Origin: Gelidibacter salicanalis | Lineage (GTDB): Bacteria > Bacteroidota > Bacteroidia > Flavobacteriales > Flavobacteriaceae | DNA length: 64,000 bases | Direction: 5' to 3' | Assembly: GCF_007997285.1 (NCBI RefSeq) | Contig: NZ_VORX01000002.1 | Coordinates: 620,001-684,000 of the forward strand | In this document: piece after piece, positions 1 to 64,000 of the stretch | How positions within the stretch are numbered: position 1 is the stretch's first letter | Layout of the letters: each line of letters opens with the position of its first letter | Notes under the pieces: generated by a model | What the model saw: only the letters and a program-made list of their open reading frames with translations | Databases searched by the model: none | Told to the model about the DNA's origin: nothing | Translations under genes and position numbers: made by a program

Positions 1-889
1 GTTGATCCAAAGTCGTAGCCGAGGCTGGGTTAGAATCGGAAACATTCTGCGCAATGATTTCTGTATTAAAAGTCAAGGCAAAGGCAGCCAATAATGGCAC
101 GATAATACTGTATTTCCAAGTGTTCATAAGGTTTGATTTTGATTTGTGTAACATAACGATTCGTTTTTTGATGGTTGAATTGTAAAAAGGATTGATACTA
201 ATTAATTTTTCTTCAGGTACGCTAGTTTTAAGCAGTAATTTTTGATAGCGTTCTTCACAACCCGATTGTTTCTGGGTTTGGTGGTCGGCAATAAATTCTA
301 AATTTTGTTTGAGGGATGTTCTGTAAATCCATATCAAAGGGTTGCACCAAAACAGAGCCGTGGTAAAATCCATGATGAGAACATCAATACTGTGTTTTTG
401 TTCTGCATGTACTTTTTCGTGCTGTAAAACAAGATCTAGTTCTTGGGCATCAAACTGGGTTGGATTATATACAATCCAGTTAAAGAATGAAAATGGAGTG
501 CTGACTTGAGCAATTTCTATAAAGGTGAATACCTCAGTTTTTTTCTTATGATGTTTGTTGATTAGGGTAGTTAGTGAAAAGAGCTGAAGAATAAATCTCC
601 CTACAAAAAAACTCGCACCAATGGCATACCCCCAAATAAATAGTGAAGTCAGATCGAAAACTTCTGGAGGGTGTGGCATGGTGGCGGCCACAGCCGCAAA
701 GTTCCTGTTGGGCGTCAATGGAACCTCAATGTACACAGGGATCACCATCAATGGTAATAGGGCAGAAGTCATTAGTCCCAGTAATAAAAACCATCGGTTG
801 GCCTCATAAAAGGTTTCCCGCTGTAAAAACAAGCGATAACAGATATAAAATATGGACAATATAGCGCTTGCTTTAAGTACGTATTCCAT
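1..889 (-). CDS. M56 family BlaR1/MecR1-like sensor peptidase (partial, 3' end outside window)
   Basis: Membrane-bound zinc metallopeptidase of the BlaR1/MecR1 type. Such proteins sense a signal at the envelope and cleave or inactivate the BlaI-like repressor encoded just upstream. About 296 residues are visible from an ATG at 889, and the gene continues past position 1. The N-terminus has hydrophobic helices; a zinc motif HEKVH is followed by AEQKHS and, further on, an FIADHQT stretch typical of M56 peptidases; another hydrophobic segment follows near the visible end. The start codon lies 2 nt after the stop of the regulator gene, so the two form an operon. Family assignment is firm. The ligand is unknown: Bacteroidota carry many BlaR1 homologs not linked to beta-lactams. 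Confidence 0.88.
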   Translation of the reverse strand, partial: MEYVLKASAILSIFYICYRLFLQRETFYEANRWFLLLGLMTSALLPLMVIPVYIEVPLTPNRNFAAVAATMPHPPEVFDLTSLFIWGYAIGASFFVGRFILQLFSLTTLINKHHKKKTEVFTFIEIAQVSTPFSFFNWIVYNPTQFDAQELDLVLQHEKVHAEQKHSIDVLIMDFTTALFWCNPLIWIYRTSLKQNLEFIADHQTQKQSGCEERYQKLLLKTSVPEEKLISINPFYNSTIKKRIVMLHKSKSNLMNTWKYSIIVPLLAAFALTFNTEIIAQNVSDSNPASATTLDQ

Positions 890-891
890 AA

Positions 892-1287
892 TCAGACGGT
901 ATTGGATTTCTCGGATTTGGCATCGTCACGATTTTTTGTTTCAATAAGCGCTATGATTTCTTTTAATTCAGCAATACTTATTTTTTCTTCCTTGGCAAAA
1001 AACGATACCACATTCTTATAAGAATTATTAAAGTAATGCTCAATAGCCGTACTCATAAAACGCTTTTTGTAGGCTTCTTTACTAATTGTAGGGTAATACT
1101 GATGGGTTTTGCCATAGGCATGATAACTGACATAGCCTTTCTCCTCCAAATTTCTAATGATGGTAGATAAGGTATTATAGTGTGGCTGGTCATCTGTGAT
1201 TTCTGCGAGCACATCTTTAACGAAGGCTTTTTCTAGCGTCCATATAATGTGCATAATTTCTTCTTCTTTGTTGGTGAGCTTCTGCAT
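892..1287 (-). CDS. BlaI/MecI/CopY family transcriptional repressor
   Basis: Winged-helix repressor of 131 residues, partner of the M56 sensor encoded immediately downstream. It starts MQKLTNKEEEIMHIIW, the standard N-terminus of the family, with an HTH containing YNTLSTIIRNLEEKGYV at about residues 40-56. The ATG at 1287 is preferred over an in-frame TTG six bases upstream because it gives the usual family start. In the family the C-terminal part dimerises and carries the site cut by the sensor. It very probably represses its own promoter: three evenly spaced AACT-N8-AGTT dyads lie directly upstream (1344-1399). The inducing signal is not visible. Confidence 0.93.
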   Translation of the reverse strand: MQKLTNKEEEIMHIIWTLEKAFVKDVLAEITDDQPHYNTLSTIIRNLEEKGYVSYHAYGKTHQYYPTISKEAYKKRFMSTAIEHYFNNSYKNVVSFFAKEEKISIAELKEIIALIETKNRDDAKSEKSNTV

Positions 1288-1336
1288 GATCAATTATTTT
1301 AAGGTTCAATGGGTGCTATAATACACTTATGGAATT

Positions 1337-1365
1337 CAAATATAACTATTTTTATAGTTATACAA
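1337..1365 (-). promoter_or_regulatory. Promoter of the blaI-like/M56 operon
   Basis: Read on the minus strand there is a perfect Bacteroidota -7 box TATATTTG (1344-1337) and a TTG at 1365-1363 as the -33 element, 18 nt apart. It lies about 50 nt upstream of the repressor ATG. The first operator dyad sits exactly between the two boxes. Confidence 0.7.
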
Positions 1366-1399
1366 CTATCATTCTAGTTATTTAACTCAAATAATAGTT
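1341..1399. promoter_or_regulatory. Three-dyad operator array for the BlaI-like repressor
   Basis: Three copies of AACT-N8-AGTT occupy 1344-1359, 1364-1379 and 1384-1399. Their centres are exactly 20 bp apart, about two helical turns. The first is extended to a perfect 9-bp inverted repeat, TATAACTAT with 4-nt spacer (1341-1362), and overlaps the -7 box of the operon. Assignment to this repressor is inferred from position and symmetry. Confidence 0.65.
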
Positions 1400-1566
1400 G
1401 TGATAGCGATGTTTTGGGGTTCTCAATTGAAGATAGCGCGCTGTCTATCTAATGTTAGGGTAATATTTTGATTTTTTTTTCCTATGCGTTAAGAATTTTC
1501 AAGTTTCCTAAACTACAATGCTTTCCACATAATGTGAATATCCTATCTTCGCAAAAAAAAAATACT

Positions 1567-2520
1567 ATGAGTTTTGTTTGGGTGATTTTAGGTTTAATTC
1601 TTTTGGTCGTGGGAGGCGAGTTTTTGGTGCGTTCTTCCGTGGCGCTCTCCTTTAAATTTAATATCTCAAAACTTGTTATTGGGATGACCGTAGTGTCCTT
1701 TGCAACTTCAGCGCCAGAATTGTTGGTGAGTTTGCAGGCTGCTTTGGATGGATCTTCGGACATCTCCTTAGGAAATGTCATCGGATCCAATATTGCCAAT
1801 ATCGGTTTGGTACTGGGAATAACAGCGCTGATTTCACCTTTGGGAGTCGATAAGAATTTTTACAAACTCAATTGGCCCATGATGATGTTACTTTCCGTAG
1901 TCCTTTATTTCATGCTTCAGAGTGGTAATGTTCTTGACCGATGGGAAGGCGCAGCTTTAATGATTTCTATAATAATTTTTCTAGTGGTCCTGATCAGAAA
2001 GTCGAGAAATGCGCCTGAATCTGGCATAGATGAGGTGGATGACAGCTTACAAGTGACCTCTGGCTTTAAAATTACCGTGTGGTTACTCATTGGTGCGGTA
2101 GCTCTATATTTTGGTAGTGAATGGTTGGTTTTTGGTGCTAAAGAAGTTGCTTTCTCGTTTGGGGTGAGTGAACGCGTCATTTCCGTGACCATGGTGGCCA
2201 TTGGCACCAGCGTACCAGAATTAGCGGCTTCTGTAATTGCAGCATTGAAAAAAGAGAAAGCCATCTCCTTGGGCAATTTAATAGGTTCTAACATCTTTAA
2301 CATTGCCTCAGTTTTAGGAATAACCGCCATGGTCCAGCCAATTGCAGTGAACAATCCTCAAATATTGGGTAGTGATATGCTTTGGATGATGGCCTTTGCA
2401 TTTATCTTAATTCCAATGATTCTCTTACCGAAAAAATTTGAAATTGGCCGATTGAAGGGCTTTATCTTATTGGCGGCGTATCTCGTATTTATATTTCTAG
2501 CCTTCTATATCGAAAAATAG
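1567..2520 (+). CDS. Calcium/sodium antiporter (CaCA family, YrbG-like)
   Basis: Inner-membrane cation/proton or cation/Na+ exchanger of 317 residues with about ten hydrophobic helices. The two inverted alpha-repeats that define the CaCA superfamily are clear: FATSAPELLVSL with GNVIGSNIANIGLVLG at about residues 44-84, and AIGTSVPELAAS with GNLIGSNIFNIASVLG at about 210-250. Their acidic and asparagine residues form the ion site. The reading frame is open for 33 codons upstream, but the ATG at 1567 begins the first membrane helix directly and follows a TATCTTCG box (1544-1551), a near match to the -7 consensus. Ca2+/Na+ specificity is inferred from the family. Confidence 0.9.
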   Translation: MSFVWVILGLILLVVGGEFLVRSSVALSFKFNISKLVIGMTVVSFATSAPELLVSLQAALDGSSDISLGNVIGSNIANIGLVLGITALISPLGVDKNFYKLNWPMMMLLSVVLYFMLQSGNVLDRWEGAALMISIIIFLVVLIRKSRNAPESGIDEVDDSLQVTSGFKITVWLLIGAVALYFGSEWLVFGAKEVAFSFGVSERVISVTMVAIGTSVPELAASVIAALKKEKAISLGNLIGSNIFNIASVLGITAMVQPIAVNNPQILGSDMLWMMAFAFILIPMILLPKKFEIGRLKGFILLAAYLVFIFLAFYIEK

Positions 2521-2605
2521 AGGGGTTGAGACTGAGAATATGATAAAAATTGTAAGCTAACCCTAAATTTTTTGGGGTTAAAACTTCTGGTAGATCATTT
2601 TTTTA

Positions 2606-2613
2606 TATTTTTG
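2606..2613 (+). promoter_or_regulatory. -7 box of glnN promoter
   Basis: TATTTTTG matches TAnnTTTG perfectly, 28 nt upstream of the glnN ATG. No well-spaced -33 TTG is obvious. Confidence 0.45.
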
Positions 2614-2640
2614 TTGCATAATTTAAATACATATACAATT

Positions 2641-4827
2641 ATGTCAACTCTACGTTTCCACGCAATTAAAAAAACTTTAGATCGCAAACCTGTTCATATT
2701 GAGGAGAACGAGCGGCGTTCTGAAACCTTTGGAAGAAATGTTTTTAACGAAGCGACCATGCGTCAATTTTTGACAAAGGAGGCGTTTAACAGCGTAATGG
2801 CTGCTGTGCAGAATGGTACCAAATTAGACCGCTCGGTTGCGGATCATATCTCTACAGGCATGAAAGAATGGGCCATTTCAAAAGGGGCTACGCATTATAC
2901 CCACTGGTTTCAACCATTAACCGGTTCTACAGCGGAAAAACACGATGCTTTCTTTGAAACTATTGGAAACGGATTGGCTATTGAAAAGTTTGGAGGTACA
3001 CAATTAGTGCAACAAGAGTCCGACGCCTCAAGCTTCCCAAACGGAGGAATCAGAAACACTTTTGAAGCGCGTGGATATACAGCATGGGATCCAACATCAC
3101 CAGCTTTTATCTACGGCACGGCATTGTGCATTCCAACCGTTTTCGTTTCTTATACGGGTGAAGCATTAGATTTTAAAACACCCTTATTAAGAGCCTTATT
3201 TGCGATGGATACGGCAGCAGTTGCAGTGTGTAAATATTTTGACAAAAACGTTAAAAAAGTAAACACGTCTTTAGGCTGGGAACAAGAATATTTTCTAATT
3301 GACAGTGCTTTGGCTGCTTCAAGACCTGATATCGTCCAAACTGGACGCACGTTATTGGGGCATTCAGCGGCTAAAGGACAACAGTTGGATGATCATTACT
3401 TCGGATCGATCCCTGCCAGAGCCTTGGCTTACATGAGAGATTTGGAAAAGGAATGTATGTTGTTGGGAATCCCGGTTAAAACTAGGCATAACGAGGTAGC
3501 GCCTAACCAATTTGAACTGGCGCCTATTTATGATGAAGCCAATTTAGCGGTCGATCACAATTCGCTTCTAATGGATGTGATGGATAAAGTGTCCGAACGT
3601 CATAATTTTAAAGTGTTATTTCACGAAAAACCATTTGCTGGGGTTAATGGCTCTGGAAAACATAACAACTGGAGTTTAAGTACGGATACAGGAATCAATC
3701 TTTTGGGTCCTGGAAAAACGCCGATGAGCAATTTGCAATTTTTAACCTTCTTTATCAACACCATTAAGGCGGTAAATGACAATGAAGAGTTGCTAAGGGC
3801 CGCAATTGCCTCAGCGGGTAATGATCATCGTTTAGGGGCAAACGAAGCGCCTCCGGCCATTATGTCTATTTTTATTGGTGAGCAACTGACCAATGTCTTA
3901 AATGAACTGGAAAATGTTACTGACGGAAAATTGTCTCCTCAGGAAAAGACGGATTTAAAATTGAACGTGGTCGGGAAAATTCCTGACGTGTTATTGGATA
4001 ATACCGACAGAAATAGAACCTCGCCATTCGCCTTTACCGGTAATAAATTCGAATTTAGAGCGGTAGGTTCTACAGCCAATTGCGCCAACCCTATGACTGT
4101 TTTAAATACCATCGTAGCTAAACAATTGACCGATTTTAAAGTTGAGGTAGATAAATTGATCAAGAAGAAGGAGATGAAAAAGGATGACGCCATCTTTAAC
4201 GTCTTAAGAGAATACATCAAAAACTCCAAAAAAATACTATTTGAGGGTAATGGATACGGCGAAGCTTGGGAAAAGGAAGCTAAAAAACGTGGTCTTAGCA
4301 ATCATAGAACTACACCTGAGGCATTAAAAGCGAAAGTATCGAAAAAAGCAATCAAGCTTTTTGAAGATATGGGCGTAATGAATAAGATAGAATCTGAAGC
4401 GCGTTATGAGATAGAAATGGAAGATTACGTGATGCGGATTCAAATTGAAGGCCGTGTGTTGGGGGATATTGCCCGTAATCATATTGTGCCAATTGCAGTG
4501 CAGTATCAAAACAGGTTGATTAAAAATGTAGTGGGCTTAAAAGAAATCTACGGCTCAGAATTTAAAAAATTCGCTCAGGAGCAGCTCAATTTGATTGAAG
4601 ATATTTCAGGGCATATTTCTTCAATTAATTCTGATGTGACCAGAATGACGGACGAAAGAAGAACAGCAAACCTCTTGGAGGATTTTGAGCAAAAAGCACA
4701 CGATTATTGCAATAAGGTGAAGCCTTTGTTTGACAGCATTCGTTACCATTGTGATAAATTAGAATTATTGGTGGATGACGAAATATGGCCGATGACGAAA
4801 TATCGAGAATTGTTGTTTACCAAATAA
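2641..4827 (+). CDS. glnN: Glutamine synthetase type III
   Basis: ATP-dependent ligation of ammonia to glutamate in the cytoplasm, the main entry of ammonium into amino-acid metabolism. The 728-residue length is typical of GSIII, much longer than GSI or GSII. Recognisable parts are the GSIII-specific N-terminal region (SETFGRNVFNEATM), the glutamate/ATP-site stretches TRHNEVAPNQFELAP and GSGKHNNWSLSTDTG, and FAFTGNKFEFRAVGS further on, followed by a long helical C-terminal region. The start at 2641 is preferred over an upstream TTG because MSTLRFHAIKKT is the usual GSIII N-terminus and it follows a good -7 box. The gene is monocistronic: a hairpin terminator follows and no glnB/amtB lies nearby. 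Confidence 0.97.
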   Translation: MSTLRFHAIKKTLDRKPVHIEENERRSETFGRNVFNEATMRQFLTKEAFNSVMAAVQNGTKLDRSVADHISTGMKEWAISKGATHYTHWFQPLTGSTAEKHDAFFETIGNGLAIEKFGGTQLVQQESDASSFPNGGIRNTFEARGYTAWDPTSPAFIYGTALCIPTVFVSYTGEALDFKTPLLRALFAMDTAAVAVCKYFDKNVKKVNTSLGWEQEYFLIDSALAASRPDIVQTGRTLLGHSAAKGQQLDDHYFGSIPARALAYMRDLEKECMLLGIPVKTRHNEVAPNQFELAPIYDEANLAVDHNSLLMDVMDKVSERHNFKVLFHEKPFAGVNGSGKHNNWSLSTDTGINLLGPGKTPMSNLQFLTFFINTIKAVNDNEELLRAAIASAGNDHRLGANEAPPAIMSIFIGEQLTNVLNELENVTDGKLSPQEKTDLKLNVVGKIPDVLLDNTDRNRTSPFAFTGNKFEFRAVGSTANCANPMTVLNTIVAKQLTDFKVEVDKLIKKKEMKKDDAIFNVLREYIKNSKKILFEGNGYGEAWEKEAKKRGLSNHRTTPEALKAKVSKKAIKLFEDMGVMNKIESEARYEIEMEDYVMRIQIEGRVLGDIARNHIVPIAVQYQNRLIKNVVGLKEIYGSEFKKFAQEQLNLIEDISGHISSINSDVTRMTDERRTANLLEDFEQKAHDYCNKVKPLFDSIRYHCDKLELLVDDEIWPMTKYRELLFTK

Positions 4828-4852
4828 AATACCCGGATAAAACCAAAAAATC

Positions 4853-4882
4853 AAAAAGGTCTCTAAAGTTAGAGGCCTTTTT
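4853..4882 (+). terminator. glnN terminator
   Basis: Stem AAAAAGG/CCTTTTT continued by CTCTA/TAGAG with a small loop and a final T-tract, 26 nt after the glnN stop. It is symmetrical enough to work in both directions. Confidence 0.75.
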
Positions 4883-5040
4883 GTCCTTAATTTGGTTTTT
4901 CAGGTTAACTCAATACGTATAGCTACGTACGCTATCGCTAAGAAAAATGCAGTTTGTCTTATTATATTGCATCTAAACGAAATTATGGATTAATCACGAA
5001 AATACCCCATTAACTGCTAACATTCAGCGAGTTATTTTCT

Positions 5041-5048
5041 TACATTTG
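5041..5048 (+). promoter_or_regulatory. -7 box of the small-peptide gene
   Basis: TACATTTG is a perfect TAnnTTTG match, 27 nt before the ATG of the 49-residue peptide. Confidence 0.5.
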
Positions 5049-5075
5049 TAGTGCTATTAATCAATAATTATTAAA

Positions 5076-5225
5076 ATGAAAAAACTTATTCTAAGCTTTG
5101 CGGCTTTGGCATTTGCTACTTATTTGTTTTCTCAAGATGATTCTGAAAACGCTACAGAGATCGATAAATATTCTTCTGCAGTGGTTATTCAGGATGGATT
5201 TCAAAACGGTGCTAAGCTTCAATAA
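5076..5225 (+). CDS. Small exported peptide, 49 residues, unknown function
   Basis: ATG-initiated frame encoding a protein with a clear signal peptide: MKKL, a hydrophobic core rich in A, L and F, then TYLFSQ, a typical Bacteroidota cleavage region ending S-Q near residue 20. The predicted mature part is about 29 residues, polar, with five D/E in its first dozen residues. It has its own perfect -7 box (5041-5048) and is followed 60 nt later by a 13-bp hairpin terminator, so it looks like a complete transcription unit. It is not part of either neighbouring operon. I do not recognise a family. Coding is supported by the signal peptide and flanking signals rather than by homology. Confidence 0.65.
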   Translation: MKKLILSFAALAFATYLFSQDDSENATEIDKYSSAVVIQDGFQNGAKLQ

Positions 5226-5285
5226 AAAAAGAAGATTCACTAACGAACTTTCATCATTTTTAATCTAATTAAGAAAACTGTGCGA

Positions 5286-5322
5286 AGGACAACTAATTCA
5301 TGAAATTAGTTGTCCTTTTTTT
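5286..5322 (+). terminator. Strong intrinsic terminator
   Basis: Perfect 13-bp stem AGGACAACTAATT (5286-5298) with AATTAGTTGTCCT (5304-5316), loop CATGA, then a T-run to 5322. It ends the small-peptide transcript. Confidence 0.85.
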
Positions 5323-5498
5323 ATGCGCAGCTCATTCCAGTTTTTGAAAGATTTTAAAATCCCTTTTCCATAGGGCAGTATTTCCTTCTACGCTTCTGTG
5401 GCGTCTTTGTTTGTACATGCTTCTCGCGGTCTACTTAATTTTTCGTAATTCAACGACAAAAGGAATCCCGATAACGGGGAAAACTGAAATACAATCCC

Positions 5499-5506
5499 TA
5501 TTTTTG
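5499..5506 (+). promoter_or_regulatory. -7 box of purM-like operon
   Basis: TATTTTTG, 17 nt before the ATG of the AIR synthase gene. Confidence 0.45.
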
Positions 5507-5523
5507 TAGCTCCAATTAAAGTT

Positions 5524-6702
5524 ATGAGTCAAGACGTAAGTAAAAGGTATGCCCAAAGAGGCGTTTCTGCCTCTAAAGAGGATGTGCACAATGCCATCAA
5601 GAATATAGATAAAGGCCTGTTTCCACAGGCATTTTGTAAAATTGTTCCAGATTTTCTCACGAATGATGAGGCGTATTGCCTAATCATGCATGCGGATGGT
5701 GCAGGTACCAAATCTTCTTTGGCCTATATGTACTGGAAAGAAACAGGAGATGTATCGGTTTGGAAAGGAATTGCCCAGGACGCCCTCATCATGAATATTG
5801 ACGATTTGCTATGTGTGGGTGCTACGGATCATATCATGCTATCCTCCACCATTGGGAGAAATAAAAATTTAATTCCTGGCGAAGTGATATCTGCGATCAT
5901 CAATGGCACTGAAGAGCTGATTGCTGAATTAAAAACTTTTGGTGTGACCATCCACTCTACCGGCGGAGAAACCGCTGATGTGGGAGATTTAGTGCGTACG
6001 ATAATTGTGGATTCTACCGTTACGGCGCGCATGAAGCGAGCTGATGTCATTGATAACGCCAACATTAAAGCAGGCGATGTGATTGTAGGCTTGTCTTCAT
6101 CAGGGCAAGCTAGCTATGAGAAAGCATATAACGGAGGTATGGGCAGTAACGGCCTCACCTCTGCACGTCATGATGTTTTTCATAATTATTTAGCAGAAAA
6201 GTTTCCTGAAAGTTTTGATGCCTCCGTGCCTAGTGACTTAGTGTATTCAGGAAATGTGAAATTAACTGATCCTGTTGAAGGTTCGCCACTTGATGCTGGT
6301 AAGCTGGTCCTATCGCCAACGCGTACGTACGCACCTATTATCAAGAAAATATTATCAACCTACAGCGCCAAGGATATTCACGGAATGGTGCACTGTAGTG
6401 GGGGTGCTCAAACTAAGATACTGCACTTTGTAGAACACCTTCATATCATAAAAGATAATTTATTCCCGATTCCACCGTTGTTTAAGTTGATTCAGGAACA
6501 ATCCAACACCAGTTGGAAGGAAATGTATCAAGTATTCAACTGTGGCCACCGTATGGAGCTGTATGTGTCCCCTAGCATTGCGGAAGATGTGATAGCAATA
6601 TCAAAATCATTCAATGTAGAGGCGCAAATAGTGGGTAGGGTGGAAGATGCCGCTAAAAAGCAGTTGACTATAACGAGTGAATATGGAAAGTTTAACTACT
6701 AG
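5524..6702 (+). CDS. purM: AIR synthase (phosphoribosylformylglycinamidine cyclo-ligase), Bacteroidota type
   Basis: ATP-dependent ring closure of FGAM to aminoimidazole ribotide, step five of purine synthesis, in the cytoplasm. The 392-residue protein is longer and more divergent than E. coli PurM (345) but keeps the signatures: HADGAGTKSSLAY at about residues 57-69, the ATP-site stretch AQDALIMNIDDLLCVGA at about 82-98, a GGETADVGD segment at about 148-156, and GHRMELYV near the C-terminus. The start at 5524 follows a -7 box. The DUF3078 gene follows 29 nt downstream and may be co-transcribed, though no functional link is evident. The divergent AIR-synthase-related subgroup is usual in Flavobacteriia. 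Confidence 0.88.
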   Translation: MSQDVSKRYAQRGVSASKEDVHNAIKNIDKGLFPQAFCKIVPDFLTNDEAYCLIMHADGAGTKSSLAYMYWKETGDVSVWKGIAQDALIMNIDDLLCVGATDHIMLSSTIGRNKNLIPGEVISAIINGTEELIAELKTFGVTIHSTGGETADVGDLVRTIIVDSTVTARMKRADVIDNANIKAGDVIVGLSSSGQASYEKAYNGGMGSNGLTSARHDVFHNYLAEKFPESFDASVPSDLVYSGNVKLTDPVEGSPLDAGKLVLSPTRTYAPIIKKILSTYSAKDIHGMVHCSGGAQTKILHFVEHLHIIKDNLFPIPPLFKLIQEQSNTSWKEMYQVFNCGHRMELYVSPSIAEDVIAISKSFNVEAQIVGRVEDAAKKQLTITSEYGKFNY

Positions 6703-6731
6703 GTTAACTTACACTATTAAATGCCTGCTTA

Positions 6732-7856
6732 ATGAGAACGATGATGATTATGTGCACAGTGTTGCTGTGTCAAATTTTAAATGCCCAAACTCCTGAAACG
6801 GAGAAAGATTCTGTGGCAACTGTAAAAAATGATTCTGTTGCAATCGCAAAATCAGATTCCTTGGTAATCACCAAAGCGCAATTAAAGGCGGCAAAAAAAG
6901 CTGTAGAAAAATCAAACGCCCTAGCAATTGATCTTGCTGTGGCAAGGGCTAGAATCATTGCCAAATACAAAGCAGATAGTTTGGCGGCTATCGAGAAACC
7001 AAAGTGGATTCAGAAAAATAAGGCCACTGTGGATATCAGTGAGGTCACTTTTGTCAATTGGAACTCAGGGGGTAGCAATTCTATTTCCGCGCTTCTAGGT
7101 CTCAATTCTAATCTCAATTATAAGTATAAGGATTTTTACTGGTCCAATAGAGGGAAAATTCGCTACGGCCTTCACAAACAAGAAGAACAAAAACTTCGAA
7201 AAACAGAAGATATTATTGAACTGGATTCTAACGTTGGTTACAGACGGGATTCTTTGACGAACTGGTTTTTTTCTGCGCAATTTAATTTTAAAACTCAATT
7301 CACGAATGGGTATAAATACCCGGATAGACAACGAGCCATTTCCAAATTCTTGGCGCCCGGTTACATGTTTGTTGGTGTAGGTGCTGAATATGGCAAGGAC
7401 ATGGAAAAATTTGCGTTTTATTTTTCACCCTTAACCGTTAAAACTACCTACGTTTTAGATCGTACTTTGGCCAATAAGGGAGCTTTTGGTGTTGACCCTG
7501 CGGTTTATGATGGTGCGGGCAATATGCTTAGAGAAGGACGAACGTCTAGACACGAAGTGGGAATTTTAGTGACGAACTATTTTGAAACTGGAATCTTTGA
7601 AAATATAAATGTGTCCAGTAAAACAAGTTTGTATACAGATTATATTAACAGTTTTGGAAACGTTGATGTCGATTGGCTGGTAAATTTCGATTTTAAGGTC
7701 AATCAATTCGTAAGGGCGTCCTTGGGGTCGCATATAAAATATGACGATGATATCAAAATAATAATTCCTACAGGCGTTAAGGATGAGTACGTTCAGAACG
7801 GTGCCAAAATTCAATGGAAGCAAATTCTGGGCATCGGTGTGGCACTCGATTTCTAA
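6732..7856 (+). CDS. DUF3078 outer-membrane beta-barrel protein
   Basis: Predicted exported protein of 374 residues. An N-terminal hydrophobic segment ending in LNAQ looks like a signal peptide. Residues about 23-50 hold three near-repeats of (K)xDSVA/DSLV, giving a charged linker, followed by a long helical K/A-rich stretch to about residue 85. The rest, from VDISEVTFVNWNSGGSNS onwards, matches DUF3078 and alternates aromatic and polar residues as in an outer-membrane barrel (YKYKDFYWSNRGKIRYG, DWLVNFDFKVNQFVRASLG). The protein ends in LDF, an aromatic terminus common in barrels. Function is unknown. It sits directly behind purM; two other ATGs at codons 4 and 5 could be the true start. Confidence 0.82.
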   Translation: MRTMMIMCTVLLCQILNAQTPETEKDSVATVKNDSVAIAKSDSLVITKAQLKAAKKAVEKSNALAIDLAVARARIIAKYKADSLAAIEKPKWIQKNKATVDISEVTFVNWNSGGSNSISALLGLNSNLNYKYKDFYWSNRGKIRYGLHKQEEQKLRKTEDIIELDSNVGYRRDSLTNWFFSAQFNFKTQFTNGYKYPDRQRAISKFLAPGYMFVGVGAEYGKDMEKFAFYFSPLTVKTTYVLDRTLANKGAFGVDPAVYDGAGNMLREGRTSRHEVGILVTNYFETGIFENINVSSKTSLYTDYINSFGNVDVDWLVNFDFKVNQFVRASLGSHIKYDDDIKIIIPTGVKDEYVQNGAKIQWKQILGIGVALDF

Positions 7857-7859
7857 TTT

Positions 7860-7987
7860 CAACTTACCAATACATATATTTAAAATTTGTTAACTTTTTG
7901 ATGTTGATAAATAATTAATTTATTGAAAATCAATAAGTTGCAACCACTTTGCTGCAAACTATATGATTTCGATCATGTGGTAAGTTG
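7860..7987. other. Structured upstream region of nrdJ (long-range inverted repeat with inner UUCG hairpin)
   Basis: CAACTTACCA at 7860-7869 is perfectly complementary to TGGTAAGTTG at 7978-7987. Within the enclosed segment, ATGAT-TTCG-ATCAT (7963-7976) forms a hairpin with a UUCG-type loop. It lies between the DUF3078 stop and nrdJ (ATG 8053). Function unknown; no consensus cobalamin riboswitch was recognised. Confidence 0.35.
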
Positions 7988-8052
7988 TTTATTTTTTGTT
8001 ACTTTACACTTTCCAAAAATATTTTCTACAACCCATTTAAGTCTATAATTTC

Positions 8053-10605
8053 ATGAAAGTCGACACCCTACTGACACCAACCACTACCTACACTCAAGAA
8101 GAAGCTTTTGATGCTGCTTTACAATATTTTAAAGGCGACGATTTGGCCGCAAGAGTGTGGTTGAATAAATATGCCCTAAAGGATTCTCAAGGCAATATTT
8201 ACGAAAACACGCCAAATGCTATGCATACGCGCATTGCTAAAGAAATTGCCCGAGTGGAGTCGAAATATGAAAATTCGATGTCAGAGCAAGAGGTTTTTGA
8301 TCTTATAAAAAATTTTAAATACATTGTGCCACAAGGAAGCCCAATGGCTGGAATTGGAAACCCGTTTCAGATTGCTTCATTGTCCAATTGTTTCGTCATA
8401 GGGAATTCAGGCGATTCTGATTCTTACGGTGGGATTATGAAAATTGATCAGGAACAAGTGCAATTAATGAAACGTCGTGGCGGTGTGGGTCATGATCTTT
8501 CACACATCCGTCCAAAAAGTTCGCCCGTTAAAAACTCAGCCTTAACATCTACGGGAATTGTGCCTTTTATGGAGCGTTATTCAAATTCGACAAGAGAGGT
8601 TGCTCAAGATGGACGTAGAGGTGCTTTAATGTTATCAGTTTCTATCAATCATCCAGATGCTGAAGATTTTATCGATGCGAAATTGGAGCAAGGGAAAGTT
8701 ACCGGTGCAAACGTTTCTGTGAGAATTGATGATGACTTTATGAAAGCTGTGAAGGCTGATGCCCAATACACTCAAAAATATCCAATTTTTAGCGAGAACC
8801 CTAAGTTTTCTAAAACGATAGAAGCGAACGGGATTTGGAAAAAAATAGTCCACAACGCGTGGAAATCGGCTGAACCAGGTATTTTGTTTTGGGATACGAT
8901 TATCAACGAATCCGTCCCAGATTGTTATGCGGACTTAGGTTATAAAACAGTATCGACAAATCCGTGTGGCGAAATTCCATTATGTCCTTACGATTCTTGT
9001 AGATTATTGGCAATCAATCTATTTTCATATGTTGATCAACCGTTTACAAAGGATGCCAAATTCAACTTTGAACTTTTCAAAGAACACGTGGGTTACGCGC
9101 AGCGTATTATGGACGATATTATCGATCTCGAATTAGAGAAAATTGATGTCATCCTACAAAAAATTGATGAAGATCCGGAAGGTGATGAAGTAAAGGCAAC
9201 CGAAAGAAATTTATGGGTAAATATCAGAACGAAAGCCAAAGAAGGTAGAAGAACGGGAGTTGGGATTACTGCTGAAGGCGATATGTTGGCAGCGTTGGGT
9301 ATTCAATACGGAAGTAAACAAGGCAATGAATTTTCAGTAGAAGTTCATAAAACTTTGGCGCTTGCTGCTTACCGCTCGTCAGTTGATTTGGCAAAAGAAC
9401 GTGGTGCTTTTGCATTTTTTGATAGCGACCGTGAAAAAAACAATCCGTTTATTCAACGTTTAAAAGAAGCGGATAGCAAGTTGTATTATGACATGACAGA
9501 GTATGGTCGACGTAACATCGCTCTTTTAACTATTGCTCCAACAGGAACAACAAGTTTAATGACCCAAACATCATCAGGAATTGAGCCTGTATTTATGCCT
9601 GTTTATAAAAGACGTCGCAAAGTGAATCCTAATGATAAGGATGCACGTGTCGATTTTGTTGATGAGGTGGGAGATTCTTGGGAAGAATACGTAGTGTTCC
9701 ATCACCGTTTTAAACAATGGATGGAAGTTAACGGTTTTGATTTGACCAAAAATTACGGTCAAAAGGAATTGGACCAATTGATCAAAAAATCACCGTACTA
9801 TAAAGCAACTTCTAATGATGTCAATTGGATGAGCAAGGTGTCTATGCAAGGTGCTGTACAAAAATGGGTTGATCATTCCATTAGTGTGACCATCAATTTG
9901 CCAAACGACGCTACTGAAGAGTTGGTTGGAAGGTTGTACATGGAAGCATGGGAAGCAGGATGTAAAGGAGTGACGGTTTATAGAGACGGATCGCGATCTG
10001 GTGTATTAATCTCAAATGAGGAAAAGAAGGAAGAGGACACAGATACTTTGACGACATTCCCTACAAAACGCCCACAAGTGTTAAAAGCTGATGTGGTACG
10101 CTTCCAAAATAACAAAGAAAAATGGATTGCCTTTATTGGGTTAATCGACGGGAAACCTTACGAAATCTTTACGGGTCTTGCTGATGATGAAGATGGTATC
10201 TTGATACCGCGTTGGGCCAACGAAGGGGTGATTATCAAAAATAGAAACGAAGATGGATCCTCGCGTTATGATTTCCAATACCAAAACATAAGAGGTTATA
10301 AAACTACCATTGAAGGTCTTTCGCATAAATTTGATCCTGAATACTGGAATTATGCCAAATTGATCTCAAGTACTTTACGGCATGGGATGCCAATTGACAA
10401 GATTGTGGATTTAATCAATAGTTTACAACTGGATACAGAATCTATCAATACTTGGAAAAATGGTGTGGTAAGAGCTTTAAAACGTTATGTTGAAGATGGT
10501 ACTCAGGTAAAAGGACAAGCTTGTAGCAACTGTAATTCAGAAAATCTAATTTATCAAGAAGGCTGTTTAACCTGTAAAGATTGTGGATCGTCTAAATGCG
10601 GATAA
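8053..10605 (+). CDS. nrdJ: Adenosylcobalamin-dependent (class II) ribonucleotide reductase
   Basis: Reduces ribonucleotides to deoxyribonucleotides with a thiyl radical generated from adenosylcobalamin; works with or without oxygen. The 850-residue protein has the N-terminal redox cysteine in SNCFVIGNSGD (C113), the substrate-site run MKRRGGVGHDLSHIRPKSS (about 139-157), and the active-site NPCGE (N303, C305, E307) with a further CPYDSCRL. TIAPTGTTSLM (about 500) matches the reductase phosphate loop. The C-terminus is a cysteine-rich zinc-ribbon-like tail (C824, C827, C838, C841, C844, C849) that in this family re-reduces the active site. The gene is alone, with its own terminator. It depends on B12, as does IcmF 6 kb downstream. 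Confidence 0.95.
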   Translation: MKVDTLLTPTTTYTQEEAFDAALQYFKGDDLAARVWLNKYALKDSQGNIYENTPNAMHTRIAKEIARVESKYENSMSEQEVFDLIKNFKYIVPQGSPMAGIGNPFQIASLSNCFVIGNSGDSDSYGGIMKIDQEQVQLMKRRGGVGHDLSHIRPKSSPVKNSALTSTGIVPFMERYSNSTREVAQDGRRGALMLSVSINHPDAEDFIDAKLEQGKVTGANVSVRIDDDFMKAVKADAQYTQKYPIFSENPKFSKTIEANGIWKKIVHNAWKSAEPGILFWDTIINESVPDCYADLGYKTVSTNPCGEIPLCPYDSCRLLAINLFSYVDQPFTKDAKFNFELFKEHVGYAQRIMDDIIDLELEKIDVILQKIDEDPEGDEVKATERNLWVNIRTKAKEGRRTGVGITAEGDMLAALGIQYGSKQGNEFSVEVHKTLALAAYRSSVDLAKERGAFAFFDSDREKNNPFIQRLKEADSKLYYDMTEYGRRNIALLTIAPTGTTSLMTQTSSGIEPVFMPVYKRRRKVNPNDKDARVDFVDEVGDSWEEYVVFHHRFKQWMEVNGFDLTKNYGQKELDQLIKKSPYYKATSNDVNWMSKVSMQGAVQKWVDHSISVTINLPNDATEELVGRLYMEAWEAGCKGVTVYRDGSRSGVLISNEEKKEEDTDTLTTFPTKRPQVLKADVVRFQNNKEKWIAFIGLIDGKPYEIFTGLADDEDGILIPRWANEGVIIKNRNEDGSSRYDFQYQNIRGYKTTIEGLSHKFDPEYWNYAKLISSTLRHGMPIDKIVDLINSLQLDTESINTWKNGVVRALKRYVEDGTQVKGQACSNCNSENLIYQEGCLTCKDCGSSKCG

Positions 10606-10622
10606 TCATTTGATATTCAAAA

Positions 10623-11312
10623 CTAATGGAGGCTAATGGCCTCCTTTTTTGTTTTAAAGGTATCTTGATGTAAATAGTGGTAATCTTCCAATTCTTCGAT
10701 ATCATCAATTTTTTTGGTGCACCCATTTCGTAAAAGATACAGTGTGTCGCAGATGTCAATGACGTCTTGATAATAATGGTCGGTGATGATAATGGCCTTA
10801 GTTTGTTTTTCGGCAACAATCAGTTATTTCATCTTTTCAACATACAAAGGCGCAATGTTGGAAAAGGGTTCATCCAGTAAAATGATAGCACTCTGTTGTT
10901 TTAAAACTACAAAAGTTTCCACCACGCGGCGTTCGCCCCCAGAGAGTGCATCCAATTTAGAATTGTTATAGTGTGCAAAATTTTCAAAATAGTCAACAAA
11001 TGCATTCCAATCCAACCGTAAGAGTTTAAATAGGGTTCTGATTTTTAGCTGACTTGGAGCCAAATTATGTTGTGGGAGATAGACGCTATTGCCTTCGGCA
11101 TATAAAGGCTTTAGCAATGGTTTGCCATTGAGTTTAATGAATTTATATTTGGCTTGTAACGATCCAAACAAAATCTGAAGCAAACAACTCTTGCCAGAAC
11201 CGTTGCGCCCTAAAAGACCGACAATAGAACCCGTTTCTGCTTTTAGATAAACACCGTATAAAATGCGACGATTATTAAAATTTAGTTCGACACTATCTAA
11301 CTCGATGGTCAT
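10623..11312 (-). pseudogene. ABC transporter ATPase interrupted by an in-frame stop codon
   Basis: The frame begins at ATG 11312 with Walker A GRNGSGKS (residues 35-42), signature LSGGERR and Walker B ILLDEPFS, then meets TAA at 10826-10824 after 162 codons. Reading on in the same frame gives 66 further sense codons, LIVAEKQTKAIIITDHYY and onwards to a C-terminus at 10623, exactly what an ABC ATPase needs: the H-loop histidine (H179 of the full frame) is in this lost part. A single G-to-T change (GAA to TAA) explains the break, so no frameshift is required. The truncated product lacks the switch histidine and should be impaired. It overlaps the upstream membrane-protein gene by 4 nt. Sequencing error or stop readthrough are alternatives. 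Confidence 0.8.
10628..10650 (+). terminator. nrdJ terminator
   Basis: GGAGGC/GCCTCC stem (10628-10644) with 5-nt loop and T6. It overlaps the original 3' end of the convergent, interrupted ABC ATPase gene. Confidence 0.8.
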
Positions 11313-11599
11313 ACAAAAGCTTTCATTAACAGGAGAAAACTGATGGTAATGGCAATATCAATGATAAAAAGTGTCGCAAAAAGCCGCCATGTTGAGATTC
11401 CTAGATTTTTATAAAAGATCAATTTTCGTTTTCCGCCGGTTTCATGGACCAGGTACCACACAAAGAAAGTCAGTAGGAGCTTGGTAATGATGCTAGGTAA
11501 AATATAAGGATTGAAAATGAGGATCATTATATTAACCGCCATAGACCAAAAAAAGAAAGGCTTATAAAATAAGAAGATGGCTCCTAAGCGGTGTATCAT
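11309..11599 (-). CDS. Small membrane protein, probable partner of the adjacent ABC ATPase
   Basis: A 96-residue protein with three hydrophobic segments at about residues 8-32, 35-50 and 72-93, separated by a basic loop (HETGGKRKL). Its stop overlaps the ATPase start in an ATGA arrangement, indicating translational coupling and a shared role. I do not recognise a named family. It is too short for a classical ABC permease but could be a membrane subunit of a small exporter. The coding frame is intact although its ATPase partner is interrupted. Confidence 0.65.
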   Translation of the reverse strand: MIHRLGAIFLFYKPFFFWSMAVNIMILIFNPYILPSIITKLLLTFFVWYLVHETGGKRKLIFYKNLGISTWRLFATLFIIDIAITISFLLLMKAFV

Positions 11600-11860
11600 A
11601 ATGCGTTAACGGATTTTTAAACTATTTATTTTAGTGTGATGGCATTTAAAACTGTTAAGTCTTTCAGCCTGAGCAGATCAATCCATGTTCCGCAATTATA
11701 ATGAATTAAATCTTCTGAAGAAATAAATGATCACCGGTTACATTAACCTTGCAAAAAATATCATTTGGCAAGTTCCATAAAGTGATGCAGCGTGGCAACT
11801 TTGTACATCTTTTCTTAACCTGCTAATTAAATTTCCTTATTTAGAATTGAGAAATTATCG

Positions 11861-11868
11861 TACTTTTG
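11861..11868 (+). promoter_or_regulatory. -7 box of prfA
   Basis: TACTTTTG, a perfect TAnnTTTG match, 19 nt upstream of the prfA ATG. The rest of the 288-nt gap 11600-11887 shows nothing else I can assign. Confidence 0.55.
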
Positions 11869-11887
11869 CATCACAATTAAACCATAC

Positions 11888-12964
11888 ATGTTAGACAAAT
11901 TACAAATAGTAAAGCAACGTTTTGATGAGGTTAGCGATTTAATTATCCAACCAGATATCATGACAGATCAAAAACGCTATGTAGATCTCAATAAAGAATA
12001 TAAAGAATTGCGCAAACTCATGGACAAGCGCGAGGAATATTTAGAGTTGACTAACAATTTGGCTGAAGCTCAGGAAATTTTAGATGATGGCAGCGATCCA
12101 GAAATGGTGGAAATGGCCAAAATGCAGTATGACGAAGCGAAGGAAGGTATTCCAAAATTGGAAGATGAGATTCGTTTTATGTTGATCCCTAGAGATCCTG
12201 AGGATACCAAAAATGCTGTAATGGAGCTCCGAGCCGGTACTGGTGGTGATGAAGCGAGTATTTTTGCTGGAGATTTATTTAGAATGTATTCTAAATATTG
12301 CGAAAGTAAAGGTTGGAAAGTTGATGTGGTCGATTATAGTGAAGGTACCAACGGTGGTTATAAAGAGATTCAATTTGAGGTCTCTGGAGACGATGTCTAC
12401 GGAACTTTAAAATTTGAAGCTGGAGTTCACCGCGTACAACGTGTGCCACAAACGGAAACCCAAGGTCGCGTCCATACAAGTGCCGCTACGGTAATGGTGT
12501 TCCCAGAGGCTGAAGAGTTTGATGTGGAAATTAACCCCAAAGATGTGCGTATTGATTTTTTCTGTTCTTCAGGTCCAGGAGGTCAGTCGGTAAATACAAC
12601 CTATTCAGCGGTACGGTTAACGCATATTCCAACAGGATTGGTGGCGCAATGTCAAGATCAAAAATCACAGCATAAAAATAAAGAGAAAGCCTTTAAAGTA
12701 TTGCGTTCCCGTTTATACGATATGGAATTGGCCAAGAAAAATGCTGAAGATGCTGAAAAGCGCGGCTCTATGGTAACTTCTGGAGACAGAAGTGCTAAGA
12801 TTAGAACCTATAACTATTCGCAAGGTCGGGTGACGGATCATAGAATTGGGTTGACACTCTACGATTTAGGAAATATTGTTAATGGCGATATTCAGCGCAT
12901 CATTGACGAACTGCAATTGGCAGAAAACACTCAGAAATTAAAAGCAAACACTGATATAATTTAA
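11888..12964 (+). CDS. prfA: Peptide chain release factor 1
   Basis: Recognises UAA and UAG in the ribosomal A site and triggers peptide release. At 358 residues it has the normal RF1 length. The catalytic GGQ is at residues 231-233 within [16 protein letters not shown]. The codon-recognition motif is of the P-x-T type, [10 protein letters not shown], which marks RF1 rather than RF2 (SPF). The stop codon is UAA, only 4 nt before a terminator-like hairpin that also directly precedes pyrF. RF1 and pyrF are adjacent on the same strand, 33 nt apart. Confidence 0.96.
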
Positions 12965-12968
12965 TAAC

Positions 12969-12992
12969 AAGCCTCTTTTTTGAGGCTTTTTT
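12969..12992 (+). terminator. Terminator-like hairpin between prfA and pyrF (possible attenuator)
   Basis: AAGCCTC (12969-12975), loop of six T, GAGGCTT (12982-12988), T-run to 12992. It begins 4 nt after the prfA stop and ends 5 nt before the pyrF ATG, so there is no room for a pyrF promoter downstream of it. Confidence 0.8.
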
Positions 12993-12997
12993 ATTGT

Positions 12998-13819
12998 ATG
13001 ACAACACAGCAACTTGTAGCCCAAATAAGAAAAAAGAAGTCCTTCCTTTGTATAGGCCTGGACGTTGATTTAGAGAAAATTCCGCAGCAACTGTTAACTG
13101 AAGAAGATCCCATTTTTGAGTTCAATAAAGCGATTATTGATGCCACACATCATTTATGTGTCGCCTATAAACCAAATACCGCGTTTTATGAAGCATACGG
13201 CTTAAAAGGATGGCAATCTTTAGAAAAAACCATTCAATATTTAAATCAGAACCACCCTGAAATCTTTACAATTGCAGATGCCAAACGCGGTGATATTGGT
13301 AACACTAGCCGTATGTATGCCAAAGCATTTTTAGAAGATTTAGGGTTTGATAGTGTCACGGTAGCGCCGTATATGGGTAAAGATTCCGTGGAACCTTTTC
13401 TAGAGTTTACAGACAAACACACCATACTTTTGGCTCTGACATCTAATGAGGGCGCCTTTGATTTTCAAACGATAAGCATGGAAGGTAAAGAATTGTATAA
13501 ACAGGTTTTAGAAACGTCTAAATCATGGAAAAACTCTGAAAACCTCATGTATGTTGTGGGCGCCACTAAAGCGGAATATTTAGCAGATATCAGAAAAATT
13601 ATCCCAAACAGCTTCTTGTTAGTTCCTGGCGTTGGCGCACAAGGTGGAAACCTTCAAGACGTGTGCAAATATGGACTGACGGATACGGTGGGATTGTTGA
13701 TCAATTCGTCACGAGGGATTTTGTATGCCTCCAATGATCAAAACTTTGCAGTTGCTGCTGCTGAAAAGGCTAAGGAATTGCAACAAGAAATGGCCGCTAT
13801 ATTGCAACAGTCCATCTAG
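12998..13819 (+). CDS. pyrF: Orotidine 5'-phosphate decarboxylase
   Basis: Last step of UMP synthesis: decarboxylates OMP. The 273-residue protein belongs to the longer subfamily 2 of OMP decarboxylases. Visible motifs are [12 protein letters not shown] near the N-terminus, the catalytic [12 protein letters not shown] at about residues 94-105, [11 protein letters not shown], and the phosphate-site region PGVGAQGG with NSSRGILYA. The ATG at 12998 is preferred to an upstream TTG at 12980, which would place translation inside the hairpin; the first residues [15 protein letters not shown] fit the family. No promoter fits between the hairpin and the ATG, so expression probably depends on transcription from prfA. 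Confidence 0.94.
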
Positions 13820-13863
13820 TTGCCGTAGACCAGAAATCTTCCGAAATTTCTTAAAATTTAGAT

Positions 13864-14652
13864 ATGAGAGACCAACTTGATAGACCTATAGCTCTAGAAA
13901 GCACTCCAAAACGAATAGTTTCCTTAGTACCATCTCAAACAGAGTTGTTGGTCGATTTGGGTCTTGAGGAAGCTATTATTGGTATCACCAAGTTTTGTGT
14001 CCATCCCCATCATCTGCTTAAAAGTAAAGTTATTGTTGGAGGGACAAAACAAGTCCATTATGACAAAATCCGAGAGTTACAACCAGATATTATTTTGTGT
14101 AATAAGGAGGAGAATACTAAACCGATGATTGCTGAGCTGGAGAAAATTGCGCCAGTCCATATCAGTGATGTCAATACTTTGGATAATGCTCTAGAGCTGA
14201 TACAACAGTATGGAGAAATCTTTAAAAAAGTGGAACCAGCTGAACAAATCACCAATGGCATCCGGGAGAAAAGGAATGAATTTGTCGCTTTCTTGAAAGA
14301 CAAACCTAAAAAAAGTGTCGCCTATTTCATCTGGAAAAATCCTTGGATGGTAGCGGCAAATGGAACGTTTATAAATGAAATGCTTGTAGAAATAGGATTT
14401 CTCAACTTTTATATAAATCAGGAACGCTACCCTGAAATCACCTTAGCTACTGAGCAGCCAGAATCTGCAGAGCTCGTCTTTCTTTCCAGTGAGCCATTTC
14501 CATTTAAACATGGGCATAAGGCAGAGGTGCAAGCCTATTTTCCTAATGCAACGATCCACATTGTAGATGGCGAAATGTTTTCGTGGTATGGATCGCGGTT
14601 AGAAAAAGCATTCGATTATTTTAAAACGCTGCATCAATTTCAGACCCCTTAG
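13864..14652 (+). CDS. BtuF-like helical-backbone metal/cobalamin-binding protein without signal peptide
   Basis: A 262-residue protein of the periplasmic-binding-protein-2 fold used by cobalamin and iron-siderophore ABC systems (PF01497). Matching features are PKRIVSLVPSQTELLVDLGL at the N-terminus, a GGTKQVHYDKIRELQPDIIL segment, and a C-terminal lobe ending AFDYFKTLHQF. It has no signal peptide or lipobox: it starts MRDQLDRPIALES, so as written it is cytoplasmic, unlike transporter-associated BtuF. No permease or ATPase gene adjoins it. Its proximity to nrdJ and icmF makes a cobalamin role plausible but unproven. Its 3' end overlaps the convergent small gene by 32 nt. Confidence 0.8.
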   Translation: MRDQLDRPIALESTPKRIVSLVPSQTELLVDLGLEEAIIGITKFCVHPHHLLKSKVIVGGTKQVHYDKIRELQPDIILCNKEENTKPMIAELEKIAPVHISDVNTLDNALELIQQYGEIFKKVEPAEQITNGIREKRNEFVAFLKDKPKKSVAYFIWKNPWMVAANGTFINEMLVEIGFLNFYINQERYPEITLATEQPESAELVFLSSEPFPFKHGHKAEVQAYFPNATIHIVDGEMFSWYGSRLEKAFDYFKTLHQFQTP

Positions 14653-14848
14653 AATTCTTCAAATTCAAGATAATTTTTCTCAATTTGGAAGCTTCATGAT
14701 ATAGAAAATCACTTAAACCAGCATCCGTTTGTAGCAAGTTATAAGCTTCTTCTGTAAATTTTAAATAATTGTTTTCGATGTCGTTCAAATTCAGTACCTC
14801 ATTGAGGCTGAATTTTATTTTTCCAACTTTACAAAATTGTGTATTCAT
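14621..14848 (-). CDS. Small helical protein, Lacal_2735-like, copy 1
   Basis: A 75-residue acidic/basic helical protein. Residues about 24-65 (NYLKFTEEAYNLLQTDAGLSD and onward to LNLK) align with the neighbouring 67-residue protein: both have Y, then EEAYNL/EQAYNL, QTD, LSD, an A-KL segment and a terminal LK. The pattern resembles the small Flavobacteriia family named after Lacal_2735, but the N-terminal 20 residues differ. Function unknown. It overlaps the convergent BtuF-like gene at its 3' end and lies 75 nt downstream of its paralog. Confidence 0.6.
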   Translation of the reverse strand: MNTQFCKVGKIKFSLNEVLNLNDIENNYLKFTEEAYNLLQTDAGLSDFLYHEASKLRKIILNLKNSKGSEIDAAF

Positions 14849-14923
14849 AGGTTAAGATTTAAACTATAGATACGTTTATGTAACCACTTAAAGATGTGTG
14901 CGTAAAGTTAAATATTTGGTAAA

Positions 14924-15127
14924 TTATCCGATGCTCCTGGGACGTGAAGTTTCCCGGCTCAAATACTTTAAACGATTTAATTTATTTAAAAGTTTGATGG
15001 CTTTATATTCTGAAATATCACTTAAGGCATGATCTGTTTGACGTAGGTTATAAGCTTGTTCTACAAGTTGTTTATATCGGGTCTGTAGTTGAATTTGATG
15101 AGATTTGATTTCTAATAACTTTTTCAT
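14924..15127 (-). CDS. Small helical protein, Lacal_2735-like, copy 2
   Basis: A 67-residue protein starting MKKLLEIKSHQIQLQ from the ATG at 15127; the frame is open further upstream but the shorter form fits the family. The core QLVEQAYNLRQTDHALSD with a following LLNKLNRLK matches copy 1 located just downstream, so this is a tandem duplication. A basic tail (RETSRPRS) is unique to this copy. No catalytic residues are apparent. The likely role is small-protein regulation or structure, but nothing in the context shows it. Confidence 0.6.
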   Translation of the reverse strand: MKKLLEIKSHQIQLQTRYKQLVEQAYNLRQTDHALSDISEYKAIKLLNKLNRLKYLSRETSRPRSIG

Positions 15128-15354
15128 GACTACAACAGTTTGAAAGTTAAATATATTTAAAATAGTGATACGCAGCCCATTAAATATCATAAATGATTAT
15201 TAAAAAAGTCGATTTATTTCTAAATCGACTTTTAACTAACCTTCATAACTGTCTAATAATTTTAAAACCAAGTTTTAATGGACAAAGCAAAAATAAATGT
15301 TTTAGGGGGCGTTGGTATTACCAGAACATTAGCAAATTATTAAACTAACAATTT

Positions 15355-16059
15355 TTAATCCTGCATTGCGAATACGCGACGTAATAAATCAGTTGTTCTT
15401 GCGCCAACTTTGGTTCTTATTTCCTTCTCTTCAACCGCAATCATTTTATATACACCTTTCAGAGCTTCTTCGGTTACATAATCGGTTAAATCTGGGTTTA
15501 CGTTAGTGGTAAATGGAATCGCATTATACCTATTAATTAAATTTGTCCAAATTTGATCAGCACCAACTTTAGCGAAGGAGTTATTAATCACAGGATGAAA
15601 TTTATCGTATAATGTTGTTTGGGTCTTAGAAGTTAAATATTGAGTAGCAGCATCATCAGTTCCTAAAAGAATGGTTCTGGCATCTGCAAATGTGATCTCT
15701 TTAACTGCACCCACAAAAATAGGAGTAGCTTCTTTAACTGCATCTTCAGCGGCTCTATTTAAAGCTCTGATACCTTCGTCCGCTAAATTACCCAAGCCAA
15801 TATCACGCAGACCTTTATCAACTTTTTGTAATTCCGCAGGGAGGAGAATCTTTACCAAGTCATTTTTATAAAAACCATCCGTCTTGGTCAATTTGGTCAC
15901 TTGTTTTTCAATTCCCAAATCAAGCGCTTGCCTTAATCCACTGGCAATATCTGTATTAGTCATTACACCGCCTTGCGGTAAAGAGTCTACTACACTCTGT
16001 AATTCGGCGCAAGAATTTAAAGTAATGATAGCAAACAGTATAAATAAAGATTTTTTCAT
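15355..16059 (-). CDS. DUF4197 lipoprotein
   Basis: A 234-residue predicted lipoprotein: MKKSLFILFAIITLNSC ends in a lipobox with C17. The mature part matches DUF4197: a glycine-rich early segment (LPQGGVMTNTDIASGLRQALDLG), helices with KILLPAELQKVDKGLRDIGLG and LNRAAEDAV, AKVGADQIWTNLINRYN, and a C-terminal DYVTEEALKGVYKMIAVEEKEIR. The ATG at 16059 was chosen because the signal peptide starts there; 25 codons upstream are open but not signal-like. Function unknown; the family is common in Proteobacteria and Bacteroidota. It stands alone, divergent from icmF. Confidence 0.87.
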   Translation of the reverse strand: MKKSLFILFAIITLNSCAELQSVVDSLPQGGVMTNTDIASGLRQALDLGIEKQVTKLTKTDGFYKNDLVKILLPAELQKVDKGLRDIGLGNLADEGIRALNRAAEDAVKEATPIFVGAVKEITFADARTILLGTDDAATQYLTSKTQTTLYDKFHPVINNSFAKVGADQIWTNLINRYNAIPFTTNVNPDLTDYVTEEALKGVYKMIAVEEKEIRTKVGARTTDLLRRVFAMQD

Positions 16060-16306
16060 AATAATTCGAATTTTTTGTGAGTTCAAAAATAAATCAAATA
16101 GTTTTAATTCCGATTGTTTAAAGCTCTTAAACACTATTCATGCCGATTTACTAGAAGTCCATAAATTATTTAATATTCATTATCTATTTTTAGTCTTAAA
16201 AACAAATTTTGGATAGTATCAACTAGTACTAAAAATGAATACACTTCTCACGCCTTTCGTTCTCTAAACTACTCACAATATATGTGTACTTCTTTTATAA
16301 AATCTG

Positions 16307-16314
16307 TAAATTTG
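16307..16314 (+). promoter_or_regulatory. -7 box of icmF
   Basis: TAAATTTG, perfect TAnnTTTG, 27 nt before the icmF ATG. An AGGAGG follows at 16317-16322 but is 19 nt from the start, too far for normal ribosome binding. Confidence 0.5.
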
Positions 16315-16341
16315 CAGGAGGTATAAATTCAATTTTTACAT

Positions 16342-19300
16342 ATGATACAAGTAACACCCTATAAACCTAAACATAAAGTTAGAATCGTAACCGCAGCATC
16401 GCTTTTTGACGGGCATGATGCCGCTATCAATATTATGCGACGCATCATTCAATCTACAGGGGTTGAAGTTATTCATTTAGGCCACGATAGAAGTGTGGAA
16501 GAGGTTGTAAATACGGCCATTCAGGAAGATGCGAATGCTATTGCCCTGACGTCTTACCAAGGTGGACACAATGAGTACTTCAAGTATATGTATGATTTGT
16601 TAAAGGAGAAAGGTGCTGGCCATATCAAGATTTTTGGTGGTGGTGGTGGTGTAATCCTTCCGGAGGAAATTAAAGAACTCATGGATTATGGTATTACAAG
16701 AATTTATGCCCCAGATGATGGAAGGGAATTAGGCTTACAGGGGATGATAAATGATTTGGTAGAAACCTCAGATTATGCCATTGGCGATGTGCTGGAAAAT
16801 GAATTGGAGCAGTTAGAAATCAAAAATCCGAAAGCAATTGCCAGAATCATCTCTTCAGCTGAAAATTTCCCTGAAGTAGCTAAAGCTACTTTGGATAAAA
16901 TTCACACAAAAAATGAAAATTCAAAAACGCCTGTTCTTGGAATTACGGGGACGGGAGGTGCTGGAAAATCGTCTTTGGTGGACGAACTGGTGCGCCGATT
17001 TTTAATAGATTTTCCTGAAAAAACCGTAGGTTTAATTTCTGTCGACCCTTCAAAACGTAAAACTGGCGGTGCACTTTTGGGAGACCGCATACGTATGAAT
17101 GCCATTAACAGCCCGCGCGTATATATGCGTAGTTTGGCTACCAGACAATCTAATTTAGCGCTTTCAAAATATGTCAACGAAGCCATTCAAGTTTTAAAAG
17201 CGGCAAAATATGATTTGATTATTTTAGAAACTTCAGGTATTGGTCAATCCGACACTGAAATTATTGAACATTCTGATGTGTCACTATATGTAATGACGCC
17301 AGAATTTGGTGCTGCCACCCAATTGGAAAAAATTGACATGCTCGATTTTGCTGATTTGGTAGCCATCAACAAATTTGATAAACGTGGTTCATTGGATGCT
17401 TTGCGTGATGTGAAGAAACAATACATGCGCAACCACCAATTGTGGGATGTGGATCAAAGTGATTTGCCCGTTTTTGGAACTATTGCCTCGCAATTTAATG
17501 ATCCGGGTATGAACACGCTTTACAAAGCGATCATGGATGAGGTGATGAAGAAAACGGATGCCGATTTAAAATCAGACTTTGTCATTTCGCAAGAAATGAG
17601 CGAAAAAATATTTGTCATTCCTCCAGCCAGAACACGCTACCTTTCAGAAATTGCAGAAAGCAATCGCGCTTACGATACAACGGCAAACGAACAAGTTGAA
17701 GTTGCCCAAAAACTCTACGGTATTTATAAGACTTTAGAGTCTGTAGTTGGTAATACCCCGGAATTAGATAAGGCAGGTATTGACAGTGCATCTGTCAAGG
17801 ATGTAGCTGATGATCATAAGGATTTTGTCAAATTGTTAGTAGGCGAGTTTGATCGTGTCAAACTAAACCTCGATCCTTACAATTGGGAAGTATTATTAGG
17901 ATGGGACGAGAAGGTCAATTCCTATAAAAACCCGATCTATTCCTTTAAAGTTAGAGATAAAGAAATAAAAATTGAAACCCATACAGAATCCCTTTCTCAT
18001 GTACAAATTCCTAAAGTTGCACTTCCAAAGTATCAAGCTTGGGGAGACATCTTAAGATGGATTTTACAAGAAAACGTGCCGGGAGAATTTCCGTTTACCT
18101 CTGGTTTATATCCTTTTAAACGCACCGGTGAAGATCCTGCGCGTATGTTTGCTGGAGAAGGCGGACCAGAACGTACCAATAGACGTTTTCACTATGTAAG
18201 TATGGGCTTGCCAGCCAAGCGTTTGTCTACTGCGTTTGACAGTGTGACCCTATATGGAAATGATCCAGATTTACGCCCTGATATTTACGGGAAAATCGGG
18301 AATGCTGGGGTGAGCATTTGCTGTTTGGATGATGCCAAAAAACTCTATTCCGGGTTTAATTTAACCCACGCCATGACTTCTGTGAGTATGACCATCAATG
18401 GTCCTGCTCCTATGTTGTTGGGCTTCTTTATGAATGCGGCTATAGATCAGCAATGTGAATTGTATATCAAAGAAAATGGATTAGAACAAGAGGTAGAGAC
18501 TAAAATTGCAAACATCTATGAAGATAAAGGAGTTGACCGACCAACCTATAATGGTGATTTGCCAGAAACCAATAACGGATTAGGGCTAATGTTGTTAGGT
18601 GTTACTGGAGATCAGGTGTTGCCAGATGACGTGTATCAGGATATTAAAACTAAAACGATTGCTCAGGTGCGAGGTACCGTTCAAGCGGATATTTTAAAAG
18701 AAGATCAGGCACAGAATACCTGTATTTTCTCTACAGAATTCGCCTTGAGATTGATGGGCGATGTTCAGGAGTATTTTATTGAAAATAATGTCCGTAACTT
18801 CTATTCGGTGTCTATTTCAGGTTACCATATTGCAGAGGCGGGCGCGAATCCAATCACCCAATTGGCGCTCACGTTATCTAACGGATTTACCTATGTAGAG
18901 TATTATTTAAGTAGAGGGATGGATATCAATAAATTTGGTCCAAACCTATCCTTCTTTTTCTCCAATGGGATCGATCCAGAATATGCTGTGATAGGTCGTG
19001 TAGCACGTAAGATATGGGCAAAAGCGATGAGAAATAAATACGGTGCTGATCCGAGAGCGCAAATGTTGAAATATCACATCCAAACCTCAGGTCGTAGTTT
19101 ACACGCGCAGGAAATCGATTTTAATGATATTCGTACAACGCTTCAAGCCTTGTATGCCATTTACGACAACTGCAACTCGCTACATACAAATGCTTACGAT
19201 GAAGCCATTACAACCCCTACAGAAGAATCAGTGCGTCGTGCCATGGCCATTCAATTAATCATCAATAAAGAATTAGGATTAGCGAAAAACGAGAATCCAA

Positions 19301-19764
19301 TTCAAGGTTCCTTCATCATCGAAGAACTGACCGATTTGGTGGAAGAAGCAGTGTTATTGGAGTTTGATCGCATTACGGAGCGCGGTGGAGTGCTTGGTGC
19401 GATGGAAACTATGTATCAGCGGAGCAAAATTCAGGAGGAAAGCTTATACTATGAGACCTTAAAACATAACGGCGAGTTTCCAATTATTGGTGTAAACACG
19501 TTTTTAAGCAGCAAGGGGTCGCCAACGGTAATCCCGAAAGAAGTGATTAGAGCAACGGAAGAAGAGAAACAGTACCAGATTAAGACTTTGGAAAATCTGC
19601 ACAAAAGAAATGATACGGACGACTTGTTAAAGGAGCTTCAGCATAAAGCCATAAGTAATGAAAATATCTTTGAAGCTTTGATGGAGGTCTGTAAAGTATG
19701 TTCGTTGGGCCAGATAACAGAAGCCTTATTTGAAGTAGGAGGGCAGTATAGAAGAAACATGTAA
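16342..19764 (+). CDS. icmF: Fused acyl-CoA mutase with G-protein chaperone (IcmF type, B12-dependent)
   Basis: A 1140-residue single-chain enzyme in IcmF order: N-terminal B12-binding domain with [10 protein letters not shown] (axial His25) and [13 protein letters not shown]; then a MeaB-like GTPase with P-loop GTGGAGKS near residues 203-210; then the (beta/alpha)8 mutase domain from about 560 to the end. The order B12 domain-GTPase-mutase distinguishes it from two-subunit methylmalonyl-CoA mutase. The substrate-site segment [20 protein letters not shown] has Phe (about residue 592) where methylmalonyl-CoA mutases have Tyr, fitting isobutyryl/butyryl-CoA or pivalyl-CoA rather than methylmalonyl-CoA. 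The GTPase part handles cofactor loading. Exact substrate is inferred. Confidence 0.93.
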
Positions 19765-19773
19765 GCAGCGAAC

Positions 19774-19798
19774 CACATTTTCCTTTTCGGAAAATGTG
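19774..19798 (+). terminator. Hairpin after icmF at the edge of the repeat array
   Basis: CACATTTTCC (19774-19783) pairs perfectly with GGAAAATGTG (19789-19798) around a 5-nt loop, 10 nt after the icmF stop. It lacks a clean T-run, so termination is uncertain; the 3' arm belongs to the first 85-bp repeat. Confidence 0.4.
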
Positions 19799-20818
19799 TG
19801 TGAGTCGCTTATCCCGCTATTTCAGCGGGATCTTTAGAAGTTTAAGCCAAATCTTGAATTGAACTTAATTTTCGGAAAATGTGTGTGAGTCGCTTATCCC
19901 GCTTTTTCATCGGGATCTTTAGAAGTTTAAGCCAAATCTTGAATTGAACTTAATTTTCGGAAAAATGTGTGTGAGTCGCTTATCCCCCTTTTTCAGCGGA
20001 TCTTAAGCAGAATTAAGCCAAATCTTGAATCGAGCTCAATTTTCGGAAAATGTGTGTGAGTCGCTTATCCCGCTATTTCAGCGGGCTCTTAAGAAGTATA
20101 AGCCAAATCCTGAATCGAACTTAATTTTCGCAAAACTTGTGTGAGTCGCTTATCGCGCTTTTCAGCGGGCTCTTAAGAAGTTCAAGCCAAATTTCGAATA
20201 GAACGTAATTTTCGGAAAATGTGTGTGAGTCGCTTATCCCGCTTTTTCAGCGGGATCTTAAGAAGTTCAAGCCAAATTTCGAATAGAACGTAATTTTCGG
20301 AAAATGTGTGTGAGTCGCTTATCCCGCTTTTTCAGCGGGATCTTTAGAAGTTCAAGCCAAATTTCGAATAGAATGTAATTTTCGGAAAATGTGTGTGAGT
20401 CGCTTATCTCGCTTTTTCAGCGGGATCTTTAGAAGTTCAAGCCAAATTTCGAGTAGAATGTAATTTTCGGAAAATGCGTGTGAGTCGCTTATCCCGCTTT
20501 TTCAGCGGATCTTAAGCAGAATTAAGCCAAATCTTGAATCGAGCTCAATTTTCGGAAAATGTGTGTGAGTCGCTTATCCCGCTATTTCAGCGGATCTTAA
20601 GCAAAATTAAGCCAAATCCTGAATCGAACTTAATTTTCGCAAAACTTGTGTGAGTCGCTTATCGCGCTTTTCAGCGGGCTCTTAAGAAGTTTAAGCTAAA
20701 TCTTGAAAAGAACATAGTTGTCACAAAACTGGTGTGAGCCGTTTATCCCGCTATTTCAGCGGGATTCTAAAAATCTTAAGCCAAACCTTAAATCGAACTT
20801 AATCTTTGCAAATCTTGT
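19784..20818. repeat. Array of twelve tandem ~85-bp repeats, each with a GC-rich hairpin
   Basis: The landmark TGAGTCGC (TGAGCCG in the last unit) recurs at 19801, 19886, 19972, 20057, 20142, 20226, 20311, 20396, 20481, 20566, 20651 and 20735, so the period is 84-86 bp, mostly 85. Each unit contains ATTTTCGGAAAAT (a 13-bp dyad), then GTGTGAGTCGCTTATCCCGCT with a loop and AGCGGGAT (8-bp stem in the best copies), then an AT-rich AAG..TTAAGCCAAAT segment. The period is not a multiple of three and no frame stays open, so it is non-coding. It fills the space between icmF and the cysteine-rich peptide gene and contains no spacers. Units 3-5 resemble units 9-11, a higher-order duplication. Confidence 0.95.
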
Positions 20819-20911
20819 TAACTCTAAGATTATTTTAAAAATATACGCTTCAAAATGCATCTTTTTAAGACATTTCACGTCTACTCATTGAACTTATAAA
20901 AAATAAACATC

Positions 20912-21013
20912 ATGAATAATAATCAATGTGCATGTAAATGCGACAACTGTCAAAAAGGAAATTGTGCGGCTTGCACGTGCGAAAATTGTACTTGCAAAAA
21001 CTGCAACTGTTAA
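20912..21013 (+). CDS. Cysteine-rich 33-residue micropeptide, metallothionein-like
   Basis: ATG at 20912 to TAA at 21013 encodes 33 residues of which 11 are cysteine: C6, C8, C10, C13, C18, C21, C23, C26, C28, C31 and C33, in CxC and CxxC spacing, with Asn, Lys and Thr between and no aromatic residue. This is the composition of a metallothionein, a cytoplasmic thiolate metal chelator, although it is shorter than BmtA/SmtA-type proteins and lacks histidine. It ends directly in cysteine. The sigma-factor gene with a cysteine-rich tail begins 78 nt downstream on the same strand. I know of no named family; the metal-binding role is inferred from composition. Confidence 0.72.
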   Translation: MNNNQCACKCDNCQKGNCAACTCENCTCKNCNC

Positions 21014-21091
21014 GCTTAATTTAAAATGATCGTAAAGAGCGTCTGTTTTAGTAATTTTATACTAGAGCAGATGCTTTTTAAATGCACTTTT

Positions 21092-21631
21092 ATGAAAACG
21101 AAAACGGTTTGGGATTTATATGGCGAAGACGTTAAATACTTTATATTAAGTAAAGTAAAAAACGATACCCTTGCCGATGATTTGCTTCAAGAAACGTTTA
21201 TAAAAGTACATATTAAATTACGCAGCTTAGTAGATGAGTCCAAATTGAAATCGTGGGTACTTGCGATTGCCAGACATACTATGATGGACCATTTTAGAAG
21301 TCAAAAATTGGTCAGTGACCACTCCACTGGTAACCTTGTGTCAGAGGAAACCACACCTGATCACACTAAAGAGGATTGCTTACACGGCATCATCAAGAAT
21401 TTACCTAGAAAATACAGAGAGCCTTTATTGTTGGCCGATATTCAGGGTTTAAAACAAGCCCAGATTTCCGAACGTTTAAACTTACCGCTGCCTACAGTCA
21501 AATCGCAAATACAACGCGGTAGAAAACTTATTTCACAAGGTTTTGTAGACTGCTGTGGTTTTAAAATAAATGATAACGGCTTTTTAGTGGGCGAATTAAA
21601 GGAGCGTGAGCACTGTAAAGTGTGTCACTAA
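21092..21631 (+). CDS. SigZ-like ECF RNA polymerase sigma factor with C-terminal cysteine tail
   Basis: A 179-residue sigma-70 family ECF factor. Region 2 covers about residues 8-75 (DDLLQETFIKVH, SWVLAIARHTMMDHFR), region 4 about 95-150 (LPRKYREPLLLADIQGLKQAQISERL and the HTH LPLPTVKSQIQRGRKL). After region 4 a short extension carries C154-C155 and ends HCKVCH (H174, C175, C178, H179), a plausible zinc or thiol-sensing module as in SigZ-type factors. The ATG at 21092 is chosen because sequence upstream is not sigma-like. No separate anti-sigma gene is adjacent. The cysteine-rich micropeptide just upstream suggests a metal or redox signal, which is inference. Confidence 0.88.
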   Translation: MKTKTVWDLYGEDVKYFILSKVKNDTLADDLLQETFIKVHIKLRSLVDESKLKSWVLAIARHTMMDHFRSQKLVSDHSTGNLVSEETTPDHTKEDCLHGIIKNLPRKYREPLLLADIQGLKQAQISERLNLPLPTVKSQIQRGRKLISQGFVDCCGFKINDNGFLVGELKEREHCKVCH

Positions 21632-21675
21632 ATTATATCATAAAAAAAGAGTTCTTCGGAATTTAATAACAGGGA

Positions 21676-22071
21676 TTACAAAGTCATCATCCACGTATGC
21701 TGCAAGCTTCTGAATTTCTTCAACTCACTTCTCAAAATTGGCAGATAATCCCGCCCGTCACTATGACTTTTTTCTAAACGTCGACAATTTTTATAAAGTA
21801 GGGTGGTCAAACGTTCTAAAGAAGCGATGTGTTTGTATTTTTTATCGGAATGACGTTCCAATTCTGCATTAACAATTTCTGGAGCCAAGGAGGTGGATTG
21901 CTGCACAATATCACCAGAGAAATAAATATGATGATCTTCAGAACCATCTGATTTTAAATAAGATAAATCCTGATTTAAATACGTGGAAATACTTCTGGAA
22001 AGCGTAATGATATCCATGGCCTTTTTATAAATAGGCAAATCTGAGAGATGAGAGGGAATAGGATACAACAT
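21676..22071 (-). CDS. Four-helix-bundle-like protein (S23-like)
   Basis: A 131-residue, mostly helical protein. The segment LPIYKKAMDIITLSRSIS near residues 11-28 and the later LERLTTLLYKNCRRLEK resemble the four-helix-bundle family (23S intervening-sequence-like), which usually opens with L-x-V/I-Y-K-K-A. ATG 22071 gives that N-terminus; the frame extends upstream through non-family sequence. A TAAATTTG box on the minus strand (22099-22092) precedes it. Function unknown; family members occur within rRNA intervening sequences or as free-standing genes. It is divergent from the Lrp regulator and may share its control region. Confidence 0.62.
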   Translation of the reverse strand: MLYPIPSHLSDLPIYKKAMDIITLSRSISTYLNQDLSYLKSDGSEDHHIYFSGDIVQQSTSLAPEIVNAELERHSDKKYKHIASLERLTTLLYKNCRRLEKSHSDGRDYLPILRSELKKFRSLQHTWMMTL

Positions 22072-22091
22072 TTTTCTTAAAAGCAATTTAT

Positions 22092-22151
22092 CAAATTTAC
22101 AGACAAATTCAGACCTATTATAATCGATTTTAAAGAATTGATGTATATTTG
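22092..22151. promoter_or_regulatory. Divergent promoter region between helix-bundle gene and lrp-like gene
   Basis: Minus-strand -7 box TAAATTTG at 22099-22092 and plus-strand -7 box TATATTTG at 22144-22151, the latter 38 nt before the Lrp-like ATG. Confidence 0.45.
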
Positions 22152-22189
22152 CTTTAATAATTAAAGCAGAATAGTTAATTTTCATTAAG

Positions 22190-22633
22190 ATGAGCATAGA
22201 TAGCCTGAATTGGAAGATTTTAAAATGTTTACAGAATAATGCGCGTCAATCGAATGCTGAAATTGGCCGTCAAGTGGGCGTCAGTTCACCGGCCGTTTCT
22301 GAACGCATCAAAAAAATGGAAGATGCCGGAATTATACAGGGCTATCACGCATTTGTCTCGCCTTTTGAAGCGGGGTATCAACTCAAGGCCATAATTACTT
22401 TGCGTGCCTTTATGGGCATGCTTAAACCTTTTTTGGAAAAAGTAAAAACTTACGACGAAGTGTTGAATTGCTACCGCATTACGGGCAATGAAAACATCGT
22501 CATGGAGGTGGTCTTAAAAAATCAGAAACATTTGGAAAGTTTTATCGACCAACTTATCGTCTATGGCGAAACCAAAACGCAGATTGTCTTGTCGCATGTC
22601 ATTAAATACAATGAAGTCCGTCCCATAAAATAA
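22190..22633 (+). CDS. Lrp/AsnC family transcriptional regulator
   Basis: A 147-residue regulator with an N-terminal HTH (LNWKILKCLQNNARQSNAEIGRQVGVSSPAVSERIKKM is the classic asnC-type start; residues about 6-43) and a C-terminal RAM ligand-binding/oligomerisation domain (about 65-140; NCYRITGNENIVMEVV). The family responds to amino acids. The target is unclear: the divergent helix-bundle gene and the convergent YpdA/MFS operon are the nearest candidates. Its 3' end is 27 nt from the convergent ypdA-like gene, with no clear terminator in between. Confidence 0.93.
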   Translation: MSIDSLNWKILKCLQNNARQSNAEIGRQVGVSSPAVSERIKKMEDAGIIQGYHAFVSPFEAGYQLKAIITLRAFMGMLKPFLEKVKTYDEVLNCYRITGNENIVMEVVLKNQKHLESFIDQLIVYGETKTQIVLSHVIKYNEVRPIK

Positions 22634-22660
22634 TCCAAAAAGAACATAGGTTAAGAACGC

Positions 22661-23626
22661 CTATTTCTTTTTAATATGATCAGCAATTAATTGCGCGTGA
22701 ATTCGAGAGTTTTCTATAAACCACTTGTGTGTTTCTGTGCCCCCACAAATAACCCCTGCCAAATACAAGCCTAGGACATTGGTTTCCATAGTTTCCGGAT
22801 CGTATTCTGGTAGTTGTGCCTTGTCATCCGACAAGTTGATGCCAGCATCCGTTAAAAATTTAAAGTTGGGACGATACCCAGTGAGGGCTACTACAAAATC
22901 ATTGGAAAAACTGATCTCACCCTTTGGAGTGCGGATGGTAACGTCCTTTGCGGTAATGTTTACGACTTCTGAATGGTAATAAGCCGTAATGCTTCCTTCC
23001 TTAATTCTGTTGATGATGTCTGGTCTTACCCAGTATTTTACCCGTTCGCCAATCTCTGAACCACGTATGACCATCGTAACCTTGCCACCTTTTCTCCAAA
23101 TTTCTAAAGCGGCATCTACGGACGAATTGCTCGCACCAACTACAACTACATCTTGCATGGCATAAGGGTGTGCTTCATTATAATAGTGGGTCACCTTCTC
23201 TAGCGATTCTCCTGGCACCTTCAAAAGCTGCGGAATGTCGTAAAATCCGGAGGCTATTACGACCTTATCAACCTGATAAGTGGCTTTTGATGAACTGACT
23301 TCAAAGTACTCCCCGCGCTTCTTTATCGATTTTACTTCTTCATATAAATGAATATTCAGCGTGTTGGAGGTAGCAACACGTCTGTAGTATTCCAGAGCTT
23401 CGTCTCGGTTTGGTTTTGGATTGTTACTGATAAAGGGTATGTCATCAATTTCCAGTTTTTCCGAAGTGGAAAAGAAGGTCATGTTTTTTGGATAGTTGAA
23501 AAGGGAATTGGTCAAGGCGCCTTTTTCCAGTACCACATAGTCCCAGTTATTTTTTTTACATTCTAATGCACAGGCAATACCAATAGGTCCTGCACCGATA
23601 ATTAATACTTTATATGAAGTTGTCAT
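22661..23626 (-). CDS. ypdA: YpdA-family FAD/NAD(P) oxidoreductase, putative bacillithiol disulfide reductase
   Basis: A 321-residue flavoprotein of the pyridine-nucleotide-disulfide class. N-terminal FAD motif GAGPIG (residues 11-16), NADPH motif VVVGASNSSVDAALE near residue 160, and a C-terminal ATG-equivalent (ALTGYRPNFKFL, then LYLAGVICGGTETHKWFIENSRIH), which is distinctive of YpdA. It lacks a CxxC pair, as YpdA does. In Firmicutes YpdA reduces oxidised bacillithiol using NADPH; bacillithiol is also made by many Flavobacteriia. It follows the MFS gene with 1 nt between stop and ATG, so the two are one operon. Confidence 0.86.
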   Translation of the reverse strand: MTTSYKVLIIGAGPIGIACALECKKNNWDYVVLEKGALTNSLFNYPKNMTFFSTSEKLEIDDIPFISNNPKPNRDEALEYYRRVATSNTLNIHLYEEVKSIKKRGEYFEVSSSKATYQVDKVVIASGFYDIPQLLKVPGESLEKVTHYYNEAHPYAMQDVVVVGASNSSVDAALEIWRKGGKVTMVIRGSEIGERVKYWVRPDIINRIKEGSITAYYHSEVVNITAKDVTIRTPKGEISFSNDFVVALTGYRPNFKFLTDAGINLSDDKAQLPEYDPETMETNVLGLYLAGVICGGTETHKWFIENSRIHAQLIADHIKKK

Positions 23627-23627
23627 G

Positions 23628-24860
23628 TCAAATTGTTTGTTTAGTGGCCAGCATTTGTTTTTTAAGATAGAGTAAAAGTCCTAAACCTAAAAGGCCAAAT
23701 ACGCTCATGATCGTCCAAGTGATATCAAAACCATAGCTATCAATTAAATGAAAGCCTAAGTTATGTGCAAAGATATGGGATATTGAAAAAGCAATACTGT
23801 AAAGTGCCATATATTGGCCTTTAAGGCCGCGCTGTGCTCTATCTAAAGCAAAAGAGTTTGAAAACGGAAATACGATCATTTCTCCAAAGGTCAATAAAAT
23901 CATACTGATGATGATAAACCCAAGCCACGGGTGGATAATCAAAAAGAGAAAACTAATACAAATTAGGATCAACCCAAAAATCATTAACCCTATTTTAGTA
24001 AATGTTTTGTTCTCAAACCATTTGATAAGCGGCATTTCAAAGATAAAAATTAAAAGTCCGTTCATGGCCATTAGGAGTCCAATTTCAAATTCCGTCAGCC
24101 CAATTCCTTCCTTGTAAAAATAAGGGATGGTGGAAATTAATTGTAGAAATACAATGCCGAAAATGACCATAGCTACCAGAAAAATGATGAACGATTTGTC
24201 TGAATACGCAGACAATGGATGCGTGCTTTCTTCAGTATATATGGTTTTCGATTTCTTAGGATGCAACACTTTTAGTAATAAAAAACCCGCGAGCATGCAG
24301 GAAAATCCGTCTATCCAAAAAAGTGCGCCATAACTCATTGTAGTAATTATGAGTCCGCCTACTGCCGGTCCTGCAGAAAATCCTAAATTGATGGCCAAAC
24401 GGATTAATGTAATACTCCGTGTTTTGTTCTCGGGTTTGCTATAAGCGTTCAGTGCGACAAACATGGCAGGTCTGAACATATCCGCTACCGCCATCAATAC
24501 GAAAATACCGATACAAACCGTATTAAAAGTCTCAAGATACTGCATGCCGATAAACAGAAATCCGCTCAAAATTAAACTGATCACCATAACTTTATAATAG
24601 CCTATCACATCGGTCAATTTTCCGCCAATCCATGAACCAACCAAAGATCCAAACCCGAAGGCGGTCATGATCCAAGCCACATCATCTAAGGAGAAATTTA
24701 AATCCGTAGTCAAATACAAGGATAAAAAAGGAATGACCATGGTGCCTGCTCTGTTGACCAAAGTGATAAAGGCTAACCACCAAACTTCTTTAGACAAGCC
24801 TCTAAATGTATTCAGGTAAGCTTGCCCCACAGAATAATAAAAGAAATTAAAAATTTTCAT
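23628..24860 (-). CDS. Major facilitator superfamily transporter
   Basis: A 410-residue inner-membrane transporter with twelve predicted hydrophobic helices in two halves. The loop after helix 2 is GSWIGGKLTDVIGYYK, the standard MFS motif A (G-x-x-x-D-x-x-G), and helix 4-5 contains MFRPAMFVALNAYSKPENKTRS. A basic central loop (HPKKSKTIYTEE) separates the halves. This resembles drug or multi-substrate efflux permeases (DHA1/YfmO-like), but the substrate cannot be told. It is the first gene of an operon with ypdA. A terminator-like hairpin lies in its upstream region at 24915-24945, which may attenuate the operon. Confidence 0.88.
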   Translation of the reverse strand: MKIFNFFYYSVGQAYLNTFRGLSKEVWWLAFITLVNRAGTMVIPFLSLYLTTDLNFSLDDVAWIMTAFGFGSLVGSWIGGKLTDVIGYYKVMVISLILSGFLFIGMQYLETFNTVCIGIFVLMAVADMFRPAMFVALNAYSKPENKTRSITLIRLAINLGFSAGPAVGGLIITTMSYGALFWIDGFSCMLAGFLLLKVLHPKKSKTIYTEESTHPLSAYSDKSFIIFLVAMVIFGIVFLQLISTIPYFYKEGIGLTEFEIGLLMAMNGLLIFIFEMPLIKWFENKTFTKIGLMIFGLILICISFLFLIIHPWLGFIIISMILLTFGEMIVFPFSNSFALDRAQRGLKGQYMALYSIAFSISHIFAHNLGFHLIDSYGFDITWTIMSVFGLLGLGLLLYLKKQMLATKQTI

Positions 24861-24914
24861 GGTTGGTTTGGTTTCATACAGTCCATAAAGACATAAAATA
24901 GGAGTGAAAAAGTA

Positions 24915-24945
24915 AAAAGTCCGACGTTGGTGTCAGACTTTTTTA
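24915..24945. terminator. Terminator-like hairpin in the leader between divergent MFS and DUF1684 genes
   Basis: AAAAAGTC-c-GAC, loop GTTGGT, GTC-a-GACTTTTT. It lies 55 nt upstream of the MFS ATG and 175 nt upstream of the DUF1684 ATG. Neither neighbour ends here, so it either terminates an unseen short RNA or attenuates the MFS-ypdA leader. Confidence 0.6.
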
Positions 24946-25120
24946 TACTAATGAAATGGTAATTTATCCCATAATACAGTGCAGGTCAAACTTCAGAGTG
25001 AAGCGGTCCTAATGTATTTATAAAACCTATTGTTTTGATGCATTACAGCGTTTTTTATTGCCGGTCAAAGCTAGGGAAAATAAGTTAAAGTTGTATTTTT
25101 ACAAATCAATTATTTTAGTT

Positions 25121-25723
25121 ATGAAGACGTTAGTATCAGTTGTTTTAGGAGTTTTATTTCTTTGGAGTTGTGCTCAGAAAAAACAAGAACTTCAGGGGGA
25201 AACGGAGTTTCAAAGAAAACTCAATGCGGAATTTAAAGATGCTTCAAAATCGCCTCTAAAAGATAAAGATCGAAGAGATTTTAATGGCTTAGATTTTTTC
25301 AAATTTGATTCCACCTATGTGGTGCAAGCTGTCTTTACGAGAACCGAAGATGAACAACCTTTTAAAATGAAAACGACTACGGACAGATTGGCGACCTATA
25401 TAAAATACGGTGAAGTCAGTTTTAAATTAAAAAACGAAGATTTTAAATTAAATGTTTATCAAGATCAGGACTTACTAGAGGACGAAGACTTTAAAGATTA
25501 TTTGTTTTTACCGTTTTTAGATGATACCAACGGCGAAGAAACTTATGGCGCCGGGCGTTATATAGATTTGAGCATTCCATCAGGAAACCAATTGACCATC
25601 GACTTTAATACGGCTTATAACCCGTACTGTGCTTACAATGCAAAATTTTCTTGCCCAATTGTGCCAAGAGAAAATTATCTAGATGCAGAGGTGAGAGCAG
25701 GAGTGAAGGATTATAAGAAGTAG
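25121..25723 (+). CDS. DUF1684 lipoprotein
   Basis: A 200-residue predicted lipoprotein: MKTLVSVVLGVLFLWSC with a lipobox cysteine at residue 17. The mature part shows the DUF1684 hallmarks YGAGRYIDL (about residue 144) followed by DFNTAYNPYCAYN and CPIVPREN near the C-terminus, and an early FNGLDFF. The ATG at 25121 was selected because it starts the signal peptide; a TATTTTTA stretch upstream is a near-consensus -7 box. Function unknown; in other bacteria DUF1684 proteins are small and sometimes fused to other domains. It is convergent with crcB, and the gap is filled by heptamer repeats. Confidence 0.87.
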   Translation: MKTLVSVVLGVLFLWSCAQKKQELQGETEFQRKLNAEFKDASKSPLKDKDRRDFNGLDFFKFDSTYVVQAVFTRTEDEQPFKMKTTTDRLATYIKYGEVSFKLKNEDFKLNVYQDQDLLEDEDFKDYLFLPFLDDTNGEETYGAGRYIDLSIPSGNQLTIDFNTAYNPYCAYNAKFSCPIVPRENYLDAEVRAGVKDYKK

Positions 25724-25771
25724 TAGGCAGTATTTAGTTGGCAGTAATCAGTATTCAGTTTTCAGTAGGTG
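25723..25771. repeat. Heptanucleotide-period array (GTNNNCA type), 7 units
   Basis: Seven in-phase 7-mers: GTAGGCA, GTATTTA, GTTGGCA, GTAATCA, GTATTCA, GTTTTCA, GTAGGTG. The array starts within the DUF1684 stop codon and ends 2 nt before the crcB stop, filling the whole convergent gap. Confidence 0.85.
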
Positions 25772-25773
25772 CT

Positions 25774-26142
25774 TTAGCTTTTTACTAAATACATGCCTCC
25801 AAAAACGGCGAGAAAGCCAATTACAAAACTTGCGATTGTATAAATAGCAAAACTCATAAAATCACCTGATTTTAAGAAAATATGGTTTTCGTAAGCAAAA
25901 GTTGAGAAGGTTGTGAAGCCACCACAAAATCCAGTAGCTAAAAAGAGGATTTGATTTTCAGTGAGCGTGCTGTTTTTCATGGCCAAACCAAGAATGACGC
26001 CTATGAGAAAGCTTCCCAAAATATTGGCAGCAAATGTACCGTAAGGAATTCCTGTGGTTGGACTGTTGAGGTAACGTCCTATTAAAAATCTAAGCACACT
26101 CCCAATACCACCTCCTATAAATACTAGGATGACCTGTTTCAC
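25774..26142 (-). CDS. crcB: Fluoride channel Fluc/CrcB
   Basis: A 122-residue four-helix membrane protein forming dual-topology dimers that export fluoride. Signatures: GGGIGSVLRF at residues 10-19 (the arginine that defines the family), NILGSFLIG with the pore asparagine at about residue 40, and the phenylalanine-box segment GFCGGFTTFSTF at about 73-84. Length is normal. Its start overlaps the stop of the SRPBCC gene by 4 nt (ATGA), so it is translated from that operon. I saw no fluoride riboswitch upstream of the operon. Confidence 0.95.
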   Translation of the reverse strand: MKQVILVFIGGGIGSVLRFLIGRYLNSPTTGIPYGTFAANILGSFLIGVILGLAMKNSTLTENQILFLATGFCGGFTTFSTFAYENHIFLKSGDFMSFAIYTIASFVIGFLAVFGGMYLVKS

Positions 26143-27107
26143 AAAGCTATAGGGTTTACCAATTCTCTCTCCTTAATCGGGATATAAATTTCGGTAATCC
26201 AATCGGCAGGGTTATCCAGACTGGCGTGGTCATTTTTGTAAACTTCAAACGGGCTCATTTCTGAGGCGATTAAGTTGTTATCTTGCAGGTGTTTTCTTGC
26301 GGTAGACCAAGCTTCCAATATGTGGGTATAATTTCCTTTTAGCGTCACTTTTACAGCTCTGGTACGTTCCATATACGCGCTTAAAACAGTGCTATTTTCT
26401 GCGATCAAAACATTTTCGCTTACGGGAATAGCATTACTCATTATAACGTTGCCATTTTCAGTGTTCAGCTCAATAAAAATACTCATTGGCATTCCGCTGG
26501 CACTCACATTATGACTGCTCATGAATGTTTTTATTTCTCTGAATTGTGTTGCCATAGCGGCACTTTTATTACTTCCAGTAGATGAAATAGTTTTGTACAT
26601 GTAAAATCCTCCGCCATAGTCCGTCACCCCATCTACAGTAATGTTGTAGACCGCCATGCTTTTTAAAACTTCAGTATTTAAATTTTCTAAATCGGTATTA
26701 AACTGTTGGGTGAGTTCTTCAATATTATCTCCAAATAAAGCGAATTTGGCTTTGGTCATAAAAGATAAGCGATCAGCATTAAGAGTGCGCGTTACATTTG
26801 TAGAACCATCAGGATTGGATTTAAACGTCCATTTTAAAACAGATGTTTTGATGCGTCCGCTGGTGTAATTTTGGATAAGAGAATCGTTTGGATGAGTGGT
26901 CTCTGTGGTCAAAGTTTCTGAAGATTTCCAAAAATTAGAGCGGTCATGCACTGTGGAATCAGCTACCGCTTTATAAACGACACTTTTTGGAGCATGAATA
27001 GTTATGCTCTCTGAAATTTTAAAGGAATTAGGTTGAACAGCGACGTAAATCGCCATTCCGATAAATGCAATCAACAGTAAAAACAAGAGGTATTTTGAAA
27101 ATTTCAT
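26139..27107 (-). CDS. SRPBCC/GyrI-like fused protein with N-terminal membrane anchor
   Basis: A 322-residue protein. Residues about 5-25 form a hydrophobic anchor or signal. Residues about 30-150 match a START/SRPBCC polyketide-cyclase-like fold (SESITIHAPKSVVYKAVAD). Residues about 165-320 match the GyrI-like/AraC effector-binding fold (YYKTI-type opening here as GGGFYMYKTISSTG, then AVKVTLKGNY, and a terminal DWITEIYIPI). This fusion is common in Flavobacteriia and probably binds a small hydrophobic ligand, but no enzyme activity is known. It is first in an operon with crcB. A TATCTTTG box (27137-27130, minus) precedes it. Confidence 0.8.
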   Translation of the reverse strand: MKFSKYLLFLLLIAFIGMAIYVAVQPNSFKISESITIHAPKSVVYKAVADSTVHDRSNFWKSSETLTTETTHPNDSLIQNYTSGRIKTSVLKWTFKSNPDGSTNVTRTLNADRLSFMTKAKFALFGDNIEELTQQFNTDLENLNTEVLKSMAVYNITVDGVTDYGGGFYMYKTISSTGSNKSAAMATQFREIKTFMSSHNVSASGMPMSIFIELNTENGNVIMSNAIPVSENVLIAENSTVLSAYMERTRAVKVTLKGNYTHILEAWSTARKHLQDNNLIASEMSPFEVYKNDHASLDNPADWITEIYIPIKERELVNPIAL

Positions 27108-27129
27108 CCGTGGTTTTTGTAATGTTAAT

Positions 27130-27173
27130 CAAAGATAGACAATTTTATACTATCTTAATAAATATTACATTTG
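27130..27173. promoter_or_regulatory. Divergent promoters for the SRPBCC-crcB operon and the DPP III gene
   Basis: Perfect -7 boxes on both strands: TATCTTTG on the minus strand (27137-27130, 23 nt from the SRPBCC ATG) and TACATTTG on the plus strand (27166-27173, 27 nt from the DPP III ATG). Confidence 0.55.
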
Positions 27174-27200
27174 TTGTATAATAATTTAAAAAATGAACTG

Positions 27201-29252
27201 ATGAACTTAAAAATGATATTCGGAATTGCCTTGGCAATGAGCTTGACTTATTCCTGCAAAGACGAATCAAAAACAAATACTGTCGCAGATGCGGATTCAG
27301 TTGCGTACAAAGACAACACTGCACCATTTGATTATAATGTGGAGCAATTTGCCGATATTAAAATTTTGCGCTATCAAATTCCAGGATGGGAGAATTTGAC
27401 TTTAAAAGAGCAAAAATTAGTCTATTATCTTACTCAAGCAGGATTGGCAGGCCGTGATATTATGTGGGATCAAAACTACCGTCACAATCTAGAAATTAGA
27501 AATGCTTTAGAAACCGTATATACGACTTATGAAGGCGATAAATCGTCTGAAGATTGGAAAGCTTTTGAAACCTATTTAAAGCGAATTTGGTTCGGGAACG
27601 GCATTCATCATCATTATTCTAACGATAAGATGAAACCGGAATTTTCTCAGAACTATTTAAAAACGGTTTTGGCGGAAACCAATACATCCTTAGAGGGTGA
27701 AGCTTTTGATGTTATTTTTAATGACAAAGACGCTAAGAAAGTAAACCAGGCCAAAGGTGTTGATAATGTGGCCCAATCTGCCGTAAATTTTTACGGACCA
27801 AATGTGACAACTGCTGATGTAGAGAAATTTTACAAAGCTAAAAAATCGCCCAACCCAGAAAAGCCATTATCTCACGGATTGAATTCTAAATTAGTAAAAG
27901 AGAATGGACAAGTTAAAGAACTGGTTTACAAATCTGGCGGACTTTACGGTGAGGCTATTGATGAAATTATAAAATGGTTGGAGTTGGCAAAAGGCGTGGC
28001 TGAAAACCAAGCTCAAGGTGATGCTTTAGGACTATTAATCAATTACTACAAAACGGGAGATTTACAGACTTGGGATGATTACAACGTTGCTTGGACGGCT
28101 GCTACTGCCGGGAATGTGGACTACATCAACAGTTTTATAGAAGTGTATAATGATCCTTTAGGTTACACAGGTTCTTATGAAAGCATTGTTCAAATCAACG
28201 ATTTTGACATGTCTCAAAAAATGAAGGTATTATCTGATAATGCCCAATGGTTTGAAGACAATTCGCCATTAATGGACGCACATAAAAAGAAAAGCGTCGT
28301 TGGCGTAACTTATAAAGTTGTGAACGTAGCAGGTGAAGCTGGAGATGCATCGCCAAGCACGCCAATTGGAGTCAATTTGCCAAATGCAAACTGGATTCGT
28401 GCCGCTGTAGGGAGTAAATCCGTTTCTCTTGGTAATATTATCGATGCTTATAATAATGCCGGAAGTTCAGGCCGATTGAAGGAATTTGTTCACGATGAGG
28501 AAGAATTACAGTTAGAAGAACAATACGGACAAGTAGCAGATAAATTACACACTGCCCTACACGAGGTCATTGGTCATGCTTCAGGGCAATTGAATCCTGG
28601 CATTGGCGAAACTAAAGAAACTCTAAAAACTTACGCATCTACATTAGAAGAAGGCCGTGCTGATTTGGTAGGATTGTATTATTTATATAACCCGAAATTA
28701 CAAGAACTCGGGTTGGTAGATGATTGGAAAAAAGTGGGAATGGCTGCTTATGATGGCTATATTCGCAACGGTTTGATGACACAGTTAATCCGTCTGAATT
28801 TAGGTGATGATGTGGAAGAATCACACATGAGAAACAGACAGTGGGTGAGTGCTTGGGTGTTTGAAAAAGGACAAAAAGACAATGTTATTGAAAAAGTAAC
28901 CCGTGATGGTAAAACGTACTACAACATTAACGATTACGACAAATTGCACGAGCTTTTCGGACAATTGTTACGTGAAACACAACGTATCAAATCTGAAGGC
29001 GATTACAAAGCGGTTGAAGCCTTAGTTGAGGATTATGGAGTTAAAGTTGACCAAACCATACATGCAGAAATTTTAAAAAGAAACGAGCAATTTACAGGTG
29101 CCCCGTATAGCGGATTTGTAAATCCGGTATTGGTGCCAGAAATGGATGATAATGGTGAGATTACTGCGATTAAAGTAACCCAGCCAGAATCTTTTCCAGC
29201 ACAAATGTTAGAATACAGTAAAACCTACAGCTTTTTAAAAGGCACTAAATAA
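27201..29252 (+). CDS. Dipeptidyl-peptidase III-like zinc metallopeptidase (M49), lipoprotein
   Basis: A 683-residue predicted lipoprotein (MNLKMIFGIALAMSLTYSC, lipobox cysteine near residue 19). It carries the M49 zinc signature HEVIGH (H454, E455, H459) followed by ASGQLNPG, and the second motif EEGRAD (E483, E484, D488) followed by LVGLYYL. M49 enzymes release dipeptides from the N-terminus of oligopeptides; a lipoprotein form would act in the periplasm. The start at 27201 gives the signal peptide and lies behind a perfect -7 box. A strong terminator follows. The gene is monocistronic. Assignment to M49 is firm, substrate preference is not. Confidence 0.92.
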   Translation: MNLKMIFGIALAMSLTYSCKDESKTNTVADADSVAYKDNTAPFDYNVEQFADIKILRYQIPGWENLTLKEQKLVYYLTQAGLAGRDIMWDQNYRHNLEIRNALETVYTTYEGDKSSEDWKAFETYLKRIWFGNGIHHHYSNDKMKPEFSQNYLKTVLAETNTSLEGEAFDVIFNDKDAKKVNQAKGVDNVAQSAVNFYGPNVTTADVEKFYKAKKSPNPEKPLSHGLNSKLVKENGQVKELVYKSGGLYGEAIDEIIKWLELAKGVAENQAQGDALGLLINYYKTGDLQTWDDYNVAWTAATAGNVDYINSFIEVYNDPLGYTGSYESIVQINDFDMSQKMKVLSDNAQWFEDNSPLMDAHKKKSVVGVTYKVVNVAGEAGDASPSTPIGVNLPNANWIRAAVGSKSVSLGNIIDAYNNAGSSGRLKEFVHDEEELQLEEQYGQVADKLHTALHEVIGHASGQLNPGIGETKETLKTYASTLEEGRADLVGLYYLYNPKLQELGLVDDWKKVGMAAYDGYIRNGLMTQLIRLNLGDDVEESHMRNRQWVSAWVFEKGQKDNVIEKVTRDGKTYYNINDYDKLHELFGQLLRETQRIKSEGDYKAVEALVEDYGVKVDQTIHAEILKRNEQFTGAPYSGFVNPVLVPEMDDNGEITAIKVTQPESFPAQMLEYSKTYSFLKGTK

Positions 29253-29276
29253 TTCAATTTGACAATACAAAAACAG

Positions 29277-29307
29277 AAAAGCAGGATATCTCACTATCCT
29301 GCTTTTT
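29277..29307. terminator. Terminator after DPP III gene
   Basis: AAAAGCAGGATA, 6-nt loop, TATCCTGCTTTTT: a 12-bp perfect stem with T-run, suitable in both directions. Confidence 0.85.
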
Positions 29308-29376
29308 GTATTTTAGTAATCGTGTCACTGAGAATGGTGCTCTGTGATAATTTGTGAGTTGCCAATAATCAGAAGC

Positions 29377-29562
29377 TCACACAATAATGTATTTCACCAC
29401 GCTAATCATCACTATAAAGCCAATAAAAGCGAGCAGTATCCAGAGACTTCCTTTATAATATTTTCGGTGAAGTTTTAAGTCCTTCCGATAGGTGTAAAAC
29501 AAAACAATGGCAAAAACAATTGCAAATAAACCTCCAAAAATCAATTGACCATTTGTAAACAT
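29377..29562 (-). CDS. Small two-helix membrane protein
   Basis: A 61-residue protein starting MFTNGQLIFGGLF at 29562, with two transmembrane segments at about residues 6-25 and 42-60 separated by a basic stretch (YRKDLKLHRKYYKGS). The ATG at 29562 is chosen over one 6 codons upstream because it lies 15 nt behind a perfect minus-strand -7 box TAATTTTG (29585-29578). The sequence looks like a small conserved Flavobacteriia membrane protein, but I know no function or name. Confidence 0.7.
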   Translation of the reverse strand: MFTNGQLIFGGLFAIVFAIVLFYTYRKDLKLHRKYYKGSLWILLAFIGFIVMISVVKYIIV

Positions 29563-29577
29563 AGTGCTATTTTTATG

Positions 29578-29585
29578 CAAAATTA
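29578..29585 (-). promoter_or_regulatory. -7 box of the small membrane protein gene
   Basis: TAATTTTG on the minus strand, perfect TAnnTTTG. Confidence 0.5.
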
Positions 29586-29687
29586 CTCAAACTATTGTAA
29601 TACGGGACAAGGATGTGCTAAAAAAGAGGATTAGTTGAACGAAGTTTGAGTTTTCCTCCGATACCATCCATTAATAAAAATAATATC

Positions 29688-30074
29688 ATGAAAAACAAAA
29701 TAGAGGCCGTCAAGGCTTTCCATACCGCGTTCAAAATTGGGCATAGAGAAACCCCTCAAGCCGATTTGGGCATGGCAAAAAACTTACTACGCTATAAATT
29801 GATGCGAGAAGAAAATGAAGAATATCTAGAAGCGGCGAATTCTAATGACTTGGTTGAGGTAGCGGATGCCTTAGGAGATATGCTCTATATTTTGTGTGGC
29901 ACCATTATAGAACATGGGTTGCAACATAAGATTGAAGAGGTGTTTGACGAAATTCAAAAAAGCAATATGAGCAAGTTAGGAGCTGATGGCGAACCAATCT
30001 ACCGTGAAGACGGAAAAGTGATGAAAGGCCCTGATTATTTTGTTCCTAAAATTAAGAACATTCTTGAAGCGTAA
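29688..30074 (+). CDS. MazG/HisE-like nucleoside triphosphate pyrophosphohydrolase family protein
   Basis: A 128-residue all-alpha NTP-pyrophosphohydrolase. The Mg-binding pattern is visible: MREENEEYLEAA followed by VEVADALGDMLYILCG, i.e. EExxE and an ExxxD pair across two helices. The C-terminus is EDGKVMKGPDYFVPKI. Proteins of this group hydrolyse (d)NTPs to (d)NMP and pyrophosphate, and are often annotated as phosphoribosyl-ATP diphosphatase-like; there is no his operon here, so a house-cleaning role is more likely. The ATG at 29688 starts a family-like N-terminus (MKNKIEAVKAFHTAF). Confidence 0.82.
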   Translation: MKNKIEAVKAFHTAFKIGHRETPQADLGMAKNLLRYKLMREENEEYLEAANSNDLVEVADALGDMLYILCGTIIEHGLQHKIEEVFDEIQKSNMSKLGADGEPIYREDGKVMKGPDYFVPKIKNILEA

Positions 30075-30247
30075 TATTTGGATAGAAAATGAAAACCGTT
30101 GCGCAGGTTGGTTTGAGAGTATAGAATAGAGAGCAAAGAACCAGGATTCAAGACGGTATTTCTAGTAGAAAAAGATTTTTGATTCTGAAGTTATGTGCTC
30201 AATCACTATTGAGTTACACCAAGTTCAACATTCAAAAACGAAGCCTT

Positions 30248-30386
30248 ACTTTTTAGAATCTTTTTCTATTAAGAGTTATTGGATCATTGGAATTTAAATG
30301 ATCGTTATTTGTCAGGTAGGTGTAAGCAAGTCTTTATTCTTGTCCCGATTGCTATCGGGACTAACAGCGCAGCAATCTTAATTCTA
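30248..30386. repeat. Diverged partial copy of the ~240-bp MITE-like repeat
   Basis: The segment AATTTAAATGATCGT, TTTGTCAG, then AGCAAGTCTT and CTAACAGCGCAGC is shared in order with 57841-57908. Compared with that copy it has an extra inverted repeat GTCCCGAT-TGCT-ATCGGGAC (30342-30361) and lacks the TGTCCGATAAA ends. Homology before 30290 is weak. Confidence 0.6.
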
Positions 30387-30413
30387 TACCCAACCACAAT
30401 GATTTTTAATACA

Positions 30414-30452
30414 AAAACCCCAAGAATAGTCAGGCTATTGCATTGGGGTTTT
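30414..30452. terminator. Bidirectional terminator for ilvE and the MazG-like gene
   Basis: AAAACCCCAA (30414-30423) pairs with TTGGGGTTTT (30443-30452), with an inner AATAG/CTATT pairing. It serves ilvE (minus) and possibly the plus-strand gene. Confidence 0.8.
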
Positions 30453-30475
30453 AAATGTTAATTGGGTTGAAGGTC

Positions 30476-31543
30476 TTATACGCCGTATCTCCAACCGTGC
30501 TTATCTTCGGCTAAATTGTGCTGAATATTAAGCATTTTATCTTTTAAGGTGTCTGCGTATGAATTTTCAATATTTGGAAGTTCATAAAGCTCTTCAAGAT
30601 GTTCAAAAGCTGAAATGGCACTAATTACTGCCGCTGTTCCTGCACCAAAAATTTCTTTTAATGAGCCAGCTTTGGCCGCTTTTTTAAGTTCAGTAACCGT
30701 AATAGGTCTTACGTCAACTTCAATACCATTGTCTTGTGCCAATTGTATGATGCTGCGTCGTGTCACACCATCTAAAATACGATCGCTGATTGGCGCCGTA
30801 ATTAAAGTGTCATTAATTCTGAAGAACACATTCATCGTCCCAGCTTCTTCCAATTTCTCATGAGTGTCTGCATCAGTCCAAATGATTTGCTGAAAACCTC
30901 TCTTTTGCGCTAAGCTAGTTGGGTAAAACTGTGCTGCATAATTTCCTGCTGCTTTAGCAAAACCTACACCGCCATTGGCTGATCTACTGAATTTTTCGGC
31001 AACTAAAACTTTAATTTTGCTTGTATAATATGCTTTTGCTGGCGAACAGATAATCATAAATCTATAATTCTCTGATGGCGAAGCTGAAATTGCAGGATCA
31101 GTAGCAATGATAAAAGGTCTGAGGTATAATGAATTCCCTTTTCCTGTTTTTATCCATTCGCTATCCATTTGTAGCAATTTGGTGATGCCTTCAAAGAAGT
31201 ATTCTCTAGGGAATTCTGGCATGGCCAAACGTGCTGCAGATTTGTTGATACGGTTATAATTATCTTCCGGTCTGAACATCCAAATTTTGCCATCAGCATC
31301 TTTGTAAGCTTTCATGCCTTCAAATACAGCCTGTCCGTAATGAAACACTCGTGCAGAGGGATCCATGGTCATAGGTTGGTAAGGAGTGATTTTTGGCGTT
31401 TGCCATGCATTGTTTTCAAAGTCACATATAAACATATGGTCGGTAAAGATTCTCCCAAATGTTAAGTTTTCAAAATCAACAGCGTCAATTTTAGAAGTCT
31501 CTGATTTTACGATATCGATTTCGTGTGATGTATGTTTTGTCAT
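30476..31543 (-). CDS. ilvE: Branched-chain amino acid aminotransferase
   Basis: PLP-dependent transamination of leucine, isoleucine and valine with 2-oxoglutarate; cytoplasmic. The 355-residue protein belongs to fold-type IV (BCAT2-like). Key segments are HYGQAVFEGMKAYK (68-81), FRPEDNYNRINKSAARLAMP (90-109), and GGVGFAKAAGNYAAQ with the PLP lysine K197, followed by WTDADTHEKLEEAGTMNVFF and DGVTRRSI. The ATG at 31543 is preceded by a TAAATTTG box on the minus strand (31570-31563). It is monocistronic between divergent DUF4920 and convergent MazG-like genes. Confidence 0.96.
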   Translation of the reverse strand: MTKHTSHEIDIVKSETSKIDAVDFENLTFGRIFTDHMFICDFENNAWQTPKITPYQPMTMDPSARVFHYGQAVFEGMKAYKDADGKIWMFRPEDNYNRINKSAARLAMPEFPREYFFEGITKLLQMDSEWIKTGKGNSLYLRPFIIATDPAISASPSENYRFMIICSPAKAYYTSKIKVLVAEKFSRSANGGVGFAKAAGNYAAQFYPTSLAQKRGFQQIIWTDADTHEKLEEAGTMNVFFRINDTLITAPISDRILDGVTRRSIIQLAQDNGIEVDVRPITVTELKKAAKAGSLKEIFGAGTAAVISAISAFEHLEELYELPNIENSYADTLKDKMLNIQHNLAEDKHGWRYGV

Positions 31544-31562
31544 CTTATTTTGTTTGATGGTG

Positions 31563-31627
31563 CAAATTTAGTCATTTCTTGCAGTATAAAAAATCAAAAA
31601 AAATGTTTTAAAAAAAAGTTATATTTG
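31563..31627. promoter_or_regulatory. Divergent promoters ilvE / DUF4920
   Basis: Minus-strand TAAATTTG (31570-31563) for ilvE and plus-strand TATATTTG (31620-31627) for the DUF4920 gene; both are perfect TAnnTTTG boxes. Confidence 0.55.
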
Positions 31628-31658
31628 TCGGTGTAAATTTTATAGATATCAGCAGATT

Positions 31659-32165
31659 ATGAATAAATTGCTTATAGTTTTGGGGCTATTACTAACAGTA
31701 GTCGCTTGCAAAACTGAAGATAAAAAAGTGGAGGAACAAGCCATAGAAAAAGAGGTTGTAAAGTATACCTCAGTTGGAAAGGAGATTTCTGCGGATGCGG
31801 CAAAATCGACCTTAGAAATGGCGGAAACATATAGGGCCATGACCATAGGTGATACCATCAGCACAAAATTGATCGGGACAGTTGACGAAGTGTGTCAATC
31901 TAAAGGTTGTTGGATGAAAATTGACCTTAAAGACGGTCACCAAGTGATGGTAAAATTTAAAGACTACGGCTTTTTTATGCCTAAAGATATTGCTGGGCAA
32001 GAAGTGATCATGTATGGAAAAGCGTATATAAATGAAGTTCCTGTAGATGAACAACGCCATTATGCTGAAGATGCAGGGAAATCTGCTGAAGAAATTGCTG
32101 CCATTATTGAGCCGAAAAAGACATTTTCTTTTGAGGCAGATGGGGTATTGCTAAAAGGTGAATAA
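31659..32165 (+). CDS. DUF4920 lipoprotein
   Basis: A 168-residue predicted lipoprotein (MNKLLIVLGLLLTVVAC, cysteine 17). After an acidic/lysine linker, the globular part contains VDEVCQSKGCWMKI and the KFKDYGFFMPKDIAG stretch typical of DUF4920, with a C-terminal PKKTFSFEADGVLLK. The C-x4-C pair (VCQSKGCW) could bind metal or form a disulfide. Function unknown. Its stop is 3 nt before the TTG start of the mnmD gene, so the two are co-transcribed and probably translationally coupled. Confidence 0.86.
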   Translation: MNKLLIVLGLLLTVVACKTEDKKVEEQAIEKEVVKYTSVGKEISADAAKSTLEMAETYRAMTIGDTISTKLIGTVDEVCQSKGCWMKIDLKDGHQVMVKFKDYGFFMPKDIAGQEVIMYGKAYINEVPVDEQRHYAEDAGKSAEEIAAIIEPKKTFSFEADGVLLKGE

Positions 32166-32168
32166 GAT

Positions 32169-32879
32169 TTGCGTAGACATATTATAACAACGGCTGATGG
32201 TTCAAAAACCATCCAAATTGAAGATTGGGATGAACAGTACCATTCCATTTATGGTGCCATACAAGAAGCAAACCACGTGTATATTAAACATGGTTTGCTT
32301 TTTGCCTTGGGAACTAAGGGCTATTCAATACTTGAAACAAGTTTAGCAGAACGTACCGAACAACTCTCAATTCTAGAAATCGGCTTTGGCACAGGGCTAA
32401 ATTCCTTTTTGACCTTACTAGAAGCGGAAAACTATCCGGTAAACATTGACTATGTTGGTATAGAAGCGTTTCCTATTTCAATAGAGGAGATGCAGGCGCT
32501 AAACTATGTAGAAGAATTAAAAGTCCCAGATCGCGCCATGCTTTTTAACCAGTTGCACACGAGTGCATGGGAAGAAGCTGCGCTATTAACGCCTCAGTTC
32601 ACGCTGCACAAACAGCAGAAATTTTTCAAAGACATCACAGCCAAGAATGAGTTTGATTTGATTTACTTTGATGCGTTCGGCGCGCGCGTTCAACCCGAAC
32701 TTTGGACCGCTGAAATTTTCAGAATCATGTACGACGCTCTAAAACCGGAAGGTGTTTTGGTGACTTATGCCGCAAAGGGCAGTGTGCGCCGTGCGATGCT
32801 AGAGGTGGGCTTTAGCATCGAAAAACTGCCTGGGCCACCAGGGAAAAGAGAAATGTTGAGAGCTACAAAAAAGCTGTAG
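32169..32879 (+). CDS. mnmD: tRNA 5-methylaminomethyl-2-thiouridine methyltransferase
   Basis: SAM-dependent methylation completing mnm5s2U at the wobble position 34 of certain tRNAs. In E. coli this is the N-terminal half of MnmC; here it is the free-standing MnmD of 236 residues. Signatures: the substrate region QYHSIYGAIQEANHVYIKHGL near the N-terminus, SAM motif EIGFGTGLNSFLTLL, and IYFDAFGARVQPELW with a late GVLVTYAAKGSVRRAML. The start is TTG at 32169: the family start (RRHIITTADGSKTIQI) begins there and the next in-frame ATG is far inside. The TTG lies 3 nt after the DUF4920 stop, which suggests translational coupling. Confidence 0.93.
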   Translation: MRRHIITTADGSKTIQIEDWDEQYHSIYGAIQEANHVYIKHGLLFALGTKGYSILETSLAERTEQLSILEIGFGTGLNSFLTLLEAENYPVNIDYVGIEAFPISIEEMQALNYVEELKVPDRAMLFNQLHTSAWEEAALLTPQFTLHKQQKFFKDITAKNEFDLIYFDAFGARVQPELWTAEIFRIMYDALKPEGVLVTYAAKGSVRRAMLEVGFSIEKLPGPPGKREMLRATKKL

Positions 32880-33083
32880 AAACTGCATTTGGATAGCGCT
32901 CTTTAAGGCTGTTTCAATAGCATTTTCTGGCTCAGATTTCACTAAGAAATTCATATGCATGCATCAGTATTGGAGCCTTGTAGAAGTTGTATCCACTAAA
33001 TTGGCGTTAATTATGTTAAACCTAAGGTAAAGTGCGAAACTATGAACACCTCATTTACTAACTTTATAAAAAGCACAACATAA

Positions 33084-34010
33084 ATGACGATATTAATTAC
33101 AGGAGCCACGGGTTTGATTGGGAAGGAGATTGTAAAACGCTGTCATGAGCAGGATATTTCTGTTCACTATTTAACCACATCAAAAGAAAAGATTAAGACT
33201 CAAGACAACTATAAAGGATTTTATTGGAATCCTAAAGAAGGGGTTATTGATGCCAAATGTTTTAATGATGTAGATGCCATAATTAATTTAGCTGGTGCCA
33301 CCATTGCAAAACGGTGGACCAATAGTTATAAGAAAGTCATTCTCGAAAGTCGGGTCAACACCCTGAAATGTCTTAAGAATGCCCTTTCAGCAGTTAAAAA
33401 CCATCAAATTTCACATATACTATCTGCAAGTGCGGTAGGATTCTATCCGGATTCATTTACTAAATATTATGAAGAATCCTGTACTAAAGTTTCTCCAACC
33501 TTTTTGGGAAAAGTCGTGGAAACTTGGGAAGCCGCTGTAGATGAATTTGCTGAATTAGGGCTAATGGTATCAAAGGTAAGAATTGGATTGGTTTTGGACG
33601 ATAAAGAAGGTGCATTGCCACAAATTGTAAAGCCCACAGCGCTCGGTTTGGGAGCACCATTTGGATCTGGAGACCAATGGCAATCTTGGATTCACGTCCA
33701 TGATTTGTCCAAGATTTTTGTACACGTCATTCAAGAAGAATTGGAGGGCATATACAATGGGGTAGCGCCTAACCCGATCACCAATGCTGAACTTACAAAA
33801 GCGGTTGCCAAAGCCGTGAATAAACCGTTAATCTTACCTAATATTCCTGAATTCGCCATGAAATTGGTTTTAGGAGAAATGCATATTTTGCTCTTTGAAA
33901 GCCAACGGGTGAGCTCTAAAAAAATAGAAGACACTGGCTTCCATTTTATCTATTCCAACATTCAACCAGCATTAGAAAATTTGCTACAGCCAAATGTGTC
34001 AAATGACTAA
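33084..34010 (+). CDS. TIGR01777 family sugar-nucleotide-epimerase-like SDR protein
   Basis: A 308-residue extended short-chain dehydrogenase of the YfcH/TIGR01777 group. NAD(P)-binding GATGLIG at residues 7-13, LAGATIAKRW at about 70-79 (the family's NLAGA...RW), the catalytic-like SASAVGFYP near 112-120, and GLGAPFGSGDQWQSWIHVHDL at about 190-210 are characteristic. The C-terminus holds NPITNAELTKAVAKAV. Substrate unknown; in some bacteria these proteins affect cell division or pigmentation. No operon partner: 204 nt upstream are empty and the grpE operon begins 254 nt downstream. Confidence 0.9.
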   Translation: MTILITGATGLIGKEIVKRCHEQDISVHYLTTSKEKIKTQDNYKGFYWNPKEGVIDAKCFNDVDAIINLAGATIAKRWTNSYKKVILESRVNTLKCLKNALSAVKNHQISHILSASAVGFYPDSFTKYYEESCTKVSPTFLGKVVETWEAAVDEFAELGLMVSKVRIGLVLDDKEGALPQIVKPTALGLGAPFGSGDQWQSWIHVHDLSKIFVHVIQEELEGIYNGVAPNPITNAELTKAVAKAVNKPLILPNIPEFAMKLVLGEMHILLFESQRVSSKKIEDTGFHFIYSNIQPALENLLQPNVSND

Positions 34011-34206
34011 ACGACTTATTATGGCAAACCTATTTCCAAGGTCTTATACTCCCTAAACTAATTTACTTCCAAACTTTCTAATCCCAAATTTCAGGGCTAT
34101 TAACCTTATTAACTTCTAGTTCATATACTCTAAATAAATTGCGTTTTTATTTTTATAGCATGTTTCAAAATTCAGTGCACTTACATTCCATAATTATTTC
34201 GTGACA

Positions 34207-34240
34207 TTTTGACATTTTATAATTAATGGCAGTACTTTTG
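34207..34240 (+). promoter_or_regulatory. grpE-dnaJ promoter
   Basis: TTTTG (34207-34211) and TACTTTTG (34233-34240), 21 nt apart, fit the Bacteroidota -33/-7 pattern well. It lies 24 nt before the grpE ATG. Confidence 0.65.
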
Positions 34241-34264
34241 CCAATTGAAAAATGAAGATTTAAA

Positions 34265-34810
34265 ATGAAGTTCAAAAAGATGAGCAAAAAAGATAAAAAT
34301 GTAGACGTTGAATCAAACGTTGAGGACCCTTTAAATGATACTCCACAAACTGAGGAGTTAAGTGTTGAAGAGCAGTTACAAGAAGACTTAGGTAAAGAAA
34401 AAGATAAGTTTTTAAGGTTATTTGCAGAATTTGAAAACTATAAAAAACGCACTATCAAAGAGCGTATGGATTTATTTAAAACCGCAGGCCAAGAGGTGAT
34501 TCTGTCACTTTTGCCAGTTTTGGATGATTTTGATAGAGCACTTAATGAAATCATTAAGTCAGATGAGAAAGACTTGATAGAAGGTGTTAAATTGATCCGT
34601 AACAAATTTAAAAATACATTAGAAAGTAAAGGTTTGGAAGAAGTTACCGTTGAAAAAGGTGACGTTTTTAATGCTGATCTGCACGAAGCCATTACTCAAA
34701 TTCCTGCACCCTCTGACGATTTGAAAGGTAAGATCGTAGATGTCATCGAAAAAGGGTACAAGCTAGGTGACAAAGTGATTCGTTTTCCTAAAGTAATTAC
34801 AGGATCATAA
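34265..34810 (+). CDS. grpE: Nucleotide exchange factor GrpE
   Basis: Exchanges ADP for ATP on DnaK during protein folding. The 181-residue protein has an acidic N-terminal region (about residues 10-45), the long coiled-coil with LRLFAEFENYKKRT at about residue 48-61, and the C-terminal beta domain (HEAITQIPAP, GKIVDVIEKGYKLGDKVIRFPKV). A second ATG at codon 6 (MSKKDKN) is an equally plausible start. It heads an operon with dnaJ 44 nt downstream, behind a good -33/-7 promoter; no CIRCE-type operator was recognised. Confidence 0.95.
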   Translation: MKFKKMSKKDKNVDVESNVEDPLNDTPQTEELSVEEQLQEDLGKEKDKFLRLFAEFENYKKRTIKERMDLFKTAGQEVILSLLPVLDDFDRALNEIIKSDEKDLIEGVKLIRNKFKNTLESKGLEEVTVEKGDVFNADLHEAITQIPAPSDDLKGKIVDVIEKGYKLGDKVIRFPKVITGS

Positions 34811-34854
34811 ACCAGCGAGTACTTAGTTAAGGAATAGAATAGAAATATCATACA

Positions 34855-35979
34855 ATGAAGGAAGATTATTACGACATACTGAAAATAGATAAAAGTGCTT
34901 CGGCTAGCGACATTAAAAAAGCGTATAGAAAGAAGGCTATTAAATACCATCCGGATAAAAACCCTGACGACAAGGCGGCAGAAGACATGTTCAAAAAAGC
35001 GGCTGAAGCTTATGAGGTACTAAGCAACCCGGAGAAAAAGGCACGTTACGACCAATTTGGTCATCAAGCTTTTCAAGGCGGTGGCGGTTTTAACGGTGGC
35101 GGCATGAATATGGATGACATCTTTAGCCAATTTGGTGATATTTTTGGTGGCGGCTTTGGCGGTGGCGGTGGATTTTCAGGCTTTGGTGGCGGTTTTGGCG
35201 GTCAGCAAAGACGGGTTAAAGGCAGCAATTTAAGAATCAGAATTACGCTCACCCTAGAGGAAATTGCTAACGGCGTCGAGAAGAAATTAAAAGTTAAGCG
35301 TAAAGTTCAGGCAGCGGGCACTACCTATAAGACTTGTTCAACCTGTAACGGTTCTGGGCAAGTGATGCGTGTCACAAACACCATTTTAGGACGTATGCAA
35401 ACCGCGTCACCCTGCACAACGTGTGGTGGGGTTGGTGAGATGATTGACAAAAAGCCAGCTGATGCTGATGCACAAGGCTTGGTCATCCAAGAAGAAACAG
35501 TGTCTGTTAAAATTCCTGCGGGAGTGGTTGACGGGATGCAGTTGAAAGTGTCAGGAAAAGGTAACGAAGCGCCAGGTAATGGAATTTCAGGAGATTTATT
35601 GGTGGCCATTCAGGAAGAAGAACACGCTACCTTAAAGCGTGAAGGAGATAACTTACATTATGATTTATATGTAAGTTTACCCGATGCCGTTCTAGGAAAC
35701 AGTCAAGAGATTGATACCGTTACGGGTAAAGTCAGAATCAAGATAGAACCAGGTGTGCAATCTGGTAAGATTTTGCGTTTGAGAGGAAAAGGGATTCCAA
35801 GTATCAACGGATATGGCAAAGGTGATTTGTTGGTGCATATCAATGTATGGACCCCAAAAACTTTAAATAAAGAACAAAAAGACTTTTTTGAAAGGATGCG
35901 CGATGACGAGCATTTTCTACCCAAACCAGAAAGTTCAGATAAATCTTTTTTTGAGAAAGTAAAAGATATGTTTTCATAA
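34855..35979 (+). CDS. dnaJ: Chaperone DnaJ (type I with half zinc domain)
   Basis: Co-chaperone that delivers substrates to DnaK. The 374-residue protein has a J domain with HPD at 32-34, a Gly/Phe-rich linker (about 75-122), a cysteine region, a C-terminal substrate-binding domain ([25 protein letters not shown]) and a tail. The cysteine region contains only two CxxCxGxG motifs, CSTCNGSG (C161-G168) and CTTCGGVG (C187-G194), instead of four; one zinc centre is lost, as is usual in Flavobacteriia. It is co-transcribed with grpE. Confidence 0.95.
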
Positions 35980-36234
35980 TCAAGGAGTTATTTATTAAAA
36001 AAGACTATATTTGAGTATCGCCAATTTATTTGGTGATAATTTTTCTTTTTCATAGCAATTTTTTCCCATCCTTAATTTTTTAAGGGTGGGTTTTGTTTTT
36101 AGAGATGTTTTTAGATTTCTAACCTCAAAAAACTTACCCATCGGATTTAAAAAAATTCAGTCTATAAAGAGCCCTAAACTCTAACATTTAATATATTTAC
36201 GCTTCTTTAAATTGAATAATTCAAACCCTAATTT

Positions 36235-37161
36235 ATGAACAACTTATTGGTTGCTAACGCTGTTTCCAAAAGTTTTGGCGACTTTAAAGCGCTAAATGAT
36301 GTTTCCATTGAAGTTTCAAAAGGAAGCATTTTCGGACTTTTGGGTCCAAACGGCGCAGGTAAAACCACCCTGATCAGAATTATCAACCAGATTACCATGC
36401 CCGATTCTGGTGAGATTCTGTTAGATGGTTCACCGTTAAAACCTCATAATATTAGGGATATTGGCTACCTTCCGGAAGAACGCGGACTCTATAAAACCAT
36501 GAGAGTGGGGGAACAGGCCATTTATCTGGCGCAATTAAAAGGTCTTACAAAACAGGAAGCCAAAGACCGTTTAAAATATTGGTTTGATAAATTGGATATA
36601 GGCGATTGGTGGAATAAAAAAGTCCAAGAACTCAGTAAAGGACAGGCCCAAAAAATTCAGTTTATTGTTACTGTATTACACCGACCGAAACTGTTAATTT
36701 TTGACGAACCGTTTTCTGGTTTTGATCCTATTAACGCCTCGTTAATCAAAGATGAGATTTTACAATTAAGGGATGAAGGTGCCACCGTAATTTTTTCCAC
36801 CCATCGCATGGAATCTGTAGAAGAACTGTGTGATCATATTGCGTTGATTCACAAATCGAATAAAGTATTGGACGGGAAATTGACCGATGTCAAACGCCAA
36901 TTCAAAACCAATACCTTTGAAGTCGGATTACAATCCGCGCATCCGGAAACGCTGACCCAGTTAATCAAAGAGCAGTTTGAAGTATTCCCAGCCACCTTTA
37001 AAAACTTAAATGATGATATTAAAATGAATATCAAACTGCCTCAAAATGCATCGTCAAATGATTTGCTAAGGTTTCTTACCTCCAAGGCGGAAATTCACCA
37101 TTTTGTGGAAGTGATTCCTAGTGCCAACGACATCTTCATCCAAACAGTAAAAAATAACTAA
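36235..37161 (+). CDS. ABC transporter ATP-binding protein (NatA-like)
   Basis: ATPase subunit of an ABC-2 type exporter, 308 residues. Walker A GPNGAGKTT at 37-45, signature ELSKGQAQK (SKGQ instead of the usual SGGQ), Walker B LLIFDEPFSGFDP and switch STHRMESVEELCDH. A DUF4162-like C-terminal extension of about 85 residues is present (KRQFKTNTFEVGLQS onwards). A TATATTTA near-consensus -7 box is at 36192-36199. The permease gene starts 2 nt after its stop, so both are one operon. Export of Na+ (NatAB) or a peptide/drug is possible; substrate not determined. Confidence 0.92.
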   Translation: MNNLLVANAVSKSFGDFKALNDVSIEVSKGSIFGLLGPNGAGKTTLIRIINQITMPDSGEILLDGSPLKPHNIRDIGYLPEERGLYKTMRVGEQAIYLAQLKGLTKQEAKDRLKYWFDKLDIGDWWNKKVQELSKGQAQKIQFIVTVLHRPKLLIFDEPFSGFDPINASLIKDEILQLRDEGATVIFSTHRMESVEELCDHIALIHKSNKVLDGKLTDVKRQFKTNTFEVGLQSAHPETLTQLIKEQFEVFPATFKNLNDDIKMNIKLPQNASSNDLLRFLTSKAEIHHFVEVIPSANDIFIQTVKNN

Positions 37162-37163
37162 CA

Positions 37164-38477
37164 ATGAATCATCTACCGCTGATCATCAAAAGAGAGTATC
37201 TTAATAAGGTGCGTAATAAGTCGTTTATTGTCATGACTTTTTTGAGTCCGATGATCATGATTGCCCTAATTGCTGTGGTTGCTTATTTATCTCAAATGAA
37301 TAACGATAAGCAACGTACCATTTCAATCTTGGATGAAACGGGAGTTGTGGCCAGTGAGTTTGAGACTTCAGAATTTACCACCTACTCGATAATCGATAAC
37401 ATGCCTTTAAAGGGCGCAAAGGAATTGGTGAAAGCTAAAAACGACTTCGGATTGTTATTCATTAAAAAAAGTTCTGACTCCATGAATGTGGTGGAATCGG
37501 TCAACTTTTATTCAGATGATTCCCCATCCTTGTCAATTATTTCCGGATTGGAGCGCAAAATTGAAAAGCGATTGTCCGATGTGAAACTTCAAAAAGCAGG
37601 TGTAGATATCGCTCAAATCTTAGCGTCAAAAACTCAAGTAAATATTGCCCAAGAAACTTTTGAAGGCGAAAAAACATCTAAGGTAGACAGTTATCTTAAA
37701 CTAGCTTTTGGTGGTGCAGCAGGCTATTTGTTGTTCATGTTTATCATTATCTACGGCAATATGATTATGCGTAGTGTCATTGAAGAGAAAACCAGCCGAA
37801 TAATTGAAATTATCATTTCTTCCGTAAAACCTATTCAGTTGATGATGGGTAAAATTATTGGGACTTCGTTAGCTGGGGTCACACAGTTCGTCATTTGGAT
37901 TATTCTCGGGGGGGTTTTATTGTCTGTAGTATCAGCCATTTTTGGGATTGACGTCATGCAGATGCAAACGCCACAACAAGAACTGATCAACCAAGCTATG
38001 GCAAATTCAGATGCTCAAAATATGGCTCAAGAACTCATTACAGGCTTTGTCAATTTGCCTATTTTAAACTTGTGCGTGGCCTTCCTATTTTTCTTCATTG
38101 GAGGGTATCTATTATACAGCTCATTATACGCGGCTATAGGTGCTGCGGTAGATAATGAAACGGATACCCAACAGTTTATGATGCCCATTATCATGCCACT
38201 TGTTTTGGCGGTCTATGTTGGTGTTTTTACGGTTATCGAAGACCCTCACGGAACGGTGTCTACGGTGTTTTCATTTATTCCATTTACCTCCCCAGTGGTG
38301 ATGTTAATGCGAATTCCGTTTGGGGTTCCCGTCTGGCAACAACTGTTATCTTTTGGCATTCTCCTTTGCACTTTTATATTTACCGTGTGGTTTGCGGCCA
38401 AAATTTATAGAGTAGGTATTTTAATGTACGGTAAGAAACCAACATACAAGGAGTTATTTAAGTGGCTGAGGTATTAA
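37164..38477 (+). CDS. ABC-2 type permease (NatB-like)
   Basis: Membrane subunit partner of the preceding ATPase; 437 residues. The topology is ABC2_membrane_3: one N-terminal helix (about 22-44), a large extracytoplasmic domain of about 130 residues (about 45-175), then about five helices in the C-terminal half (including SVIEEKTSRIIEIIISSVKPIQLMMGKIIGTSLAGV, the conserved EEK-type coupling segment, and FIGGYLLYSSLYAAIGAAVDNETDTQQFMMP). Start 2 nt after the ATPase stop. A weak terminator-like hairpin (38484-38514) follows immediately. Confidence 0.9.
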   Translation: MNHLPLIIKREYLNKVRNKSFIVMTFLSPMIMIALIAVVAYLSQMNNDKQRTISILDETGVVASEFETSEFTTYSIIDNMPLKGAKELVKAKNDFGLLFIKKSSDSMNVVESVNFYSDDSPSLSIISGLERKIEKRLSDVKLQKAGVDIAQILASKTQVNIAQETFEGEKTSKVDSYLKLAFGGAAGYLLFMFIIIYGNMIMRSVIEEKTSRIIEIIISSVKPIQLMMGKIIGTSLAGVTQFVIWIILGGVLLSVVSAIFGIDVMQMQTPQQELINQAMANSDAQNMAQELITGFVNLPILNLCVAFLFFFIGGYLLYSSLYAAIGAAVDNETDTQQFMMPIIMPLVLAVYVGVFTVIEDPHGTVSTVFSFIPFTSPVVMLMRIPFGVPVWQQLLSFGILLCTFIFTVWFAAKIYRVGILMYGKKPTYKELFKWLRY

Positions 38478-38935
38478 AAAGTGCTATTAAGACCACTTTC
38501 TAATAGGTTTTTTTATATTTTTAAGGGAGCGTTTAAGATTGATTTTGTAGGTAAAACATAGGAGATCTTACGGAGATTTTTTGTGGCTATCTTACGATTA
38601 GTTGTATATTGTTGCTAGCTATACCAAAGGGGTTCTAACTGCACTAATACGAGATATCCTCTAAATGAAATTCAAGTTGTGGTGATACTTTTTCAATTAT
38701 GGGAAGGAGCTATTTAAGTACTGGCAAAATCAAGTATAGTGCTAGTCTTGAGTCTAGAAATCACACTTTTTTTGATTATAGTGAAATCTAGCGTGCAAGG
38801 ACTAGAGGTTATGGAATCGCTTTTGCGTGACGCATCGAATTATATTAAACTGAAACGTAATAAAACAGTCTAGTAAGTATTGAAATCAACTGATACTCTA
38901 GATCCACAGAGCGTTTAAAAATTTAAAACCCAAAA
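38478..38935. other. 458-bp non-coding region with terminator and a large imperfect hairpin
   Basis: After a CTATTA/TAATAG hairpin with T-run (38484-38514) no open frame or recognised promoter is seen. A 64-nt imperfect hairpin at 38742-38805 pairs CTAGTCTTG with CAAGGACTAG, CTAG with CTAG and TCAC with GTGA around a T-rich loop. It could be a small RNA or the decayed remains of an element. Confidence 0.4.
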
Positions 38936-40099
38936 ATGTCAAAAATATTAGTTATAGAAGATGAAGCTAGCATTAGAAGAGTGCTGGTGAAAATTCTTTC
39001 CGAAGAAAATGAAAGTTATCAAGTAGATGAAGCGGAAGATGGCCTGGCCGGAATCGAAAAAATAAAAAATGAAGATTATGATTTGGTACTTTGTGATATT
39101 AAAATGCCAAAAATGGACGGTGTTGAAGTATTAGAGGCGATCAAAAAGATAAAACCGGAAACCACTATGGTGATGATTTCTGGGCATGGCGATTTGGATA
39201 CTGCCGTAAATACGATGCGTCTTGGCGCTTTCGATTACATCTCAAAACCACCAGATTTAAATAGATTGCTCAATACGGTGCGAATTGCACTCGACAGAAA
39301 GGAATTGGTGGTCGAAAACAAAATGCTCAAAAAGAAAGTAGGCAAAAACTTTGAGATGGTGGGGGAGAGTAAAGCTATTTCCCACATTAAAGATATGATC
39401 GAAAAAGTTGCAGCTACGGATGCCCGAGTTCTCATAACAGGACCTAATGGTACCGGGAAAGAACTTGTTGCACATTGGTTGCACCAAAAGAGTGAACGCT
39501 CTAAAGGACCGTTAATTGAAGTCAACTGTGCCGCCATCCCATCAGAATTAATAGAAAGTGAACTTTTTGGCCATGTTAAAGGTGCTTTTACCAGTGCAGT
39601 AAAAGATAGAGCTGGGAAATTTGAAGCAGCCAATGGGGGGACGCTGTTTTTAGATGAAATTGGCGACATGAGTCTGTCTGCCCAAGCTAAAGTGTTACGT
39701 GCCCTACAAGAAAGTCGTGTGCAACGCGTAGGGAGTGACAAGGATATTAAAGTAGATGTACGTGTTGTAGCGGCCACCAATAAAAATTTGACTAAGGAAA
39801 TTGAAGAAGGCAGGTTTCGAGAAGACCTATACCATAGGTTAGCGGTCATCTTAATTCAAGTGCCATCCCTTAACGACAGACGTGAAGATATCCCACTATT
39901 GATTTCCTATTTTGCAGATAAAATAGCCTCAGAAAATGGATCAGCCACAAAAAAATTCACGGCTAAAGCCATTCAGCAGTTACAAGAATACGATTGGACT
40001 GGGAACATCAGAGAGTTGCGCAATGTTGTGGAGCGACTGATAATTCTTGGCGAAAATGAAGTGAGTGAGAATGACGTAAATCTGTTCGCCTCTAAATAA
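38936..40099 (+). CDS. Sigma-54-type response regulator lacking the C-terminal DNA-binding domain
   Basis: A 387-residue NtrC-family response regulator. Receiver domain residues 1-120, phospho-acceptor D54 in LVLCDIKMPKMDG, switch residues ISGHG and KPP. AAA+ domain about 140-370: Walker A GPNGTGKE, GAFTSA at 216-221 (canonical GAFTGA), Walker B GGTLFLDEIGDM, arginine-finger region FREDLYHRLAV. It ends NVVERLIILGENEVSENDVNLFASK with no Fis-type HTH, so direct DNA binding is not expected. The ATG is preceded by AAAACCCAAAA; no partner histidine kinase is adjacent. It may act from solution or through a partner. Confidence 0.92.
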   Translation: MSKILVIEDEASIRRVLVKILSEENESYQVDEAEDGLAGIEKIKNEDYDLVLCDIKMPKMDGVEVLEAIKKIKPETTMVMISGHGDLDTAVNTMRLGAFDYISKPPDLNRLLNTVRIALDRKELVVENKMLKKKVGKNFEMVGESKAISHIKDMIEKVAATDARVLITGPNGTGKELVAHWLHQKSERSKGPLIEVNCAAIPSELIESELFGHVKGAFTSAVKDRAGKFEAANGGTLFLDEIGDMSLSAQAKVLRALQESRVQRVGSDKDIKVDVRVVAATNKNLTKEIEEGRFREDLYHRLAVILIQVPSLNDRREDIPLLISYFADKIASENGSATKKFTAKAIQQLQEYDWTGNIRELRNVVERLIILGENEVSENDVNLFASK

Positions 40100-40109
40100 A
40101 CGCAAGCGC

Positions 40110-40655
40110 ATGAAAATGACCCATTATAACAAACGTGCACTTTATGGCGGAATAATTTCTGCTATTATCATGGGATTAGGCGCCTATTTTATGGGGCATA
40201 TTAGTGGGTATGAAGCTAAAGAGCTTATAAAATCTTCACTTCCTGGCATCAATACACTCTGCAATACTATTGCTTTGGCTTCTGCTACCATTTTGGCACT
40301 TTTGTTAACTTTATTGAGCGTGAGTTCAAGTACGAAATCTAAACTCACAAAAGAACATTACACCCATATTTTGCTCATTGCGAAAATAGATACCACGGTT
40401 TTTATATTTGCGATCATCTTTTTCCAGTTCTTAAACATTCCGATTACTGAAGCTGATAATGTGCCGAGTTCTTGGTTTGCAACCATCTATTACGTCAGTT
40501 TAGGGTTGTCATCCTTATTAAGTGGCGGGTTGATCAGTGTTGTTCTCATGCTTTTTAATGCAGTGAGCAACATGATCGAAATTGTAGGATTGCAAGTGGA
40601 TAATCATCCCTTGATGATACAGGAGGATGACGAAGAAACTGAGGAAGACAGTTAA
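40110..40655 (+). CDS. Conserved four-helix membrane protein of unknown function
   Basis: A 181-residue protein with four predicted transmembrane helices: about 12-29, 45-68, 86-107 and 120-150, and a very acidic C-terminal tail (MIQEDDEETEEDS). An alternative ATG two codons in (MTHYNKR) is equally likely. It starts 10 nt after the response-regulator stop and lies 38 nt before PPK2, so it is probably co-transcribed with them. I do not recognise a named family. The context hints at a stress-signalling operon (regulator, membrane protein, polyphosphate kinase), but that is inference. Confidence 0.72.
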   Translation: MKMTHYNKRALYGGIISAIIMGLGAYFMGHISGYEAKELIKSSLPGINTLCNTIALASATILALLLTLLSVSSSTKSKLTKEHYTHILLIAKIDTTVFIFAIIFFQFLNIPITEADNVPSSWFATIYYVSLGLSSLLSGGLISVVLMLFNAVSNMIEIVGLQVDNHPLMIQEDDEETEEDS

Positions 40656-40693
40656 AAATTTGAAGACAACCAAAATTCTAAACGTAATTTTTT

Positions 40694-41572
40694 ATGAAAG
40701 ATATCAATATTGACGATTTTAAAATAACGGAAACTATACGCATAGAAGATCTGGAAACTAGTTTTGATTTAGAGGCCTCCAAAGATGCGATTAAAGATGG
40801 TCTGAAGGACATTAGAAAGGAATTGGGTGAAATTCAGGATAAGATGTACGCCCATGGTAAATATGCTATTTTAGTGTGTCTTCAGGGGATGGACACGGCT
40901 GGTAAGGACAGTTTGATACGGGAGGTGTTTAAAGATTTTAATTCGCGGGGTGTAGTAGTACACAGTTTCAAGGTTCCCACCAGTTTAGAGCTTAAACACG
41001 ACTTTTTATGGCGTCACTATATCGCGCTTCCTGCGCGTGGTAAATTCGGCATTTTTAACCGTACCCATTACGAAAATGTTTTGGTAACCAAGGTTCATCC
41101 TTCGTATATTATGAATGAAAATATTCCAGGAATTGATGCAGTTGAAGATGTTGATGGAGCGTTTTGGGACCAACGTTTTGAGGATATTAATAATTTCGAA
41201 AAACATTTGACAGAAAATGGCACCTTAGTTTACAAGTTCTTTTTAAATATTTCGAAAAATGAACAAAAAAACCGCCTGTTAAGACGTTTGGACCGTGCCG
41301 ATAAAAATTGGAAATTTTCTCCAGGCGATTTAGAAGAACGAAAACTTTGGAATGACTATATGGAAAGTTATGAGGAAGTTCTCAATAGAACTTCCAAGCC
41401 ACACGCACCTTGGTACGCCATTCCTTGTGATGACAAGAAGACATCACGTTATTTAGTTGCGCGTGTACTTTACGACACTTTAAAAACCTATGAAGATATT
41501 AAGGAACCCGAGTTGGATGAAGATATCAAGGCCAATTTAGAGTTGTATAGAGAACAGTTGAAAAACGAATAA
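40694..41572 (+). CDS. Polyphosphate kinase 2 family protein
   Basis: A 292-residue PPK2-family enzyme, which transfers phosphate from inorganic polyphosphate to nucleotides. Walker A GMDTAGKDS at 65-73, the lid region FKVPTSLELKHDFLWRHYIALPARGKFGIFNRTHYE (Walker B as FNRTHYENVLV), and RLDRADKNWKFSPGDLEERKLWNDY follow the family pattern. Single-domain length matches class I/III enzymes acting on NDP or NMP; the class is not resolved. It closes the operon with the regulator and membrane protein. Confidence 0.92.
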   Translation: MKDINIDDFKITETIRIEDLETSFDLEASKDAIKDGLKDIRKELGEIQDKMYAHGKYAILVCLQGMDTAGKDSLIREVFKDFNSRGVVVHSFKVPTSLELKHDFLWRHYIALPARGKFGIFNRTHYENVLVTKVHPSYIMNENIPGIDAVEDVDGAFWDQRFEDINNFEKHLTENGTLVYKFFLNISKNEQKNRLLRRLDRADKNWKFSPGDLEERKLWNDYMESYEEVLNRTSKPHAPWYAIPCDDKKTSRYLVARVLYDTLKTYEDIKEPELDEDIKANLELYREQLKNE

Positions 41573-41762
41573 TACACCAATCCATTCAGAATTCTATAAT
41601 AAGTTTGTGACTTACTCTATATAAGAACTTGAAAAGTTTGGATAAGAAAATATTACTTATGGAGTTTTTCCTAGATCTAGTTGATACCTACACTACAATT
41701 TCAATTCGCTAAAATTTTTAAGTCGTCAAGACATCTCGTCTAGGTATTAAATCGTTAGCCCA

Positions 41763-42536
41763 TTACATATCAATATATAAATAACGCGCTTTTACAAACA
41801 TATATAAACCATAACACAAAAGGCCAACCGCCACTAAACTTAATACTAAGGCACCAAATTGATAGTTTAAAAATTTAAATGCATCCGTAACGGTGCTTAA
41901 TTCTTCATTTCTATAGCTCAGGCCGGACCGTAGAGTTAAAAATCCCATGATTCCAAAAACCACAGCTCTAGCCAAGTGCCCAATGACCCCAAATTTTAGT
42001 AACATATTTTTAGCCTTAGGAGGCATTTGAGAAGATTGGACATTCTTTTTAAACTGATTTGAAACAATAAAGTAAATTTCGAATATACATTTGCCGCCTA
42101 ATATTAATCCTAAGATCACCGATAGTACGCTGCCATATTCTGAATTTAATAAATTTATTATTATTTTTTGTTGGTCCTTATACCCACCACCAAAAAGCAA
42201 TTTCAAGGCTACAACGCCTAAAGAGCCATAAAATAATGCCCCAGTAAAATATCCTGCTCTTACAAACAGGCCGTTTAAATCTGTTCCTATTTTCCGTGAA
42301 TCAAATAGGGTTTGGTACATGCGCCAAAACACGTAGCTGAACAGTCCCAAAGCAAGCACAACTAAAATGAATTTTCCTAAATAGGGACTATTCAGATAAC
42401 CTATCGCCCCTTTGGTGCCAGTTTTTTGGCCACCCCAGTTAAAAGCGGCCATCGCGGTTAAGAATCCAACTATTATATAAACAAATCCCATGGCGCCCAA
42501 TCCAAAACGCGCTATATTTCCTTTTTTAAGCTTCAT
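41763..42536 (-). CDS. DUF1206 membrane protein
   Basis: A 257-residue six-helix inner-membrane protein built from three repeats of a two-helix unit: the segments ARFGLGAMGFVYIIVGFLTAMAAF, VRAGYFTGALFYGSLGVVALKLL and LARAVVFGIMGFLTLRSGL share the R-xG-x-xG-x-x-Y/F pattern of DUF1206. The ATG at 42536 (MKLKKGNIAR) is used; the frame's first triplet is a TTG at 42539. Function unknown; the family is widespread. It lies alone on the minus strand, 357 nt from the divergent M23 gene. Confidence 0.88.
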   Translation of the reverse strand: MKLKKGNIARFGLGAMGFVYIIVGFLTAMAAFNWGGQKTGTKGAIGYLNSPYLGKFILVVLALGLFSYVFWRMYQTLFDSRKIGTDLNGLFVRAGYFTGALFYGSLGVVALKLLFGGGYKDQQKIIINLLNSEYGSVLSVILGLILGGKCIFEIYFIVSNQFKKNVQSSQMPPKAKNMLLKFGVIGHLARAVVFGIMGFLTLRSGLSYRNEELSTVTDAFKFLNYQFGALVLSLVAVGLLCYGLYMFVKARYLYIDM

Positions 42537-42893
42537 CAAAATTTGTTTAGTGACATATCATCTTAATGTACAGAATCGTTTTTTTGATTCTATAGACCTT
42601 TCAAACACCGCCAGAATCAGTTTGAAAATGGAGACTGTAAAAATTTCTCCACAACATATCCTTGCCTTAAGCTGTTCAAAAATATATAAATTTTTGAACA
42701 CTAAACAAGTAACTTTAAGATGAATTATAAATGAAAATATGAAGTTGTTTTTTGGGAATGATTTAAGTGAAACCCCCTACAAATGGCGTTAGATAATTTC
42801 TATGACTTTTTTGTAGCACTCCATAACGTTAAATTTTATGCAAAGCCGCGCAAAGAAATGTTTTGTGGTACGGTTTCTGTCACAATTAAGCCG
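42537..42893. other. 357-bp divergent intergenic region with two hairpins
   Basis: It separates the DUF1206 and M23 genes. It contains AGAATC/GATTCT around a T-rich loop (42572-42591) and a perfect 10-bp inverted repeat GTTCAAAAAT...ATTTTTGAAC (42674-42699). No open frame is convincing. Either could be a regulatory site; neither has an assigned partner. Confidence 0.45.
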
Positions 42894-44030
42894 ATGAAAA
42901 ATTACTTGTTTTTATTGGTCATAGGGGTTTTTATATATGGATGTTCTCAAGTGCAACGCGCAACAGATTTGATAACGAAACCTTCAGCCAGAGAGCTTTA
43001 TTTGCGGACCTTAGATGTCAATGTTATTTCTGAAACGCTTTGGAATGATGCCTTCATGAATGCCAAAACTAATCAGTTACAAGCGCCTATCCCTTTTGTC
43101 ATCGCAACACAATCTTTTAAGTATAAAGCTATAGCATTAGCTTATAAAATCAATTTAAAAAAAGGATCTGTATTTAAATTAATTGTGGAGAAAAATATAG
43201 ATTCGGGTCTAGTTTTTATTGATTTATATCCCTTCAATACAGATTCCACACTCTCTAAAGAGCCATTAGTTTCCAATGACTGGCAAATAGATTCCATTAG
43301 TTATACGGTTGAACGATCAGGAGTATATAAGGTAATTATCCAGCCCGAGTTGAGGGATTCCTTAAAGTTTACCGCAAAAATGTACACACAACCTTCATTT
43401 GCATTTCCTGTCGTTGGCAAAGGTAATGCAGCCATTGGTAGTCGTTGGGGAGTGGCAAGAGATGGCGGAAAAAGATCTCATGAAGGCATCGATGTATTTG
43501 CAGTCAGAGGAAATCCTGTTGTGGCAGCAACGGACGGAGTCGTCTCATTTACCGGGGAAAAAGGGCTAGGAGGGAAACAAGTGTGGCTTCATAATGGGCT
43601 TTGGGGTCAATCTCTATACTATGCACATTTAGATAGTATTATTGTGACTAGAGGTGCTCGGGTAAAAAGAGGGGATACTTTGGGCTTAGTGGGCAACACG
43701 GGTAATGCTAGAACTACGCCACCACATTTACACTTTGGAATCTATACCCGATCTGGGGCGATTAATCCTTTGCCATTTGTGGAGCTACAGGATGTTCCTG
43801 TTGAAACTCATATCGTAGCTTTTGATAGTGCCGTTACCAAATTAAAAAATAACCAATTGCGTACTGGTCCGGCTACAAAATTTCCAGAATTGATGAATCT
43901 ACCCAGAAATCATCCCATAGTTATTGTAGGTAAAACCCACCAATGGTACCATGTAAAGGTTGCCGATTCTTTGGAAGGATTTATAAACCAATCGCTGCTC
44001 CAAAAACAAACAGGTTCTACTAAAAAATGA
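42894..44030 (+). CDS. LytM/M23 family metallopeptidase lipoprotein with C-terminal SH3-like domain
   Basis: A 378-residue predicted lipoprotein (MKNYLFLLVIGVFIYGC, lipobox cysteine near 17). After an N-terminal beta-rich region, the M23 domain spans about residues 175-305: HEGIDVFA gives the HxxxD zinc pair, GWGQSLYYAH provides the next histidine and PPHLHFGIYTR the HxH. These are the LytM zinc ligands, so activity on cell-wall cross-links is plausible. Residues about 325-375 resemble an SH3b/DUF domain (LRTGPATKFPELMNLPRNHP). The ATG at 42894 starts the signal sequence. No cell-division operon is nearby. Confidence 0.9.
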   Translation: MKNYLFLLVIGVFIYGCSQVQRATDLITKPSARELYLRTLDVNVISETLWNDAFMNAKTNQLQAPIPFVIATQSFKYKAIALAYKINLKKGSVFKLIVEKNIDSGLVFIDLYPFNTDSTLSKEPLVSNDWQIDSISYTVERSGVYKVIIQPELRDSLKFTAKMYTQPSFAFPVVGKGNAAIGSRWGVARDGGKRSHEGIDVFAVRGNPVVAATDGVVSFTGEKGLGGKQVWLHNGLWGQSLYYAHLDSIIVTRGARVKRGDTLGLVGNTGNARTTPPHLHFGIYTRSGAINPLPFVELQDVPVETHIVAFDSAVTKLKNNQLRTGPATKFPELMNLPRNHPIVIVGKTHQWYHVKVADSLEGFINQSLLQKQTGSTKK

Positions 44031-44091
44031 ATTAGTAATGAATAGTAGGGTTATGGCCAGTTTTACTTAGCACTATAGATTTCCTAAACGC

Positions 44092-45126
44092 TTAAAGCAC
44101 CTCTTCACCGTTAGATTCCTGTTTGCCATATTCATTTTTATAAATGTTTACCAAAGCTAAAAATAGGCTGATCAGCAAGGGTCCAAAAATTAACCCAATA
44201 AACCCAAAAATAGGTACACCCACTATAACACCGATTAAGGTTATTAAGGGATGTACATCATCTAATTTTTTCAAGACATATAAGCGAATAATATTATCTG
44301 TAGATCCTACTACCACAAAACCGTAGATTAGAATAGCCCAAGCTTGAAATGTATCTCCTGAGGAAAGACTTATCAAAAATACCGGCAATATGCCAATAAG
44401 TGTCCCTACAAATGGAATCATAGATCCAATAGTCACAATGACGAACCAAAAGAAAGGCTCGTCGATCCCGAATATTAGAAACCCTATTAAGGCAATGATA
44501 CCTTGAGCAATGGCTACTAAAGGAATCCCTATGGCATTAGAACGCACCATTGTTTGAATCTCTTGGCCTATTTCCTTTAAATTATAGTTGTCCAACGGGA
44601 TATAATCGGTAAGTGATTCACGCAATTCTCTCCTGTTGGTCAACATATAATACAGCATAAAATACATCAAACCAATAGCAATAAATGCATTAAAGGTGCC
44701 TCCTGCCAAATTTTGCAGATTGGTAGAAACCCAACCGGTAATGGCACTCGTATCGATAGTTGAGCCAATGTCAAATCCGACATAATGCTGAATGCTGCTC
44801 AATTGTTCTTTAAATGCGGTAATCACCTGCTCGGAGTTATTGACAGCGCGTCCTATCTTATTGCTCAACATCCATACAATTCCAGCTAGTGGGAGTAAAA
44901 TGCCAACAAAAGAAATGAACATAATTAATAACGCTGCCATGGTTGGGCTCCATTTGCGTTTTTTAACCAAGGTCGCCATCCACTTCCTGAACAGGATATA
45001 AATTGTTATAGCCCCGAGAACACCAGTGAGATAGGGTAGCATTTCTTTAAATATCAAACTTCCCATAAAAACTATAAGAAGGATGACAAAGATTTGTCGT
45101 ATTAATTTGGGAGAAATTTGATTCAT
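44092..45126 (-). CDS. AI-2E family transporter (PerM/TqsA-like)
   Basis: A 344-residue inner-membrane protein with about eight helices. Family hallmarks: a soluble loop before IGLMYFMLYYMLTNRRELRE, GIPLVAIAQGIIALIGFLIFGI (conserved helix with Q), PFFWFVIVTIGSMIPFVGTLIGILPVF with the P-x-G motif, and VHPLITLIGVIVGVPIFGFIGLIFGPLL near the C-terminus. The family includes the autoinducer-2 exporter TqsA and Na+/H+ antiporters, so substrate is not fixed. It lies downstream of lysA on the same strand, 99 nt apart. Confidence 0.9.
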   Translation of the reverse strand: MNQISPKLIRQIFVILLIVFMGSLIFKEMLPYLTGVLGAITIYILFRKWMATLVKKRKWSPTMAALLIMFISFVGILLPLAGIVWMLSNKIGRAVNNSEQVITAFKEQLSSIQHYVGFDIGSTIDTSAITGWVSTNLQNLAGGTFNAFIAIGLMYFMLYYMLTNRRELRESLTDYIPLDNYNLKEIGQEIQTMVRSNAIGIPLVAIAQGIIALIGFLIFGIDEPFFWFVIVTIGSMIPFVGTLIGILPVFLISLSSGDTFQAWAILIYGFVVVGSTDNIIRLYVLKKLDDVHPLITLIGVIVGVPIFGFIGLIFGPLLISLFLALVNIYKNEYGKQESNGEEVL

Positions 45127-45225
45127 TGAGGCCTATTATGATTTCGAGATGGAGTACACCACCTTGAAAATTAAAGATAATGCAAGTTTCTTGATTATTT
45201 TTATAAAATAAGGACTCACATCCAA

Positions 45226-46440
45226 TTATTTGGAACCTAAATCGATCTCAACTTGATTGTGGATAATATCATCAAAGGTTTCACGCTTTCTTATTAAATG
45301 GGCTTTTTTATTGTGCCATAACACTTCTGCTGGCCTGTAACGCGAGTTGTAATTACTGGCCATACTATAACAATAAGCCCCAGCATTTTGGAAACACAAA
45401 ATGTCACCTTCAGTGATTTCTTTTATGCGTCGGTTATTTGCAAAAGTATCCGTTTCACAAATATAGCCTACTACAGAATAAAAGCGTTCACGGCCCTTCG
45501 GGTTGGAAATGTTGATAATTTCATGTTGCGATCCGTACAACATCGGTCGGATTAAATGGTTAAATCCAGAATCAACCTGCGCAAAAACCGTTGAGGTCGT
45601 TTGTTTAACCACGTTCACTTTAGTTAGAAAAACACCCGCTTCACTCACTAAGAATTTTCCTGGTTCAAAGGCCAATGTCAATTCACGGCCGTATTTTTTA
45701 CAAAAGGCATTGAAGCGCTTGGTGAGTTTCTCGCCCAATTCTTCAATATTAGTTTCAATATCACCTTCTTTATAAGGCACCTTAAAACCAGATCCAAAAT
45801 CAATGAACTCCAAATCCTTAAAGTGCAATGCGGTATCAAATAAGATTTCACTGGCGTATAAAAACACATCAATGTCAAGAATATCACTGCCTGTATGCAT
45901 GTGAATTCCGTTGATATTCATCTTGGTGTTTTCAATAATGCGCAATAGGTGTGGAATTTGATGAATTGAAATCCCAAATTTACTATCAATATGTCCTACT
46001 GAAATGTTAGTGTTTCCACCCGCCATAACGTGTGGATTGATCCTGATGCACACAGGAGTTTTAGGATGACGTGTTCCAAATTGTTCCAAGATGGAAAGAT
46101 TATCGATATTAATTTGAACGCCAAGTTCAGCCGCCATTTCAATTTCTTCAAGAGATACGCCGTTTGGAGTATAAATAATTTGATCTGGAGAAAACCCTGC
46201 CTTCAACCCTAATTTAACTTCCTGAATGGAAACGGTATCCAAGCCAGAACCGAGTGATTTAAATAATTTCAGGATGCTTATATTGGACAAAGCCTTAACT
46301 GCATAGTTTATTTTTAACGTTTTGACCTTACTAAATGCAGATGTTAAGCGTTTATATTGTGTGCCAATTTTTTCTGAATCATAGACATAAACTGGACTTT
46401 CGAAGTCGTTAGCGATTTGTAGTAAGGTTTTGTATTCCAT
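45226..46440 (-). CDS. lysA: Diaminopimelate decarboxylase
   Basis: PLP enzyme making L-lysine from meso-diaminopimelate. The 404-residue protein is a fold-type III decarboxylase: PLP lysine K49 in INYAVKALSN, HMHTGSDILD and FGSGFKVPY, the EPGKF phosphate motif, and CETDTFANNR (the catalytic cysteine; family CESGDxxA, here with T) followed by GAYCYSMASNYNSRYRP. The ATG at 46440 is used. Downstream is the AI-2E transporter; no other lysine genes adjoin it. A TAGATTTA stretch upstream is a near-match to the -7 box. Confidence 0.95.
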   Translation of the reverse strand: MEYKTLLQIANDFESPVYVYDSEKIGTQYKRLTSAFSKVKTLKINYAVKALSNISILKLFKSLGSGLDTVSIQEVKLGLKAGFSPDQIIYTPNGVSLEEIEMAAELGVQINIDNLSILEQFGTRHPKTPVCIRINPHVMAGGNTNISVGHIDSKFGISIHQIPHLLRIIENTKMNINGIHMHTGSDILDIDVFLYASEILFDTALHFKDLEFIDFGSGFKVPYKEGDIETNIEELGEKLTKRFNAFCKKYGRELTLAFEPGKFLVSEAGVFLTKVNVVKQTTSTVFAQVDSGFNHLIRPMLYGSQHEIINISNPKGRERFYSVVGYICETDTFANNRRIKEITEGDILCFQNAGAYCYSMASNYNSRYRPAEVLWHNKKAHLIRKRETFDDIIHNQVEIDLGSK

Positions 46441-46566
46441 TTTTTATTATAAATTTTAATAGCGGTAAATCTAAATCCTTTTTTTTATTCAAGCCTAATG
46501 AAACATTAAAAATGGTACAACTTTTTATGTAATGATTTAGACCGTAACAAACAATACTTAAATTTA

Positions 46567-46597
46567 TTGGTTAAAAGATTTATCTTGATTACTTTTG
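46567..46597 (+). promoter_or_regulatory. sucC promoter
   Basis: TTG (46567-46569) and TACTTTTG (46590-46597), 20 nt apart, with an 80-nt untranslated leader before the sucC ATG. Confidence 0.65.
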
Positions 46598-46677
46598 TGC
46601 TGCATAAAAATAGAGATTTCCGCTTTAGCTGAAACATTTTCAGAACTTAATAACGGAACAATTATATACTGATCAAT

Positions 46678-47868
46678 ATGAATTTACACGAGTATCAAGG
46701 AAAAGATATTTTAAGCAGTTTTGGAGTACGTATCCAAAGAGGTTATGTCGCAAAAAATGCTAATGAGGCTGTTGCTGCAGCAAAACAATTGACCGCAGAA
46801 ACCGGAACCGGATGGCATGTGATCAAAGCACAGGTTCATGCAGGTGGACGTGGTAAAGGCGGCGGTGTTAAATTGGCCAAAAACCTTAAGGAAGTTGAAG
46901 AAATTGCAGGACAGATTATCGGAATGCAGTTGGTAACTCCTCAAACCTCAGCAGAAGGAAAGAAGGTTCACCAAGTATTGGTAGCTGAGGATGTATATTA
47001 TCCAGGTGCAAGTGAGACAAAAGAATTTTATGTATCTGTATTGTTAAACAGAGGTACAGGGCGCAATATGATCATGTATTCTACTGAAGGCGGTATGGAT
47101 ATTGAGACGGTTGCTGAAGAAACGCCACACTTAATTTTTACTGAAGAAATTAATCCTGCTACAGGTATTTTGCCTTTCCAAGCAAGACGTGTTGCTTTTA
47201 ACTTAGGTTTAGAAGGCACTGCTTTTAAAGAAATGACCAAATTTGTCACTAATTTATATACAGCATACGTAAAATCTGATGCTTCTTTATTTGAAATCAA
47301 TCCTGTATTGAAAACAAGTGATGATAAGATTATGGCGGTTGATGCAAAAGTAACTATTGATGACAATTCATTATTCAGACATAAAGATTACTTAGATCTA
47401 CGCGATTTACGTGAAGAAAGTGCAATTGAGGTTGAAGCAGGTGCTTTAGGCTTGAATTATGTTGATTTAGAAGGTAACGTTGGCTGTATGGTTAACGGTG
47501 CAGGCTTGGCCATGGCTACTATGGATTTAATTAAGCAAGCAGGTGGTGAGCCAGCTAACTTTTTAGATGTTGGTGGTACGGCAGATGCGGCTCGTGTTGA
47601 GGCAGCTTTCAGAATCATCTTAAAAGATCCAGCGGTTAAAGCTATTTTAATCAATATTTTTGGTGGAATTGTACGTTGTGATCGTGTTGCTCAAGGTGTC
47701 ATTGACGCTTATAAGAACATGGGGACGATTGAAGTGCCAATCATTGTTCGTTTACAAGGTACCAATGCAGACATTGCAAAGAAATTAATTGACGATTCAG
47801 GATTGGACGTTATGAGTGCTACTGAGTTTCAGGAAGCTGCTGATAAAGTTCAAGCGGTATTGGGTTAA
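46678..47868 (+). CDS. sucC: Succinate-CoA ligase [ADP-forming] subunit beta
   Basis: Beta subunit of the TCA-cycle enzyme that interconverts succinyl-CoA and succinate with ADP or GDP. The 396-residue protein starts [17 protein letters not shown] and has the ATP-grasp region [17 protein letters not shown] (about 50-66), [12 protein letters not shown] with the Mg-binding residues, and the C-terminal CoA-ligase domain [27 protein letters not shown] and [11 protein letters not shown]. sucD is not adjacent, unlike in many bacteria. A GC-rich hairpin terminator follows, so it is transcribed alone. Confidence 0.97.
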
Positions 47869-47887
47869 TCAATCAAACATATATCAT

Positions 47888-47925
47888 AAAAGACCTCGCA
47901 GTTTTAAACCTGTGAGGTCTTTTTT
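47888..47925. terminator. sucC terminator
   Basis: AAAAGACCTCGCAG pairs with CTGTGAGGTCTTTT with one wobble, followed by a T-run. Confidence 0.85.
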
Positions 47926-47972
47926 ATTTATAAAGGTGAAGCAGGTCAAATTCGCTACGCCTTGATGTTTTG

Positions 47973-48230
47973 TTATTCTTTCTTCTTCGGTTTTGGCTTG
48001 TCCTCTTTAACCGGTTTTGGACCCCGTAAATGAATCACCAATCCGTTTAGGAAATTACGCAAAATTTGATCGCCACATTCCATATAATTCGGATGGTCTT
48101 CCTTTCTGAAAAAGGCTCCTAATTCACTTCTCGTGATTCTGAAATCTACGAGCTCCAGGATTTTTATTATTTCGTCGTCTCTCAATTGAAGTGCGACGCG
48201 TAACTTTTTAAAAATGTCATTATTAGTCAT
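47973..48230 (-). CDS. Single-domain DUF1456 protein (half of a YehS)
   Basis: An 85-residue protein with one DUF1456 unit (MTNNDIFKKLRVALQLRDDE, ILELVDFRITRSELGAFFR, CGDQILRNFLNGL). E. coli YehS has two such units in about 150 residues, so this is a single-repeat form, with a basic KEDKPKPKKKE tail. Function unknown. It lies between sucC and MITE copy 1; the ATG is at 48230 and the MITE starts 40 nt beyond it. Confidence 0.84.
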   Translation of the reverse strand: MTNNDIFKKLRVALQLRDDEIIKILELVDFRITRSELGAFFRKEDHPNYMECGDQILRNFLNGLVIHLRGPKPVKEDKPKPKKKE

Positions 48231-48270
48231 GATGTTGATGTATGTGATGGTAAATTTATATTATTATAAG

Positions 48271-48511
48271 TTTTTAAAACATTGTTGTCCGAAAAAGAAT
48301 CAAGACCGCTGCGCTGTTAGAATAAAGAATTAAGATTTGTTTGCAACTAACTGACAAACAACGATCATATAAATTTAAATCGCACATTCCCTCTCGGTAG
48401 AAACAGTTTCTAAAATGCAAGGTCTCATTTCGGAAATCTTCTAATATCCCTTGCTTTAAATGAGTTTGTTAATTTATTATTTATTTTAATCGGACACTAA
48501 TGTTTTTAAAA
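48271..48511. mobile_element. MITE-like element, copy 1 (241 bp, non-autonomous)
   Basis: Left end TTTTTAAAACATTGTTGTCCGA and right end the reverse of TTTTAAAAACATTAGTGTCCGA give imperfect terminal inverted repeats of about 22 bp. The interior has no open frame and is nearly identical to the reverse complement of 57703-57944, with about ten differences in roughly 210 bp by eye. No transposase is present. Copies face each other. Its right end lies 5 nt from the stop of the esterase gene. Confidence 0.8.
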
Positions 48512-48516
48512 TACTG

Positions 48517-49323
48517 TTATTCTGACATTAACCAAATGAAAGCTTGACCGAAATTTTCGCGCCAAAGCGCTTCATTATGCTGCCCGCCTTCTACCTTAAT
48601 GTTCGTAAGCTGGTGTTGAGGTACTCCTTTTTCCAATAAAAGAGACACCATTTTTTCTTGATCGGGTACCATGGTATCACTTTCTGCAGAACCCGCTAGA
48701 AAGTAGAACCTTGAATTTTTAGAAATTTGAGAGGCGGCCACCACATCAAAAATTTCAGGGTTGAACCAAAATGATGCCGAAAACACTCCCGCACTCCCGA
48801 AAACTTCAGGATGTTTTAAAATAGCATAAAATAATAAAAGTCCACCCAGCGACGATCCGAAAATACTTGTAGATTTAGCGTTTTCTAAGGTTCTATAAGT
48901 GCTATCTATATGTGGTTTTAAGGTGTGGATGATAAATTCTAAGTAGGCATCAGCATTGCCACCACCATAGCTCTCGTTTGGATAAGGTGTTAATTCACTC
49001 ATGCGTTTCTCATTGCCGTGTTCAATACCAATGATGATTGCATTATTGGAGGCATTCGCATCTAAATATTCGTCTATTTCCCATTCGCCGGCATAAGATG
49101 TGGCAGCGTCAAAAAGATTTTGGGCATCCTGCATATATAGTGTTGGATAATGCGCTGAATTTTCTGAATAATCCTTGGGGAGATAGATCCAAATCTGTTT
49201 ATCGGTTCCAAGCTGCAGAGCTTCAATGGTAAATTTAGAGACTTGCGGAGATAGGGTATGTTGACTATAACCGAGCGTGCGCCAAGCAATGCAAATAAAA
49301 ATTAGAAGACGGGTAAATATCAT
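48517..49323 (-). CDS. Putative secreted esterase (alpha/beta hydrolase, PF00756-like)
   Basis: A 268-residue predicted exported protein: hydrophobic start MIFTRLLIFICIAWRTLGYSQ. The hydrolase fold contains IYLPKDYSENSAHYPTLYMQDAQNLFD, the nucleophile motif GSSLGG, ESDTMVPDQEK (acid) and EGGQHNEALW (histidine), as in esterase D/enterobactin-esterase-like proteins. It has a TAAATTTG -7 box on the minus strand (49354-49347). Substrate is unknown. Its stop codon lies 5 nt outside MITE copy 1, so the last codons may have been replaced by insertion, but the frame looks complete. Confidence 0.85.
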   Translation of the reverse strand: MIFTRLLIFICIAWRTLGYSQHTLSPQVSKFTIEALQLGTDKQIWIYLPKDYSENSAHYPTLYMQDAQNLFDAATSYAGEWEIDEYLDANASNNAIIIGIEHGNEKRMSELTPYPNESYGGGNADAYLEFIIHTLKPHIDSTYRTLENAKSTSIFGSSLGGLLLFYAILKHPEVFGSAGVFSASFWFNPEIFDVVAASQISKNSRFYFLAGSAESDTMVPDQEKMVSLLLEKGVPQHQLTNIKVEGGQHNEALWRENFGQAFIWLMSE

Positions 49324-49346
49324 TTTAGCTAAAATTTTTCAGAAAA

Positions 49347-49354
49347 CAAATTTA
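49347..49354 (-). promoter_or_regulatory. -7 box of the esterase gene
   Basis: TAAATTTG on the minus strand, 24 nt upstream of the esterase ATG. The remaining 264-nt divergent gap 49324-49587 shows no other clear element. Confidence 0.45.
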
Positions 49355-49587
49355 AGGATTCACGCCGATTACAAGGGTCCTAAATTCAGATTTGATAGTC
49401 TTAAAATCGACGAATTGCGTAATATTCACAATGTGTTGATTATCAATGTTTTAAGAATTATAAATGTATGAAATTGAAAAAACCACGTTGTATGGTAGAT
49501 TATTTTTCGATAAGTTACTAATTATCAACGATTATCAAAATAGAATTGTCGCTAACTTTATAAAGATAAAATTAGATTCCCTCTGTT

Positions 49588-49989
49588 ATGATAAACCGTG
49601 TAGAAAAGTTGAGTCTCCTTTCGGAAATGATTGCGTTTGCTCAAACGGATGCGTCCATTAAATCTATAGAATATAAATTTTTACTGGGTGTTGCTAAGCA
49701 ATTAGAAATTTCTCAATCCGACTTTGATTATTTATTTGAATTTCCTGTGACTTACGTGCATTTAAAATCGCACAGTGAGCGTATTGTTCAGTTTCACCGA
49801 TTGGTATTATTGATGAATTTAGATCAGGATATTACCTCTAAGGAACTCGTTAAGTTGCACAATTTTGGCTTGCGAATGAGCCTGAGTCATGAATCCATCA
49901 ATCGGGTATTAGACTTGATGGAAAGTTTCCCCAATAAAATTGTACCACCAGATTTTTTGATTGACATTTTTAAGCTACAGTATAATTGA
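49588..49989 (+). CDS. TerB-like small helical protein
   Basis: A 133-residue all-helical protein. The N-terminal pattern LLSEMIAFAQTDASIKSIEYKFL LGVAKQLEIS resembles TerB-type domains, which have an acidic residue-rich helix after A-x-D. It is convergent with uvrB, with 255 bp of heptamer-rich DNA between the two stops. No DNA-repair motif is present, and function is unknown. TAACTTTA (49553-49560) upstream is a near-match to the -7 box. Confidence 0.6.
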   Translation: MINRVEKLSLLSEMIAFAQTDASIKSIEYKFLLGVAKQLEISQSDFDYLFEFPVTYVHLKSHSERIVQFHRLVLLMNLDQDITSKELVKLHNFGLRMSLSHESINRVLDLMESFPNKIVPPDFLIDIFKLQYN

Positions 49990-50129
49990 ATATTTAGTTG
50001 GCAGTATTCAGTTGGCAGTATTCAGTATTCAGTATTCAGTTGGCAGTTTGCAGTCAGCAGTCTTCAGTAGGCAGTCACTAAAAATTAGTATTCAGTATAC
50101 AGTTGGCGGTCATCAGTGAGCAGTTAAAG
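49990..50129. repeat. Heptanucleotide-period array, 20 units (GTNNNCA family)
   Basis: In-phase 7-mers such as GTATTCA, GTTGGCA, GTTTGCA, GTCTTCA, GTAGGCA and GTCATCA run from directly after the TerB-like stop. GTATTCA and GTTGGCA dominate at the start; the last units decay. The period excludes a protein-coding explanation. Confidence 0.9.
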
Positions 50130-50180
50130 GTCAGATCATTTCATAATTACAATCTTCAGAATTATGATTTCTATTTTAAA

Positions 50181-50243
50181 ACCTAAAACCTAAAACCTAG
50201 AACCCAAAACCCAAAACCTTAAACCTGAAACCTCAAACCAAAA
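50181..50243. repeat. Second heptanucleotide array, 9 units (ACCTAAA family)
   Basis: ACCTAAA, ACCTAAA, ACCTAGA, ACCCAAA, ACCCAAA, ACCTTAA, ACCTGAA, ACCTCAA and ACCAAAA follow in phase, ending 1 nt before the uvrB stop codon. It has the same period but a different word from the adjacent array. Confidence 0.9.
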
Positions 50244-50244
50244 T

Positions 50245-52248
50245 TTACGCTTTCAACTCCTCCAACTTGCCTTGATAGGCTTTAATATCATCCCTAAGTT
50301 GTGCGGCAATAATAAAATCTAATGCTTTAGCAGCTTGCTCCATCAATTTTCGTTTCTCGCGAATTTTCTTTTCCAACTGATCTTTGGTCAAGTATTGACT
50401 TTCCGGTTCTGCTGCCTTGGCGGCTTCAATTTCATAACTATAGGTACTCACTGAGTTTTTAGCCAAAATACTATCCAAGCTTTTGTTTAATGCCGTTGGT
50501 GTGATACCATGCTTTGTATTGTATTCCATTTGTTTAGCACGTCTGTAGTTGGTATCGTCGATAGTTTGCTTCATGCTATTGGTGATTTTATCCGCATACA
50601 TAATGGCTTTCCCATTCAGATGCCGTGCAGCACGTCCCACCGTTTGCGTCAAAGATCTGTTAGATCTTAAAAAGCCTTCCTTATCCGCATCCAGGATGGC
50701 TACTAAAGAAACTTCCGGTAGATCTAAGCCTTCACGAAGTAAATTCACGCCAACTAAAACATCAAAAAGACCTTTACGCAAATCTTGCATGATTTCCACA
50801 CGCTCTAACGTGTCCACATCACTGTGAATATAACGGACTCTTATTTGTATTCGGTCCAAATATTTTGTCAATTCCTCGGCCATACGTTTGGTAAGGGTGG
50901 TGACCAGAATACGTTCGTCCTTTTCAACACGTTGGTGAATCTCCTCAATTAAATCGTCAATTTGATTTAAACTTGGACGTACATCAATGATGGGATCTAA
51001 CAAACCAGTAGGTCGAATCAATTGTTCTACAAAAACACCATCACTTTTTTCAAGTTCATAATCGGCTGGGGTAGCACTGACGTAGATAACCTGATTTTGC
51101 AACGCTTCAAATTCTTCAAACTTAAGAGGTCTATTATCCATAGCCGCAGGCAGTCGGAAGCCATAATCTACTAGATTTTCTTTACGACTTCTATCCCCTC
51201 CGTACATGGCATGCACTTGAGAAATGGTCACATGGCTTTCATCAACTACCATCAAATAGTCATCTGGAAAATAGTCCAATAAACAGAACGGTCGGGTGCC
51301 AGGTAAACGGCCATCTAAATAGCGGGAGTAATTTTCAATTCCAGAGCAATAGCCTAATTCTCGAATCATTTCCAAGTCAAATTCCGTACGTTCCTTTAAA
51401 CGTTTGGCTTCTAAATGTTTTCCGATATCTTGGAAGTATTCAACTTGTTTTACCAAATCATCCTGAATTTCCTTTATGGCCCCTTGTAAAACTTCAGGGG
51501 AGGTCACGAACATATTAGCAGGAAAAATATTAATGCGTTCATAGGTCTCAATGACTTTGTTGGTCTGAATATTGAAGGCTTCAATTTCTTCAATTTCGTC
51601 TCCAAAAAAGTGAACACGTACGCCATAATCAGCGTATCCGGGGAAAATGTCCACGGTATCCCCTTTAATTCTGAAATTTCCATGGTTAAAGTCAGATTCA
51701 GTTCTTGAATAGAGACTTTGCACCAATTTATGAAGGAGTTTGGTTCTCGAAATGACCTCGTCCCTTTTGATGGTAATTACATTTTTTTGAAATTCCACTG
51801 GATTACCAATCCCGTATAAACACGATACGGACGCCACCACAATGACATCCCGTCGGCCGGAAAGGAGGGAAGAAGTCGTACTTAAACGCATCTTCTCAAT
51901 TTCTTCGTTTATGGAAAGATCTTTTTCTATATACACCCCAGAAACTGGAATGTAGGCTTCGGGTTGGTAATAATCATAATACGACACAAAATATTCGACA
52001 GCATTTTCCGGAAAAAACTGCTTGAATTCAGAGTATAATTGTGCTGCCAAGGTTTTGTTATGGGCCAAAACCAAGGTTGGCTTCTGAACTTCTTCAATGA
52101 CATTGGCTACCGTAAATGTCTTCCCTGACCCTGTAACACCGAGCAAAGTTTGGTATTTATCATGGCTATCAATGCCATGTGAAAGTTGTTTAATGGCTTG
52201 CGGTTGATCTCCAGTAGGTTTAAATTCTGATTTGATTTTGAACTTCAT
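50245..52248 (-). CDS. uvrB: Excinuclease ABC subunit B
   Basis: Damage-verification helicase of nucleotide excision repair, acting with UvrA and UvrC. The 667-residue protein has Walker A GVTGSGKT (37-44), the damage-probing beta-hairpin region YYDYYQPEAYIP (about 90-105), DESH box and SAT-type motif ATPADYE, helicase motif VLVGVNLLREGLDLPEVSLVAILDADKEGFLRS, QTVGRAARH and a C-terminal UVR motif (KLMEQAAKALDFIIAAQLRDDIK). ATG at 52248 lies only 4 nt behind a TAAATTTG box, suggesting a leaderless transcript. Its 3' end abuts a heptamer array. Confidence 0.97.
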   Translation of the reverse strand: MKFKIKSEFKPTGDQPQAIKQLSHGIDSHDKYQTLLGVTGSGKTFTVANVIEEVQKPTLVLAHNKTLAAQLYSEFKQFFPENAVEYFVSYYDYYQPEAYIPVSGVYIEKDLSINEEIEKMRLSTTSSLLSGRRDVIVVASVSCLYGIGNPVEFQKNVITIKRDEVISRTKLLHKLVQSLYSRTESDFNHGNFRIKGDTVDIFPGYADYGVRVHFFGDEIEEIEAFNIQTNKVIETYERINIFPANMFVTSPEVLQGAIKEIQDDLVKQVEYFQDIGKHLEAKRLKERTEFDLEMIRELGYCSGIENYSRYLDGRLPGTRPFCLLDYFPDDYLMVVDESHVTISQVHAMYGGDRSRKENLVDYGFRLPAAMDNRPLKFEEFEALQNQVIYVSATPADYELEKSDGVFVEQLIRPTGLLDPIIDVRPSLNQIDDLIEEIHQRVEKDERILVTTLTKRMAEELTKYLDRIQIRVRYIHSDVDTLERVEIMQDLRKGLFDVLVGVNLLREGLDLPEVSLVAILDADKEGFLRSNRSLTQTVGRAARHLNGKAIMYADKITNSMKQTIDDTNYRRAKQMEYNTKHGITPTALNKSLDSILAKNSVSTYSYEIEAAKAAEPESQYLTKDQLEKKIREKRKLMEQAAKALDFIIAAQLRDDIKAYQGKLEELKA

Positions 52249-52252
52249 TTTG

Positions 52253-52260
52253 CAAATTTA
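52253..52260 (-). promoter_or_regulatory. -7 box of uvrB immediately upstream of the ATG
   Basis: TAAATTTG (minus), 4 nt before the uvrB ATG. If used, transcription would begin about at the start codon. Confidence 0.45.
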
Positions 52261-52472
52261 ACCAAAGTTTTCTGAAATTTTGAGGCTATTTTAAATAACC
52301 TATAAACAGATGGTTATGCTTTTTTATCCGATTCTTTTGGATTAATAAATAACCGATTTAGGTCAATCACACCGTATTATAAAAATTACTTTTAAATCAC
52401 CTTACTTAGCCCTTTAACTGAACTATTGATATTTGAGATCGACCGCTATAAACTTTTAAATAAATAGAAGAT

Positions 52473-53003
52473 ATGAAAACTTTAAAACAATTTACGTTCG
52501 CTATTTGTATGACTCTTACTTTTGGCGTTTTTGCACAAAATGACAAAGACCATAAGATTATGGCTGATGCCGATGATGCCAGAATAGAACTTATAGAAGC
52601 CGATGAAACCTTGAATGATTATTTTGACAATGCTGCAGGTTACGTACTTTTTCCTAATGTTGGTGAAGGCGGATTCATAATCGGAGGCGCGTCTGGTAAT
52701 GGGGTTGTTTATGAAAATGGGACGGCTATCGGAATGGCTAATCTTAAAAAATTAGATATCGGTTTTCAAGCCGGTGGTCAGGCAATCATAGAGGTCATCT
52801 TTTTTGAAACAGCATCAGATTTAGCCAAGTTTAAAGAAGGACATTTCGAATTTTCAGCAGAAGCTTCAGCGGTGGCCGTCGAGTCTGGCGTAGCCGTTAC
52901 TGCAGGGTATGATGACGGTGTTGTCGCGTTCGCATTACCTAAGGCAGGACTTATGGCTGATGCCTCTGTAGGAGGTCAGAAATTTAGTTTTAAATCTTTT
53001 TAA
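52473..53003 (+). CDS. Exported SYLF (YSC84-like) domain protein
   Basis: A 176-residue protein with a signal peptide (MKTLKQFTFAICMTLTFGVFAQ). The mature part is a SYLF domain: AAGYVLFPNVGEGGFIIGGASGNGVVYENG, LKKLDIGFQAGGQAIIEVIFF, FSAEASAVAVESGVAVTAGYDDGVVAFALPKAGLMADASVGGQKFSF. Eukaryotic SYLF domains bind phosphoinositides; the bacterial secreted forms have no assigned function. A hairpin terminator follows. It is monocistronic and convergent with the large T9SS gene. Confidence 0.87.
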   Translation: MKTLKQFTFAICMTLTFGVFAQNDKDHKIMADADDARIELIEADETLNDYFDNAAGYVLFPNVGEGGFIIGGASGNGVVYENGTAIGMANLKKLDIGFQAGGQAIIEVIFFETASDLAKFKEGHFEFSAEASAVAVESGVAVTAGYDDGVVAFALPKAGLMADASVGGQKFSFKSF

Positions 53004-53047
53004 AACCTCTCTTAGATGATTTATTAGAGATCAATTTGTAGAAGAGG

Positions 53048-53085
53048 AACGTCCGTGATTAAAAAATATCATGGACGTTTTTTTT
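53048..53085 (+). terminator. Terminator after the SYLF gene
   Basis: AACGTCCGTGAT / ATCATGGACGTT hairpin followed by a T-run. Confidence 0.8.
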
Positions 53086-53154
53086 CTTCCACATTTAAGG
53101 GAAAGTGTTCCGCTTATAATCAGTCCTTCCTGAGGCATTGTGGTTAGTCATTTA

Positions 53155-53180
53155 AAAATCCTCACTCGTGAGGATTTTTT
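53155..53180. terminator. Second terminator, between SYLF and T9SS genes
   Basis: AAAATCCTCA / TGAGGATTTT with a 4-nt loop and T-run. On the minus strand it serves the 1417-residue gene, 33 nt from its stop. Confidence 0.8.
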
Positions 53181-53212
53181 AGAATAGGATCATAAAAAAT
53201 TTTAATCCAAAA

Positions 53213-56200
53213 TTAGCGTTTTAAGGTAAAGTGTCCGGTAATTTGAAATGTGGTGCCATCTTTCTTTTTAACGTCGGCCACAAACCAGTAATCTGATGAT
53301 GGCATCTTTTGACCATTAAATCTACCGTCCCAACCAGGAGAACTTGAGGTGAGTCGCGCCAGTTGTTTACCGTAGCGGTCAAAGATTTTAATCACAGTAC
53401 CTGGCAAGGTGTGCACACCTGTAATATGCCAAGTATCAAAATAGCCATCGTCGTTGGGCGTCATGAACTTTGGGGTGTCGAGAACAAGGATATCTTTTGT
53501 TATTTGGCCACAACCGTTCAAATCAATTACCGTGATGACATTTAAACCAATCGGTACTTTTTCAAAAATATGAGACTTTTGAGGTTGGTTGTTGTTTAAT
53601 TGGTAAAGATAATTTCCAATACCAGAAATGGTAACTGTTATATTATTGGGGTCAGAAAAATCGACATGATCGGTAAATTCTATTGTTGCAGCTTCTGATG
53701 CTATAACGGTGTAAATATGGGTCGTGCTGCAACCAGATGTAGTCGTTACGCGCAACGTATAAATGCCTATTTTATCAATTTCGATTTCTCTGGTATTCTG
53801 ATTAGTAGACCAAACATAGGTATCATCGGAATTATTGATTTCAGGTCCGATAATTGCCGATCCAATGTCGACACATAATGCGGATTGGTAATCTAATGTG
53901 TCTGGCAAACTCACGATCAATTCAATGGGAACTTCCAAATGACACCCTGTATCAGTATTTGTAACCCAAAGGTATACCGTTTTTGATCCTGAGGTATATG
54001 CAGTTGGGTTTAAAATAGGAAGCTGACCGGAGTCATCCTCATAATAATGCAACACTACATTTCTTTTATCAATGATATCAACCTTTGCATCTTTTAAGTT
54101 GAATTTAACAATACCATCCACTTCAATACCAAAAGGATTATCATAGGTGTCACATTCTATTAGAGGCTTAGGGGGAGCTTTAATTTGTGGTGGTTTAATT
54201 ATTCCAATATTAAAGCTAACAATTGGCGTGCAAAGACCATCATTGGAAATTCGAGCATAAATAAGTTGCGTTTTACCCTTTGGATTGGAAAGTGTATTGG
54301 TTAATGGCAACGCGTCCCAGCCATTCTCAGCATCGTTTAAATCTTTATAGAATGAGACTTGAAGATTCTCAGAAGTGCCTTCTTTTATTTCGAGTATTAT
54401 TTCATTTAGATCGAAATTTTCAACACCATCATTATTAAAATCACACGGAAATTTATCAGTAGGGATGTTAAATTTAGGATTTGATCCTACTTCTGTTAAG
54501 AAGGAACCTGTTGCATAACACGTATTGTCCGTAATATTTTCTACCCTAACATAGATGGTTCGCGACGGGAGCGATAGTGGTGTTTGTTTGTCAATAGCCT
54601 TTTTATTATTTCTTTGTTCCGCATCTAGAGGATTCAGATAATAGTATACGCGCTTTCCAGCCTGACCTTTTAATATTTCAGCGTCTTTTGTGTTGAAGGT
54701 AAATAGTCCCAAACCTGCACTATCTTCCGCACAATATTTATAAACACTTATCGTAGGAATGACGGGTAAGGTGTTCACGATTATATTTATTGGTTCTAAA
54801 GAATAACATCCGGTAACCGTGTTTTCAACACGGGCATAAACTGTCTGCGTTTTTTTATCAAAATTGCTTGGGTTAGATATGGAATCCATTTTACTGATCG
54901 CATGATCTTCAGTTTTATAGAAAGTGATCGTTCTATCGGTCATGTCTTTAACAATTTCGTTTATTTTATCATTGAGATTAATGATAAACTCCGTTATGCC
55001 ATCGTCACAAACAGTAATATCTGAAGCCTTATTGGTCTCAGGCGCCGGCAAAACGGTTAGGAGAAAGCTTTTAATATCCGAACAGCCTGTTTTGTTTGAA
55101 GTTGTTTTAGTATAGATTCTTTGAGGATTGCTTGTATTGCTGTCAAAATTGGAGAGTGGATTGTTGGCTCTTAAATCTGCTTCAGATAAATAATATTTCA
55201 CTGAATACCCTGTTTGACCGTTTGTGACACCATCATCAAAAATGCTAAAATCTATTGGCGTAATGCCATCCTGATCAGTGTCACAATAGGTTGCATCTTC
55301 TATGGACGGGAAATCGACAGTCGGATTAAGGATGAGCTCAATTTCTGCGACTTCTCTACAAATCGTATTATCTAAAGTGATATATAATTTATGGGGAAAT
55401 GATGGCGGTGTATAAGGCAAGGTTTTATCTATAGAAGTATTGGTGTTTCGATCTTCAATAGATTCATAAAAATTTACAGAAACGTTAAGTAAATCATTGG
55501 CTATTACTTGTTCTATGTTGAATAAATCAAAAGATTTGTTTCCATCCGTATCATCACAAATTGAAAATTCTTGAATTTTAGTAGCGGTTAATAAGGCGTT
55601 GGTATGCAATTCTACAATTGTTGTTGAAGAACATCCAGTGGCATTAGAAACCTTTATATAAACATTTTGCTGGCTAACTTTAGTATTGCTATAATTGCTA
55701 GGGTTCAAAATCTCTTTACCTTCATTGCCATCATTATCCATTTCAAAAAACTGAGTGGTCATACCCGAAGATCCGTCCAGCACATCGGCAATCACACTTG
55801 TCAAATCGAAGATGGCAAAACCATCATGATCCGTGTCACAGGCATCAATATAATGACGTTTAGTAGTATTGATTACTGGACTATCCAATACAGTGATAGT
55901 TAAGTTTCCTTCGTTAATACAGCCTGTTAAAAGGTTCTCAACACGCACAAATAACTGTGCTACTTTAGAAATCTTATAGGGATCAACTATGGCATTGTCA
56001 TTGGAGGCGGCTTCCGATTGGTTGTTAAAATAGAAAACAGCTAAATCAGGATCACCTTTAGTGATGTCAAGATCTGTTTGTAAGTCTATTGTGGTAAATC
56101 CATCCTTGCTATTGTCGTTACAGACTGTAACCATAGGTGGCAATACAGGTGAAGCATTTACTATAATATTAAAAGAGGAGTAAGCTAAACACCCGTTCAC

Positions 56201-57466
56201 GGTATCTTCAATTCTTACATAGATGGGTTTTGGACTGGTGGTGCCAAGAATTGGCGCTGTTATGGCATTGTTGTTTAACGCTGCCTCCTGTTGATTGTGA
56301 TGGTAGGAGATGCTGTAAGAACCGTTAGGGACCCCTTTTAATATTTCAGCATCTTTTAGTCGCAGGTTGAATAGTTCACTGCCGTTGCCAGAATTATCAT
56401 CGCATAATACATAATCGGTTATGGGATCGGCTGTTTGTGTAGAACTTAATTGGATATCAATACTATCTTCAATGGTACAAAAGGAATCTGACAACGGAAT
56501 TTCCACTTTAATGGTGTAAGTTCCTGTTTGGTCAACTACCAAAGTTGATTGCGTTTGATTTGCAATTGGCGCATTATTGAAAAACCAAGAATAAGTTGCC
56601 TGCGGATTATCTATACTGCCATTTAAAGTTAGACTACTTGCGCATGTTGTGATGTCATCTCCTAGATCAACTGTTGCATTAAAGCTATTCCCCTCAATAA
56701 AAACGGCAGAGTCAAAAGTTGCATCAGTTTGATCAGCAATGACCATTTTAATAAGGTATTTTACATTTGGTGAGATGCCAGCAGTGGCGGTCATCACTTT
56801 TGTTCTACCATTATAATTGGTGTCACCTAGGTTATAACCCTCAAAGTATTGCGCATTGGAGGGGCCACACTTGCCAGCTACCCCATTACGAATGGTTTGG
56901 GTATTTACCGGGATATTAGTTTCTGGTATTAATGCAATATTTTTATAGGGCTCGCTGCTGTCTGCTCGTTTAATAAGAAATGCAAAACCATCCGAATAAT
57001 TACACGGATTATTTCCGTAGTATTCTTCAGAAGCCAAGATATAATTAAATTGAATCAGATTTGATGTTGATGCAAATTCAAACTCTATAACCGTGGCATT
57101 GAGTGTATTGCTGATCCCTAAAGCCGTTTCAAGATCTGGATCTGAACCCCAACTCGCATTGCCATCACTTAAATGTTCTAAATTGACAGCATTTCCTCCC
57201 GCAATTGCTTTTCCTGTAGTTAAAACGATACCATTTTCAAAAGGGAAATTGGAACTTCCGCGCTCAAAATATCCAAAACTTGAAAATCCATTTTTGGTTC
57301 CATTTATAGGTGAAGCTATGTTTGAAGTTTCTACACAGCCTTGAATTAAATGGTTTTCAATCAGGCTCTTAGGAGTGATGGTGCCATCTACCGTTATCTG
57401 CTGACTGAAAACAGTGTTACACAACAGGCATGCAAGCACAAGGAGGGAGATATTGAATGATTTCAT
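53213..57466 (-). CDS. Large T9SS type B repeat protein with choice-of-anchor-like N-domain
   Basis: A 1417-residue secreted protein. Signal peptide MKSFNISLLVLACLLCNTVFSQ; a region of about 35-255 resembling the choice-of-anchor L domain (FPFENGIVLTTGKAIAGG, EEYYGNNPCNYSDGFAFLI); an Ig/PKD-like unit (about 266-343); nine copies of a ~90-residue repeat from about 346 to 1185, each opening with a C-D/N-x-D-x-D/N-G-like segment and ending YVRVEN-TGC-type; a final Ig-like unit; and a gliding-type C-terminal domain (about 1331-1417) with TPNDDGYFDTW, FDRYGKQL, GWDGRFNGQ, DYWFV and GHFTLKR. The C-terminus directs export by the type IX system to the cell surface. TAAATTTA near-box upstream. Confidence 0.93.
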   Translation of the reverse strand: MKSFNISLLVLACLLCNTVFSQQITVDGTITPKSLIENHLIQGCVETSNIASPINGTKNGFSSFGYFERGSSNFPFENGIVLTTGKAIAGGNAVNLEHLSDGNASWGSDPDLETALGISNTLNATVIEFEFASTSNLIQFNYILASEEYYGNNPCNYSDGFAFLIKRADSSEPYKNIALIPETNIPVNTQTIRNGVAGKCGPSNAQYFEGYNLGDTNYNGRTKVMTATAGISPNVKYLIKMVIADQTDATFDSAVFIEGNSFNATVDLGDDITTCASSLTLNGSIDNPQATYSWFFNNAPIANQTQSTLVVDQTGTYTIKVEIPLSDSFCTIEDSIDIQLSSTQTADPITDYVLCDDNSGNGSELFNLRLKDAEILKGVPNGSYSISYHHNQQEAALNNNAITAPILGTTSPKPIYVRIEDTVNGCLAYSSFNIIVNASPVLPPMVTVCNDNSKDGFTTIDLQTDLDITKGDPDLAVFYFNNQSEAASNDNAIVDPYKISKVAQLFVRVENLLTGCINEGNLTITVLDSPVINTTKRHYIDACDTDHDGFAIFDLTSVIADVLDGSSGMTTQFFEMDNDGNEGKEILNPSNYSNTKVSQQNVYIKVSNATGCSSTTIVELHTNALLTATKIQEFSICDDTDGNKSFDLFNIEQVIANDLLNVSVNFYESIEDRNTNTSIDKTLPYTPPSFPHKLYITLDNTICREVAEIELILNPTVDFPSIEDATYCDTDQDGITPIDFSIFDDGVTNGQTGYSVKYYLSEADLRANNPLSNFDSNTSNPQRIYTKTTSNKTGCSDIKSFLLTVLPAPETNKASDITVCDDGITEFIINLNDKINEIVKDMTDRTITFYKTEDHAISKMDSISNPSNFDKKTQTVYARVENTVTGCYSLEPINIIVNTLPVIPTISVYKYCAEDSAGLGLFTFNTKDAEILKGQAGKRVYYYLNPLDAEQRNNKKAIDKQTPLSLPSRTIYVRVENITDNTCYATGSFLTEVGSNPKFNIPTDKFPCDFNNDGVENFDLNEIILEIKEGTSENLQVSFYKDLNDAENGWDALPLTNTLSNPKGKTQLIYARISNDGLCTPIVSFNIGIIKPPQIKAPPKPLIECDTYDNPFGIEVDGIVKFNLKDAKVDIIDKRNVVLHYYEDDSGQLPILNPTAYTSGSKTVYLWVTNTDTGCHLEVPIELIVSLPDTLDYQSALCVDIGSAIIGPEINNSDDTYVWSTNQNTREIEIDKIGIYTLRVTTTSGCSTTHIYTVIASEAATIEFTDHVDFSDPNNITVTISGIGNYLYQLNNNQPQKSHIFEKVPIGLNVITVIDLNGCGQITKDILVLDTPKFMTPNDDGYFDTWHITGVHTLPGTVIKIFDRYGKQLARLTSSSPGWDGRFNGQKMPSSDYWFVADVKKKDGTTFQITGHFTLKR

Positions 57467-57702
57467 TCTTCGGTAGATAAATTTAGGTTGAAACGTTCCA
57501 TTGGAGGGGCAATGAGTATTCCGTGCAATTAAATAAGTGGGGAAAAGTAGTTAATTATTAGACGAAATGCAAGAAAATACGACAAAACGCATGAAAATTT
57601 AACTATTGCTAAAAATTGAGGATAGTTATAAGTTTGAAAAAATAGAGAATAGCAGAAAAAGTTATATTAAATTGAGTCTGCGCTTCCAATGTGTGCTTTT
57701 TT
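57467..57702. other. Intergenic stretch upstream of the 1417-residue gene
   Basis: A TAAATTTA stretch (57475-57482 on the plus strand) is a near-consensus minus-strand -7 box for the large gene. No other recognisable element is present before MITE copy 2. Confidence 0.3.
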
Positions 57703-57944
57703 ATTTTTGAAATCATTAGTGTCCGATAAAAATAAATATTAAATTAACAAACTCATTTAAAGCAAGGGACATTAGAAGATTTCCGAAATGAGAGCTTGCA
57801 TTTTAGAAACTGTTTCTACCGGGAGAGAATGTGCGATTTTAATTTAAATGATCGTTGTTTGTCAGTTAGTTGCAAACAAGTCTTAATTCTTTATTCTAAC
57901 AGCGCAGCGGTCTTGATTCTTTATCGGACAACAATGTTTTAAAA
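57703..57944. mobile_element. MITE-like element, copy 2 (about 242 bp, inverted relative to copy 1)
   Basis: Ends carry TGTCCGATAAA (57720-57730) and TTTATCGGACA (57920-57930), a perfect inverted pair, extended by CATTAGTG and CAACAATG to about 22 bp. The interior matches copy 1 in inverted orientation. No coding capacity and no clear target-site duplication could be set by eye. Confidence 0.82.
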
Positions 57945-57994
57945 TAGTTCATTTAATCAAAGGCATTGGCCAAAATCGCCCCTAGAAACATGCT

Positions 57995-60445
57995 TTACCT
58001 TTTTAAAGTAAAATGGCCCTTAACTGTTCTACCATCTTGTAGGGTAATTGAAAACCAATAATCATCAGGGGCCATCGGCTGCCCGACATAGGTGCCATCC
58101 CAACCTTTTCCTAATGGATTTAGTTGCTTTAGGAGTTTGCCCATCCGATCAAAAATATAAATGGTAGTTTTAGGCTGAAACTGTTTGTTGACCCCATAAA
58201 TCTGCCAGTAATCATGTATCGCATCATTATTTGGAGTAAAATATTTTGGAAATCCTATCACCGAAATTTTTTCAGATGTCATGCCACACCCATTTTTATC
58301 CTTTACATAAACGGTATGAAATCCTGGAGACACATTTTCAAAAAGCTGCTCATCCTGATAAATTCCGTTCCGATTGTCAAGTGCGTATTCATAAGCCCCC
58401 TCGCCTGTAACCAATATGTTTACTGTGTTATTTTGAGCAGCGTCGTTTATTTTTATCTCACTTATGGTCGCGATGTTGGAGGGTAGTACACGAATTATTC
58501 TGTCTTTATAGCACCCATTGCCATTGCTAACTCTGACGGAATAGGTACCGGGGTTGTTAACCAAAATTTCCGAAGTAGTTTCAGATGTAGACCATAGGTA
58601 ACTATAGCTTCCCGAACCGTTAGAGGTGACGTCAGCGTAAAGCGTTATCCTTTCAGGAAAGGTGTTTAGGCAGTAAAACATCTCACTTTCGGTTTCTAAT
58701 TGGGGCAATTGAAAAACATTTAGTGTGACTTCGCTGATTCCGTAACAGGCATTGCTGTTTTCAACCCTAGCGTAAACAGTTTGAGAATAGGAGGTGGTAG
58801 TGGTATATACATTGGGTAGGGGATCAGTTTCTAAAAGCGCATCCTGATACGATTTATAATAGAGTAGTTCTAAACCTAAAGGTAAACCTTTTAAAACTTC
58901 AGGGTTGGCATCAGAAAGTGTGAAAGTGTACAAACCGTCTTCAATACCATCATCATCGCAATGAGTCAACTCAGCATCAAAAGCAGAAGTGGTGCTGACC
59001 TCTAAACGCACTTCGGCAATCCTGAAGCATTTGGTGTCATCATTGCTAACTCGGGCATAAAGCAACTGAGAGGATGTAGTGTTTATAAAGGCTTGGGAAT
59101 CAACTGTGTTTGGCTTTCCTGAGATGGCATCATTCTTATCTAAATAAAACGACACGGTTCTATCCGATTCACCTCCGGTGATGGTTTCCTTAATTTCAGT
59201 CAAATTAAACACCGTCCGACCATCTTTTAAACCATCTTCATCACATTGTACTAGACTTGTATTATAGGCTAAAGGAAGGGCGTTGATGACCAAATCAAAG
59301 GAGGTTATAGCTCTGCAATTTGTATTATAGGCATCTTGAATGCGTATGAAGAGCTGTTGTTGATTGGGCACAGCATTATAATAATTTCTCGGTATGCCCA
59401 TGTCTGAATTATTAGTAGCTGACGCCATGGATTCGTGGTAGGTAATGTTTAAGCTTGTGGGATCTTGACCATTTAAAATTTCTGAAGTCTTAGAATATAA
59501 ATCAAAAGAGGTTTGTCCATTAGTGCTGTTGCCATCTTCATCTGTATCACACATATAATATGTGGATGGGGCTTTAAAGTCAGGTCCTAAATTGGAGGAT
59601 AAGGTAAAGTCGACCAATTCAAAACACCCGGTAATCGTATTTGTAATGCGGGCGACAATGTTCTGCGGATTTGAGATGTTCGTATACGGACTTGACAATG
59701 GCTTCGTGTTACTATTTGCGTCCGTATCATTCAAATAATAAGCGACCGTAACGTCTTTTTGTAATCCTATAATTTTTGATGTATTTCCTTCTATATTAAA
59801 AGATGTGAATCCGTCGGCATAGGGCAAGTCCGTATCACATTTCTCTAAATTAAGAGGCGTCGTTAAAGGATTGGATGCATTGACCGGAGGTGAGGAAAAC
59901 TTCGCCGTTCCCGTCCATTCCAACGTAAACCCGCTATTACCATATGGCCTATCAATAACGATATAAAAAGTGTCTCCAGCTGTTACAGTTAGGGGTTTTA
60001 CAAAACTATTGCCATCAGGTCCTGGGCCCTCTGAAGTGTCACTGGCACTCGAGTTCATCCCCGTCCAATTGTTTGCAAGTCCAGCTGCTGAAGGATTGGT
60101 AGTAGAACATCTAATGGCCTGCCCTAAATTGTTACAAGCTACATTTGGACCGAACACAAAAAAATCATAGTCTTCTATTATGTCACTGCTATTCGGCTTT
60201 AGCGTAAAGCCTAAAGTACCGTCAGTGACAAAGCTTACCTGTAACCAAATACTGTTGGTTTCACGACTTCCACAGGTATTTGAATTATTTAATTCTTGCG
60301 TTCCAATCCCGTTAACATTGAGGTTAACACTGGAATTTCCACAAATAATGACTGAATCAATACAATCCGTTGGATATTGAGCAGGTGCACTAAAGCCGCT
60401 AATCAGAAGGTTAAAAATTAGAAATATCTTCAGAAAAGGTTTCAA
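57995..60445 (-). CDS. T9SS type B repeat protein, smaller paralog
   Basis: An 816-residue secreted protein. The start is TTG at 60445: an in-frame stop lies just upstream and no ATG precedes the signal peptide (KPFLKIFLIFNLLISGFSA). An N-terminal region (about 25-190) with NSIWLQVSFVTDGTLGF and FTLEWTGTAKF is a lectin-like or PPC-like beta domain; four copies of the same ~90-residue repeat as in the 1417-residue protein follow; an Ig-like unit; and a gliding-type C-terminal domain with TPNNDAIHDYW, IFDRMGKLLKQL, GWDGTYVGQ, DDYWF and GHFTLKR. A TATATTTG box (60482-60475, minus) supports the TTG start. Confidence 0.92.
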   Translation of the reverse strand: MKPFLKIFLIFNLLISGFSAPAQYPTDCIDSVIICGNSSVNLNVNGIGTQELNNSNTCGSRETNSIWLQVSFVTDGTLGFTLKPNSSDIIEDYDFFVFGPNVACNNLGQAIRCSTTNPSAAGLANNWTGMNSSASDTSEGPGPDGNSFVKPLTVTAGDTFYIVIDRPYGNSGFTLEWTGTAKFSSPPVNASNPLTTPLNLEKCDTDLPYADGFTSFNIEGNTSKIIGLQKDVTVAYYLNDTDANSNTKPLSSPYTNISNPQNIVARITNTITGCFELVDFTLSSNLGPDFKAPSTYYMCDTDEDGNSTNGQTSFDLYSKTSEILNGQDPTSLNITYHESMASATNNSDMGIPRNYYNAVPNQQQLFIRIQDAYNTNCRAITSFDLVINALPLAYNTSLVQCDEDGLKDGRTVFNLTEIKETITGGESDRTVSFYLDKNDAISGKPNTVDSQAFINTTSSQLLYARVSNDDTKCFRIAEVRLEVSTTSAFDAELTHCDDDGIEDGLYTFTLSDANPEVLKGLPLGLELLYYKSYQDALLETDPLPNVYTTTTSYSQTVYARVENSNACYGISEVTLNVFQLPQLETESEMFYCLNTFPERITLYADVTSNGSGSYSYLWSTSETTSEILVNNPGTYSVRVSNGNGCYKDRIIRVLPSNIATISEIKINDAAQNNTVNILVTGEGAYEYALDNRNGIYQDEQLFENVSPGFHTVYVKDKNGCGMTSEKISVIGFPKYFTPNNDAIHDYWQIYGVNKQFQPKTTIYIFDRMGKLLKQLNPLGKGWDGTYVGQPMAPDDYWFSITLQDGRTVKGHFTLKR

Positions 60446-60474
60446 GAGACGGGTATGTTAATTGCTTATACCCT

Positions 60475-60482
60475 CAAATATA
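60475..60482 (-). promoter_or_regulatory. -7 box of the smaller T9SS gene
   Basis: TATATTTG on the minus strand, 29 nt before the TTG start; it overlaps the region just after the upstream ABC permease stop. Confidence 0.5.
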
Positions 60483-61307
60483 TTATAAATCCCGCTGCTT
60501 TAATAACCTATAAGATAAAAAGATAAAGATGGCTGTCCATCCTAAAACAATCGCAATTTCATACCAATACACGCTATAATCATAAGCCATATCAATTTTT
60601 TCAGGGTATTTGGTCATCACCACACGTTGAAAAGGTTGATTGATCAAATTATACATGGATTCTAAAGGAAGAAAGTTTTTTATCTTCCAAGCCGTCTCCA
60701 AATTAGATGTCTTGGTGGCCACTCCAAAAATAATCCATTCAAAAATATAGAGCAGAAAAAGGAAGGCGAGCGCAAATGCGGAACGCTTCACCAACATTCC
60801 AAAAAACAGACATAAACTGAAAAATCCGACCAACTTCACAAAATAGGCTAATAAAAATTCTGTTTCCCTAAAAATGATGGACGCTTCCGTATAACTTGAA
60901 TAATATAACCCAATTAAGAAAGATGCCACTCCAATTAATACTGTGGCAAACAATGAAAATAGAACAATCGTATAAAATTTAGAAAGGATAAATTCTTTCT
61001 TACTCAGTCCGTCTATAAGATTCTGTTTGATGGTCTTGTTCGAATACTCATTGCCAATCATACTTACTACTACAATAGCGAAAAAGAGTTTAAAGTAAGA
61101 AGCAAAGAACGTGGTAATATGCCAGATGATAGGAAAGTTGAAAATGCCCAATTCCCCTAATTCCAACGTAAAAAATCCGAAGAAGTTAATTTTGATGGAA
61201 GAGAGAATCAAAACTGTAAAAGGTAGAATAAAGGAGATAAAAATTAAAATCTTACTCGCCCGGTTTAAAAATAATTTTTGTAGCTCTAAATTGATGAGTC
61301 GTAACAT
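60483..61307 (-). CDS. ABC-2 type transporter permease
   Basis: Membrane subunit of 274 residues with about six helices: an N-terminal LQKLFLNRASKILIFISFILP, MIGNEYSNKTIKQNLIDGLSKKEFILSKF (conserved coupling loop), and LAFLFLLYIFEWIIFGV. It follows the ATPase gene by 18 nt on the same strand, so the two form one transporter. Size and the N-E-Y-S-N-K-T-I segment match permeases of gliding- or bacitracin-type exporters, but the substrate is unknown. The stop is 38 nt from the T9SS TTG start. Confidence 0.87.
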   Translation of the reverse strand: MLRLINLELQKLFLNRASKILIFISFILPFTVLILSSIKINFFGFFTLELGELGIFNFPIIWHITTFFASYFKLFFAIVVVSMIGNEYSNKTIKQNLIDGLSKKEFILSKFYTIVLFSLFATVLIGVASFLIGLYYSSYTEASIIFRETEFLLAYFVKLVGFFSLCLFFGMLVKRSAFALAFLFLLYIFEWIIFGVATKTSNLETAWKIKNFLPLESMYNLINQPFQRVVMTKYPEKIDMAYDYSVYWYEIAIVLGWTAIFIFLSYRLLKQRDL

Positions 61308-61325
61308 TATGTTGGTTTTGATTGA

Positions 61326-62222
61326 TTAGTTATTGTCCGTGAGTTTCAAGAATTGCTCTTCTAAACTTTCCTTGCGTTTCACCAAGTGAGAGAGCGTGAC
61401 ACCTTTTTCAAACATTAAAGAATTGAATGTTGAAGCGTCCATGGGTTGTTTTAGGAAAGCGGTGATGAGGTCGCCTTCTACTTTAACACTTAAAAAGTCC
61501 GGGTTGTCTTTAAAGTAAGCTACTAAAGTATCGTGCTGCACAGATTTCAATTCAAAAAATCCGTGACTGGAGATCATTTCATCCACACGCCCAGAATACA
61601 GTTTTTCTCCCTTACGGAGTACGACAACATGTGAACATACTTTTTCTACTTCATCCAAGAGATGAGAGGCCAACAAAATTGTCGTGCCTTCACTTGCAAT
61701 TTGTTTAATCAACGATCTAATCTGATGGATGCCTTGAGGATCCAATCCGTTGGTAGGTTCATCCAATATTAATATTTCCGGATCATTCAAAAGGGCAGAA
61801 GCAATAGCCAAACGTTGTTTCATCCCTAAGGAATAATTACTAAACTTGCTGTTTTTTCTGTCCAAGAGTCCCACAACGCCCAGTTTTTCGTCAATTTTAC
61901 TGTAATCAACACCTTTAATTTTGCAAACCAGCTTCAAGTTTTGATAGGCCGTCATGTAAGGATAGAAATTGGGGTTCTCGATAATAGCACCTACTTTTTT
62001 GAGGGCATCATGCGTTGTCGTCTGTCCTTCAAACCAACTGAATTCTCCTGAAGTTTTATTAACCACATTAAGGACAATCCCCAAAGTAGTCGACTTTCCA
62101 CTGCCGTTGGGACCTAGAATACCGTAAACATTACCTTTTTGAATGGTAAACGATAAATCTTTAACCGCAGTGAGATACCCAAATTTTTTGGTGAGATTGC
62201 TGATAGTGAGAATGGTTTCCAA
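61326..62222 (-). CDS. ABC transporter ATP-binding protein
   Basis: ATPase subunit of 298 residues: Walker A GPNGSGKST (37-45), signature NYSLGMKQR (SLGMKQ instead of SGGQ), Walker B ILILDEPTNGLDPQG, and switch LASHLLDEVE. It carries a C-terminal regulatory extension of about 80 residues. It resembles BcrA-type or gliding-motility GldA-type exporters, but no accessory gliding genes are present here, so I give no gene name. It is followed by its permease; both lie upstream of the smaller T9SS gene. Confidence 0.9.
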   Translation of the reverse strand: METILTISNLTKKFGYLTAVKDLSFTIQKGNVYGILGPNGSGKSTTLGIVLNVVNKTSGEFSWFEGQTTTHDALKKVGAIIENPNFYPYMTAYQNLKLVCKIKGVDYSKIDEKLGVVGLLDRKNSKFSNYSLGMKQRLAIASALLNDPEILILDEPTNGLDPQGIHQIRSLIKQIASEGTTILLASHLLDEVEKVCSHVVVLRKGEKLYSGRVDEMISSHGFFELKSVQHDTLVAYFKDNPDFLSVKVEGDLITAFLKQPMDASTFNSLMFEKGVTLSHLVKRKESLEEQFLKLTDNN

Positions 62223-62297
62223 AATATTTTTCTGATTGATTAGTTACACGTATGACGAGTGATGGTTAAATTTGTTACATCTGTAAATATAAAAACT

Positions 62298-62305
62298 TAC
62301 ATTTG
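62298..62305 (+). promoter_or_regulatory. -7 box of the 352-residue unknown gene
   Basis: TACATTTG, perfect TAnnTTTG, 16 nt before the ATG; a TTTG at 62271-62274 lies 23 nt further upstream. Confidence 0.5.
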
Positions 62306-62321
62306 AGATAATTCAAACGCC

Positions 62322-63380
62322 ATGCAAGATCTTAAAATTTCCTTACGTAAACCCTCATATCCGATTACGGAAAAGTTGCACAATTATCTTTCTGAATATA
62401 ACAGAAATATCCGCTTGCCAATTTTTTATGATGATCTATTGCGATTTCAGGGCGCTGTCGCCTTATACGATAAAGATGATAATGATACACTTTGGGTGCG
62501 CGTGTATTTTAATGAATTTGAACGTCAGGAAATTGATTTGAGCTTAAAAAAAGTGTATACCATTCTGCATTCCGATGGGAATGAAAGGACTATTCCGTTT
62601 TTAAATGTAGATGCGATTGATTATTGCACTTTTGGAAATTCGAAACCCTTCCGGATTAAAGTCAGGAATATTTTGAATGACAATTACACGTATTTTTACG
62701 TCAAAAAAGCCGATGCCTCCAGAATTTATGGCTTAGAACTAGAGCACATGCTCTCGCCTTATAATTTAAACTTTTTAGTGTACCAAGAGACCCTAATTGA
62801 AGAGCACATCGCGGGTGTTCCTGGGGATGAATTCATCAAACACATGCTACCCAAATGTTCGCCTTCAGAAAAATCTCAAATAGCGAAGGAGTTTGTAAAG
62901 TTCAATGAACGCTGTATGATCCGATTATTGGGTGATATGCGTTCTTATAATTACGTGATTGTACCCACGCATGATTTTGACCACGTGGTCTATAAAATTA
63001 GAGCAATCGACTTTGATCAGCAAAGTTATGAAGGCAAGTTTAACGTGTACCGACCACAGTTTTTTAAAGAGAATTTGGCCATGGTAGAACTGGTTCAGGA
63101 GAAATTCCAGCAAGAATCTATCGACCAATATAAATTAGAAGAACGTTCCATCGTGGCCAAGCGTTTGATAAGTTATCATGAACGGATTAAGGAACTTTTA
63201 GATTGTATGATTAACGATACCTTGTCCAAACCAGAACACATCACACTATTAAAAATGAAGATCTTTGATTACACCCAGGATTTGAAATTCAAACGCAGTA
63301 AGAATATGGGAGAAATTGTCAAAAATGCGCTCGATTTTGTGCAGCGTAATTATGAGAATGTGAATACTAGAGCGTTATAA
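62322..63380 (+). CDS. Conserved protein of unknown function, 352 residues
   Basis: Mixed alpha/beta cytoplasmic-type protein with no signal peptide or membrane segment. Notable stretches are KPSYPITEKLHNYLSEYNR near the N-terminus, FNVYRPQFFKENLAMVELVQEKFQ, and IRAIDFDQQSYEGKF (about 227-240), where the D-F-D triplet with a preceding H-D-F-D-H (HDFDHVVYKIRAIDFD) recalls metal-binding loops of kinase-like folds, without other kinase motifs. The C-terminal third is helical and basic. It has its own promoter box. I cannot assign a family; it is probably specific to Flavobacteriia. Confidence 0.7.
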   Translation: MQDLKISLRKPSYPITEKLHNYLSEYNRNIRLPIFYDDLLRFQGAVALYDKDDNDTLWVRVYFNEFERQEIDLSLKKVYTILHSDGNERTIPFLNVDAIDYCTFGNSKPFRIKVRNILNDNYTYFYVKKADASRIYGLELEHMLSPYNLNFLVYQETLIEEHIAGVPGDEFIKHMLPKCSPSEKSQIAKEFVKFNERCMIRLLGDMRSYNYVIVPTHDFDHVVYKIRAIDFDQQSYEGKFNVYRPQFFKENLAMVELVQEKFQQESIDQYKLEERSIVAKRLISYHERIKELLDCMINDTLSKPEHITLLKMKIFDYTQDLKFKRSKNMGEIVKNALDFVQRNYENVNTRAL

Positions 63381-63388
63381 ATGGTATT

Positions 63389-63437
63389 AGAAAAAAGAAA
63401 AAAGAAAATAGAATAGAGATAAGAGAAAATAGAAGGG
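63389..63437. repeat. Heptanucleotide-period array, 7 units (AGAAAAT family)
   Basis: AGAAAAA, AGAAAAA, AGAAAAT, AGAATAG, AGATAAG, AGAAAAT, AGAAGGG. It occupies the gap between the convergent stops at 63380 and 63440. Confidence 0.75.
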
Positions 63438-63439
63438 AT

Positions 63440-63958
63440 TTAATTCCAGTTTTCATCAAAATCCAAATCGTCGTAATCATCCACGTCTAAATCATCATCA
63501 AACTCATCATAATCGTCAAACTCATTGTCGGCTTCAAAGTTTTTTTGTGGCGCTTCTGTTGGGATCTGGCCGTGTACAAACATTAAATTAGGATAATCAG
63601 TTCCTTCAGCTTCTTCAACAATTTCCGCCAATTCTACGAAAAAAGTCCACATACTGAAAAAATCATACACATAAATCAATTTTGTCTGCATTTCGTGCAC
63701 AACGTCATTGATTTTTGTATCGCCCATCAGTCTTACTTCATCATAACCCTCGCTGGTGTCGAACATCGAAATTTCTTCACCTTGATTCCATTCGTCGTCA
63801 CTTAAGTAGAACGATGCCATTTCAATTCCGTCAAATCCGAACGCTTGGGTAATGCTATTATGTAAGTCTTCAAGCGTGTCAGTTTCGCGGATTTCGATAT
63901 CTCTAAAAACATCATCTTCAGTGTCGTTGTCAAGAATAATTCTGAATCTGTAAACCAT
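63440..63958 (-). CDS. IS1096 passenger TnpR/pRiA4b ORF-3-like protein with acidic tail
   Basis: A 172-residue protein. Residues 1-125 match the plasmid pRiA4b ORF-3 family (MVYRFRIILDNDTEDDVFRDIEI, LHNSITQAFGFD, ASFYLSDDEWNQGEEISM, KLIYVYDFFSMWTFFVELAEIVE). The last 35 residues are extremely acidic (DEFDDDLDVDDYDDLDFDENWN), about half Asp/Glu. No recombinase residues exist: despite the family name it is not a resolvase and no IS is present. TACCTTTG on the minus strand (63983-63976) provides a -7 box 18 nt upstream of the ATG. Function unknown. Confidence 0.83.
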   Translation of the reverse strand: MVYRFRIILDNDTEDDVFRDIEIRETDTLEDLHNSITQAFGFDGIEMASFYLSDDEWNQGEEISMFDTSEGYDEVRLMGDTKINDVVHEMQTKLIYVYDFFSMWTFFVELAEIVEEAEGTDYPNLMFVHGQIPTEAPQKNFEADNEFDDYDEFDDDLDVDDYDDLDFDENWN

Positions 63959-63975
63959 GAGTAAAATTTAATTGG

Positions 63976-63983
63976 CAAAGGTA
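63976..63983 (-). promoter_or_regulatory. -7 box of the pRiA4b ORF-3-like gene
   Basis: TACCTTTG on the minus strand, a perfect TAnnTTTG match. Confidence 0.5.
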
Positions 63984-64000
63984 AAGCTTTTTCTATTATC

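Follow-up and report, generated by a model that had tools for sequence, protein, structure and literature searches.

The attC sites of integrons have conserved ends, a variable stem and an extrahelical base, retain their fold while the sequence drifts, and carry the core sites GTTRRRY and RYYYAAC. REP sequences, as described in PMC3733652, are short intergenic palindromes that form hairpins, are sometimes clustered, and carry an unpaired GTAG or CGTC tag and a CCA tail; those of the CGTC type are reported there from Bacteroidetes and have a stem of 8–9 bp that starts with AT pairs. Where REPs are associated with RAYT genes, the palindromes flank the gene of this Y1 transposase. For the IS200/IS605 family, PMC6006769 describes pairing between a guide and its target. 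Finally, the TAACTGA repeats of Beggiatoaceae, Cyanobacteria and some Bacteroidetes are, according to PMC4679880, scattered between genes and perhaps horizontally spread by a mover that is not known, and they form longer arrays in some Bacteroidetes.

Here, we describe a structured repeat of Gelidibacter salicanalis and its relatives. Its starting point is a window of 64 kb, by which we mean the whole stretch of DNA analysed, in which a first-pass annotation had seen twelve hairpin-bearing units of about 85 bp between icmF and a gene for a cysteine-rich peptide. On balance, we think that the source of this array was a short mobile element, non-autonomous and about 70–75 bp long, with two hairpins. 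The nearest known kind is that of the REP sequences, and in our best reading the element represents a new family, REP-like in style.

Results

Twelve units downstream of a fused mutase gene

Tandem Repeats Finder reports 12.0 copies of an 85-base period at 19784–20803 (87% matches, score 1407, copy number as assembled), far stronger than any other tandem repeat of the window; twelve copies and this score rule out a chance origin. Twelve occurrences of the anchor GAGTCGCTTATC/GAGCCGTTTATC, spaced 84–86 bases apart, agree with the unit number first given, and the location between the two genes is equally correct:

16342–19764, + strand: icmF-type fused methylmalonyl/isobutyryl-CoA mutase, 1140 residues (Pfam MM_CoA_mutase, MeaB and B12-binding)
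19784–20803, + strand: tandem array of 12 units of 84–86 bp each; the 5′ half of hairpin 1 (see below) is missing from units 2–12
20912–21013, + strand: cysteine-rich frame of 33 residues, a neighbour only, with no Pfam match

A sigma factor gene lies beyond the cysteine-rich frame, and frames similar to the latter seem to come after icmF at two other loci (L257 and L261). The window also has other short tandem arrays, 6.1 copies of TATTCAGTTGGCAG at 49991–50075 and 9.6 copies of TAAAACC at 50177–50243.

As annotated, the array is non-coding, regular and hairpin-bearing. Both dyads assigned to each unit were found: ATTTTCGGAAAAT is present in most units, and ATCCCGCT..AGCGGGAT is disrupted in several, for example 3, 5 and 9–11. 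The view that the array is without CRISPR, rRNA or attC character also stands. CRISPR arrays combine identical repeats with unrelated spacers, whereas here whole 85-bp units are 75–98% alike in pairwise comparison, without spacers; the attC boxes GTTRRRY/RYYYAAC were absent, by eye, from unit 1 and from the alignment.

Units 1 and 2 are 97% alike and the block of units 3–5 resembles that of units 9–11, from which we conclude that tandem duplication and the copying of whole blocks enlarged the array; unit 12 has diverged furthest. By one motif count, own genome included, the icmF site holds 12, 4, 2, 3, 2, 1 and 0 units in seven genomes of the genus, and a second site, behind an RDD gene, holds 5, 5, 4, 3, 3, 2, 1 and 1 units in eight. 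Of three window units folded singly, unit 1 forms the element described below and units 6 and 7 do not. Because of this and of the varying unit number, the array seems to be an outgrowth rather than the primary object, with units 2–12 as decaying tandem copies of the element's 3′ part. At four loci of the same genus (L025, L027, L036 and L041), some units have the REP-like CCCTGAGCGNAGYCGAAGGG within or in place of their GAGTC part.

Two adjacent hairpins, the first enclosing the stop codon

Two features had been overlooked in the first-pass annotation. The element starts upstream of the array, at the icmF stop codon (19761; the TAA at 19762–19764 follows an ATG codon), and of its two adjacent hairpins, the first is complete in array unit 1 only. 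The own genome contains further copies, one with the second array behind the RDD gene and a third behind a CMD gene. The 5′ part of unit 1 reads ATG TAA GC AGCGAACC and is followed by the stem:

19761–19812, + strand: hairpin 1, from fold and covariation
19761–19766 with 19807–19812, + strand: helix P1, GTAAGC paired with GCTTAT, the icmF stop codon within the helix
19767–19771, + strand: internal loop, 5′ side, AGCGA, conserved, ending in GA, which forms tandem G.A pairs with 19802–19803 (alignment and pair counts)
19772–19801, + strand: variable stem P2, arms 19772–19783 and 19789–19801, bulged T at 19799
19802–19806, + strand: internal loop, 3′ side, GAGTC, conserved (alignment)
19813–19833, + strand: hairpin 2, CCCGCT..AGCGGG and then ATCT, without a U-run; at other loci a REP-like CCTGAGCGNAGTCGAAGG body in the same position

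P1 is followed inward by A.C, G.U and C-G or A.A; then come the two tandem G.A pairs, a short bulge-containing helix and P2. Hairpin 2 adjoins P1, and the GCTTAT at its foot is paired in P1. Folded alone, 19759–19833 reaches −34.2 kcal/mol, compared with −14.9 for shuffled sequences (z −6.9). A canonical kink-turn was considered and dropped on inspection by hand, since three additional bases follow the G.A pairs on the 3′ strand. None of the Rfam 15 covariance models matched the element in the window stretch or at 23 other loci; an miRNA match at 21030–21083 and the Rfam matches at the other loci lie outside the element and far under the cut-offs.

The anatomy of hairpin 1, i.e. P1 with the stop codon, the tandem G.A pairs, the bulge and a free P2, is maintained by compensatory change. 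Among 15 first-unit elements, 13 of 26 pairs have changed on both sides and 96% of the cells are paired, which none of 500 shuffles reach, and slid partners pair in at most 47%. With 96 elements, in an alignment fitted to the covariance model, 22 of the 26 pairs have changed on both sides; every pair of P2 has done so somewhere, and its sequence is almost free. In a model-free check anchored on the stop codon and GARTC (70 of 79 elements kept, L122 excluded beforehand), the pair of the second stop base is A-T 64 times and G-C 3 times, position +5 is C-G 57 times and T-A 10 times, and position +11 is A-T 50 times and G-C 13 times. P1 occurs not only as TAAGC/GCTTA, but also as TAAGT/ACTTA and TGAGC/GCTCA, both sides having changed together. 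That the non-Watson-Crick loop is kept while paired bases are exchanged speaks for selection on the fold. On the sense strand, G.U mispairs outnumber A.C mispairs (31 vs 14 in P2, 25 vs 5 in hairpin 2); this excess and the strict register at the stop codon favour a molecule of the sense strand, RNA or DNA.

Comparison with described systems

The element shares with attC sites the conserved ends, the variable stem, the extrahelical base and a sequence that drifts on a kept structure; it differs by the absent core boxes and by having no cassettes. An intrinsic terminator consists of a G+C hairpin and a U run, whereas hairpin 2 is followed by ATCT. The likeness to REPs (PMC3733652) extends beyond the short, hairpin-forming and sometimes clustered palindrome: the stem described for the CGTC type is matched by ATCCCGCT..AGCGGGAT and elsewhere by ATCCTGAGCG..CGAAGGAT, and the body of hairpin 2 is in many cases REP-like, its 8-bp stem opening with AT. 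However, the element has neither the unpaired tag nor the CCA tail, hairpin 1 with its stop codon in P1, tandem G.A and bulge is peculiar to it in the literature searched, and it occurs in few copies per flavobacterial genome, tied to the stop codons of few genes. As in IS200/IS605 (PMC6006769), a sequence 5′ of the hairpin foot, GCTTA, is complementary to the presumed insertion edge, TAAGC, and the stem is bulged; unlike there, no Y1 transposase was found linked to it, hairpin 1 stands between the putative target and guide, and their pairing is a prediction from sequence. The TAACTGA repeats resemble the element in being scattered and perhaps horizontally spread, in having no known mover and in forming arrays, but they are heptamers without a conserved fold and stand mostly before start codons (PMC4679880). 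Open-literature searches on REPs and on flavobacterial and clostridial repeats, and with consensus strings of the element, found no description of it.

Occurrence at gene ends in Flavobacteriaceae

Beyond its copies at RDD and CMD in the own genome, the element is matched by covariance model R1 in 71 of 299 Flavobacteriaceae genomes (57 of 236 genera). From the R1 matches listed, 80 places were fetched, one per array, excluding the own genus and most weaker matches. In 77 of these, a sense frame of 115 codons or more terminates at the stop codon in P1. The three exceptions are small duplications: of TAAG at a dnaK end, of 16 bases at a CMD end, and of a dnaK tail on both sides of a REP. Judged by C-terminus, with Pfam confirmation on one member each, the places belong to seven families: dnaK (24), RDD (20), icmF (19), a dicarboxylate symporter (6), FKBP (5), CMD (4) and SOD (2). 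One htpG (HSP90) and one aldehyde dehydrogenase end with the element were found later.

A pattern scan of named genomes yielded at least 115 stretches. Among the 80 listed, three are from Clostridium and 77 from Bacteroidota, mostly from genera of Flavobacteriaceae (Gelidibacter, Winogradskyella, Flavobacterium and Salegentibacter among them), and the latter follow icmF, dnaK, RDD or CMD. With model R2, a scan of 296 genomes of the phylum gave matches in 10 genomes inside Flavobacteriaceae and in 6 outside, these being weak and resembling plain REPs. Phage and plasmid searches did not find the element, and viral contigs gave no match; a single match in a G+C-rich contig, with poorly pairing arms, was judged to be due to chance.

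Since the same element is found behind dnaK, RDD, SOD and other genes, there is nothing special to icmF about it, and an icmF-specific regulator was rejected. The finding that the first-pass annotation named as a refutation, a genome-wide repeat with no link to the locus, holds by half: the element does occur elsewhere, but at gene ends in Flavobacteriaceae.

The same fold in Clostridiaceae

An element search in the family of C. ganghwense detected the same fold in 65 of 206 Clostridiaceae genomes. C. ganghwense carries it at the stops of two flagellin genes; in C. neonatale, 28 copies lie dispersed, and none of them ends a frame longer than 70 codons. Among the 25 loci shown from a set of 28 in Clostridiaceae, 12 lie elsewhere and 13 at a gene stop, namely of flagellin (nine), SipL-LysM (two), FlgN and a permease (Pfam, one member each). 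Here, too, 20 of 26 pairs have changed on both sides, with a covariation score of 0.312 compared with 0.100 after shuffling. Where an upstream gene is called, 13 of 51 Clostridium copies face the opposite way; at L501, an antisense element stands directly ahead of the 16S rRNA start, and three more places in that genome score identically.

Several clostridial genomes carry the element inside the loop of a larger hairpin that is likewise dispersed. Of 16 copies of this host hairpin, 13 contain the window-type element, two stand empty, and one has a different type that occupies another loop position, its P1 being AAAGC/GCTTT. The host hairpin, CATCTGAGTCTTAG..CTTATCCAGG..GATCGGATAAA, is itself a dispersed structured repeat without an Rfam match in the loci scanned; it occurs at L506–L513, L518, L520–L525, L492, L493, L503 and L504.

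A separate observation concerns the flagellin genes at L477, L478, L479 and L486, where the last 20 codons, which precede the element, are split from the rest of the frame by several hundred bases in an intron-like manner. At L477, L479 and L486, the opposite strand further downstream carries a LAGLIDADG-type frame (Pfam LAGLIDADG_2 for L486).

Traces of gain, loss and descent

A readable dnaK end is available in 216 of 397 family genomes. Most of those listed from this set lack the element and have an ordinary U-run terminator some tens of bases past the stop codon; several carry a REP-like hairpin only a few bases from that codon. At most of the 22 element-bearing dnaK loci shown, the U-run terminator is still there, downstream of the element. 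Because it mostly persists and hairpin 2 has no U-run of its own, the element at dnaK is probably an insert that was added between the stop codon and the old terminator. At L130, L339 and the dnaK ends of genomes G225, G256 and G276, the last 20-odd bases of dnaK are doubled around a REP-like hairpin.

The icmF ends were compared on a quick-type tree with many open forks, built from 128 C-terminal parts (100 of 132 icmF ends plus 29 others, with the short row L237 dropped). With intact and remnant elements labelled from model matches and by eye, the 40 intact ones require at least 30 changes on this tree. Between TAAGCAG and CGCTTA, the 132 ends also include other interiors, such as GACACTTGG..CCTTAGTGG and GGATTCC..GTGAATA, and at L139 and L242 an other-type interior stands ahead of a displaced window-type element. 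Sister rows may differ in their interior, other same-genus pairs are instances of plain descent with decay (L102/L229, L145/L265), and structureless TAAGCAG remnants occur. Further tandem copies are without TAAGC and start near GAACC, which suggests that the 5′ strand of P1 may be a piece of the gene end.

Within one genome, the copies found at different genes are more alike (0.563, 35 pairs, one dnaK locus, L088, being labelled SDF) than are copies from different genes in different genomes (0.447, 2972 pairs), base composition being uncontrolled; only 1 of 2000 permutations is as high. In genome G293, the P2 regions at RDD and icmF are identical.

The element was found at none of 31 Y1-transposase loci. 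A PF01797 match exists in 12 of 18 element genomes and is absent from the remaining six, RAYT genes are flanked here by palindromes other than the element, and no Y1 relatives were found among 138 Clostridium neighbour frames. The own genome has a lone Y1-transposase gene (L050, C15:324496–324834) with its own flanking palindromes, GACCTCACAGG..CCTGTGAGGTC.

Discussion

That a mobile element gave rise to the array accords with its structure, its position, its insertion before an old terminator, its dispersal and the existence of both filled and empty host hairpins. Mobility is further favoured by the scattered presence on the icmF tree, by the different interiors in sister lineages and by the resemblance of copies within a genome. 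Against it, the searches found no Y1 gene linked to the element and no copy in phages or plasmids, and TAAG is common, so a TAAG target alone cannot account for the position of nearly all flavobacterial copies on the stop codons of few gene families; moreover, some same-genus pairs follow plain descent with decay, flavobacterial genomes carry few copies each, the empty host hairpins could be losses, and the extra tandem copies without TAAGC blur the border between target and element.

Concerning the direction of movement, the target rule and the enzyme, we infer the following as most likely from the sequences. The folded single strand would be the substrate of an enzyme that inserts it after TAAG; the GCTTA that lies at the foot of hairpin 2 would recognise TAAGC as its target by pairing, in an IS200/IS605-like manner. 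Once inserted, a unit could be expanded to arrays by slippage and would decay from the far end. A bolder version, to which we give limited credence, is that the element homes to stop codons: the guide GCTTA would pair with TAAGC, so that the stop codon forms half of the first helix, the guide would change with its target (ACTTA with TAAGT, GCTCA with TGAGC), and one mover would serve Flavobacteriaceae and Clostridiaceae.

The first-pass annotation had left several roles open (transcript stability, protein binding, recombination site, source of small RNAs). The evidence points instead to a mobile hairpin at gene ends, and a role in the 3′ structure of mRNA may still hold. In that case, the stop-codon hairpin would be a cis-acting RNA of the 3′ UTR, bound by a protein or shielding the mRNA from 3′ exonucleases, and under selection at chaperone, oxidative-stress and other genes. 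The sense orientation and precise alignment with the stop codon at 77 of 80 places, a gene set rich in chaperones and stress proteins (HSP70, HSP90, FKBP, SOD, CMD), the excess of G.U over A.C mispairs, the flagellin stops in Clostridium and the conserved non-Watson-Crick loop would all fit. We nonetheless consider it unlikely, though the strongest contender to mobility, given the patchy presence, with only a minority of the listed dnaK ends bearing the element, and the 28 C. neonatale copies at no long gene end; a purely mRNA-based role is additionally at odds with the reversed Clostridium copies (13 of 51) and with the set that stands antisense before 16S rRNA.

Three further explanations were weighed. 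Membership in a known REP family moved by a resident RAYT (TnpA-REP) transposase appears improbable. The frequent REP-like CCTGAGCGNAGTCGAAGG with an ATCT tail in hairpin 2, the plain REP-like hairpins a few bases from some dnaK stops and the CGTC REPs reported in Bacteroidetes (PMC3733652) speak for it, but the element has no GTAG/CGTC tag, and we rejected it on account of the other palindromes at RAYT genes, the 0 of 31 Y1 loci and the 6 of 18 genomes without PF01797. A duplicated intrinsic transcription terminator, suggested by the 3′ end position and the strong hairpin 2, is very improbable and was likewise rejected: hairpin 2 is not followed by a U-run, an ordinary terminator lies past the element at most of the dnaK loci shown, and the conserved internal loop of hairpin 1 would be needless for termination. 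Just as improbable is descent alone, in which the family ancestor already had the element at a few genes and it was lost many times without ever moving. The decayed orthologues in sister species (L102/L229) and the structureless TAAGCAG remnants agree with it; yet another phylum has this fold as a multicopy repeat, host hairpins are both empty and filled, sister lineages have different interiors, and copies within a genome resemble each other.

We thus return to a mobile two-hairpin element as the preferred reading. The presence of the same fold in flavobacteria and clostridia suggests an overlooked kind of tiny mobile element: small palindromes whose register is set by a stop codon, with a fold, including the tandem G.A pairs and the bulge, that is common to two phyla. 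Arrays like the one behind icmF would then be explained as by-products of such an element. If it is mobile, it may offer a route to the mover of tag-less REP-like repeats; if it is functional, it would be a 3′ structure that embraces the stop codon on dnaK, htpG, SOD and flagellin mRNAs.

Follow-up and report, generated by a model that had tools for sequence, protein, structure and literature searches.

A conserved cysteine-rich micropeptide and SigZ-like sigma factor gene pair, apparently self-controlled, in marine flavobacteria

The peptide and sigma factor genes of Gelidibacter salicanalis

Two adjoining genes on the forward strand of a 64-kb stretch of Gelidibacter salicanalis DNA (the window) are the subject of this analysis. 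An earlier note on this DNA had described a 33-residue peptide with 11 cysteines followed by a SigZ-like sigma factor ending in CC...HCKVCH; both genes were found, the sigma factor ending in DCC...EHCKVCH. The metallothionein-like peptide (MNNNQCACKCDNCQKGNCAACTCENCTCKNCNC) is encoded at 20912-21013, contains 11 Cys among its 33 residues with no His and no aromatic residue, and has the Cys pattern CxCxCx2Cx4Cx2CxCx2CxCx2CxC. Its small size, its content of about 30% Cys in CxC and CxxC motifs and its conserved Cys positions are those expected of a metallothionein in the functional sense, and binding of d10 metals is predicted. Searches of the peptide against Pfam and NCBIfam, metallothionein profiles included, gave no match at E<=1, and a search against PDB sequences gave no match. 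As the window peptide fits none of these family models, others like it have probably been overlooked in most annotations.

The earlier note had named a peptide frame or a gene pair lacking conservation as results that would speak against its proposal. The frame is instead under strong purifying selection, with a pN/pS of 0.148 among 10 Gelidibacter peptides. Nearly all of the 66 flavobacterial loci with a sigma orthologue (tblastn) have a peptide of 32-34 residues with the same Cys pattern just upstream and on the same strand; the conserved peptide, nearly invariant in length, is thus present in more than 60 loci. Among 54 peptides of exactly 33 residues, nine of the 11 Cys columns are invariant and the remaining two are conserved in 51/54 and 53/54. 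TGT and TGC interchange freely, and in nine of the 11 columns the Cys codon changes are only synonymous. Conservation is spread along the whole length of the peptide and is concentrated on Cys.

The second gene (21092-21631, forward strand) encodes a sigma factor of 179 residues. Its matches to Sigma70_r2 and Sigma70_r4_2 (PF04542, 43.7 bits; PF08281, 55.8 bits) both exceed the cut-off and identify it as an ECF (group 4) sigma-70 factor with no domains beyond sigma2 and sigma4, and its structural fold matches are to SigH, SigW and AlgU. The presence of this reading frame and its Cys tail had been reported correctly in the earlier note, while the start at 21026 had to be moved to 21092, since orthologues mostly align from Met23 (ATG at 21092) and relatives have in-frame stops upstream. 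The bases preceding the Met23 codon form a hairpin in which those stops lie. The SigZ models were the best NCBIfam scorers and covered nearly the full length of the protein (next best SigM, 92.7 bits), but neither curated cut-off was reached (NF007215, 164.1 against 212 bits; TIGR02959, 150.7 against 168.65 bits). Being under both, the protein is named SigZ-like rather than SigZ.

Three Cys features distinguish the sigma factor. Cys96 (codon 21377-21379) lies in the linker between sigma2 and sigma4, Cys154-Cys155 (codons 21551-21556) lie at the end of sigma4, and C175-K-V-C178 (21614-21625) forms a C-terminal CxxC, giving a tail spacing of CC-x19-CxxC. The comparison set of 35 SigZ-like sigma factors was drawn from Bacteroidota, Gammaproteobacteria, Bacilli, Myxococcota and one Anaerolineales MAG. 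C96 and C155 are invariant across these phyla, with C154 (at least 90%) and C178 nearly so; in 27 sequences C175 is invariant and C178 is kept in at least 90%. The linker Cys and the CC pair are common to the Vibrio and Priestia SigZ proteins (NF007215/TIGR02959), whereas the Priestia plasmid SigZ proteins lack the final CxxC that the Gelidibacter protein has. Solved ECF sigma structures match only to about residue 154, and the C-terminal CxxC falls beyond this point. An AlphaFold (AF2) model gave a normal two-domain ECF fold (pTM 0.44) in which the last residues and the domain arrangement are of low confidence, so a common metal site formed by these Cys residues remains a proposal. Among Gelidibacter the sigma factor is 66-75% identical while the neighbouring icmF and lrp products are mostly 91-99% identical (window 21676-22633 and loci L019-L027), and the sigma factor is therefore diverging much faster.

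Linkage, promoter and intergenic hairpin across genomes

The earlier note had proposed a search for the gene pair in relatives, and the pair proved to be kept. In a sample of 250 Flavobacteriaceae genomes from about 236 genera, a close sigma orthologue (E<=1e-60) was present in 29, and all 29 have the peptide; by coordinates, the two genes adjoin on the same strand. The Cys pattern of the peptide end was matched in 32 of the 250 genomes against one match in a reversed control, and pattern and sigma factor overlap in 28 genomes (Fisher p about 1e-31). The 29th sigma-bearing genome likewise has the peptide upstream of the sigma gene. Three genomes showed the peptide pattern without the sigma factor, and the two that were inspected are small or incomplete. 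Conservation of the pair extends to about 27 of the genera sampled. One MAG has an intact promoter but a frameshifted peptide gene and stops in the sigma gene, which indicates that the two genes decayed together. No anti-sigma gene was found among the neighbours in the window or adjacent to the pair in relatives, as the earlier note had stated for this locus. Together the two genes form a conserved, apparently self-controlled pair in marine flavobacteria. Two loci of small or incomplete flavobacterial genomes (L287 and L288) encode stand-alone peptides of 30-32 residues with 11 Cys, with no sigma gene and no evident promoter copy.

An ECF-type promoter, TGCATCTTT-N13-CGTCTA, lies at 20856-20883 on the forward strand, its first base 56 nt from the peptide ATG. 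The element TGCATCTTT-N13-(C/A)GTCTA, of fixed length, lies upstream of the peptide at virtually every flavobacterial locus examined; its first half can read CGCATC or TGCGTC, for example, and its second half TTGTCTG or AGTCCT. The G. salicanalis genome has a single exact copy, and so do seven of the nine Gelidibacter genomes, the operon copy being one base off in the other two. A wider regulon in the G. salicanalis genome was considered and rejected: a looser motif gave one extra match, which has no T-run, and matches with two mismatches were about as frequent as in the control.

The promoter is usually the sole copy in a genome, and additional copies were sought in two samples. The 250 family genomes contained 25 sites against one in the reversed control; 18 precede the operon, six appear to be chance matches, and one lies 51 nt ahead of a CDF cation exporter gene (TIGR01297, 263 bits, cut-off 82) in a genome where the operon is present too. 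In 60 Tenacibaculum genomes there were 26 sites against none in the reversed controls. Twenty of these stand directly before the peptide, five before a DUF3703 gene (Pfam, 6e-37) followed by peptide and sigma factor, and one before a cadmium-family P-type ATPase gene (TIGR01512, 502 bits, cut-off 313). The rare additional promoter-bearing genes are thus metal exporters and DUF3703, with one CDF and one ATPase as the off-operon exporter sites in the close clade. With a single promoter in most genomes, that of G. salicanalis included, the link to metals rests on the minority with extra sites. In the Tenacibaculum loci L201, L207, L208 and L220, the DUF3703 gene is under the same promoter ahead of peptide and sigma factor, which ties a family of unknown function to the circuit.

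Between the two genes, at 21033-21080 on the forward strand, a hairpin followed by a U-run is predicted to act as a leaky terminator or attenuator. For the window hairpin the folding z-score is -5.7; six other loci range from -2.6 to -6.8. Every genus folded has a strong hairpin, trailed by U residues, between the peptide stop and the start of the sigma gene. The hairpin sequence varies by genus, and in 15 aligned sequences 10 of the 17 pairs show compensatory changes. A search of Rfam gave no match. Most simply read, the hairpin would be a leaky terminator yielding more peptide mRNA than sigma mRNA. At one locus (L212:1758-2360) a gene for a PEMT/ICMT-like membrane methyltransferase is inserted between peptide and sigma factor.

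SigZ-like sigma factors in the wider clade and related systems

When 296 Bacteroidota genomes were searched with a profile, 42 proved to have SigZ-like sigma factors. Outside the close clade their genes adjoin other Cys-rich peptides (26-43 residues, upstream or downstream) or arsM, ArsI/CadI or ACR3 genes. In 26 distant SigZ-like loci the motif TGCRTCTTT-N12/13-CGTC was found at 15 sites, against none in the reversed control and none in shuffles. Five of these sites precede the sigma gene itself, at least two precede Cys-rich peptides, two precede arsM and one precedes ArsI/CadI; some stand before genes not obviously connected with metals (a MATE transporter and a PhzF-like gene). A Myxococcota MAG (L086:2710-3480) has a promoter-like motif, a Cys-rich ORF and a SigZ-like sigma factor with a Cys tail in the same order. 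The neighbourhoods of plasmid SigZ genes are heterogeneous, with the exception of a Hymenobacter plasmid that has arsB and arsC nearby. The shared motif order and the metal-type targets of the distant loci suggest that the pairing of promoter and sigma factor is old and that its outputs are genes of thiophilic-metal defence. From this we advance, as a tentative generalization at somewhat under even odds, that SigZ-like sigma factors may make up a wide and so far undescribed class that senses metal(loid)s without an anti-sigma factor and has a promoter code of its own (TGCRTCTTT-N12/13-CGTC). A Cys-rich micropeptide, serving as detoxifier and feedback element, would be the default output, with genes for arsenic, cadmium or zinc resistance repeatedly attached to the same promoter. 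In the Gammaproteobacteria (L085, L088 and L089) the SigZ-like sigma factor ends in CC...CKxC (CKNC or CKSC), and the product of the downstream gene (DUF6428, confirmed in L089) itself ends in CC in L088 and L089.

The peptide resembles prokaryotic metallothioneins of the SmtA/BmtA type (PF02069) in being small, in having about one third Cys in CxC and CxxC motifs, and in lying next to a putative metal-response regulator. It differs in its length of 33 residues, its lack of His and aromatic residues and its lack of a Pfam match. Metallothioneins of the SmtA type are controlled by an ArsR/SmtB repressor, whereas the Gelidibacter peptide would be under a sigma factor. We know of no metallothionein-type peptide gene driven by a co-encoded sigma factor instead of a repressor, and this one would be the first.

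Several sigma factors are known to carry their own metal sensor. CorE, activated by Cu, and CorE2, activated by Cd and Zn, sense these metals through C-terminal Cys residues without an anti-sigma factor, the specificity of CorE2 being set by a CC pair, and OrbS, also without an anti-sigma factor, is inhibited by Fe(II) through C-terminal Cys residues (PMC3107203, PMC8999054, PMC9023288). The Cys-rich domain (CRD) of CorE has four invariant Cys with a 181/184/192/194 spacing (PMC3107203), and CorE-like proteins are recognized by a CXC motif in the sigma2-sigma4 linker (PMC8999054). Like CorE and CorE2 of Myxococcus xanthus (former ECF44, now ECF238), the Gelidibacter sigma factor has no linked anti-sigma gene, a C-terminal Cys cluster and a linker Cys feature, and we count the metal-homeostasis genes of the CorE/CorE2 regulon as a further likeness. 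In contrast, its tail spacing departs from the C-C-x3-C-x2-C-x-C of CorE2, and its linker has the single invariant C96 in place of CXC. Judged by these two Cys signatures, the sigma factor is outside the CorE group; it is also closest to the SigZ models, and its main target is the Cys-rich peptide in its own operon. The on-board C-terminal Cys sensor predicted for the Gelidibacter protein, together with the absence of an anti-sigma factor, recalls OrbS of Burkholderia cenocepacia (ECF243), which differs in being inhibited by Fe(II), in its siderophore regulon and in its Cys motif. In the open-access full texts searched we found no report of a signal or Cys-rich partner for SigZ and no description of a peptide-sigma pair of the Gelidibacter type. 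The present analysis supplies SigZ-like sigma factors with a concrete, testable function and a predicted promoter and regulon and, if correct, would extend the sigma factors with on-board metal sensors (CorE, CorE2 and OrbS) to a clade found throughout the Bacteroidota.

A proposed metal-response circuit and its alternatives

We propose, with a probability of about 70%, that the peptide-sigma operon is a compact, self-regulating unit that responds to thiophilic metals (Zn/Cd/Pb, joined by As(III) in the wider clade). Free of an anti-sigma factor, the sigma factor would be switched on by a metal-thiolate site built from linker Cys96, Cys154-155 and Cys175/178 and would bring RNA polymerase to the promoter ahead of its own operon; recognition of this motif by the sigma factor is suggested by their co-occurrence. 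The first gene would then yield the peptide, which would chelate the metal. The hairpin would terminate most transcripts, so that the peptide would be in excess and some read-through would renew the sigma factor. Capture of the metal by the peptide would remove the inducer and close the loop, and in some genomes exporter and accessory genes (CDF, P-type ATPase, DUF3703) would have joined the response by gaining the same promoter.

Metal binding by the sigma factor and by the peptide is predicted from sequence, and binding would activate the sigma factor rather than inhibit it, because the outputs are detoxifying. The extra promoter copies before the CDF, ATPase and DUF3703 genes and those before the distant arsM and ArsI/CadI genes independently point to thiophilic metals. 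Going by the exporter types, the likeliest inducers are Zn, Cd and Pb, to which As(III) would be added in the wider clade. The suggestion of the earlier note, in which a metal or thiol signal acts through the Cys tail and the peptide is a chelator or partner, gains support from the metal genes behind the extra promoter copies.

The same Cys residues could serve a thiol-redox circuit, in which the tail would sense disulfides or electrophiles, the peptide would be a sacrificial thiol buffer and metals would be secondary. The CC and CxxC motifs are able to form disulfides, and an OsmC-family (peroxide/thiol) gene adjoins the operon in Olleya, Lacinutrix, Winogradskyella and locus L033. That gene has no promoter copy, however, and the extra copies stand before metal exporters and arsenic genes rather than peroxidases or thioredoxins; the CxC and CxxC spacing of the peptide is moreover of the metal-thiolate cluster type, and we regard a redox circuit as unlikely. 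The peptide might instead regulate the sigma factor directly, as a minimal anti-sigma factor or metal donor, and not act as a bulk chelator. This would suit the strict pairing and adjacency of the two genes, their joint decay in one MAG and the fact that most genomes share no target other than the peptide and the sigma factor itself. Yet the peptide gene comes first, and the hairpin behind it would tend to put the peptide in excess. In four distant relatives a Cys peptide with its own motif copy is encoded downstream of the sigma gene, as expected of a regulon member. The distant peptides are unrelated apart from their Cys and thus offer no conserved protein interface, which makes direct regulation less probable still. 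A short, Cys-rich peptide of nearly invariant length could also be the precursor of a modified product or signal whose production the sigma factor regulates. We consider this very improbable, as no conserved modification enzyme or dedicated exporter lies beside the peptide, which has no split into leader and core and is conserved mainly on Cys along its whole length.

The OsmC-family gene itself (L029:2322-2795 and L033:3695-4162) is found upstream or downstream of the operon in several genera. The icmF, four-helix-bundle and Lrp neighbours of the pair are conserved, but were rejected as partners because in Tenacibaculum and Aquimarina the pair persists with different neighbours. The repeat array that the earlier note had grouped with the peptide and sigma factor does not belong to the system, since in other Gelidibacter only 0-3 copies of its unit follow icmF and a second array is present at another site of the genome (G000:C8:306501-306838). 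In the window it is a tandem array of 12 copies of 85 bp following icmF (19784-20803), and its unit has a palindromic CCCGC...GCGGG core.
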